Notes under the pieces: model-generated | Told to the model about the DNA's origin: nothing | The model's input: the letters and a program-made list of their open reading frames with translations, nothing else | Databases searched by the model: none | Origin: Deltaproteobacteria bacterium | GTDB lineage: Bacteria > Desulfobacterota > Deferrimicrobia > Deferrimicrobiales > Deferrimicrobiaceae | NCBI GenBank assembly: GCA_030668225.1 | Contig: DAOUUI010000008.1 | Location: 1-33,496 of the forward strand | Reading direction: 5' to 3' | DNA: 33,496 bases | In this document: positions 1-33,496 of the stretch, in pieces | Layout: every line of letters begins with the position of its first letter | How positions within the stretch are numbered: position 1 is the stretch's first letter | Made by a program: the position numbers and the translations under genes

Positions 1-312
1 ACCACTGGCACGTTCATTTCCTGGATATACGAGGCGATTGCAAACCTATCCGCATCCCTGTCCGACCCGAAATATTGGGGCGTAATCTTTGCGGTTTTTA
101 TCTTGATAATACTGTACTCGATCGTTTCATCCATCAAACGTCTAAGCAAACGTCTCGCGTCTGCCTCCTCGGAGTTGTCGGCAATCAGGGCAACCCTCAG
201 GAGGATAGATTTGTCCCTCGGAAAATTCGATGCGAATCGCTCCCCGGACGATAAGGAGGTAAAAGAAATCCGGGACCTCCTTTTTCGGGTAGACGATGAC
301 CAGCCGCAATAG
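1..312 (+). CDS. Small membrane protein, 5' truncated by window edge
   Basis: The reading frame is open from the first base, so the true start lies outside the window. The visible part is 103 residues. One strongly hydrophobic segment (about residues 25-45, around YWGVIFAVFILIILYSIVSS) is followed by a basic, Ser-rich stretch (KRLSKRLASASSELS) and a polar, charged C-terminus (SPDDKEVKEIRDLLFRVDDD). This suggests one transmembrane helix followed by a cytoplasmic, probably helical tail. The domain family is not recognised and no function is proposed. Codon use is less GC-biased than in the housekeeping genes to the right, which fits an accessory region. Confidence 0.5.
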   Translation, partial: TTGTFISWIYEAIANLSASLSDPKYWGVIFAVFILIILYSIVSSIKRLSKRLASASSELSAIRATLRRIDLSLGKFDANRSPDDKEVKEIRDLLFRVDDDQPQ

Positions 313-385
313 GGTCGGACCGGCTTGCATTTCGGGTTGGAGATGATATGTCCAAACAAATCACGTGAGAGGGGGTAGACCGCCG

Positions 386-595
386 ATGGCGCTGCCGTTA
401 AACACCTTTGCTCCGGAACTCAGGGATCTCGAGAAATCCACGCTCAACCAGTTGCATGCCGCCATTCACCAGAAAGAGATGAGGAATTCGGACAGGCTGC
501 TGATTTCTTCCCACCTCATTGACCGGTATATCGAGGAGCGGGCGAAAATCGTCATAACTCTTACGGAGGAAGTGGGGGAACAGAGCCCGGAATGA
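386..595 (+). CDS. Small Spo0E-like protein (tentative)
   Basis: 69 residues. I chose the ATG at 386 over the in-frame GTG at 365 because a purine-rich AGAGGGGG lies about 10 bases before it. The protein is one predicted helical hairpin: a Leu-rich first helix (LEKSTLNQLHAAIHQ), a short turn, and a second helix reading LLISSHLIDRYIEER. The second part resembles the SxxLDxxI signature of Spo0E-type response-regulator aspartyl-phosphate phosphatases, which are short two-helix proteins of about this length. The match is by eye and imperfect, so another small helical protein is possible. A strong hairpin begins five bases after the stop. No partner histidine kinase or response regulator is in the window. 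Confidence 0.45.
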   Translation: MALPLNTFAPELRDLEKSTLNQLHAAIHQKEMRNSDRLLISSHLIDRYIEERAKIVITLTEEVGEQSPE

Positions 596-600
596 CAAGT

Positions 601-625
601 GCTCCCCGTAAACCGTTACGGGAGC
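601..625 (+). terminator. Strong hairpin just after the Spo0E-like gene
   Basis: Arms 601-611 and 616-625 pair over 10 bp with one bulged C, closing a 4-base ACCG loop. It starts five bases after the upstream stop codon. No T-run follows, so if it ends transcription it is not a textbook intrinsic terminator. It may instead protect the mRNA 3' end. Confidence 0.4.
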
Positions 626-650
626 TGTACACAGTCAAAAGTCTCAGAAA

Positions 651-792
651 TTCGTCCGACTTCGCTCCTTGCAGGGCAGGGACGCTAGCCCCTCCGCCCG
701 TGTCTGACCCGGGAACGCCCCCGGTCAGTGCTTCGGAGCTTCGTCGGGACGGCCTTCGCCGTACCGTTGTATCAATTACTTCAACGATACAA
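651..792. other. Highly structured intergenic element (three-way junction plus two hairpins)
   Basis: An outer imperfect stem pairs 653-673 with 729-751: CGTCC/GGGACG, then CTCC/GGAG, then GCA/TGC. It encloses two hairpins. The first pairs 674-681 (GGGCAGGG) with 690-693 and 696-699. The second pairs 704-713 with 720-728 (CTGACC/GGTCAG with an inner GGG/CCC). Two further hairpins follow: ACGGC-CTTC-GCCGT at 749-762, and TTGTATC/GATACAA at 767-773 and 786-792. No coding potential is evident. It could be a REP-type or palindromic repeat, a structured RNA or a bidirectional transcription stop. The strand is undetermined. It does not match 6S RNA, SRP RNA, tmRNA or RNase P RNA by eye. Confidence 0.55.
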
Positions 793-807
793 TCCTGATC
801 ATCGGGG

Positions 808-1011
808 TCATTTTTCTTCCCTGAGGAAGATCTTGATATCCTCGTCTGGCGATTCCGCGAATTTCCGTTTCGCCAATTCCACGAGCCCGCCTCGATTGGA
901 TTTTCTGCGACTGGATTTCCGACGTTCCACCAGTCCTCCAAGCAGGATCCTGGTTTTGCCCTCTACTTTGTATACCGAGAATAGCTGTTCCAATTCGCAG
1001 ATATCCCCCAC
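808..1011 (-). CDS. Possible small basic hypothetical protein
   Basis: 67 residues on the minus strand. The composition looks protein-like: a hydrophobic/charged start (GDICELEQLFSVYKVEG), a basic middle (ERRKSSRRKSNRGG) and an acidic C-terminus (SPDEDIKIFLREEK). The frame stays open for 23 codons upstream, back to a TAA, but the only canonical start is GTG at 1011. A GGAGG is present 14 bases before it, which is long for a Shine-Dalgarno spacing. The upstream codons also read like protein (INFAALLHRLTEACGK), so a longer product from a non-canonical start, or a 5'-damaged gene, is possible. The family is not recognised. Confidence 0.35.
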   Translation of the reverse strand: MGDICELEQLFSVYKVEGKTRILLGGLVERRKSSRRKSNRGGLVELAKRKFAESPDEDIKIFLREEK

Positions 1012-1057
1012 TCTTTTTCCACAAGCCTCCGTAAGCCTGTGGAGTAAAGCAGCAAAA

Positions 1058-1087
1058 TTGATGCCCTTCGTAAATTTACTTTATAAT
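1058..1087 (+). promoter_or_regulatory. Candidate sigma70 promoter with no evident gene
   Basis: TTGATG (1058-1063), an 18-base spacer and a perfect TATAAT (1082-1087). Transcription would start near 1094 and run antisense to the 3' part of the minus-strand gene that ends at 1327. No coding frame follows; the next ATG and GTG codons are closed by stops within a few codons. It may be chance in an AT-rich stretch or may drive a non-coding RNA. Confidence 0.25.
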
Positions 1088-1326
1088 CAGGTGTTTATGA
1101 ATAATTGACCATGGCATAAGGAAAACAGTTACATATAATATCCATTTAATTTCAACAGGGTGACATAAGGATCCGCACGAATTACTTCAGGCCCGTAAGG
1201 ATAAAAAGGAAATTTTTCCAATGGGGGTATGAAGAATCAATAATTTCGGCATGCGGGGGCTTCAGTGCCCCAAGTCGCTCTGGCTGGACCGCAGGCAGCT
1301 GGAAACGACGGATGCAGATTACCCCG
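1088..1326. other. Gene-free AT-rich stretch
   Basis: No supportable gene is seen here. It holds a second isolated TATAAT (1134-1139) without a properly spaced -35. On the minus strand there is a small GGAAA/TTTCC hairpin (1208-1219) followed by five T (1207 to 1203), which could be a weak terminator for the gene ending at 1327. A GGGGC/GCCCC hairpin lies at 1256-1271. Confidence 0.4.
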
Positions 1327-1713
1327 TTATCGCTCCAGGATGGCCTGCCGAATATGCAAAGGAAAAGGGAGGGGAAATATCCACCCTTTGATCGTGGGTT
1401 TCGCCGATTGTAATTTCCATCGCAATCCAAGCGCGATTAAGGGGATCAGAAGGAGGATCAAAGTCCCTATTGAGCTATACCCGGAGTAATCGTTTGATCC
1501 CAGCGAACAGCCTCCCCCACTTGCACCTCCACCGCCTCCGGCGCCATTCACGGTGACCGTCACGTTATCGCTGGCCACGCCCCCCCCATCGTTCGCAGTG
1601 AGACGCAGGACATAGGTCCCCGTCCCGGAAAAGCTCGCCGTCGTATCCACCGCGTTAGGATCGGCAAAGGTCACCGTCCCCGGGCCGCTGACCAGGCTCC
1701 AGGTAGTGGTCAC
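1327..1713 (-). pseudogene. Detached PKD-like domain remnant with C-terminal membrane anchor/sorting tail
   Basis: This is the probable original C-terminus of the metallophosphoesterase at 1710-2717, now in another frame. It encodes the second half of a PKD/Ig-like beta-sandwich (TTTWSLVSGPGTVTFADP, then TYVLRLTANDGG and VTVTVNG). A Gly-rich linker with one Cys (GGGGGASGGGCSLGSN) follows, then a hydrophobic helix (IGTLILLLIPLIALGL) and basic residues (RWK). That layout (small residues with Cys, helix, basic end) is typical of tripartite surface-sorting tails. The usual first 40 or so residues of the PKD domain are missing. The only start is a GTG overlapping the upstream TGA, so coupled re-initiation is possible, but a secreted anchor without a signal peptide would not be exported. 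Hence I call it a remnant. Confidence 0.6.
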
Positions 1714-2717
1714 TGCGGCGGCGGCTGGTTCGCTCCTCCATTGCCCACGCCGACGGTGCTCTGGACGAAGAACTCGTCCGGGACGTTCCCGTCGATGTTC
1801 TTGAAGTAGAAGTGCGCGAGGCGGGGATTCCCCTGGTAGTTGAAGACACCGAACAAGGCGCCGTAGTTCGCACCCTGATTAGAGGTGTAGATGCTCGCCC
1901 ACCAGTCCCCGCTCAACAACTGTGCGCGGATGCTCAATCCGCCGAGCCCGGAGACAAAGGCGAAACTCCGACCCTCATCTGCCGGTGTGTTCGGGTCATC
2001 AGAAGCGAGGACGAGAGTGTTATTAGTGCTCGACACCGTCTGGCTCTCGAAACTGTTTAAGAGGTGTGTCCGGGAGTAGGAGTGCTCGTGGCCGGTCGCG
2101 ATGATCGCCCCCCCTCTCCTCGACTCCTCGTAGACACCCCAGCCCGTCTCGTCGCCCTTCCCCCCGACCTGCATCGAACGCATGTTCTTGTGCCAGCTGC
2201 TGATCCGCCAGATCGAGTTGTCCGTCGCGAGCTGGTCCCGGATGTAGAGGTCGTGGTTCGAGCCAAAGGTCCCCGGAGCCGTCAGCACGATGAAGATGCC
2301 CTCGTAGTAAAACGAGGACTGGGCACCCAGGTCCCCATTCCAGGGGATTCCCAGCCGGGTCATCCGGGCTGCGAGGAACTCCTGGTAACCGCCCGATCCA
2401 TAGAAGCGTGCCGCATCATGATTCCCGGGGGAGGAAAAATATGGGAAGTCGGGGCCGAGGATGCTATTGATCTGCCCGTCCCAGCCCGCAGGATTATCGA
2501 CGTAGTCGAAGTCGCCAGCATGGACTACGGCATCTGCCCCCTCACTCTTAATTAGATTGAGGACCGCCTCGGCGTTCGGACCCAGCCCCTGGTCGCCGAT
2601 GAAAGCGATCGTGAAGTTGACCGGCGGTATGTCGCCCTGCGACAAAACCGGTGACGGGAGCGCGATTGCGACACAGAGCGAGAAGACCGCGGCCAGCGCA
2701 CGCCTCAATGTACCCAT
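1710..2717 (-). CDS. Secreted calcineurin-like metallophosphoesterase
   Basis: 335 residues from the ATG at 2717. An in-frame TTG at 2708 is better spaced (9 bases) from GGGGAG and may be the real start. A signal peptide is clear: basic LRRALAA, then FSLCVAIALPSPVLS. The dinuclear-metal phosphoesterase motifs occur in order: FIGDQG, HAGDFDYVDN, PGNHD, a His in SSWHKNM, and GHEHSYSR. The fold resembles purple-acid-phosphatase-like exported enzymes; the substrate is unknown. The frame ends at NQPPPQ, just where a PKD domain should begin, and the rest of that domain plus an anchor lies in the adjoining frame (1327-1713). The enzyme may therefore now be released rather than anchored. It lies directly downstream of tRNA-Leu on the same strand. 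Confidence 0.8.
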   Translation of the reverse strand: MGTLRRALAAVFSLCVAIALPSPVLSQGDIPPVNFTIAFIGDQGLGPNAEAVLNLIKSEGADAVVHAGDFDYVDNPAGWDGQINSILGPDFPYFSSPGNHDAARFYGSGGYQEFLAARMTRLGIPWNGDLGAQSSFYYEGIFIVLTAPGTFGSNHDLYIRDQLATDNSIWRISSWHKNMRSMQVGGKGDETGWGVYEESRRGGAIIATGHEHSYSRTHLLNSFESQTVSSTNNTLVLASDDPNTPADEGRSFAFVSGLGGLSIRAQLLSGDWWASIYTSNQGANYGALFGVFNYQGNPRLAHFYFKNIDGNVPDEFFVQSTVGVGNGGANQPPPQ

Positions 2718-2816
2718 CTCCCCACGCGGGGGCGCGTCCCGGGCTCCGCGTGATATGCCAAAGCTCGTGGAGTCCCGATACCCGCGCCTTCCGCTTCCGT
2801 AAGTATTCCATTGTAA

Positions 2817-2904
2817 TGGTGCCCGGGGCGGGGATCGAACCCGCACGGCCTATTCGGCCACGGGATTTTAAGTCCCGTGCGTCTGCCAGCTCCGCCACCC
2901 GGGC
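2817..2904 (-). tRNA. tRNA-Leu (anticodon UAA)
   Basis: Read on the minus strand, this is an 88-base class II tRNA. The acceptor stem GCCCGGG pairs with CCCGGGC, followed by discriminator A and an encoded CCA. The anticodon stem CGGGA/TCCCG encloses loop CTTAAAA, giving anticodon TAA. An extra arm (GGCCGAATAGGCC-like) and a T-arm with GTTCGATC are present. Confidence 0.95.
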
Positions 2905-2914
2905 ACTCCCCAGA

Positions 2915-2942
2915 AAGATACCATAAAAACGGATCTGTTCGA
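2915..2942 (-). promoter_or_regulatory. Possible promoter of tRNA-Leu
   Basis: On the minus strand TCGAAC (2942-2937), a 16-base spacer and TATCTT (2920-2915) lie about 10 bases before the tRNA 5' end. Matches to consensus are only moderate (3/6 and 4/6). Confidence 0.3.
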
Positions 2943-3097
2943 CGTGTCGTCAGGGGGGGCTGCCATTTTCGCGGGGTGACGTGGCAGTGGAGATTAGTGA
3001 AAGAAAGGGCTCAAGTGTTTCCACCCAAGCCCCTGATTCTCTTGGAGATGGTGAGGCCCATTGTTTCCCGAGCTTAAATCCCGGGCCCGGGTGCGGC

Positions 3098-3580
3098 TCA
3101 CTTCTCCTTCGACTTGTCCCCTGCCTTTTCCCCGGCCAGTGCATCTATTGCGGCCTTGACGCAGACTCCGTCCTGCTCGGGTCGTGCGCCGCTCACGCCG
3201 ACCGCGCCGACGATCCGGCCGTCCTCGATCAGCGGGACCCCACCATCGATCGGCAGGGCGCCGGGCAGCCCGAGGTTTTGCAGGCGACCTGCCTCGATGC
3301 CTTCCTCGAACAGCTTGGTCGAACGCTTGAAGGCCACGGCTGTGCGCGCTTTCCCGATCGCGATGTCGGAGCTGGCGGTCTGGGTGCCGTCCATTCGCTC
3401 GAAGTACACAAGCACGCCGCCCGGATCGACGACCGCAACGGCCACGGTCCAACCGTTCTTCTTCCCCTCGGCGATAGCCCCAGCGGTGGCCTTGCGCGCC
3501 GTCTCGATGGAAACGGGGGCCCCGTAAGGGTTCGTAAGCCGCTGCGTGAAGAGGGGATCGCCCGGGTCCGTTGTTGTCAA
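3098..3580 (-). CDS. GlcG/HbpS (DUF336) family protein, odd 5' end
   Basis: About 161 residues from a TTG at 3580, preceded by GGGG. An in-frame ATG at 3655 would add 25 residues, but it overlaps the CCA end of tRNA-Cys and its first codons contain that tRNA's likely terminator. The core is a clear GlcG/HbpS-type domain: an N-terminal helix (SIETARKATAGAIAEGKK), VAVAVVDPGGVLVYFERMDG, then a helix with KARTAVAFKRSTK, DGGVPL and GAVGVSGARPEQDG, and a Lys-rich end. Family members bind heme or cobalamin-like ligands or act as extracellular redox sensors. Many have a signal peptide, and none is visible here. The N-terminus may therefore have been lost or replaced. It sits alone between two tRNA genes. 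Confidence 0.7.
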   Translation of the reverse strand: MTTTDPGDPLFTQRLTNPYGAPVSIETARKATAGAIAEGKKNGWTVAVAVVDPGGVLVYFERMDGTQTASSDIAIGKARTAVAFKRSTKLFEEGIEAGRLQNLGLPGALPIDGGVPLIEDGRIVGAVGVSGARPEQDGVCVKAAIDALAGEKAGDKSKEK

Positions 3581-3614
3581 TGCGTCTGACCCCGCTTGAA
3601 TCCCGACCGGACAG

Positions 3615-3643
3615 AAAAAAAGCCCACAGATTTTCTCCAGGCT
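3615..3643 (-). terminator. Weak intrinsic terminator after tRNA-Cys
   Basis: On the minus strand AGCC (3643-3640) pairs with GGCT (3624-3621), extended by wobble pairs, and runs directly into seven T (3621-3615). It lies 12 bases beyond the tRNA 3' end, inside the 5' extension of the DUF336 reading frame. Confidence 0.45.
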
Positions 3644-3654
3644 CTTGATTTTCA

Positions 3655-3729
3655 TGGAGGCGGCACCCGGATTCGAACCGGGGGATAAAGGATTTGCAGT
3701 CCTCTGCCTTACCACTTGGCTATGCCGCC
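3655..3729 (-). tRNA. tRNA-Cys (anticodon GCA)
   Basis: 75 bases on the minus strand. Acceptor GGCGGCA pairs with TGCCGCC, discriminator T (typical of tRNA-Cys), then an encoded CCA. The anticodon loop CTGCAAA gives GCA. The D-arm (TAGCCAAGTGGTAAGGCA) and T-arm (CCGGTTCGAATCCGG) are standard. Confidence 0.95.
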
Positions 3730-3737
3730 GTAAACGT

Positions 3738-3767
3738 ATTCTCGGCCGAAGGCCTGCGCACTGTCAA
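3738..3767 (-). promoter_or_regulatory. Promoter of tRNA-Cys
   Basis: Minus strand: a perfect TTGACA (3767-3762), an 18-base spacer, then GAGAAT (3743-3738). The start of transcription would fall about one or two bases before the mature tRNA 5' end at 3729. Confidence 0.55.
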
Positions 3768-3810
3768 GCCTCACGAGTGCCGCACCCAAGCGTTCGGTGT
3801 CCGGGGCGGA

Positions 3811-3838
3811 TTCATTATTTTTGATAAAGTGGTACTAT
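3811..3838 (+). promoter_or_regulatory. Candidate promoter of the epimerase operon
   Basis: An AT-rich island in the divergent gap: TTCATT (3811-3816), 16 bases, TACTAT (3833-3838), with an overlapping alternative TATTAT. Both boxes are imperfect. No other promoter is visible upstream of the TTG at 3887. Confidence 0.35.
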
Positions 3839-3886
3839 TATTTTTTGCTGCGTACGTTCCGCACCTGTTCCAACCCGGAGGTCCCC

Positions 3887-4867
3887 TTGGCGGTCACGAT
3901 CTACATCACAGGTGTCGCCGGTTTCATCGGATCCCATGTGGCGGAGGCCCTCCTTCTCCAGGGCGACCGCGTCGTCGGGCTGGACAACCTGGACCCCTTT
4001 TACGACAGGTCTCTCAAGGAAGGAAATCTTGCGATCCTGTCGGGCTACCCGGGGTTCCATTTCACCGAGGGCGACATCCGGGACGAGGGCGTGCTTCGCC
4101 AGTGGGGAGACGGCTCCCCCGTGGACGCGCTCATCCACCTGGCTGCAAAGGCGGGCGTTCGCCCGTCGGTGGCCGATCCCGCAGGATACGCGGACGTGAA
4201 CGTCTCGGGCACGGCGCGCGTTCTCACCTGGGCCAGGGACCGGGCCATTCCCCGCGTTTTGTTCGCCTCCTCCTCGTCGGTGTACGGAGGAAACACCAAG
4301 GTCCCGTTTTCCGAGGACGACCCCGTTGATCATCCGGTAAGCCCCTACGCCGCGACGAAGAAGGCGGGTGAGCTTTTGTGCCACACGTTCTGCCACCTGT
4401 ACGGGATGAACATCGCGTCGCTGCGCTTCTTCACCGTCTACGGCCCGCGGCAGCGGCCAGAGATGGCGATCCACAAGTTCACCCGTCTTCTCTTCGAGGG
4501 GAAGGATATCGATGTCTACGGGGACGGATCGAGCAGGCGCGACTACACCTACATCGACGACATCGTGAAGGGGGTCCTGGGTGCGCTCTTGGCACCTCCC
4601 GGCCACCGGATCTACAATCTCGGGGAGTCCGCCACGATCTCCCTTTCCGATCTCATCGGCCTGCTGGAACGGGCCACCGGGCGCAAGGCGAACCGCAGGT
4701 TCCTGCCGGTGCAGCCGGGGGATGTGGCTGTGACCTATGCGGACGTCACGCGCGCCCGCGCGGAGATCCGGTACGACCCGAAGGTACCCGTTGCAGAGGG
4801 CGTGGACAGATTCGTGGAATGGTATCGGGGCAACCTGGCCGAATCAAACTTGCGCGGGAAGAAGTGA
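3887..4867 (+). CDS. NAD-dependent epimerase, UDP-glucuronate 4-epimerase type
   Basis: 326 residues from a TTG that follows GGAGG at a 5-base spacing. An ATG 90 bases upstream in the same frame adds an unconserved leader and is rejected. The protein is an extended short-chain dehydrogenase/reductase: Rossmann glycine motif GVAGFIG at residues 9-15, Asp at the end of beta-2 (GLDNLD), catalytic Ser in SSSSVYGG (about 129-131), and YxxxK as YAATK (154-158). The stretch FFTVYGPRQRPEMA (181-194) is typical of UDP-glucuronate or UDP-hexose 4-epimerases. It likely supplies a nucleotide sugar for surface polysaccharide in the cytoplasm. It is first in the + strand run, 67 bases ahead of pgi, which fits sugar-phosphate metabolism. 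The exact substrate is not certain. Confidence 0.85.
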   Translation: MAVTIYITGVAGFIGSHVAEALLLQGDRVVGLDNLDPFYDRSLKEGNLAILSGYPGFHFTEGDIRDEGVLRQWGDGSPVDALIHLAAKAGVRPSVADPAGYADVNVSGTARVLTWARDRAIPRVLFASSSSVYGGNTKVPFSEDDPVDHPVSPYAATKKAGELLCHTFCHLYGMNIASLRFFTVYGPRQRPEMAIHKFTRLLFEGKDIDVYGDGSSRRDYTYIDDIVKGVLGALLAPPGHRIYNLGESATISLSDLIGLLERATGRKANRRFLPVQPGDVAVTYADVTRARAEIRYDPKVPVAEGVDRFVEWYRGNLAESNLRGKK

Positions 4868-4934
4868 ACGCGTAGGAGAGGAAGGACAGGACGGGCGCTC
4901 CGTTCGCCTTGTCCGTTCCGAAAAGGGGGAAGCG

Positions 4935-6383
4935 ATGGCCGACGGGATCAAATTCCGTTTCGATTTTTCTCTCGTGCACGAGGGAAATCTCCGGAACAGG
5001 GAAGGGCTTACCCATCGGCAAATGGGCCAGGCGATCAAGCGCGCCGAACGGGAAGCGAAAAAGCTCGCCTTGCGGCACGCTGCGGGGGAGATCGGCTTTC
5101 CCGGTCTTCCGTTCCGCGAGAAGGAGGCGCGTGCCGTCTCCCGGTACGCCGCGGGAATGCGGAAGCGTTTCACCCATATGCTCGTCCTGGGGATCGGCGG
5201 GTCCGCCCTGGGGACGAAGGCCGTCTTCGAAGGTGTGGGGGGGGAAGGGGCCCGGAAGGGGTTGCGCCTCTCGGTGGCCGACAACGTGGACCCCGATGAG
5301 TTCTTTCCGCTGCTGCGCTCGCACCCGATGAAGACCACCGCGGTCGTGGCCATCAGCAAATCGGGCGGCACCGCGGAAACGAACGCCCAGCTCGCCCTCG
5401 CCATCGAGAGCCTGAAACGGGCCTGCGGAAAGAAGTGGAAGGACCATCTGGTGATGGTCACGGACCCGGAGAAAGGGGTTTTCCGCCGGTTCGCAGACTC
5501 CCTGGGCGTCGCCACGTTTCCCGTCCCGCAAAATGTGGGGGGAAGATTTTCGGTCCTGTCCCCCGTGGGGCTTCTCCCGCTGGCGGCTGCAGGGGTGTCA
5601 ACGGAGAAGCTCCTGTCGGGCGCCCGGTGGATGGAGTCGGTGTTCCGCAGAAGCAAGGGGAGGAAAAACCCGGTCCTGTCCGCCGCCGCCGTCTACTCCC
5701 ACTACCTGGTGGAAAACCCGAAACCCGTGCAGGTCTGGTTCACCTACGGGGAAGGTCTTGCACGCGTGGCGGAATGGTGGCAGCAGCTCTGGGGGGAAAG
5801 CCTGGGGAAACGCAGAGGCAAGGAGCCCCCCGTGGGGCAGACGCCGACCCGGGCGGTCGGGGTGACCGACCAGCACTCGCAGGTGCAGCTCTACCAGGAC
5901 GGCCCCGCCGACAAGATCTTCACCTTCGTGAAGTGGATGGGCGGCAGGGAGAAGGGGAACGTGCCCGCCTCCGGGTTCGCCCCCGGGATGGAGATCCTGG
6001 GGAAAAGGCCCCTGCGCGATCTGTTCGACGCCGAGTTCGAGGCAACGATCGGCGCACTCTGGAAGGCCGGCCGTCCCATCGTCCGGATCGAGGTGGGGAA
6101 GAGGGATGAGGCCCACCTGGGGGCACTCCTCCATTTCTGGGAGTGGGTGACCGCCATCGCCGGGGAGTGCGCAGGCATCGACCCCTTCGACCAGCCCGGC
6201 GTGGAGGAGGGGAAGATCATCACGCGCGCTCTCATGGGGGAAAAAGGGACTGCGAAGCAGCGCGAGGAGTTCCTCCGCGCGAAGAGGAACCGGGTTTCCT
6301 GTGAGATCCGGCTTTCCGGCAGGACGCAAGGAGACAGGAACCCGCGCGGCGGCGCGCGCGGTTCCAGGGAAGGAAAGAGGTAA
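4935..6383 (+). CDS. pgi: Glucose-6-phosphate isomerase
   Basis: 482 residues from the ATG at 4935, with AGGGGGAAG before it. It interconverts glucose-6-phosphate and fructose-6-phosphate in the cytoplasm. The SIS-type phosphosugar site is clear: GIGGSALGTK (about 87-95) and ISKSGGTAETN (about 140-150). PGI signatures follow: QNVGGRFSVLSPVG, catalytic Glu in QLWGESLGK (about 288), His in TDQHSQVQLY (about 314) and Lys in FDQPGVEEGK. The last 30 or so residues are a basic, Gly/Arg-rich tail that looks dispensable. The length fits the shorter bacterial PGI type. The stop lies 3 bases before mutL, so the two are probably co-transcribed. Confidence 0.93.
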   Translation: MADGIKFRFDFSLVHEGNLRNREGLTHRQMGQAIKRAEREAKKLALRHAAGEIGFPGLPFREKEARAVSRYAAGMRKRFTHMLVLGIGGSALGTKAVFEGVGGEGARKGLRLSVADNVDPDEFFPLLRSHPMKTTAVVAISKSGGTAETNAQLALAIESLKRACGKKWKDHLVMVTDPEKGVFRRFADSLGVATFPVPQNVGGRFSVLSPVGLLPLAAAGVSTEKLLSGARWMESVFRRSKGRKNPVLSAAAVYSHYLVENPKPVQVWFTYGEGLARVAEWWQQLWGESLGKRRGKEPPVGQTPTRAVGVTDQHSQVQLYQDGPADKIFTFVKWMGGREKGNVPASGFAPGMEILGKRPLRDLFDAEFEATIGALWKAGRPIVRIEVGKRDEAHLGALLHFWEWVTAIAGECAGIDPFDQPGVEEGKIITRALMGEKGTAKQREEFLRAKRNRVSCEIRLSGRTQGDRNPRGGARGSREGKR

Positions 6384-6386
6384 TCG

Positions 6387-8126
6387 ATGGAGGGAAGAAT
6401 CCGGCTGCTTCCCGACGGCGTGATCGACCAGATAGCCGCCGGCGAGGTCGTCGAGAGGCCGGCCTCCCTCCTGAAGGAACTCCTGGAGAACGCCGTCGAC
6501 TCCTCCGCGGGAAGGATCGAGGCGGAGATCTTCGGTCCGTTCCCGTTTTCGATCCGGGTCTCCGACGACGGCGTCGGCATGACGGCTAAGGAGGCAGAAG
6601 CCGCCGTACGCCGCCACACCACGAGCAAGATCGCCTCGGCCGATGACCTCCAGAAACTGTCCACCTACGGATTCCGGGGGGAGGCCCTCCCCTCGATCGG
6701 CTCGGTTTCCCGTCTCCGGATCCTCACCCGCCCCCATGACCGGGATTCCGGAACGGAAGTCGTCGTGGAGGGAGGGAAGGTCCGGTCGACGCGGGAGGCC
6801 GGGACTCCGCGAGGAACGACCGTCGAGGTGACGAACCTGTTCGGGAACATCCCCGCCCGGCTCAAGTTCCTGAAGACCCCCCGGACGGAGATAACCCACC
6901 TGTGGGAAGTGTTTCACGGCGTGGCGATCCCCGGCGGCGGGACCTCCTTCCGGATGAGCGACGGGAAAACGGATGTGCTCTACGAGGGGGGCGAGTCCTC
7001 TCTGGACCGCGCGAAGCGGCACGCGCGGGAGGGCGCCAAGTACCTCGTGCCCATGAGGCTTTCCTCTGCCTTCTTCCGGATCACCGGGTGGGCGGGTCTG
7101 CCGCACCTGTCCCGGTTCGGCGCCTCGGGGATCCATTTCTTCGTCAACGGCCGGCACTTTCGCGACAAGGGGATCTTCGCCGCCGTGCGGGAGGCGTACC
7201 GGGGGATTCTTCCCGCCGACCGGCAGCCGGTGATCTACCTGTTCCTCGGGTGCGATCCTCACGAGGCGGATGTAAACGTTCACCCCGCCAAGATGGAAGT
7301 GCGCTTCCGGTACGGAAAGGATCTGTTCGAGCTTGTGCGGCACGCGATCGGGGAGGCCCTGGGGGAGATCCCGGTGGTTCCCTCCGCCGTCTCCTTCTCC
7401 GGACGCGCAGAGGTCCGGGCAGGGGGGCCCTTTCCTCCGAAGACAGTCGAACCGCAGGACATGAACCTGTTCGACGACCAGCCGGCAGCCCCTGCGCTTT
7501 TCCGCGCTCCGGAAGACTATTCCCTGAACCGGGAAAGGGAAGGAGGGTTCGGGTCGCTTCGGCCCGTCGCCCAGCTTTTGGGCACGTATATCGTCTGTGA
7601 GGGGATGGGGGAGGTGGTGATCATCGACCAGCACGCGGCGGACGAGCGGATCGTCTTCTCCCGGCTGAAGGATTCGTACCTCGGGAAGAATGCTCCCGTC
7701 CAGCGGTGGCTGGTGCCGCAGGTCGTCTCCCTGCCCGGCGCGGGCAGAAAGGAGCGCGCCGGGATCGAGGCGTTCCTTTCGGGCGTCGGCTTCCTCTGCG
7801 AGTTTTTTGGCGAAAACACCTTCAAGATCTCGGGGGGGCCCGCCATCCTTGGTCACTTCGACCTAAAGAGATGGTGGAAGGACCTGGGCGATTTCCTCCT
7901 CTCCCAGGAGTCCGCGCCGAAGGGGATCTTCGATGCGGACCGGGAGTTGTGGCGGATTGCGTGCCACGCCTCCCTCCGGGCCGGGATGCCGCTTGAAAAG
8001 GAGGGGATGCGGGCCCTTCTTTCCGACCTCGACCGCGCCGTCGCCTCCCACAGCTGCCCGCACGGGCGCCCGGTCTGGGTGAAGATATCCGCCGCCGAAA
8101 TGAAACGACTGTTCGGCCGGACGTAA
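6387..8126 (+). CDS. mutL: DNA mismatch repair protein MutL
   Basis: 579 residues. The N-terminal GHKL ATPase is intact: the ELLEN segment (E31, N35), DDGVGM, TSKI and GFRGEAL. The MutL transducer domain and a linker follow, and the C-terminal dimerisation/endonuclease domain begins near AQLLGTYIV. Nuclease-type motifs are present: DQHAADE (414-420), ACHAS and CPHGRP. In the usual DQHA-x2-E-x4-E signature the last Glu is replaced by Ser425 (DQHAADERIVFS). The key first Glu (E420) is kept, so nicking activity is likely but not certain. It couples MutS mismatch recognition to repair; mutS lies 10.8 kb downstream on the same strand. miaA follows 7 bases after the stop. Confidence 0.95.
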   Translation: MEGRIRLLPDGVIDQIAAGEVVERPASLLKELLENAVDSSAGRIEAEIFGPFPFSIRVSDDGVGMTAKEAEAAVRRHTTSKIASADDLQKLSTYGFRGEALPSIGSVSRLRILTRPHDRDSGTEVVVEGGKVRSTREAGTPRGTTVEVTNLFGNIPARLKFLKTPRTEITHLWEVFHGVAIPGGGTSFRMSDGKTDVLYEGGESSLDRAKRHAREGAKYLVPMRLSSAFFRITGWAGLPHLSRFGASGIHFFVNGRHFRDKGIFAAVREAYRGILPADRQPVIYLFLGCDPHEADVNVHPAKMEVRFRYGKDLFELVRHAIGEALGEIPVVPSAVSFSGRAEVRAGGPFPPKTVEPQDMNLFDDQPAAPALFRAPEDYSLNREREGGFGSLRPVAQLLGTYIVCEGMGEVVIIDQHAADERIVFSRLKDSYLGKNAPVQRWLVPQVVSLPGAGRKERAGIEAFLSGVGFLCEFFGENTFKISGGPAILGHFDLKRWWKDLGDFLLSQESAPKGIFDADRELWRIACHASLRAGMPLEKEGMRALLSDLDRAVASHSCPHGRPVWVKISAAEMKRLFGRT

Positions 8127-8133
8127 AGACCGC

Positions 8134-9051
8134 GTGGCCGAAAACCGTCTTCTCGTCCTGTCAGGCCCCACCGCGTCCGGAAAGACGGCTGCCGCGATCT
8201 CCCTGGCCCGCATCTTCCCCCTCGAGATCGTAAACGCCGACTCGATGCAGGTCTACCGCGGGATGGACATCGGGACGGCAAAGCCTTCCCCTGCGGAACG
8301 GGCGGAGATTCCCCACCACCTGGTGGACGTGGCGGATCCGGACGAAAGATACAACGCCGGCCGTTTCGTGGCCGATGCCGAGGCGGCGATCCGCGGCGTC
8401 CGGGAAAGGGGGAGCCTCCCGCTCGTTTCGGGAGGGACCGGGATGTACATACGGGCGCTCCTGAAAGGCCTGGACCCTCTCCCATCCGATCCGGTCGTCC
8501 GGGAAACGTTTTCCCGCCGCTGGAAAGAGGACGGGGGGAAAGTTCTTTACGAAGAGCTCCTGAGGATAGACCCCGCCTCCGCGGCGAGGATCCACCCCTC
8601 GGACCGGGTACGGGTGGTAAGGGCCCTCGAGGTGGCGGAGATGACGGGAGAGCCGGCCAGCGCAAGGAGGGAGAGCTGGTCGAGCGGAGGGAGCAGGTAC
8701 CGGGTCCTGTTTTTCGTTCTTGCGATCGACCGTGCGGAGTTGTACCGGCGCATCGACCAGCGGGTGGACGCGATGTTTCAGGAGGGGCTCGTCGAGGAGG
8801 TCGAGGGGCTGCTCGCGAAGGGATACGGCCGGGGTCTTTCGAGCATGGGAGCGCTCGGGTACCGGCACGTCCTTTCCCACCTTCTGGACGGGGTTCCCAT
8901 GGAAGAAGCGGTCGGGCGGATGAAACGGGACACCCGCCGTTTTGCCAAGCGGCAGGTCACCTGGTTGTCGGGGGAGGCCGGGGCGATCCGCCTGGGGGGG
9001 GAAACTCCCCACGAGATGGCCGCGGCGGAGATCAGAAAGTTCTTGTTATGA
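8134..9051 (+). CDS. miaA: tRNA dimethylallyltransferase MiaA
   Basis: 305 residues from a GTG. It adds a dimethylallyl group to A37 of tRNAs that read codons starting with U. Motifs: P-loop GPTASGKT (11-18), NADSMQVYRGMDIGTAKP, PHHLVDVADP and SGGTGMYIRALL, followed by the tRNA-binding C-terminal half (SMGALGYRH, then KRDTRRFAKRQVTW). It forms a mutL-miaA pair, a common bacterial arrangement. The substrate, dimethylallyl diphosphate, comes from the isoprenoid pathway whose last enzyme, IspH, is only a remnant in this window. A likely promoter for accA overlaps its last codons. Confidence 0.95.
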   Translation: MAENRLLVLSGPTASGKTAAAISLARIFPLEIVNADSMQVYRGMDIGTAKPSPAERAEIPHHLVDVADPDERYNAGRFVADAEAAIRGVRERGSLPLVSGGTGMYIRALLKGLDPLPSDPVVRETFSRRWKEDGGKVLYEELLRIDPASAARIHPSDRVRVVRALEVAEMTGEPASARRESWSSGGSRYRVLFFVLAIDRAELYRRIDQRVDAMFQEGLVEEVEGLLAKGYGRGLSSMGALGYRHVLSHLLDGVPMEEAVGRMKRDTRRFAKRQVTWLSGEAGAIRLGGETPHEMAAAEIRKFLL

Positions 9052-9071
9052 ACGCCTTTTTCCCATAAATT
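9043..9071 (+). promoter_or_regulatory. Promoter for accA and the aromatic operon
   Basis: TTGTTA (9043-9048), an exact 17-base spacer and TAAATT (9066-9071), each 4/6 to consensus. It overlaps the end of miaA and lies just upstream of accA. A good AGGAG precedes the accA ATG. Confidence 0.5.
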
Positions 9072-9099
9072 ACATGTTTACCCCCTTTTAGGAGTACGA

Positions 9100-10071
9100 A
9101 TGATTCTGCAATCTCTCGATTTCGAGAAGCCGATCGTCGATTTGGAGGACCGGTTGGACCAGCTCCGCCGGGCCGACGACGGGAAGGACAAGAATGTCCG
9201 CGAGGAGGCGGGGAAGCTGGAGAAGAAGATCGCCAAGCTCCGCAAGGAGATCTTCTCCAACCTGACCCGGTGGCAGACCACCCAGTTGGCCCGCCACCCG
9301 AACCGGCCCTACATGCTCGACTACGTGAACCTCTGCTTCCGGAATTTCCTCGAAATCCACGGGGACAGGTTGTTTCGCGACGATCCTTCCATCGTCGGCG
9401 GCTTCGCGGAGCTCGACTCCGAGAAGGTGATGCTGATCGGGCAGCAGAAGGGAAGGAACACCACCGAGAAGATCAGCCGCAACTTCGGGATGGCGCATCC
9501 GGAGGGGTATCGGAAGGCGCTCCGGCTGATGAAGCTCGCCGAGAAGTTCCGCATCCCCGTGATCACCATCATCGATACGCCGGGAGCCTTCCCGGGGATC
9601 GGCGCCGAGGAGCGCGGGCAATCCGAGGCGATCGCACGGAACCTGCTCGAGATGGCGAAGCTCCAGGTGCCGATCGTGGTCCTCGTCATCGGGGAGGGGG
9701 GGAGCGGAGGCGCCCTGGCGCTGGGGATCGGAGACGAGATCCTCATGATGGAATACGCGATCTACTCGGTCATCTCCCCGGAAGGGTGCGCCTCCATCCT
9801 CTGGCGGGACACCGCGCAGGCGGAGACGGCCTCCGAGATGATGAAGATCACCGCACAAGACCTGAAGAAATTCGGCATCGTGGACCGCATCCTCCCGGAG
9901 CCGCAAGGCGGGGCGCACCGGGACCACAAGGCGGCCGCCGATACGGTGCGGGAGGCCCTGCTGGAATCGCTCGCGTCGAGGAAGTCCCTGTCCGTCCGAA
10001 AATTTCTCGACCGCAGGTATGCGAAGTATCGGGAGATCGGCCGGATCAAGAAGAAGGCGGGTGGAGCGTAG
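9100..10071 (+). CDS. accA: Acetyl-CoA carboxylase carboxyltransferase subunit alpha
   Basis: 323 residues, ATG after AGGAG. It is the alpha half of the carboxyltransferase that moves CO2 from biotin to acetyl-CoA in the first step of fatty-acid synthesis, and it works with AccD in a cytoplasmic complex. N-terminal helices (LEDRLDQL, KLEKKIAKLRKEI) are followed by the conserved WQTTQLARHPNRPYMLDY and the crotonase-like core with DTPGAFPGIGAEERGQ, GEGGSGGALALG and YSVISPEGCASILW. The length matches the family. accD is not in the window, as expected because the two subunits are often unlinked. pheA starts immediately after its stop. Confidence 0.96.
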   Translation: MILQSLDFEKPIVDLEDRLDQLRRADDGKDKNVREEAGKLEKKIAKLRKEIFSNLTRWQTTQLARHPNRPYMLDYVNLCFRNFLEIHGDRLFRDDPSIVGGFAELDSEKVMLIGQQKGRNTTEKISRNFGMAHPEGYRKALRLMKLAEKFRIPVITIIDTPGAFPGIGAEERGQSEAIARNLLEMAKLQVPIVVLVIGEGGSGGALALGIGDEILMMEYAIYSVISPEGCASILWRDTAQAETASEMMKITAQDLKKFGIVDRILPEPQGGAHRDHKAAADTVREALLESLASRKSLSVRKFLDRRYAKYREIGRIKKKAGGA

Positions 10072-11145
10072 TTGACCAGGGACCGGATGAAGGAACTTCG
10101 CGAGGAGATCGACACGCTGGACGACCAGATCCTCTCCCTTCTCAATCGACGCGCCAAGGCGGCGATCGAAGTGGGGAAGATCAAGGAGGATCAGAACCTT
10201 CGGTTCTACGTCCCGGAACGCGAGGTCGGGATCCTGCGCAGGCTCACCGCGCAAAACCCCGGGCCCTTCCCGAACGAGGCGCTCAAGGCGATCTACCGGG
10301 AGATCATCTCTGCCTCCCTCTCTCTCGAGAAGCCTCTAAGCGTTGCGTTTCTGGGCCCGAAGGCAACGTTCACCCATCTGGCGTGCCTCAAGCATTTCGG
10401 GGAGAGCGCCGACTACGTCGCGCAGATCAACGTCTCCGGGGTCTTCGACGCGGTGGAGCGCGGGAACGCGGACTTCGGCGTCGTGCCCATCGAGAACTCG
10501 AGCGAGGGGATCGTGAGCAACACCCTCGACATGTTCGTCGACCACAACCTGCTCATCTGCGGCGAGATCCTCATCGAGGTGGCTCACGACCTCCTCTCGG
10601 TCACGGGCGACCTCGAGCACGTGAAGAAGATCTACTCCCACCCCCACGCCATCGCCCAGTGCCGCGAGTGGCTCGAGCGGAACATGCGCGACGTGGCGGT
10701 CTTCGACGTCGAGAGCACCGCCCGGGCGGCGGAGCTGGCGCTCGACGACCCCTCGGCGGCGGCGATCGCCGGGGACGCGGCCGCCAAGATCTACGGCCTG
10801 AAGGGGATCCGGAGGCGGATCCAGGACAACACGAACAACGTTACCCGCTTCATCATCATCGGCAAGATCGCCCCGGAGAGAACCGGGAACGACAAGACCT
10901 CGGTCCTGTTCGCCGCGCGGGACGAGGTGGGCGCGCTTTTCCTCATGCTGGAGCCGTTCTCCCGCCACCAGGTCAATCTCACGAAGATCGAATCCCGTCC
11001 CGTGAAGAAAAAGGCGTGGGAATATCTTTTCTTCCTCGACGCGGAGGGACACCTCAAGGACGATCCGGTGGCGAAGGCTCTGGACGAGCTCCGGATGCGG
11101 GCCCAGTATCTGAAAATTCTCGGCTCCTACCCCCGGGCGATCTGA
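10072..11145 (+). CDS. pheA: Bifunctional chorismate mutase / prephenate dehydratase
   Basis: 357 residues from a TTG directly abutting the accA stop. An ATG 15 bases later (MKELREEIDTLD) is an equally plausible start. Three domains: AroQ chorismate mutase (about 1-88, LREEIDTLDDQILSLLNRRA), prephenate dehydratase (about 95-270, FLGPKATFTH, GVVPIENSSEGIVS, NNVTRFIII) and a C-terminal ACT domain (about 285-357) with the ESRP phenylalanine-binding motif (KIESRPVKK). It makes phenylpyruvate for phenylalanine, with feedback control expected through the ACT domain. It is followed by aroF, tyrA and aroA. Confidence 0.95.
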   Translation: MTRDRMKELREEIDTLDDQILSLLNRRAKAAIEVGKIKEDQNLRFYVPEREVGILRRLTAQNPGPFPNEALKAIYREIISASLSLEKPLSVAFLGPKATFTHLACLKHFGESADYVAQINVSGVFDAVERGNADFGVVPIENSSEGIVSNTLDMFVDHNLLICGEILIEVAHDLLSVTGDLEHVKKIYSHPHAIAQCREWLERNMRDVAVFDVESTARAAELALDDPSAAAIAGDAAAKIYGLKGIRRRIQDNTNNVTRFIIIGKIAPERTGNDKTSVLFAARDEVGALFLMLEPFSRHQVNLTKIESRPVKKKAWEYLFFLDAEGHLKDDPVAKALDELRMRAQYLKILGSYPRAI

Positions 11146-11206
11146 ACCCCTCGGCAGTCGACACGGCGATGGGCAGGACAAGAGGCGGAAAAGGGAGGAT
11201 TCGTAC

Positions 11207-12229
11207 ATGATCATCGTGCTGAAGGCGGGCGCCACCGGCGGGGAGATCACCCAGGTCGAGGAAAAGATCAAGGCGCACGGGCTCACGGTGCACATCTCCA
11301 GGGGCGTGGAGCGCACGATCATCGGCGCCATCGGCGACGAGCGCAAGTTGCAGCTGGAGGCGTTCGAGGGGATGGCGTGCGTCGAGAAGGTCGTGCGCAT
11401 CCTCAAGCCGTACAAGATCGTCAGTCGGGACTTCCAGAAGGAGGACACCGTCATCACGGTGCTGGGGCAGAAGATCGGCGGGGACACGGTGGCGCTCTTC
11501 GCGGGGCCGTGCTCGGTCGAGGGGAGGGAGATGATGCTCGGGATCGGGGGGCAGGTCGCCTCCTCCGGTGCGTCGTTCCTTCGCGGGGGAGCCTTCAAGC
11601 CGCGCACGTCCCCCTACGCGTTCCAGGGGCTGGGGGAGGAGGGACTTCGGTACCTCGCCGAGGCGCGCGAGGAGACGGGCCTGCCCGTGGCCACCGAACT
11701 CATGGACCCGCGCGACATCGACGTCGTGGTCAAGTATGCCGACGTGATCCAGATCGGGGCGCGGAACATGCAGAACTTCAGACTCCTGACCGAAGTCGGC
11801 CGGCTCGATAAGCCCGTCATCCTCAAGCGGGGGTTGAGCGCGACGATCATGGAGTGGCTGATGTCGGCCGAGTACATCGCCGCGGAGGGGAACAGGCAGA
11901 TCATCCTCTGCGAGCGAGGGGTGCGGACCTTCGAGTCGGCCACCCGGAACACCTTCGACGTCTCGGCGATCCCCGTCGTGAAGGAGCTCTCCCATCTCCC
12001 GGTGATCGCCGACCCCAGCCACGCCACCGGGAAGATGACCCTGGTCGAGCCTCTCGCCGCAGCCGCCATTGCCGCAGGCGCGGACGGCGTCATGGTGGAG
12101 GTCCACCACGACCCCGAATCGGCCCTGTCGGACGGGCCGCAATCCCTTCGGCCCGAGGCGTTCCGGGAAATGACCGTGCGGCTCCGAAAGATCGCGGATG
12201 CCGTGGGGAAGAGGCTGGGGAGAGTTTGA
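11207..12229 (+). CDS. aroF: 3-deoxy-7-phosphoheptulonate synthase with regulatory N-domain
   Basis: 340 residues, ATG after GGGAGGA. It condenses phosphoenolpyruvate with erythrose-4-phosphate, the first step of the shikimate pathway. The first 70 or so residues are the ferredoxin-like regulatory domain (MIIVLKAGATGGEITQVEEK) seen in Thermotoga-type AroA-I-beta enzymes, where it mediates tyrosine feedback inhibition. The TIM barrel follows: AGPCSVEG, RGGAFKPRTSPYAFQG, QIGARNMQNF, ILKRG, CERGVRTFE, DPSHATG and VMVEVHHDP. The length matches that class (about 338). The metal ligands Cys, His, Glu and Asp are at the expected motifs. The symbol could equally be aroG. tyrA overlaps its last bases. 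Confidence 0.95.
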   Translation: MIIVLKAGATGGEITQVEEKIKAHGLTVHISRGVERTIIGAIGDERKLQLEAFEGMACVEKVVRILKPYKIVSRDFQKEDTVITVLGQKIGGDTVALFAGPCSVEGREMMLGIGGQVASSGASFLRGGAFKPRTSPYAFQGLGEEGLRYLAEAREETGLPVATELMDPRDIDVVVKYADVIQIGARNMQNFRLLTEVGRLDKPVILKRGLSATIMEWLMSAEYIAAEGNRQIILCERGVRTFESATRNTFDVSAIPVVKELSHLPVIADPSHATGKMTLVEPLAAAAIAAGADGVMVEVHHDPESALSDGPQSLRPEAFREMTVRLRKIADAVGKRLGRV

Positions 12230-13071
12230 CCGCGAAACGTCTCGGCATCGTGGGACTGGGTCTCATCGGGGGGTCGCTCGCCCTGGCGCTCAAGGGAAAG
12301 CGGGGGGCGCCCGAGGTCTGGGGGTGCGACCGGCGCGAGGAACCCCTCCGGCTGGCGAGGAAAGCCGGCGCCATCGCACGTGCCTGCACCGAGACCGAGA
12401 TCGCGGCGTGCGACATCGTGATGGTCTGCGTCCCGGTGGTCCGCTCCGTCGGCCTCATCCGGAGAATAGGCAGGAGGATGCAGCCGGGGTCGGTGCTGAC
12501 AGACGTCGGGAGCGTCAAGACGAAGATCGTCCGGGCCGGGCAGGAGAGCATGGCGGACGGCGCGGAATTTATCGGCGGGCACCCGATCGCGGGAACCGAG
12601 AATGCGGGGTTCGCCGCTGCGGACCCGTCCCTGTTCCGGGGGAGGACGTCGATCATCACCCCGGAGAAAGGGAACACCGAGAAGGCCATGAAGCGCGTCG
12701 AGGCGCTGTGGAGGTTGACGGGGGCCCGGATGCTCCGGATGGACCCGGCAACGCACGACCACGTATTCGCCTACGTATCCCATCTCCCCCACGCCGTAGC
12801 CTACGCCCTGGTCCATTCGGTGGCGACCCTCGACTCCCGCCGCGTCCCCCTGGGCTACTCCGCAGGCGGCTTCCGGGACTTCACGAGGATCGCCTCGAGC
12901 AACCCGGAGATGTGGAAGGACATCGTGCTCCAGAACCGTACCGAGGTCCTCCGGGCGACCGCGCACTACCGGAAGAACTTCACCATGCTCGAGGGGCTTA
13001 TCCGAAGGGGGGACGAGAAGGGGCTGCTTGCCTACTTCCGGACATCGAAGCGGACGAGGGACGCGCTGTAA
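12226..13071 (+). CDS. tyrA: Prephenate dehydrogenase
   Basis: 281 residues from a TTG overlapping the aroF stop by 4 bases (TTGA), with GGGGAGAG just upstream; translation is probably coupled. It oxidatively decarboxylates prephenate to 4-hydroxyphenylpyruvate for tyrosine. The NAD(P)-binding motif GLGLIGGSLALALK opens the protein. SVKTKIV, HPIAGTE, the conserved His region SHLPHAVAY and GGFRDFTRIASS follow. No ACT domain is fused, so direct feedback control is not evident. It is a single-function enzyme without a chorismate mutase domain, which is supplied by PheA upstream. Confidence 0.94.
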   Translation: MTAKRLGIVGLGLIGGSLALALKGKRGAPEVWGCDRREEPLRLARKAGAIARACTETEIAACDIVMVCVPVVRSVGLIRRIGRRMQPGSVLTDVGSVKTKIVRAGQESMADGAEFIGGHPIAGTENAGFAAADPSLFRGRTSIITPEKGNTEKAMKRVEALWRLTGARMLRMDPATHDHVFAYVSHLPHAVAYALVHSVATLDSRRVPLGYSAGGFRDFTRIASSNPEMWKDIVLQNRTEVLRATAHYRKNFTMLEGLIRRGDEKGLLAYFRTSKRTRDAL

Positions 13072-13072
13072 C

Positions 13073-14350
13073 ATGGGGAAAACGGTGAAAGTATCGGGAA
13101 CCGTAACCGTCCCCGGGGACAAGTCGATCAGCCACCGGGCCGTGATGCTCGCCTCGATGGCCGAGGGACAAAGCCGCATCCAGGGGTTCCTTCCCGCGGA
13201 GGACACCCTGCGGACGGTGGGGATGATGATCGCGATGGGGGTCGGCGTCCAGGAAGTTTCGCCCACGGAGATCCGGATCAGGGGGCGCGGGATGCGGGCA
13301 TTCGAGGAACCGCAGGACGTAATCGACGCGGGGAACTCCGGCACCACGATGCGGATCGGGGCCGGGATTCTCTCCGCGCAGCCGTTCGTGACGATCGTAA
13401 GCGGAGACCCGTACCTTCGCCGCCGGCCGATGGGACGCATCGTCCGCCCGCTTACCCGGATGGGTGCGGTAATCACCGGGCGGAAGGAAAACACCCTTCC
13501 GCCCCTCTGCATTCGGGGAGGGACCCTGCGCGGGGTCCGGTACGAGATGCCCGTCGCGTCGGCCCAGGTGAAGTCGTCGATCCTCCTGGCAGGTCTCTAC
13601 GCCGATTCCCCCGTGACCGTGGTCGAGCCGCTTCCGTCGCGGGACCATACGGAAAGGATGCTCCTGTCGATGGGGGCAAGGGTGGTACAGGAGGGGAAAG
13701 AGGTCACCGTGTACCCGGCGGAGAGGCTCCATCCCCTTTCGATGGCCATCCCGGCAGACATCTCGTCGGCGTCGTTCTTCCTGGTCCTGGCCGCTTCCGT
13801 TCCCGGCGCGATCCTGCGCGTTCCCGGGGTCGGGGTAAACCCCCGCCGGACCGGGCTGATTTCCGTGTTGAGGAGAATGGGGGCGGACATACAGTTCGAG
13901 TCTCCCCGGGAAGAGGGGGGCGAGCCGGTCGCCGACATCGTGGTGCACGGGCGGGGGCTCGGGCCCACGCAGGTCGCTCCCGAGGAGGTTCCCGCGCTGA
14001 TCGACGAGGTTCCGGCACTCTGCGTAGCCGCCGCCATGGCGGAAGGGCGCACGGAGATCCGGGGGGCGGCCGAGCTTCGCGTGAAGGAGTCCGACCGGAT
14101 CGGCGCGATGGTAAAGGAGCTTTCCACCCTCGGCGTGTCGTGCGGCGAATACCCGGACGGCCTCTGGGTCAAGGGCCCTGCCCGGATCACCAGGGGGCAG
14201 CGGGTCGAAAGCTACGGGGACCACCGGATCGCCATGTCGCTCATGGTCCTTTCCGCTGCGTCCTGCGTCCCGGTGAAGATATCCGACACGGCGTGCATCG
14301 CCACCTCGTTTCCCGGGTTCCCCGAGATGTTGCAGGAGGTTGCCCGGTGA
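13073..14350 (+). CDS. aroA: 3-phosphoshikimate 1-carboxyvinyltransferase (EPSP synthase)
   Basis: 425 residues, ATG one base after the tyrA stop. It transfers enolpyruvate from PEP to shikimate-3-phosphate. Motifs in order: VPGDKSISHRAVML, AGNSGTTMRIGAG, YLRRRPMGRI, SAQVKSSILLAG, RDHTERM, DISSASFFL, DEVPALCVAAA, LRVKESDRI and YGDHRIAMSL. The combination GDKS, SAQxK and RxHTE is that of class II EPSP synthases. The Gly in NSGTT is kept where the glyphosate-tolerant CP4 enzyme has Ala, so no tolerance is inferred. The stop overlaps the cmk start (GTGA). Confidence 0.95.
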   Translation: MGKTVKVSGTVTVPGDKSISHRAVMLASMAEGQSRIQGFLPAEDTLRTVGMMIAMGVGVQEVSPTEIRIRGRGMRAFEEPQDVIDAGNSGTTMRIGAGILSAQPFVTIVSGDPYLRRRPMGRIVRPLTRMGAVITGRKENTLPPLCIRGGTLRGVRYEMPVASAQVKSSILLAGLYADSPVTVVEPLPSRDHTERMLLSMGARVVQEGKEVTVYPAERLHPLSMAIPADISSASFFLVLAASVPGAILRVPGVGVNPRRTGLISVLRRMGADIQFESPREEGGEPVADIVVHGRGLGPTQVAPEEVPALIDEVPALCVAAAMAEGRTEIRGAAELRVKESDRIGAMVKELSTLGVSCGEYPDGLWVKGPARITRGQRVESYGDHRIAMSLMVLSAASCVPVKISDTACIATSFPGFPEMLQEVAR

Positions 14351-15042
14351 GGGAAAGGCCCATCGTGGCGATCGACGGTCCTTCCGGCGCGGGAAAAACG
14401 ACGGTTTCGAAGCGGCTGGCCAAGCGAACCTCCTTCACCTGGCTGGACACGGGTGCGATGTACCGGGCGTGCGCCCTTGCAGCCCAAAGGGCCGGCATTC
14501 CCTGGGTAGACGGGAAGGGCCTCGGGCAGATGTGTGCGGACCTGGCGATCGCGTTCCGGAGGGAGGGGGACGAGATGCGGATCACCCTCTCCGACGAGGA
14601 CGTAAGCGACGCGATCAGGACCCCCGATATCAGCATGGGGGCGTCGGAGGTGTCGATCCACGCCCCGGTACGCGAGGCCATGGTGGCCCTCCAGAGGAAG
14701 ATGGGGGAGAAAGGCGGGGTCGTTCTCGAGGGGCGCGACACGGGGACGGTGGTCTTTCCGGACGCCGACGCAAAGTTCTTCCTCGATGCCGTCGCGGCGG
14801 TACGTGCCCTCCGGCGTTACCGCGAGTGGGAGGAGGAGAAAGGGAAGACGTACGAGGAGGTGCTGCAGGAAGTGCTCCAGCGGGATATCCAGGACAGCAC
14901 GCGGCGGCACTCCCCGCTCCGGATGGCGGAAGGCGCGGTCTATATCGACTCGACGACCCTCACGGTGGAAGAAGTGGTCGAGGAGATGCTTCGGGTTCTT
15001 CCCCTCCCTGCGGGGCGGACCGAAGGGGGCGGCAAGCCGTGA
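14347..15042 (+). CDS. cmk: Cytidylate kinase
   Basis: 231 residues from a GTG overlapping the aroA stop by 4 bases. It phosphorylates CMP and dCMP. P-loop DGPSGAGKTT, WLDTGAMYRA, the LID-type region LEGRDTGTVVFPDA, RDIQDSTRRHSPLRMAEGA and the C-terminal VYIDSTTLTVEEVVEEML are all present. The length is normal for the family. The aroA-cmk overlap and the downstream ispH/rpsA position reproduce an arrangement known in several Desulfobacterota. Confidence 0.95.
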   Translation: MRERPIVAIDGPSGAGKTTVSKRLAKRTSFTWLDTGAMYRACALAAQRAGIPWVDGKGLGQMCADLAIAFRREGDEMRITLSDEDVSDAIRTPDISMGASEVSIHAPVREAMVALQRKMGEKGGVVLEGRDTGTVVFPDADAKFFLDAVAAVRALRRYREWEEEKGKTYEEVLQEVLQRDIQDSTRRHSPLRMAEGAVYIDSTTLTVEEVVEEMLRVLPLPAGRTEGGGKP

Positions 15043-15146
15043 GGCGGATCCTCATCGCCCGCAGCGCGGGCTTCTGCATCGGCGTGAAGAGGGCGATCTC
15101 CATGGCCAACGAAACCGCCGGGACGTACGAAAAAGGAAGGATCCGG
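15039..15146 (+). pseudogene. ispH: ispH (lytB) 5' remnant
   Basis: GTG overlapping the cmk stop (GTGA). The first 36 codons match the start of 4-hydroxy-3-methylbut-2-enyl diphosphate reductase: ILIARSAGFCIGVKRAISMA, with the first 4Fe-4S Cys at residue 13, then EKGRIR. After that the similarity stops. The frame runs on out of register into the rpsA region until a stop at 15309-15311. A full IspH is about 280-330 residues with three cluster Cys, so about 90% is gone and the remnant cannot be active. The rpsA promoter and ribosome site just downstream are intact, so this looks like an internal deletion, or an assembly collapse. It sits exactly where ispH is expected. Confidence 0.75.
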
Positions 15147-15162
15147 AATTTCTTCTTAAATG

Positions 15163-15190
15163 TTGCATCTATTACAGGTTATGATATAGA
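15163..15190 (+). promoter_or_regulatory. Candidate rpsA promoter
   Basis: TTGCAT (15163-15168), 16 bases, TATAGA (15185-15190), with an overlapping TATGAT. It lies in a short AT-rich stretch between the ispH remnant and rpsA. A strong AGGAG precedes the rpsA ATG by 7 bases. Confidence 0.4.
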
Positions 15191-15217
15191 AGCAGAACAC
15201 ACAAAAAGGAGTCAAAC

Positions 15218-17143
15218 ATGGACGGCAAACCCACGAACGGGAACCTTCCCGGGGGGAAGACCGAGGAAGAGACCGTGGAAACGAATGAGGATGGGAAGAC
15301 CGAAGGCGTAATCACCGAAGACGTAATACCCGAAGACGTAATACCCGAAGACGTAATACCCGAAGACGTAATACCCGAAGACGTAATACCCGAAGACGTA
15401 ATACCTGAAGACGTAATACCTGAAGACGTAAAAGCCGAAGACGAAAAGCCCGAAGAAGCAAAGCCGGAAGACGACTTCGGCAAGATGTTCGCGGAGAGCA
15501 TCGAGAACCCCGATGAGGGCGAGATCATTCACGGGGTGGTGATAAAAATCCTCAAAGAATACGTGGCAATCAACATCAACCGGAAGTCCGAGGGAATGCT
15601 CCCGCTCACAGACCTGACCGAGGAGGAGATGCAGACCCTCTCCCCCGGGGACCCCATCGACGTCATGGTCGAGCGGTACGACTCCTCGCAGGGATTCGTT
15701 CTCCTTTCGCGGGAGAAGGTCATACGGGTGCGGGTCTGGGACGAACTGCAGAAGGCGCACGAGGAAGGAAGCGCCGTCCAGGCAACGATCGTGGCAAAGG
15801 TGAAAGGCGGTTTCACGGCCGACATTGCGGGGATAAAGGCCTTCCTGCCGGGCAGCCAGGTGGACATCCGGCCCGTGCGGGACAACGATAGCGTGATCGG
15901 CCTCGAGGGGAAGTTCAAGGTCCTGAAGATCTCCCGAAAGAAAGCCAACGTCGTCGTCTCGCGGCGGTCCTACCTCGAGGAGGAGCGGGAGACCCAGAGG
16001 AAAGTCCTGCTCGACAGTGTGCGGGAAGGCGACGAGGTCGTGGCGAGGGTCAAAAACATCACCGACTACGGCGTCTTCATGGACCTGGGGGGCTTGGACG
16101 GGCTGATGCACATCACCGACATGGGCTACGGCAAGATCGTCCACCCGTCCCACGTCTGCAAGGTAGGTGACACGCTCAAGGTAAAAGTCATCCGGTTCGA
16201 CCGGGAGAGGGGGCGCATCTCCCTGGGGTTGAAGCAGATGCGGCCGGACCCCTGGCTCGATATCGAGGAGCGGTACCAGGTGGAGGAAAAGCTTACGGGC
16301 CGCGTCACGAACATCACCCGGTACGGCGCGTTCATCGAACTCGAGGAGGGCGTGGAGGGACTCCTCCACGTCTCCGAGATGTCCTGGAGCAAACGCCTCA
16401 AGGACCCTTCCGAGATCATGAAGCCGGGAGAAACCGTGGATGTCCAGGTCCTCAAGCTCGAGAAGGAGAACAAGAAGATCTCCCTCGGGTACAAGCAGCT
16501 CCTTCCCAACCCCTGGGACGAGCTCAAGACAGCGCATCCGGAGGGGACGGTGGTCGAGGGCGTGGTGAAGAACATCACCGATTTCGGCGCGTTCGTCGAC
16601 ATCGGGGAGGAGATCGACGGCCTTGTCCACATCTCCGACCTCTCCTGGAACCAGCGGGTCAAGCATCCCGGCGAGCTGCTCAAGAAAGGGGACAGGATAG
16701 AGGCGAAAGTCCTGAAGATCGACCCGCCGGCGCACAAGTTCTCGCTCGGGATCAAGCACCTGACCACGGACCCGTGGGAAGGGGTCGAGCGCCGGTTCAA
16801 AAAAGGCGACTCCGTATCCGGAAAGATCACCCGGGTGGCCGATTTCGGCGTCTTCGTGGAGCTCGCCGACAGCGTGGAGGGGCTCGTGCACGTTTCCGAG
16901 CTGTCACGGGAGAAGGTCGACTCGCCGAGCTCCCTGTTCAAGGAAGGGGACGAGGTGGGGGCTGTCGTGCTTTCCGTGGACCGCAACAACAAGAAGATCT
17001 CCTTGAGCATCCGTGCGTTTCAGGACGGGATGGATCGCAAGGACCTGGAATCGTATCTCTCCCCGAACTCCGAACCGCCGGAGGAGACAACGACCGCTTT
17101 CGGAGAAGCTCTCCGGGCCAAGCTGAACATCAACGAGGATTGA
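15218..17143 (+). CDS. rpsA: 30S ribosomal protein S1 with repeat-rich acidic N-terminal extension
   Basis: 641 residues. Six S1 (OB-fold) repeats run from about residue 105 to 610. The last four are the most canonical ([80 protein letters not shown]). It unwinds mRNA and docks it on the 30S subunit. Before the first S1 repeat is an unusual, very acidic extension of about 88 residues. It holds seven perfect EDVIP units (residues 34-68) and four decayed ones ([18 protein letters not shown]), encoded by a 15-bp tandem DNA repeat. The insert uses GTA and ATA codons that are otherwise scarce here. It is probably flexible and does not disturb the RNA-binding domains. Confidence 0.95.
15317..15421 (+). 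repeat. 15-bp coding minisatellite, 7 copies, inside rpsA
   Basis: Seven tandem copies of GAAGACGTAATACCC or its one-base variant ending CCT, starting at 15317, 15332, 15347, 15362, 15377, 15392 and 15407. Four degenerate units follow to about 15475. The unit is a multiple of three, so copy-number changes keep the S1 frame. It encodes EDVIP. Confidence 0.97.
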
Positions 17144-17156
17144 TTCCGGAATCCGG

Positions 17157-18062
17157 ATGAGCGACCAGTTGTTTAACTACGACACACCGCGGCGGCGCCG
17201 CCCCTTCCTTCGCGGGTGCCTGATCGTCGTCCTCGTCATCGTGGGGTTCTTTGTCCTTCTCGCGGTCGGTTCGTCGACGGATTGGTTCTCCTTCGCGCGG
17301 GGGGATAAGGTCGCGGTGCTCCCGATCACCGGGCTGATCATCGATTCCGAGGCACCCATCGAGCAGTTCAAGAAATTCGTGGAGGACGATTCGGTAAAGG
17401 CGATCGTCCTCAGGATCAACACGCCGGGAGGGGGCGTGGGTCCCTCGCAGGAGATCCACGAGGAGGTCCGGAAGGTCCGCGGGAAGAAGGTGATCGTCGT
17501 GTCCATGGGGGCGGTGGCGGCCTCGGGGGGGTACCTGATCGCCTGCACCGCCGACAAGATCTTTGCCAACCCCGGGACGATCACCGGCTCGATCGGGGTC
17601 ATCATGAAGTTCGTGAACGTGGAGGACCTCGTCGCGAAGATCGGGGTCAAGGGTTTCGTGGTAAAAAGCGGCGAATTCAAGGACATCGGCTCTCCGTTGC
17701 GGAAGATGAAACCGGAGGAGAGGCAGCTTCTCCAGAGCGTCATCGACAACGTCCACTCCCAGTTCGTAGACGCTGTGGCCGAGGGGAGAAAGCTTGCGCG
17801 CGAGGACGTTCTGGCGATCGCGGACGGACGCGTCTTCTCCGGTGAGCAAGCGAAAGAACTGGGTCTGGTCGACAGGCTCGGCAACCTGGAAGACGCCATC
17901 GCGGAGGCGGGGAAGATGGCGAAGATCGAGGGAGAGCCCCGGGTCGTAACTCCGCCGAAGAAAAAGTTTTCCATATTCGAATTGCTAACGGATGAAGCGG
18001 AACGTATAATCTACGAGAAACTGAACGGAACGCAGATCCGACTCGACTACATAGCTCAATAA
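17157..18062 (+). CDS. sppA: Signal peptide peptidase SppA (36K type)
   Basis: 301 residues. A basic N-terminus (RRRRPFLRG) precedes one transmembrane helix (CLIVVLVIVGFFVLLAVG), giving a membrane-anchored serine protease of the ClpP/crotonase-like fold. It degrades leftover signal peptides. Motifs: NTPGGGVGPSQEI, the nucleophile Ser in MGAVAASGGYLIA, NPGTITGSIGV, and the general-base Lys in KSGEFKDIGSP. The size fits the short Ser/Lys-dyad form found in many bacteria. The Shine-Dalgarno is poor: GAGGA is 17 bases upstream, and a perfect 12-base palindrome (17142-17153) lies between it and the ATG. Translation may therefore depend on coupling to rpsA. A strong promoter for ihfB is embedded in its 3' end. 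Confidence 0.93.
   Translation: MSDQLFNYDTPRRRRPFLRGCLIVVLVIVGFFVLLAVGSSTDWFSFARGDKVAVLPITGLIIDSEAPIEQFKKFVEDDSVKAIVLRINTPGGGVGPSQEIHEEVRKVRGKKVIVVSMGAVAASGGYLIACTADKIFANPGTITGSIGVIMKFVNVEDLVAKIGVKGFVVKSGEFKDIGSPLRKMKPEERQLLQSVIDNVHSQFVDAVAEGRKLAREDVLAIADGRVFSGEQAKELGLVDRLGNLEDAIAEAGKMAKIEGEPRVVTPPKKKFSIFELLTDEAERIIYEKLNGTQIRLDYIAQ
17982..18010 (+). promoter_or_regulatory. Strong sigma70 promoter for ihfB, inside sppA
   Basis: TTGCTA (17982-17987), exactly 17 bases, and a perfect TATAAT (18005-18010). Transcription would begin near 18017, about 65 bases before the ihfB start, so ihfB and the genes behind it can be expressed apart from rpsA-sppA. Confidence 0.65.
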
Positions 18063-18083
18063 CATACCCGGAGGGGAATGAGG

Positions 18084-18362
18084 ATGACGAAAAGCGATCT
18101 CGTGCAAACGCTGTCGGAGAAAATATCCACCTTGACCAAGAAGGAGTGCGAGGTCATCGTGGACACGGTCTTCCAGAACATGAGGTCCGCCCTGCATCGG
18201 GGAGAGAAGATCGAGATCCGGGGCTTCGGCAGCTTTACCGTTCGCGTCCGCCGGGCCAAGGAGGGGCGCAACCCCAAGACCGGGGAAAAAGTCTCCATTC
18301 CGGAAAAGCGGATTCCCTTCTTCAAAGTAGGCAAGGAACTGCGGGAACTGGTCAACCGCTGA
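18084..18362 (+). CDS. ihfB: Integration host factor beta subunit-like DNA-bending protein
   Basis: 92 residues from the second ATG (MTKSDLVQTL), which is 8 bases after GGAGGGG. The ATG at 18078 is too close to that site. It belongs to the HU/IHF family: two N-terminal helices, then the DNA-binding beta arm with GEKIEIRGFGSFTVR, RRAKEGRNPKTGE and the intercalating Pro region. The C-terminus (RIPFFKVGKELRELVN) is IHF-like. RGFGSF with NPKTGE is shared with HU, so the beta-subunit call rests on the MTKSDL start and on the position after rpsA-sppA, where ihfB/himD is common. It shapes nucleoid structure and regulatory complexes, with an IhfA partner encoded elsewhere. Confidence 0.85.
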   Translation: MTKSDLVQTLSEKISTLTKKECEVIVDTVFQNMRSALHRGEKIEIRGFGSFTVRVRRAKEGRNPKTGEKVSIPEKRIPFFKVGKELRELVNR

Positions 18363-18371
18363 CCTCTATCC

Positions 18372-18866
18372 ATGGAAAGGATGTATTCTCCCTGGCGGAT
18401 GGAGTATATCCGGGGAGGCGGTTCAGGCGGAGCCCGGTGCATCTTCTGCATCGGTGAGGAAGACCGGGGGGACCCCGAACGTCTGATCCTGGGCATCTAT
18501 CGGAACACCCTCGCGATCGGCAACCGGTACCCCTACAATAACGGGCATGTGCTTCTCGCCCCCCGCCGCCATGTCTCCGAACTGACTCTCCTGTCGGCGG
18601 AGGAGCGCGGGGAGCTCATCTCCCTCGTCGCGCTGGGGACGCAGGTTCTGGCAGAAGAGTACTCCCCGGAAGGGTTCAACGTGGGGATGAACCTCGGGAA
18701 GGTCGCCGGGGCGGGGATTGTCGACCATCTGCACATCCACCTCATTCCCCGCTGGGGCGGGGACACCAACTTCATGACATCCGTCATGTCGACGCGCGTC
18801 CTTCCCGAGTCGCTTTCGCAGACGCACGACCGGCTGTCGGCCCGGTTCGGGACGCTAACGCCTTAA
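18372..18866 (+). CDS. HIT-family nucleotide hydrolase/transferase
   Basis: 164 residues. It begins SPWRMEYIRGG, then the zinc-binding CIFC and the NGHVLLAPRRHV strand, and ends with the histidine triad HLHIHLIPRW. The N-terminal SPWRMEYI and CxxC place it with the bacterial Ap4A phosphorylase / adenylyltransferase-like HIT proteins, which act on dinucleoside polyphosphates or adenylyl conjugates. The exact substrate cannot be read from sequence. The start at 18372 has little Shine-Dalgarno but matches the usual N-terminus of the family. It follows ihfB by 9 bases and precedes mutS by 25. Confidence 0.88.
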   Translation: MERMYSPWRMEYIRGGGSGGARCIFCIGEEDRGDPERLILGIYRNTLAIGNRYPYNNGHVLLAPRRHVSELTLLSAEERGELISLVALGTQVLAEEYSPEGFNVGMNLGKVAGAGIVDHLHIHLIPRWGGDTNFMTSVMSTRVLPESLSQTHDRLSARFGTLTP

Positions 18867-18891
18867 CGCCACACGGTTTTCCGGAAGGAAG

Positions 18892-21504
18892 ATGTCGACC
18901 CAGCTCACTCCCGCAATGCGGCAGTACGTGGAGATCAAGTCCCGGTACCGGGACTGCATCCTCTTCTTCCGCATGGGCGATTTCTACGAGATGTTCTTCG
19001 AGGACGCCATCCGGGCCTCCCGCCTGCTCGACATTGCGCTCACCTCCCGCGACAAGGAGGCGAACATCCCGATGTGCGGGATCCCGTACCACGCCCGCAA
19101 CGCCTATCTCTCGAAACTGATCCAGCAGGGGTGCAAGGTGGCGATCTGCGAGCAGTTCGAGGAATCGGGGGGCCGCGGGCTGTTCCGCCGGGAGGTGACG
19201 GAGGTCGTGACGCCGGGTCTGGTCTTCCAGGAGGAATGCCTGGACGCGCGGGGGAACAACTTTCTGGCTGCCGCGCGGTTCCTACCCCCCTTTGCGTACG
19301 CGGCCCTGGACGCCACGACGGGGGAGTTCTTCTACGAGGCATGCGCCTCGGGGGAAGGGCTGGCCGACGCCCTGTATCTTCTGTCCCCCGCCGAGTTCGT
19401 CTTCCTGGAAGGGGAGGGGATGCCGCTTCCCGAGGTGGCCGGCGGGACGAAGGGGAGGCTCGGGCGGATCGTGGAGGGGAAGCTTACCACCTCGCTCTCT
19501 CTCGCGTCGGTCGACGACTTCCACGTCCCGGAAGGACTTACGGGGATGCCGGGGGGGGATCACCCGGCGCACGGCGTGGTGCGCGCAGCCCTGTACTACC
19601 TCCACCTGCACCAGCCCGCGGCGCTCGCGGAGATCTCGCGGGTTTCCGAGAAAGAGGGGCGGCAGTACCTGGCGATGGACGAGACCGCGGTCCGGACCCT
19701 CGAGGTCTTCTCCACCCTGTCCGGGGAGCGCAGAGGGAGCCTCCTGTGGGCGGTGGACCGGACCAGGACGCCGATGGGGGCAAGGCTGCTTCGCGCCTGG
19801 CTCTCCGCCCCCCTGGTGGACGCGGGGAAAGTCGGGGAAAGACACGAGGCGGTGGCCGAGCTCGTGGAGGCCCCCGCGGACCGCAGGGACATGGGCGAGC
19901 GTCTTTCCGGGATGGCCGACCTCTCCCGGCTGGCCTCCCGGCTTGCCCAGGACCGGTCGGGCCCGAGGGACGTCGTCGCCCTGGCATCTGCACTGGAGAT
20001 TCTCCCCGGCATCCGGGAGCTGCTGGGCACGGCGGTCTCGCCGCTGCTTCTAGGGGGCCGGGACCGGCTGGGAGACCACGGGGAGGCGGTCGGAAAGATC
20101 TTCGCGGCCTTGCACGACCAGGCGCCCGCGGGGATGAAGGACGGAAACGTAATCCGCCCGGGCTACGACCCGCGCGTCGACGAGCTCACGCACCTGCTCA
20201 CCCACGGGAAGGGGATGCTCGCCGAGATGGAGGTCAGGGAGCGAGAGCGGACCGGGATCCCGAATCTGAAAGTCCGTTACAACCGCGTCTTCGGATATTA
20301 CCTCGAGGTGTCGCGCTCCCACCTCGAACGGGTGCCGGACGACTACATCCGGAAACAGACCCTGGTGAACGCGGAACGGTACATCACGCCGGAACTGAAA
20401 GAGTTCGAAGCGAAGGTGCTGCGCGCCGAGGAGGAGCGAAACGCAAGGGAGGAGGAGCTCTTCCTGGCGCTGCGGGAGTCGCTGAAAGGGTACCTGCCGG
20501 ACATCACCCGGGGCGCGGAAGCGGTAGCCGAGATCGACGTTCTCCTGTCGTTCGCGGACCTGGCCGCCGCGAACGCCTACTGCAGGCCGGTCGTAAACTC
20601 GGGGCGGGACATCGTCATCGAGAACGGAAGGCACCCCATGGTCGAGAAGATCCTCGGCCGCCACGCCTTCGTCCCCAACGACTGCCGGCTCGACCCCCGG
20701 GAGATCCAGGTCGCCCTGGTCACCGGGCCCAACATGGCCGGCAAGTCCACCTACATACGGCAGGTGGCGCTGATCGTCCTTCTGGCACACGCGGGCTCCT
20801 TCGTCCCCGCGGACAACGCGGAGATCGGCGTGGTCGACCGGATCTTCACCCGCATCGGTGCGTCCGACGACCTCTCCCGGGGGGAGAGCACCTTCATGGT
20901 GGAGATGCGGGAAACCTCGCGGATCCTGTCCGGACTTACGGAGCGCACGCTCGTCGTCCTGGACGAGGTGGGGAGGGGAACAAGCACCTTCGACGGACTC
21001 TCCATCGCCTGGGCGGTGGCGGAGTATCTCCATGAATCCGAGCATCTTCCCAAGGTGCTCTTCGCCACGCACTTCCACGAGCTTACCGACATCGCGAGGA
21101 CCTCGCCCCGTGCCAGGAACTTCCACGTCTCCGTCCGGGAGTGGCAGGGGGAGATCGTCTTCCTGCGGCGCATCGACGAAGGCAGCGCAAGCAAGTCGTA
21201 CGGAATCCAGGTGGCGCGACTGGCCGGCCTGCCCGACCAGGTGATCGCACGGGCCCGAGAAATTTTGAAAAACCTCGAATCCGCCGAGTATAATGAATAC
21301 GGGCTGCCCAGTATTGCCGGGCCGGACGCCGCGGGGAGCGTGGATGCGAGCCAGATGGAGCTTTTCGGGGGGCGCAGGGTCGGAACGGACGAAGGCGCCG
21401 TGCTCGAGGAGATCCGGAAGGCCGACGTAGAGCGGTTGTCGCCCATGGACGCGCTCCTGCACCTTGCGGCGTGGAAAGAGAGGTTATCAAAGGAAAAACG
21501 GTGA
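18892..21504 (+). CDS. mutS: DNA mismatch repair protein MutS
   Basis: 870 residues, ATG after GGAAGGAAG. Complete MutS1: the mismatch-reading FYE (F31, E33 in MGDFYEMFF), connector, lever and clamp domains, then the ATPase with Walker A GPNMAGKST (612-620), DDLSRGESTFMVEM, Walker B LVVLDEVGRGTSTFDG and FATHFHEL. A QMELF sequence (821-825) near the C-terminus matches the sliding-clamp-binding motif. It recognises mismatches and small loops and recruits MutL, which is encoded in the same window. Its last four bases overlap the amidase start (GTGA), and a promoter for that gene lies in its 3' end. Confidence 0.97.
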   Translation: MSTQLTPAMRQYVEIKSRYRDCILFFRMGDFYEMFFEDAIRASRLLDIALTSRDKEANIPMCGIPYHARNAYLSKLIQQGCKVAICEQFEESGGRGLFRREVTEVVTPGLVFQEECLDARGNNFLAAARFLPPFAYAALDATTGEFFYEACASGEGLADALYLLSPAEFVFLEGEGMPLPEVAGGTKGRLGRIVEGKLTTSLSLASVDDFHVPEGLTGMPGGDHPAHGVVRAALYYLHLHQPAALAEISRVSEKEGRQYLAMDETAVRTLEVFSTLSGERRGSLLWAVDRTRTPMGARLLRAWLSAPLVDAGKVGERHEAVAELVEAPADRRDMGERLSGMADLSRLASRLAQDRSGPRDVVALASALEILPGIRELLGTAVSPLLLGGRDRLGDHGEAVGKIFAALHDQAPAGMKDGNVIRPGYDPRVDELTHLLTHGKGMLAEMEVRERERTGIPNLKVRYNRVFGYYLEVSRSHLERVPDDYIRKQTLVNAERYITPELKEFEAKVLRAEEERNAREEELFLALRESLKGYLPDITRGAEAVAEIDVLLSFADLAAANAYCRPVVNSGRDIVIENGRHPMVEKILGRHAFVPNDCRLDPREIQVALVTGPNMAGKSTYIRQVALIVLLAHAGSFVPADNAEIGVVDRIFTRIGASDDLSRGESTFMVEMRETSRILSGLTERTLVVLDEVGRGTSTFDGLSIAWAVAEYLHESEHLPKVLFATHFHELTDIARTSPRARNFHVSVREWQGEIVFLRRIDEGSASKSYGIQVARLAGLPDQVIARAREILKNLESAEYNEYGLPSIAGPDAAGSVDASQMELFGGRRVGTDEGAVLEEIRKADVERLSPMDALLHLAAWKERLSKEKR
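21265..21294 (+). promoter_or_regulatory. Strong sigma70 promoter inside mutS for the amiC-glnD group
   Basis: TTGAAA (21265-21270, 5/6), 18 bases, and a perfect TATAAT (21289-21294). It would start transcription near 21301, about 200 bases before the amidase, allowing expression independent of mutS. Confidence 0.55.
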
Positions 21505-22652
21505 GTTCCCTCACCCGCCATCTGATCGCGGCCGGTATCGCCGCCTTCCTGTTGTATCCATCATACGTGTCGCCTTCTCCCGCCCGCCCTGCCGTGGTGC
21601 GCGATATCCGCCACTGGACGAACGAGGAATATACCCGCGTCGTCATCGACCTCGAAGGGGAGGCGAAGTACGAGGCGAACTTTTTGCCCGCCGACCCCGT
21701 GAGGAAGCTGCCTGCCCGTATCTTCATCGATATCGAGAAGGCGACCCTTCGCGACGAGATCATCAGGCACCCTCGGGAGGTACGCAACGGACTCCTCACC
21801 CGCGTCCGCGCCGGCCGGTTTCGGGCGGGCGTGGTGCGCGTCGTCATCGACCTCGAGAGGGAGAGCGGGTACCGCGCGTTCGACCTTTCCAACCCCTCCC
21901 GGATCATCGTGGACGTCGAAGGGAGGTCAGAGGCCAGGAATCGCCCCGTGCTCCCCGATGCGCCCGGGAAGATCGTCGTCATGATCGATCCGGGCCATGG
22001 GGGGAAGGACCCGGGGGCGACCGGCCCCACGGGTCTCAGGGAAAAAGACGTCGTGCTTGCGATCGGGCGGATGGTCCGGCAGAAGCTGTCCCGCCTCCCC
22101 GGGTTCGACGTGCGCATGACCCGGGACTCCGATGTGTTCATCCCGCTCGAAGAGCGGACCGGGATGGCCAACGAGACAAACGCGGACATCTTCGTGTCGC
22201 TTCACATCAACGCGAGCAGGAACCGGAAGGCCAGAGGGGTCTCCACCTATGTCTTGAGCCGCGCCTCCGACAAGGAAGCGCTGGTTCTGGCCGCCCGCGA
22301 GAACGGTGTCTCCGTGAAGAAACTCTCCGAGGTCAGGTTCATCATCGACGATCTGTCCCTCTATGGAAGGAAAAAGGAGTCGCTCAAGCTCGCCAAGACC
22401 GTAAACGACACCATCGTCCGGAACATCAAGAGGCGGCACGGCCCCGTCCACAACCTGGGGCTGAAGCAGGCCCCCTTCTACGTCCTGGTGGGGGCCCGGA
22501 TGACGGCGGTCCTCGTGGAGACCTCCTTCATCAGCAACCGGAGCGAAGAGAAACGGTTGCGCCGCCGCAGTTACCTGGAGACGATCGCCGACAGCGTGGT
22601 GGAGGCCATCCGGTACTATGGGGAAAACGGCGCGCTGGCCCGCGCGGGCTAG
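21501..22652 (+). CDS. amiC: Secreted N-acetylmuramoyl-L-alanine amidase (AMIN + Amidase_3)
   Basis: 383 residues from a GTG overlapping the mutS stop, with AAAGGA 7 bases before it. An ATG 30 bases earlier is in frame but gives a poorer signal peptide. Signal peptide: HLIAAGIAAFLLYPSYVSPSPA. One AMIN domain follows (about 40-145; RHWTNEEYTRVVIDL, then VVRVVIDLERES), which targets septal peptidoglycan. The zinc amidase comes next: IDPGHGGKDPGA (His ligand), LREKDVVL (Glu ligand), FVSLHINAS (His ligand) and VETSFISNRSEE (catalytic Glu). It cleaves the bond between MurNAc and L-Ala in the periplasm to separate daughter cells. The symbol amiC is by similarity; it could be labelled amiA or amiB. 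Confidence 0.9.
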   Translation: MSSLTRHLIAAGIAAFLLYPSYVSPSPARPAVVRDIRHWTNEEYTRVVIDLEGEAKYEANFLPADPVRKLPARIFIDIEKATLRDEIIRHPREVRNGLLTRVRAGRFRAGVVRVVIDLERESGYRAFDLSNPSRIIVDVEGRSEARNRPVLPDAPGKIVVMIDPGHGGKDPGATGPTGLREKDVVLAIGRMVRQKLSRLPGFDVRMTRDSDVFIPLEERTGMANETNADIFVSLHINASRNRKARGVSTYVLSRASDKEALVLAARENGVSVKKLSEVRFIIDDLSLYGRKKESLKLAKTVNDTIVRNIKRRHGPVHNLGLKQAPFYVLVGARMTAVLVETSFISNRSEEKRLRRRSYLETIADSVVEAIRYYGENGALARAG

Positions 22653-22662
22653 GGAGAGCCCC

Positions 22663-25353
22663 GTGTCCGTTCCCCTCTTTCGCGCGGAGACCCTGCGGCC
22701 GGGACTGTCCGAGCGCGAACTCATCGACTACCTGAAATCGTACCTGTCCGGGACTTTGGACGCGGTGCGCGAGGAGCAGCGCGCCGGGTTCGCCGGGGGG
22801 ACCGACGCCTGCCGGAAGTACGCGGCCGCGATGGACAACGTGCTGCTCGCCCTCCACGACCGCGCCCGGGAAAAGTTCCTGTCGTCTTCCCCTGACCTGA
22901 AATACAAGATGGCGGTCATCGCCGTCGGCGGCTACGGCCGGCGGGAACTGTGCCCGAAATCGGACATCGACCTGCTCTTCCTCCATTCGTACAAGGTGGA
23001 CCCGTACGTCGAGGCGATGATGGAATGGATCCTGTACCCTCTCTGGGACCTGGGGCTCGACGTGGGGCACAGCGTCCGCAACGTCAAGGAGACGATCAGG
23101 ATGGCCACGGCGGACGACTCGATACGCACGGCGCTCCTGGATTTCCGTTTCCTCGCGGGGGACGAGACGTTCTTCCGGGAATCGGGCAGCGAGATCGAGA
23201 AATTCCTCCTCTTCAACAACTCCGACCGGTTCATCGGGAAGAAGCTCACGGAGATGCGGAACCGCCACGCGAAATACGGGGAGACGGTCTATGTGCTGGA
23301 GCCCAACGTCAAGGAGGGGAAGGGGGGATTGCGGGACCTTCACTCCGCCGTGTGGGTGGCCAGGGTCAAGTACAAGTGCCAAAACCTGATCGAGCTGCGC
23401 AACAAGGGAGTGGTCGGCGAAAAGACCGTCCGGGCGATCGAGCACGCCCAGGACTACCTTCTCCGGATCCGGAGCGAGCTTCACATCCTCGCGGGAAAGA
23501 AGTCCGACGTCCTCACCTTCGAGGTCCAGGACCAGATGGCCGGAGTCTTCGGGTACCGGGACCGCGGGAGGGACCTGGCGATGGAGCGTTTCATGCGAAC
23601 GTACTACATGAACGCCGCCGTCACCGTAAACCTGGCCGAGGAACTCCTGGAGCAGGTCGACCGGTATCTCATCGAGGGATTCAGGAAGCCCCTGTACTCC
23701 CTCCGGAAGAAGAAGATCGACGGCGTCGGGGTCCTCTACAAGGGGAAGCTGAGCCCCCTCCACGGCGTTTCGTTTTCGAAAGAGCCCCTGCGGATCCTCG
23801 AGTTCTTCCGGGCCATGCAGAAGACCCGTTCCGTCCCCACGGCGCTGGCCAAAAAGAACATCCAGCGTTCCCTTTCGGCCCTGGGACCCGAGTTTTCCCT
23901 GGACCCGAAGGCGGCGAAGCTGTTCCTGTCGATCCTGTCGGACCCTGACTACCTGCACGAGACCCTGCTTGCGATGCACGAGTGCCGGTTCCTGGGGAGG
24001 TACATCCCCGAGTTCGCCCCCCTTTCCTTCCGCGTGCAGCGGGACATCTATCACGTCTACACCGTCGATATTCACCTGATTCTCGCCGCGAGCATCCTTC
24101 CCGGCCTCGAGGAGAAAATCGGCCGCACCGAAGAGGAGGAGGAGTTTCTCGCCATCTACCGGACGATCCCGCGGAAGGACCTCCTGGCGCTCGCGATTCT
24201 TTGCCACGACATCGGGAAGGGGAAGGGGCACGGCCACTCCCGCATCGGCGCGGTGATCGTCGACCGCGTCGGGGAGCGCATGGGGCTTTCCCGGAGCGAG
24301 ATCGACGACCTGGTCTTCCTCGTGGAGCACCATCTCCTCATGGCGCACGTCTCCCAGCGCAGGGACATGCACGACATCGAGCTGATCATCGGATTCTGCG
24401 AGACGGCCAAGACCCCGGCCCGGCTCGACATGCTCTACCTCCTCACCTACGCCGACATGCGCGCCGTCGGCCCGGAGGTGTGGAGCCAGTGGAAGGCGAT
24501 GCTTCTGCTCGAGCTCTACGAGAAGGCGAAGAACGTCCTCGAGACCGGCAAGCTCAAGCGTCCGTTCGAGGAGCGGGCGAAGGAGCGCCGCGAGCAGGTC
24601 CACGAGATGCTCTCTGATCTTCCGCCCGAAGACGTCGCGGCATATCTTTCCCGGTTCGACGATCGGTATTTCCTGGGGACGCCCGACGACCGGTTCGCCT
24701 GGCACCTGCGCATTCTCTCCTCCTTCGACGGCGCCAACCCCCGGATCGAGTCGTTCGACACTCCCCAGTTCGGCACATCGGAAATGATCATCGTCTGCCT
24801 GGACCAGCACGGACTCTTCTCCAAGATCGCCGGCGTCCTGGCCTCCAACGGGATCAACATCCTGAACGCCACGATCACCACGTCGGACGACGGGGTGGCG
24901 CTGGACACCTTCTACGTGACCTACATGGGGAAGAGCGTACAGGCCTCCCCGAAGAAGGAGCGGGTGGCCGCCGACCTTTCCGCCGTCCTGCGCGGGGAGA
25001 CCCATGTCGAGGATCTGATCGCCGAGAGGAAGGAGACGCGGTTCGTCCGGGAGAAGGTGGCCAAGTTTCGCCCGACGCACGTGGTGTTCGACAACTCGGT
25101 CTCCTCCCGGTTCACCGTGGTCGACATCTTCACCTACGACCGCATCGGCCTCCTCTACGACATCACCCGCACGATCGCCGCCCTTGGGCTCGACATCGTC
25201 CTGTCGAAGATCTCCACGAAAGCCGACCAGGTGGCCGACGTCTTCTATCTCATGGACAAGGGCGGCAAGAAGATCATGCGCCTGGAACGGCTCGAGGAGA
25301 TCCGCCGTGCGCTGCTCGAGGCGATCGGCAACGGAACGGAAGCGGCCGGATGA
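22663..25353 (+). CDS. glnD: PII protein uridylyltransferase / uridylyl-removing enzyme
   Basis: 896 residues from a GTG after GGGAGAG. It senses glutamine and adds or removes UMP on PII proteins. Domains in order: nucleotidyltransferase with VGGYGRRELCPKSDIDLLF (89-103 core), the helical region, an HD hydrolase domain with CHDIGKGKGHGHSR (from about 514), then two ACT domains (about 707-790, LDQHGLFSKIAGVLASNGI; and 817-890, YDRIGLLYDITRTIAALGL). All catalytic motifs for both activities are kept. The length is typical. The stop overlaps the next gene (ATGA). No glnB or amtB lies nearby in the window. Confidence 0.96.
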   Translation: MSVPLFRAETLRPGLSERELIDYLKSYLSGTLDAVREEQRAGFAGGTDACRKYAAAMDNVLLALHDRAREKFLSSSPDLKYKMAVIAVGGYGRRELCPKSDIDLLFLHSYKVDPYVEAMMEWILYPLWDLGLDVGHSVRNVKETIRMATADDSIRTALLDFRFLAGDETFFRESGSEIEKFLLFNNSDRFIGKKLTEMRNRHAKYGETVYVLEPNVKEGKGGLRDLHSAVWVARVKYKCQNLIELRNKGVVGEKTVRAIEHAQDYLLRIRSELHILAGKKSDVLTFEVQDQMAGVFGYRDRGRDLAMERFMRTYYMNAAVTVNLAEELLEQVDRYLIEGFRKPLYSLRKKKIDGVGVLYKGKLSPLHGVSFSKEPLRILEFFRAMQKTRSVPTALAKKNIQRSLSALGPEFSLDPKAAKLFLSILSDPDYLHETLLAMHECRFLGRYIPEFAPLSFRVQRDIYHVYTVDIHLILAASILPGLEEKIGRTEEEEEFLAIYRTIPRKDLLALAILCHDIGKGKGHGHSRIGAVIVDRVGERMGLSRSEIDDLVFLVEHHLLMAHVSQRRDMHDIELIIGFCETAKTPARLDMLYLLTYADMRAVGPEVWSQWKAMLLLELYEKAKNVLETGKLKRPFEERAKERREQVHEMLSDLPPEDVAAYLSRFDDRYFLGTPDDRFAWHLRILSSFDGANPRIESFDTPQFGTSEMIIVCLDQHGLFSKIAGVLASNGINILNATITTSDDGVALDTFYVTYMGKSVQASPKKERVAADLSAVLRGETHVEDLIAERKETRFVREKVAKFRPTHVVFDNSVSSRFTVVDIFTYDRIGLLYDITRTIAALGLDIVLSKISTKADQVADVFYLMDKGGKKIMRLERLEEIRRALLEAIGNGTEAAG

Positions 25354-25895
25354 AGGCCGGGATCCTGTCCGACTCGCACGACCAGAGAAGCCTCGCCGAA
25401 GACGCCCTCGCCCTCTTCCGGGAGGAGGGTGTCGGCGTGATCGTGCATCTTGGCGACGTCTGCCTTCCCGAAACGATTTTCGCGTTCCGCGCGTGCGGGA
25501 TCCCGCTGATCGGCGTCTACGGGAACAACGACTACGACAGGGAAGGGCTTAAGGCCGTCTCCGGCGACGCGTTCCACCCGGGGCCCCACACGCAGGAGAT
25601 CCACGGGAGGAAGGTCCTCATGGCCCACTCCTTCGACGAGCTCCAGGAGGAGATCGGCGAGGGCGGCAAGTTCGACCTGGTCCTCTTCGGGCACACGCAC
25701 CGGCCGCTGACGATGCGCATCGGGCGGGCCCTGATCATGAACCCCGGCGAGGCGTGCGGGTTCCTGAGCGGAAAGCCGACCTGCGCCGTGATCGATCTCG
25801 ACACGATGGAGGGGAGCATCCGCGAAATCCCGACCGCCCTCGCGGAGGAGGCGAATCTTCCGGGGGACGCCGCCCTGCAGCCCCGGAAGCGGTAG
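25350..25895 (+). CDS. YfcE/MJ0936-family metallophosphodiesterase
   Basis: 181 residues, ATG overlapping the glnD stop by 4 bases. A compact cytoplasmic calcineurin-like enzyme: SDSHD, HLGDVC, YGNNDYD, MAHS and GHTHRPL, all metal-ligand motifs in the family order. The family cleaves small phosphodiesters in vitro (for example bis-p-nitrophenyl phosphate); physiological substrates are mostly unknown. There is no signal peptide, unlike the secreted phosphoesterase at 1710-2717, and the two are only distantly alike. Translational coupling to glnD suggests shared expression rather than shared function. Confidence 0.88.
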   Translation: MKAGILSDSHDQRSLAEDALALFREEGVGVIVHLGDVCLPETIFAFRACGIPLIGVYGNNDYDREGLKAVSGDAFHPGPHTQEIHGRKVLMAHSFDELQEEIGEGGKFDLVLFGHTHRPLTMRIGRALIMNPGEACGFLSGKPTCAVIDLDTMEGSIREIPTALAEEANLPGDAALQPRKR

Positions 25896-25901
25896 ACGGC
25901 C

Positions 25902-26795
<894 letters not shown>

Positions 26796-26801
26796 GCGAC
26801 C

Positions 26802-26826
26802 GTGGAAGTCATCACGACCCACTTCA
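26802..26826 (+). repeat. Displaced 5' end of the DHH fusion gene (left copy of imperfect direct repeat)
   Basis: These 25 bases match 27484-27508, the start of the DHH fusion gene, at 21 of 25 positions. The left copy begins GTG and reads V-E-V-I-T-T-H-F; the right begins ATG and reads M-D-V-I-T-T-H-I. Differences fall at the start-codon base, two third positions (one synonymous) and one substitution. GGGGG 9 bases upstream could serve as its Shine-Dalgarno, six bases after the xer stop. It now leads only to a 39-codon frame. Confidence 0.7.
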
Positions 26827-26853
26827 CATCCTTTCATTATCAAGGGGAGAACT

Positions 26854-27366
26854 ATGAATTGGTTTGTTTGGCTCTTTCTGTTTTTCGTTTTGATGTTTAT
26901 CGTTTTGGACAGGTACGGTAGAAAATACAATCCAACGATGTTTCCCCGGAAAGACCTTTCTCCCGGAACCGACCCGATCATGATCAAAGGAAACGGGGAG
27001 TATCAGTTGGAGGTAGTCGTGGAATCCCGCTATCAGGACGCGCTTGAGGAGATATGCGGCCCCCGCACCGATGAGGGGGTAGAAAAAACTGCAATTGCAA
27101 CGATCGTATTCGAGGACGACAACCCCAAGGATAACCTCGCTGTGAGGATCGACATCGAGGGGAAAACAGTCGGACATCTCAGTAAACCTTTTGCCCGACT
27201 CATTCGGGAGACAATGGCGGAAAAGGGGTACGCAGGTGTTACCAGGAATTGTGCCGCGATGATACGCGGGGGATGGGATCGCGGGAAAGGTGACAAGGGA
27301 AATTTCGGAGTCAGGCTCGACTTCCCGCTGTACGATTCAAAAAAAGGAGAGCGGCCCCCCGGTTGA
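26854..27366 (+). CDS. Membrane-anchored HIRAN-like protein
   Basis: 170 residues, ATG after AGGGGAGAACT. An N-terminal hydrophobic helix (residues 3-18, WFVWLFLFFVLMFIVL) is followed by a basic stretch (DRYGRKYNP), giving an anchor with the rest probably in the cytoplasm. Residues 50-120 (EYQLEVVVESRYQDAL, then IVFEDDNPKDNLAVRIDIEG and KTVGHLSK) resemble HIRAN-type small beta-barrels, which bind DNA ends or occur in unknown roles. The tail has GGWDRGKGDKGNFGVRLDFP. The HIRAN match is by eye. AT-richer codon use than its neighbours, and its place between the split copies of the next gene's start, suggest it arrived by transfer. Confidence 0.65.
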   Translation: MNWFVWLFLFFVLMFIVLDRYGRKYNPTMFPRKDLSPGTDPIMIKGNGEYQLEVVVESRYQDALEEICGPRTDEGVEKTAIATIVFEDDNPKDNLAVRIDIEGKTVGHLSKPFARLIRETMAEKGYAGVTRNCAAMIRGGWDRGKGDKGNFGVRLDFPLYDSKKGERPPG

Positions 27367-27448
27367 GCCGACAACCGGAGTACTGCGCAACGATAGGCTA
27401 TTTTAAGTCCAGTCCTGTCAGAGAATGTCGAAAAAAGAAGATAGCGAC

Positions 27449-27477
27449 TTGTAACGTGTCGTAAAATCAAGTACTTT
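27449..27477 (+). promoter_or_regulatory. Candidate promoter placing the transcript start at the DHH gene ATG
   Basis: TTGTAA (27449-27454), exactly 17 bases, TACTTT (27472-27477). Seven bases beyond the -10 is the A of the ATG at 27484. No Shine-Dalgarno-like sequence lies before that ATG, so the mRNA may be leaderless. The -10 match is modest (3/6). Confidence 0.35.
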
Positions 27478-27483
27478 TTACTT

Positions 27484-30117
27484 ATGGACGTCATAACGAC
27501 CCACATCAACGCGGACTTCGACACGATCGGCTCCATGCTGGCGGCCCGCAAACTTTACCCGAATGCCGTCCTGGTGCTCCCGGGCTCGAAGGAGGAGACG
27601 GTGAAGGGGTTCCTCCTCCAGTCGGCCCTCTACGCGCTCGAGATGAAGAAGCTCCGGGAAATCGACCTGTCGAAGGTGACCCGGCTGATCCTCGTCGACA
27701 TCCGGAACTCCTCGCGGATCGGCCCTTTCCGGGCCCTGATCGGCAAGCCCGGCGTGGACGTCCACGTCTACGACCACCACCCGGAAGAAGATGCCGACAT
27801 CCGCGGCAGCGTGGAGGTGATCAAAAACGTCGGCTCGACGACGACGATCCTCGTGGAGATCCTGAAAGAGCGGCAGATCCCGATCACGTCGGACGAGGCC
27901 ACGGTGATGATGCTCGGGATCTACGAGGACACGGGGTCGCTCTCCTTTCCCTCGACCACGGTCGAGGACTACCTGGCCGCGGCGCACCTGAAAAGTTGCG
28001 GGGCCAACCTCGGATCGGTGGCGGACATCCTCGCCAAGGATTTCACCGCGGAGCAGATCTCTCTCCTGTACGACCTCATCCAGGGGTCGAAGGCGTACAC
28101 CATCCACGGCGTCGAGGTGGTCATCGCGGAGGCCCGCCGGGAGCAGTACGTGGGGGACCTTGCCGTCCTCGTCCACAAGCTGCGCGACATGGAGGCGGTA
28201 AGCGTCCTGTTCGCCGTCTGCCAGATGGGGGACCGCGTCGTGCTCGTTGCCCGGAGCCGCAAGCCCGAGGTGGACGCCGGGGCGCTGATGCGCGAGTTCG
28301 GCGGCGGCGGGCACCACTACGCGGCATCTGCCACCGTCAAGAACGCCACGATCTTCCAGGTCCGGGAGAGGATCCTGCACACGCTCGCCGAGAAGATCAT
28401 CCCGCGGCGCACCGCGGCCGACCTCATGGCCTCCCCCGTCCGCCACGGTTTAGTCGAGAACACGATGACCGACATCCACTATCTCCTCACCCGCTACAAC
28501 ATCAACGTCGTGCCGATATTCCGGAAGGAAGAGCCCGTCGGCATCATCACGAGGCAGATCGTAGAAAAGGCGCTATTTCATGGACTTGGAAGCGAAAGTG
28601 TCGAGGAATACATGAACACCGATTTCGACACCATCGGGCCGCAGGAAGGGATCGAGCGAGTCCAGGAGATCATCATCGGGAAGAACCAGCGGCTGATCCC
28701 GGTCGTCTCGGACGGCAAGGTGACGGGAATCATCACCCGGACCGGGTTCCTGCGGTTCCTCCACGACGTAAGGGACGTGGTGCAGCCGGGCCCCGAGGAC
28801 GACATCCCCGCCGAAGGGTTGCTCGCCCGGAAGAAGCTCATCCACAACCTGATGCAGGAGCTCCTCCCGGTACGGGTGTTCGACCTGCTGGCCGGGGCGG
28901 GGGAGGTGGCGGAGCGGCTCGGCATGAAGGCCTACGTCGTCGGGGGGTTCGTGCGGGATCTCGTCATGCGACACCACAACACCGACGCCGACATCGTGGT
29001 CGAGGGGGACGGGATCGCCTTCGCGGAGGCTTTCTCGCAGGAGTACCCGTGCCGGGTGCGCCCTCACCACAAGTTCGGCACGGCGGTCCTCGTCTTCCCG
29101 GACGGCTACAAGGTCGACGTCGCCACGGCCCGGGTGGAGTACTACCGGGAGCCGGCGGCCCTGCCCACCGTGGAGTACAGCAGCCTGAAGCTCGACCTGT
29201 ACCGCCGGGACTTCACCATCAACACCCTGGCCGTGCGCCTGAACCCCGGCGTGTTCGGGGAGTTGATCGACTTCTTCGGGGCCCAGCGCGACATCAAGGA
29301 AAGGGTGCTGCGCATCCTGCACTCCCTGTCCTTTGTCGAGGACCCGTCCCGAATCCTTCGGGCCATGCGGTTCGAGCGCCGTTTCGGGTTCGCCATCGGG
29401 CGGCACACCCAGAACCTCATCCGCAACACCGTCCGCCTCGATCTGATCGAGAGGCTGCCCAAGCCCAGGCTCTTCAGCGAACTGGAGCTGATCCTGAAGG
29501 AGGAGGAGCCCGTCGGAATCCTGAAAAGGCTTGCCTCCTTCGGCATCGGCCCCTCCATCCACCCGAAGATCACCCTGGACAAGGCCCAGATCGCCCTGCT
29601 GGAGGAGACCTCCGAGATCCTCGTCTGGTTCTCCCTCCTCTTCCTGGAGGAGAAAGTGGAGAGGTGGGCGGTCCTGTTTCTGTCGCTTCTCAACCCCCTG
29701 TCCCCCGAGGAGGCGAAAAAGTTCGCCGCCGTCCTGGGGGTCGGACGATGGCTTCGGGGATGGGTCCGCTACGCCAAGGACGATGCGACCGACATCACCC
29801 ACCGGCTCCTGTCCGCGCGGGTCGTTTCCCGAAAGTTCGTCTACGACTGCCTGAGCCCGCTTCCGAACGAGGTAATCCTTTACCTCATGGCAAAGGCAAA
29901 AAACAACGATATTAAAAGATATATTTCCCTCTATTTCACGCAGCTCAAGTACGTGCGGCCGATTTCCACGGGGAGGGACCTCCAGGCACTCGGATACCCG
30001 CCCGGCCCCCTCTACAAGGAGATCCTGGACGAGATTCTCGAAAGGAAGTTCGTGGGGGAACTGCGCACGAAGGCGGACGAGACGTCGTTTGTCCTTTCGC
30101 ACTTCCCGAAATCGTAA
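27484..30117 (+). CDS. DHH phosphoesterase - CBS - CBS - tRNA nucleotidyltransferase/poly(A) polymerase fusion
   Basis: 877 residues. DHH domain: HINADFDTIGS (7-17), Asp72 in LVDIRNS, DHH at 97-99 and YEDTG (147-151). DHHA1 follows with GGGGHHYAAS from about 273. Two CBS domains lie at about 313-370 and 374-430, possibly sensing adenine nucleotides. The C-terminal half is a class II polymerase-beta-type nucleotidyltransferase: AYVVGGFVRDLV (483-494), DAD catalytic Asps, RRDFTINTLA, then the RNA-binding helices. All active-site motifs for both halves are present. The C-terminal half is probably an A-adding or CCA-adding enzyme or poly(A) polymerase; the DHH half may hydrolyse short RNA or cyclic dinucleotides. 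Similar fusions are known in Geobacter-like bacteria. Its 5' end is duplicated upstream. Confidence 0.9.
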   Translation: MDVITTHINADFDTIGSMLAARKLYPNAVLVLPGSKEETVKGFLLQSALYALEMKKLREIDLSKVTRLILVDIRNSSRIGPFRALIGKPGVDVHVYDHHPEEDADIRGSVEVIKNVGSTTTILVEILKERQIPITSDEATVMMLGIYEDTGSLSFPSTTVEDYLAAAHLKSCGANLGSVADILAKDFTAEQISLLYDLIQGSKAYTIHGVEVVIAEARREQYVGDLAVLVHKLRDMEAVSVLFAVCQMGDRVVLVARSRKPEVDAGALMREFGGGGHHYAASATVKNATIFQVRERILHTLAEKIIPRRTAADLMASPVRHGLVENTMTDIHYLLTRYNINVVPIFRKEEPVGIITRQIVEKALFHGLGSESVEEYMNTDFDTIGPQEGIERVQEIIIGKNQRLIPVVSDGKVTGIITRTGFLRFLHDVRDVVQPGPEDDIPAEGLLARKKLIHNLMQELLPVRVFDLLAGAGEVAERLGMKAYVVGGFVRDLVMRHHNTDADIVVEGDGIAFAEAFSQEYPCRVRPHHKFGTAVLVFPDGYKVDVATARVEYYREPAALPTVEYSSLKLDLYRRDFTINTLAVRLNPGVFGELIDFFGAQRDIKERVLRILHSLSFVEDPSRILRAMRFERRFGFAIGRHTQNLIRNTVRLDLIERLPKPRLFSELELILKEEEPVGILKRLASFGIGPSIHPKITLDKAQIALLEETSEILVWFSLLFLEEKVERWAVLFLSLLNPLSPEEAKKFAAVLGVGRWLRGWVRYAKDDATDITHRLLSARVVSRKFVYDCLSPLPNEVILYLMAKAKNNDIKRYISLYFTQLKYVRPISTGRDLQALGYPPGPLYKEILDEILERKFVGELRTKADETSFVLSHFPKS

Positions 30118-30122
30118 ACCTT

Positions 30123-30143
30123 GGGCGCATCCTCCTTGCGCTC
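30123..30143 (+). terminator. Hairpin after the DHH fusion gene
   Basis: GGGCGCA (30123-30129) pairs with TGCGCTC (30137-30143) over 7 bp including one G-U, with loop TCCTCCT. It lies 5 bases after the stop codon. No T-run follows, so its role as a terminator is doubtful. Confidence 0.3.
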
Positions 30144-30206
30144 CCATCGCCCGCTTGTCCCTTCGATCTGATAAGATATTTCTTTTCAAAAGAGAGGAAT
30201 TTTCGA

Positions 30207-30923
30207 TTGGGCGACATCGGTTCGTTTCTTCAGACGATCTCTATCCAGGCGCTCCCGCTTGTGTTCGCCATCACCTTCCACGAGGCGGCGCACGGGTACG
30301 TGGCGTTCAAAAAAGGAGACCCGACCGCGCAGATGCTCGGCCGGGTGACGCTGAACCCTCTTGCCCACATCGATCCCGTAGGCACGATTATCCTCCCCGC
30401 GTTCCTCATCCTGACCAGCAGCCCGCTCCTGTTCGGGTGGGCCAAGCCGGTCCCCGTGAACTTCCGGCTCCTTCGGGACCAGAAGCGCGACCCGATCTAC
30501 GTCGCCTCGGCCGGGGTGGTGACGAATCTCGCACTTGCCGCCGTCTCGGGGCTCCTCTTCCGGTTCATCGGGTTCGTAGATCCCTATGCCATCCAGAAGG
30601 CGCTTTACCAGGGGTTGTCAGCCCAGGCGGACAGCGCCTCCCAGATGGTCTTCATCCCCGTGGCTCTTATGTGCGTGGCGTCGATCAAGTGGAACGTCCT
30701 GCTGGCGATCTTCAACATGATCCCCATCCCTCCCCTGGACGGGGGGAGGATCGCCGTGGGGCTCCTCCCGTACGGCCCCTCCCAGAAGCTCGCCTCGATC
30801 GAGCGGTACGGAATTATCATCGTCATCGCGCTGTTCATGTTCGACCCGTTTGGTATAATCCGGGGAATCATCTACCCCATAATGAACCTGCTCTTCGCAA
30901 TCTTCCTGGGTGGATTACCGTAA
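30207..30923 (+). CDS. Site-2-protease-type M50 metallopeptidase, membrane
   Basis: 238 residues from a TTG, with AGAGAGGAA about 8 bases upstream. A polytopic inner-membrane protease of the minimal M50B type: zinc site HEAAH (25-29) in the first helix and the third ligand in NMIPIPPLDGGR (Asp178). At least four hydrophobic segments are visible, including YVASAGVVTNLALAAVSGLL and GIIIVIALFMF. There is no PDZ or CBS domain, so this is the short YwhC-like form rather than RseP. Substrates are unknown. It precedes trpS by 13 bases, a pairing seen in many bacteria. A promoter for trpS lies near its 3' end. Confidence 0.9.
   Translation: MGDIGSFLQTISIQALPLVFAITFHEAAHGYVAFKKGDPTAQMLGRVTLNPLAHIDPVGTIILPAFLILTSSPLLFGWAKPVPVNFRLLRDQKRDPIYVASAGVVTNLALAAVSGLLFRFIGFVDPYAIQKALYQGLSAQADSASQMVFIPVALMCVASIKWNVLLAIFNMIPIPPLDGGRIAVGLLPYGPSQKLASIERYGIIIVIALFMFDPFGIIRGIIYPIMNLLFAIFLGGLP
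30851..30859 (+). promoter_or_regulatory. Extended -10 promoter for trpS-scpA-scpB
   Basis: TGGTATAAT at 30851-30859 is a perfect extended -10 (TGnTATAAT) inside the 3' end of the M50 gene. No good -35 is present, as is usual for this class. Transcription would begin about 70 bases before trpS. Confidence 0.45.
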
Positions 30924-30936
30924 AGGGGGAACTTTC

Positions 30937-31917
30937 GTGCGCAAGCGGGCATTGAGCGGCATGCGGCCGAGCGGCAAGCTGCACCTCGGGCACTATCTGG
31001 GCGCTCTCGTGAACTGGAGAGATCTTCAGAAGGAGAACGACTGCTTCTACTTCGTGGCCGACTGGCATGCGCTTACCACGGAGTACGACCGCACGGAGAT
31101 CATCAGGGACAGCATCGACGACATGGTCATCGACTGGATGGCGTCGGGGATCGACCCGAAGCAGTCCACGATCTTCATACAGAGCCACGTGCCCGAACAC
31201 GCCGAGCTGCACCTGCTTCTGTCCATGATCACCCCGCTGCCGTGGCTGGAGCGCAACCCCACCTACAAGGAGCAGCTGCGCGAGCAGGCGTCGCGGGACC
31301 TGCAGACCTACGGGTTCCTGGGATACCCCGTCCTGCAGGCGGCAGACATCCTGATGTACGACGCGTCCCTTGTGCCCGTAGGGATCGACCAGGTTCCGCA
31401 CCTGGAGCTGACAAGAGAGATCGCCCGCCGGTTCAACTTCCTCTACCGGGAAGTCCTGGCCATCCCCGAGGCGTACCTTACGGAGACGCCCAAGATCCTG
31501 GGGACCGACAACCGGAAGATGAGCAAGACGTACGACAACGCGATCCTTCTGTCCGATTCCGCGCAAGAAGTCTGGGCGAAGGTCAAGCCGATGGTGACCG
31601 ACCCGGCCCGCATGCGGCGGACCGACCCGGGCAACCCGGAAATCTGCAACATCTTTTCGTACCACAAGATCTTTTCCACCCCGGAGACGATCGGGAAGGT
31701 GGACGTGGGCTGCCGCACCGCGGGGATCGGCTGCATCGAGTGCAAGAAGTGGATGAGCGAGCACATGGAGAAGGTGCTGGCCCCCATCCGCGAGCGCAGG
31801 AAAGAGATCGTCGATAGCGGCGTCTCCGTGCGGGACCTCTTGAAGGAAGGAACGGAGCGGGCGAAGGATGTGGCGACAAAGAAGATGAAAGAGGTGCGCG
31901 ACGCTGTCCGAATTTGA
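30937..31917 (+). CDS. trpS: Tryptophanyl-tRNA synthetase
   Basis: 326 residues from a GTG after AGGGGGA at 6 bases. Class I synthetase that charges tRNA-Trp. The HIGH-type motif is GMRPSGKLHLGHYLGAL, and the KMSKS-type motif is KMSKTYDNAI (from residue 194). GYPVLQAADILMYDA and VPVGIDQVPHLELTREIA form the Trp/ATP pocket. GCIECKKWMSEHM near the C-terminus is usual for the bacterial form. No T-box or trp leader is seen upstream. Its final 14 bases overlap scpA. Confidence 0.96.
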   Translation: MRKRALSGMRPSGKLHLGHYLGALVNWRDLQKENDCFYFVADWHALTTEYDRTEIIRDSIDDMVIDWMASGIDPKQSTIFIQSHVPEHAELHLLLSMITPLPWLERNPTYKEQLREQASRDLQTYGFLGYPVLQAADILMYDASLVPVGIDQVPHLELTREIARRFNFLYREVLAIPEAYLTETPKILGTDNRKMSKTYDNAILLSDSAQEVWAKVKPMVTDPARMRRTDPGNPEICNIFSYHKIFSTPETIGKVDVGCRTAGIGCIECKKWMSEHMEKVLAPIRERRKEIVDSGVSVRDLLKEGTERAKDVATKKMKEVRDAVRI

Positions 31918-32749
31918 CGAAAAACACGAAATCCCGCTCGCAGGCGTTGGCGAGGAGGGGAGCGAGATCCCGTCCGCGGACGAACAGACCCCCGGGATCC
32001 GGCTCAAGCTCGAGATCTTCGAGGGGCCGCTCGATCTTCTGCTCCACCTCGTCCGGGAGAACCGGCTCGACATCTACGACATCCCCATCGCGACGATAAC
32101 GGAACAGTACCTTTCCTACATCGACGTGATGAAGACCCTGAACCTGGATATCGCGGGCGAGTTCCTGGTGATGGCGGCGACGCTTCTGTACGTCAAGTCC
32201 CGGTCGCTGCTCCCGCGGCACGACGACGACCTGGAGCCGGGAGAAGACCCGGAGGTGATGCGGGCCGAGCTCTCCCGACGGCTGGTGGAGTACGAGAGGA
32301 TGAAGGAGGCGGCGGGGCGCTTGGCCGAGAGGCCGATCCTGGGCCGGGACGTCTTCGTCCGGGATTTCCTGGGCGAGGAGATCCCGGAGGGGGAGGTGGC
32401 GATCACCGAGCTGTCGCTTGCCGATCTTATCTCCGCCTTCAGGGACGTTTTGGAAAATATGCCAAAGGGGGAGGGCGTCGAGATCTTCGTGGACCGTCTC
32501 TCCATGGCGGACGCCATCGCTTTCCTCCTCGACCGGTTAAAAGAAGAGGGCTCCATCCGGTTCGACCAGCTCCTGAAGGAATTCACGACGAAGAACGAGA
32601 TCCTCTCGTTCTTTCTTGGCATACTGGAACTGATACGGCTAAGGACGGTGAAGGCGTACCAGGCGATCCCGATGGGGCTGATCACCATCGTGCCCGCCGT
32701 CCGGGAGGGGGAAGATGGAACAGGAACCGAAGACTCCGACGAAGAGTGA
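31904..32749 (+). CDS. scpA: Segregation and condensation protein A, probable CTG start
   Basis: 281 residues if it starts at CTG 31904 (M-SEFDEKHEIPLAGVGEE). It is the kleisin subunit of the SMC-ScpAB condensin. The conserved N-terminal kleisin helix begins about 45 residues in: IRLKLEIFEGPLDLLLHLV, RLDIYDIPIATITEQYL and FLVMAATLLYVKSRSLLP. The C-terminal winged helix (SIRFDQLLKEF) also fits. Between an in-frame TGA at 31886 and the GTG at 32126, deep inside the kleisin domain, there is no ATG, GTG or TTG. The only suitably placed candidate is CTG 31904, 9 bases after AAAGAGG. It overlaps trpS by 14 bases and scpB by 35. Confidence 0.85.
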   Translation: MSEFDEKHEIPLAGVGEEGSEIPSADEQTPGIRLKLEIFEGPLDLLLHLVRENRLDIYDIPIATITEQYLSYIDVMKTLNLDIAGEFLVMAATLLYVKSRSLLPRHDDDLEPGEDPEVMRAELSRRLVEYERMKEAAGRLAERPILGRDVFVRDFLGEEIPEGEVAITELSLADLISAFRDVLENMPKGEGVEIFVDRLSMADAIAFLLDRLKEEGSIRFDQLLKEFTTKNEILSFFLGILELIRLRTVKAYQAIPMGLITIVPAVREGEDGTGTEDSDEE

Positions 32750-33496
32750 GGAGTCGCCCAAGGCTGCGGCAGTTCTTTCGGAACCGGATCTCTTTCGGGC
32801 GGTATCCGCCCTGGAATCCCTTCTGCTCGTCTCCTCGCAGCCTCTTTCGCCAGAAAGAATAGGAAACCTCCTTGGCGGCCTTTCGAAGCAGGAGGTGGAC
32901 GAGGTGCTAAGGGCCATAAGAACCCGGTACACCGCGGAAGGGTCGGGGATCCTCGTCGAAGAGGTGGCCAAGGGCTTTCAGTTGCGCACGAACCCGGCCA
33001 ACCAGGACTTCGTCCGGAAACTCTTCGAGACGAAGCCGCCAAGGTTTACCCGCCCCTCCCTGGAGACGCTGGCGGTGGTCGCCTACCACCAGCCGGTAAC
33101 CCGCCTGGAGATGGAGCAGATCCGCGGCGTCGACTGCGCCGGGGCGCTTAAAACCCTCATGGAGCGAAGGCTTGTCAAGGTGACGGGAAAGAAGGACGTG
33201 CCGGGCCGGCCATACCTGTTCGGCACGACCCGCGAGTTTCTCGAAGTCTTCTCGCTTTCAACCCTCTCCGAGCTCCCCTCGATGCGCGACATCAAGGAAT
33301 TCCTGTCGGAAAAGACCGGCACGCCGGTGCCCCAGCCTTCCGGGGACCCGCAGTTTTTTGCCGGATTTGGCGGCCAGGCAGGCGCGGGAGAGGAGCTTGG
33401 GGTCGAACTGGAGGAGGTCTTGCACGGGGAACCCCTGGTGGCGATCATAAACGAGCTGCCCGAGGGGGTCTCGGACGACGTGCTGGTCGAGGCGGC
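32715..33496 (+). CDS. scpB: Segregation and condensation protein B, 3' end beyond window
   Basis: 260 complete codons to the window edge with no stop. ATG at 32715 after GGGAGGGGGAAG, overlapping the scpA end by 35 bases. ScpB is a tandem winged-helix dimer that binds the ScpA kleisin in condensin. Conserved parts: ALESLLLVSSQPLSPERI (first winged helix), SLETLAVVAYHQPVTRLEME, IRGVDCAGALKTLMERRLVK and GRPYLFGTTREFLEVFSL. The acidic residues after about 215 are a typical variable tail. Confidence 0.93.
   Translation, partial: MEQEPKTPTKSEESPKAAAVLSEPDLFRAVSALESLLLVSSQPLSPERIGNLLGGLSKQEVDEVLRAIRTRYTAEGSGILVEEVAKGFQLRTNPANQDFVRKLFETKPPRFTRPSLETLAVVAYHQPVTRLEMEQIRGVDCAGALKTLMERRLVKVTGKKDVPGRPYLFGTTREFLEVFSLSTLSELPSMRDIKEFLSEKTGTPVPQPSGDPQFFAGFGGQAGAGEELGVELEEVLHGEPLVAIINELPEGVSDDVLVEA

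Follow-up and report, generated by a model that had tools for sequence, protein, structure and literature searches.

Relationship to known elements at gene starts

Most integrative elements use the 3' ends of genes, and 5' ends are rarer targets (PMC5704250). The elements described at gene starts include those that dusA integrases direct to the 5' end of dusA, prophages among them (PMC4482086), as well as IMEVchUSA3, for which the supply of a new N-terminus and promoter to dusA has been measured, and SXT, which provides prfC with a new start and promoter (PMC8409611). Decayed elements that have kept attL and attR are known as CIMEs (PMC5704250), and Dehalococcoides carries integrase-less islands at ssrA (PMC3146451).

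Here we analysed a stretch of 33,496 nucleotides from a deltaproteobacterial assembly (contig DAOUUI010000008.1; here called the window), in which 682 bases are inserted at the start of a gene for a putative A-adding tRNA nucleotidyltransferase. The whole case is based on one genome in a fragmented assembly. The anatomy of the locus resembles that of an attL/attR-flanked element supplying a new gene start, as seen at the 5' ends of dusA and prfC. Like the dusA elements (prophages, IMEVchUSA3, and its relatives; PMC4482086 and PMC8409611), the insert lies in the first codons of a gene for a tRNA-acting enzyme and supplies a new N-terminus. However, SGI1-like islands in dusA are 23 to 37 kb long and dusA elements have a dedicated integrase, whereas the present insert is 0.7 kb, has no integrase, and occupies another gene. 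The SXT/R391 ICEs in the 5' end of prfC (PMC8409611, PMC4542580) likewise give their target gene a new start (and there a promoter) but, unlike the present insert, are conjugative elements of 79 to 110 kb with int and xis. CIMEs (PMC5704250) and the Dehalococcoides ssrA islands (PMC3146451) share with it the attL/attR-like ends, the lack of integration genes, and a content of cargo only. These usually occupy gene 3' ends or tRNA or tmRNA genes and lie next to, or derive from, a known element, whereas no parent element is known here. The locus thus appears to be an arrangement of known kind, with a target gene that is new and a form that is unusually small and lacks an integrase.

Genes flanking the insertion

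The gene upstream of the insertion (nucleotides 25902 to 26795, forward strand) encodes a XerD-type tyrosine recombinase that scores above the cut-off of TIGR02225. It was considered as the element's own integrase and rejected, as it is a host gene outside the insert and is found in the same place in genomes G003, G004, and G009, which lack the insert. In genomes G001 and G002, xer is a divergent allele, with ~70% protein identity to the xer product of the window, versus 77% to 92% for neighbouring genes. The target gene (27484 to 30117, forward strand) is predicted to encode a fusion protein with Pfam domains DHH, DHHA1, CBS, and PolyA_pol. Its product aligns over the full length of NF041569 (1026 bits, residues 1 to 870, E = 0), which is below the cut-off of 1440; the domain order is the same, suggesting an enzyme of the A-adding tRNA nucleotidyltransferase type whose equivalence the score does not certify.

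The start of the target gene occurs twice

A previous reading made from the sequence alone had pointed out that the start of the gene at 27484 recurs at 26802, and this was confirmed. The left copy (26802-26826, forward strand; GTGGAAGTCATCACGACCCACTTCA) and the right copy (27484-27508, forward strand; ATGGACGTCATAACGACCCACATCA) match in 21 of 25 positions and are 682 bases apart. As also described in that reading, the left copy begins 6 nt downstream of the xer stop codon (26793-26795) and is directly preceded by GGGGG, and no Shine-Dalgarno sequence could be read ahead of the right copy. The longest exact stretch common to both copies is a 9-base core, ACGACCCAC, located at 26814 to 26822 in the left copy and at 27496 to 27504 in the right copy (both forward strand). 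The switch from host to foreign sequence comes directly after the left core, and the replacement N-terminus is in frame, reading MDVITTH in place of VEVITTH.

The start stretch was found at these two places only when the 2.1-Mb assembly was scanned with up to three mismatches allowed. With the start anchored, a 25-mer match of this quality would be expected ~2e-5 times per 5 kb and, over both strands of the whole genome, 0.015 times. Among 179 candidate starts compared in the window, the pair ranked best, with 4 mismatches, the runner-up having 6. Unanchored all-against-all comparison of the 3-kb flanks gave 18 to 19 matches in 22 positions commonly by chance, so the repeat alone is unconvincing. 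Its significance comes from position: both copies are at start codons, and the left one is exactly where relatives have their native start. No core inverted repeats and no arm sites for an integrase were apparent.

Relatives carry an empty site

The sequence-only reading had predicted an empty site, with xer followed directly by the native start and the body of the DHH gene, and such sites were found in three relatives, two of the same genus (G003 and G004) and one of another genus in the same family (G009). In all three, the xer stop codon is followed by 7 bases and then by GTGGAAGTCATCACCACCCACATCAAC or a near form of it, leading straight into the gene body; the start itself is GTGGAAGTC in G003 and G004 and GTGGACGTC in G009. 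When the left flank of the window through CAC is joined to the right flank from ATCAAC, the empty-site arrangement is restored, with 110, 105, and 99 matches in 121 positions to G003, G004, and G009, respectively. Because relatives show the empty site, the left copy is taken as the native start and the insertion as derived. By these comparisons, the inserted segment is the 682 bp that separate the copies (26823 to 27504, forward strand; its exact ends are ambiguous within the core), and of the native start only the first seven codons remain at the left. The proposal that something had inserted at the 5' end of a conserved gene, leaving the native start behind, is therefore supported by all three relatives.

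The same genomes indicate which copy is foreign. The seven codons of the left, attL-like copy (26802 to 26822, forward strand) are identical to the intact starts of G003, G004, and G009 in 20, 19, and 20 of 21 positions, respectively, whereas those of the right, attR-like copy (27484 to 27504, forward strand) match in 17, 16, and 19. As the left copy agrees better with the relatives, the foreign copy would be the one joining the gene. This is consistent with the idea of a replacement start brought in by the insert, the right copy being the one that departs from the xer-linked relatives. From codon 8, immediately after ACGACCCAC, the gene body is genus-typical and as close to the relatives as are the rest of the gene and the neighbouring genes, with no divergent tract seen in comparison with the genus. 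This confines the difference to the left of the core, which is what an attachment arm would produce. In the wider family, natural starts of the target gene often have ATG or GAC, and ATA alone is unusual. Apart from ATA, the right copy could thus be an ordinary gene start, which keeps alive an explanation by gene exchange (see below).

The insert and its expression signals

The insert has a GC content of 0.49, compared to 0.63 for the window, and contains one gene only, whose third-position GC (0.60) is lower than that of the target gene (0.89). No recombinase, integrase, or other integration or transfer gene was found in the 682 bp. The cargo gene (26854 to 27366, forward strand) is preceded by a Shine-Dalgarno-like AGGGGAG (26843 to 26849, forward strand). 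The native start opens a remnant frame that runs 39 codons into the insert and over the start of the cargo gene (26802 to 26921, forward strand; translation, VEVITTHFTSFHYQGENYELVCLALSVFRFDVYRFGQVR and a stop). A hairpin, CCGGTTG-AGCCGA-CAACCGG, without a T run, spans the stop codon of the cargo gene (27359 to 27378, forward strand). The Rfam search returned nothing.

Shortly before the ATG of the right copy, the insert carries a possible weak promoter for the target gene (TTGTAA, 17 nt, TACTTT; 27450 to 27483, forward strand). Its spacing resembles that of the TTTGAC..CATACT found before the ATG of monocistronic family copies of the gene. A supplied promoter with a leaderless start is a guess, since a consensus scan gave no match and the layout is only similar to that of the family copies. 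Of the claim that the insert provides a replacement start plus promoter, the start was thus upheld and the promoter is at present conjecture. Five loci in which the target gene is not behind xer (L007, L008, L009, L012, and L013) share a conserved TTTGAC..(C)ATACT 7 to 9 nt before the ATG and have no visible Shine-Dalgarno sequence, suggesting leaderless transcripts.

The cargo is a HIRAN protein of the kind found in phages

The cargo gene product (170 amino acids) is predicted to contain an N-terminal membrane helix and a HIRAN domain, in agreement with the HIRAN-like membrane protein proposed from the sequence alone. The single sequence matched the Pfam HIRAN model below the cut-off (E = 0.0046), and a six-sequence profile of the family matched the HIRAN chains of HLTF with an E-value of 3e-5. 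The predicted fold has a mean pLDDT of 74.6, and its twelve best PDB matches are all HLTF HIRAN, with modest TM-scores and E-values just above 0.001. By profile and predicted fold, the protein is assigned to the HIRAN family. It shares this domain with human HLTF (PDB 4xzg, 4s0n, and 6kcs) but is a small protein with an N-terminal membrane helix and no helicase.

The insert and its protein are single copy in their own genome, and the protein or its relatives occur in 3 of the 395 genomes of the phylum, including its own, the other two being distant matches. No close relative was found in viral contigs or in one genome per GTDB species. The combination of a membrane helix and HIRAN is also present in a Nostoc phage and in five IMG/VR contigs, and HIRAN relatives are present in thirteen diverse bacterial genomes. 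Because relatives with the same layout occur in phages and are nearly absent from its own phylum, the cargo is, on the strength of these comparisons, a phage-associated gene. In one of the IMG/VR contigs (L092, 2893 to 3348), the small membrane-HIRAN gene has a tape-measure gene on one side and a gene for a Rha-type regulator on the other and is read from the opposite strand, a placement that a moron gene would be expected to have. The direct repeats that flank other HIRAN genes did not exceed chance quality. Larger HIRAN proteins (L060 of G394, 378 to 2983; L061 of G242, 213 to 2992) adjoin HNH-like and HicA-like genes or a KAP-like P-loop ATPase, as judged by eye, a setting that looks defence-like.

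Origin of the insertion

Each end of the insert thus bears a copy of a direct repeat, the right one completing the target gene. Relatives show the empty site, the start has been replaced, and the insert contains a single cargo gene of phage type and no recombinase. We consider it probable that the 682 bp are an integrated foreign element, either a remnant or a CIME-like, cargo-only form, that is flanked by attL and attR and was placed by site-specific recombination. The recombinase, which we infer to have come from outside the insert, was probably a tyrosine integrase of phage type, either lost since or supplied in trans. The site of the element would have recombined with the first codons of the target gene across the nine shared bases, leaving the native start beside xer as a dead end. 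The arm of the element would have given the substitute start (ATG GAC GTC ATA) and probably also a promoter, so that the target gene would stay intact and continue to be expressed. The cargo gene, with its own Shine-Dalgarno sequence, would now lie within the xer transcription unit. The absent recombinase fits a decayed element that kept attL and attR, as in CIMEs, which have lost integration and transfer genes, and in the integrase-less ssrA islands. If the insert were excised, the head-to-tail circle junction is predicted to read ...TTTACTTATGGACGTCATAACGACCCACTTCACATCC.... 

Were the attachment-site reading true, a further gene whose product acts on tRNA would follow tRNA genes and dusA as an attachment gene and join the short list of 5'-end targets. 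The locus would also show how small a start-replacing insert can be, and it would place small membrane-anchored HIRAN proteins in a mobile context associated with phages.

Gene exchange is a possible but unlikely source of the arrangement. A neighbour of the same genus would have carried the gene start together with the HIRAN gene and a promoter, and this unit entered by homologous recombination in the gene body, while the left end was joined by chance microhomology and seven native codons were left. The right copy does resemble a natural start, with ATGGAC in G001 and GTGGACGTCATCACGACCCAC in G009; family copies away from xer have the promoter-like TTTGAC..CATACT just before the ATG, a layout like that of the right end of the insert; and codons 1 to 80 are marginally closer to G001 than to G003. 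However, a HIRAN gene precedes the target gene in no other genome among the 395, and the left break, which is in the same register as the shared core, would be a coincidence. Moreover, the gene body shows no donor tract, although a donor from within the genus would be hard to see.

We regard as improbable a duplication in situ, in which ~25 bases of the native start were directly repeated during insertion by a staggered break or by transposition, with later drift of the two copies. Two copies in direct orientation with 21 of 25 matches would suit it, and the 10% to 17% divergence between species would allow such drift. The dead copy should have drifted no less than the functional one, but the unconstrained left copy has no private change in 21 positions relative to close relatives, and the functional right copy has three (ATG, GAC, and ATA). 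The previous view that the copies are not a plain recent target-site duplication is supported. In addition, a 25-base target duplication is unusual, and the insert has neither a transposase nor terminal inverted repeats.

An artefact of the fragmented assembly (266 contigs) is hardly credible: although contigs of G002 end at the same junction (the xer contig at about residue 274 and the gene contig starting from codon 14), which could reflect variation there, the longest run of identity between the two copies is 9 bases, which is too short for a join by shared k-mers, and both flanks are in correct synteny with relatives.

Search for other elements at the same site

Under the preferred reading of an att-flanked foreign element, the same site might be occupied elsewhere. 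The start pattern was matched in 140 of the 395 genomes of the phylum, and no second element was found at the start of the target gene in any of the 395; second copies of the pattern in G044 and G110 were coincidences within other genes. No IMG/VR contig carries the target gene, and the degenerate start pattern, used there to find attP candidates, gave seven matches, all in unrelated sequence. No element to whose attL and attR the two copies could be compared was found at this site in the 395 genomes or in IMG/VR. The search for HIRAN genes at the same gene start, proposed with the sequence-only reading, was run on the 395 genomes and gave no further case. A dedicated family of mobile elements with this target was not borne out, given the lack of a recombinase in the insert, of a second case in the genomes, and of the target gene in IMG/VR. 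We consider it distinctly improbable that the insert represents a class of miniature elements of <1 kb, each consisting of one cargo gene of phage type plus a mimic of the target start, which an unlinked recombinase would move in trans using this start as the attachment site. The statement that no named element has this target agrees with our literature search, in which no paper was found that describes integration at an A-adding tRNA nucleotidyltransferase gene; the dusA and prfC elements already illustrate the principle (PMC8409611, PMC4482086).

Other phage-type integrases are present elsewhere in the genome, and nothing ties them to the insertion site. A phage-type integrase of 409 amino acids (L077, G000:C243, 51 to 1362) lies directly beside a tRNA-Ala (GGC) gene and likely belongs to a separate integrated element. 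In G001 (L004, contig C1), the gap between xer and the target gene is 278 nt and contains a different small ORF of ~80 amino acids with one membrane helix and no left copy of the start. In G020 (L016, contig C27), the gap is ~1170 nt and contains, as judged by eye, a Doc/Fic-type toxin gene and a small upstream partner, with no duplication of the start; from this locus, the junction between xer and the target gene looks like a settling spot for small insertions.
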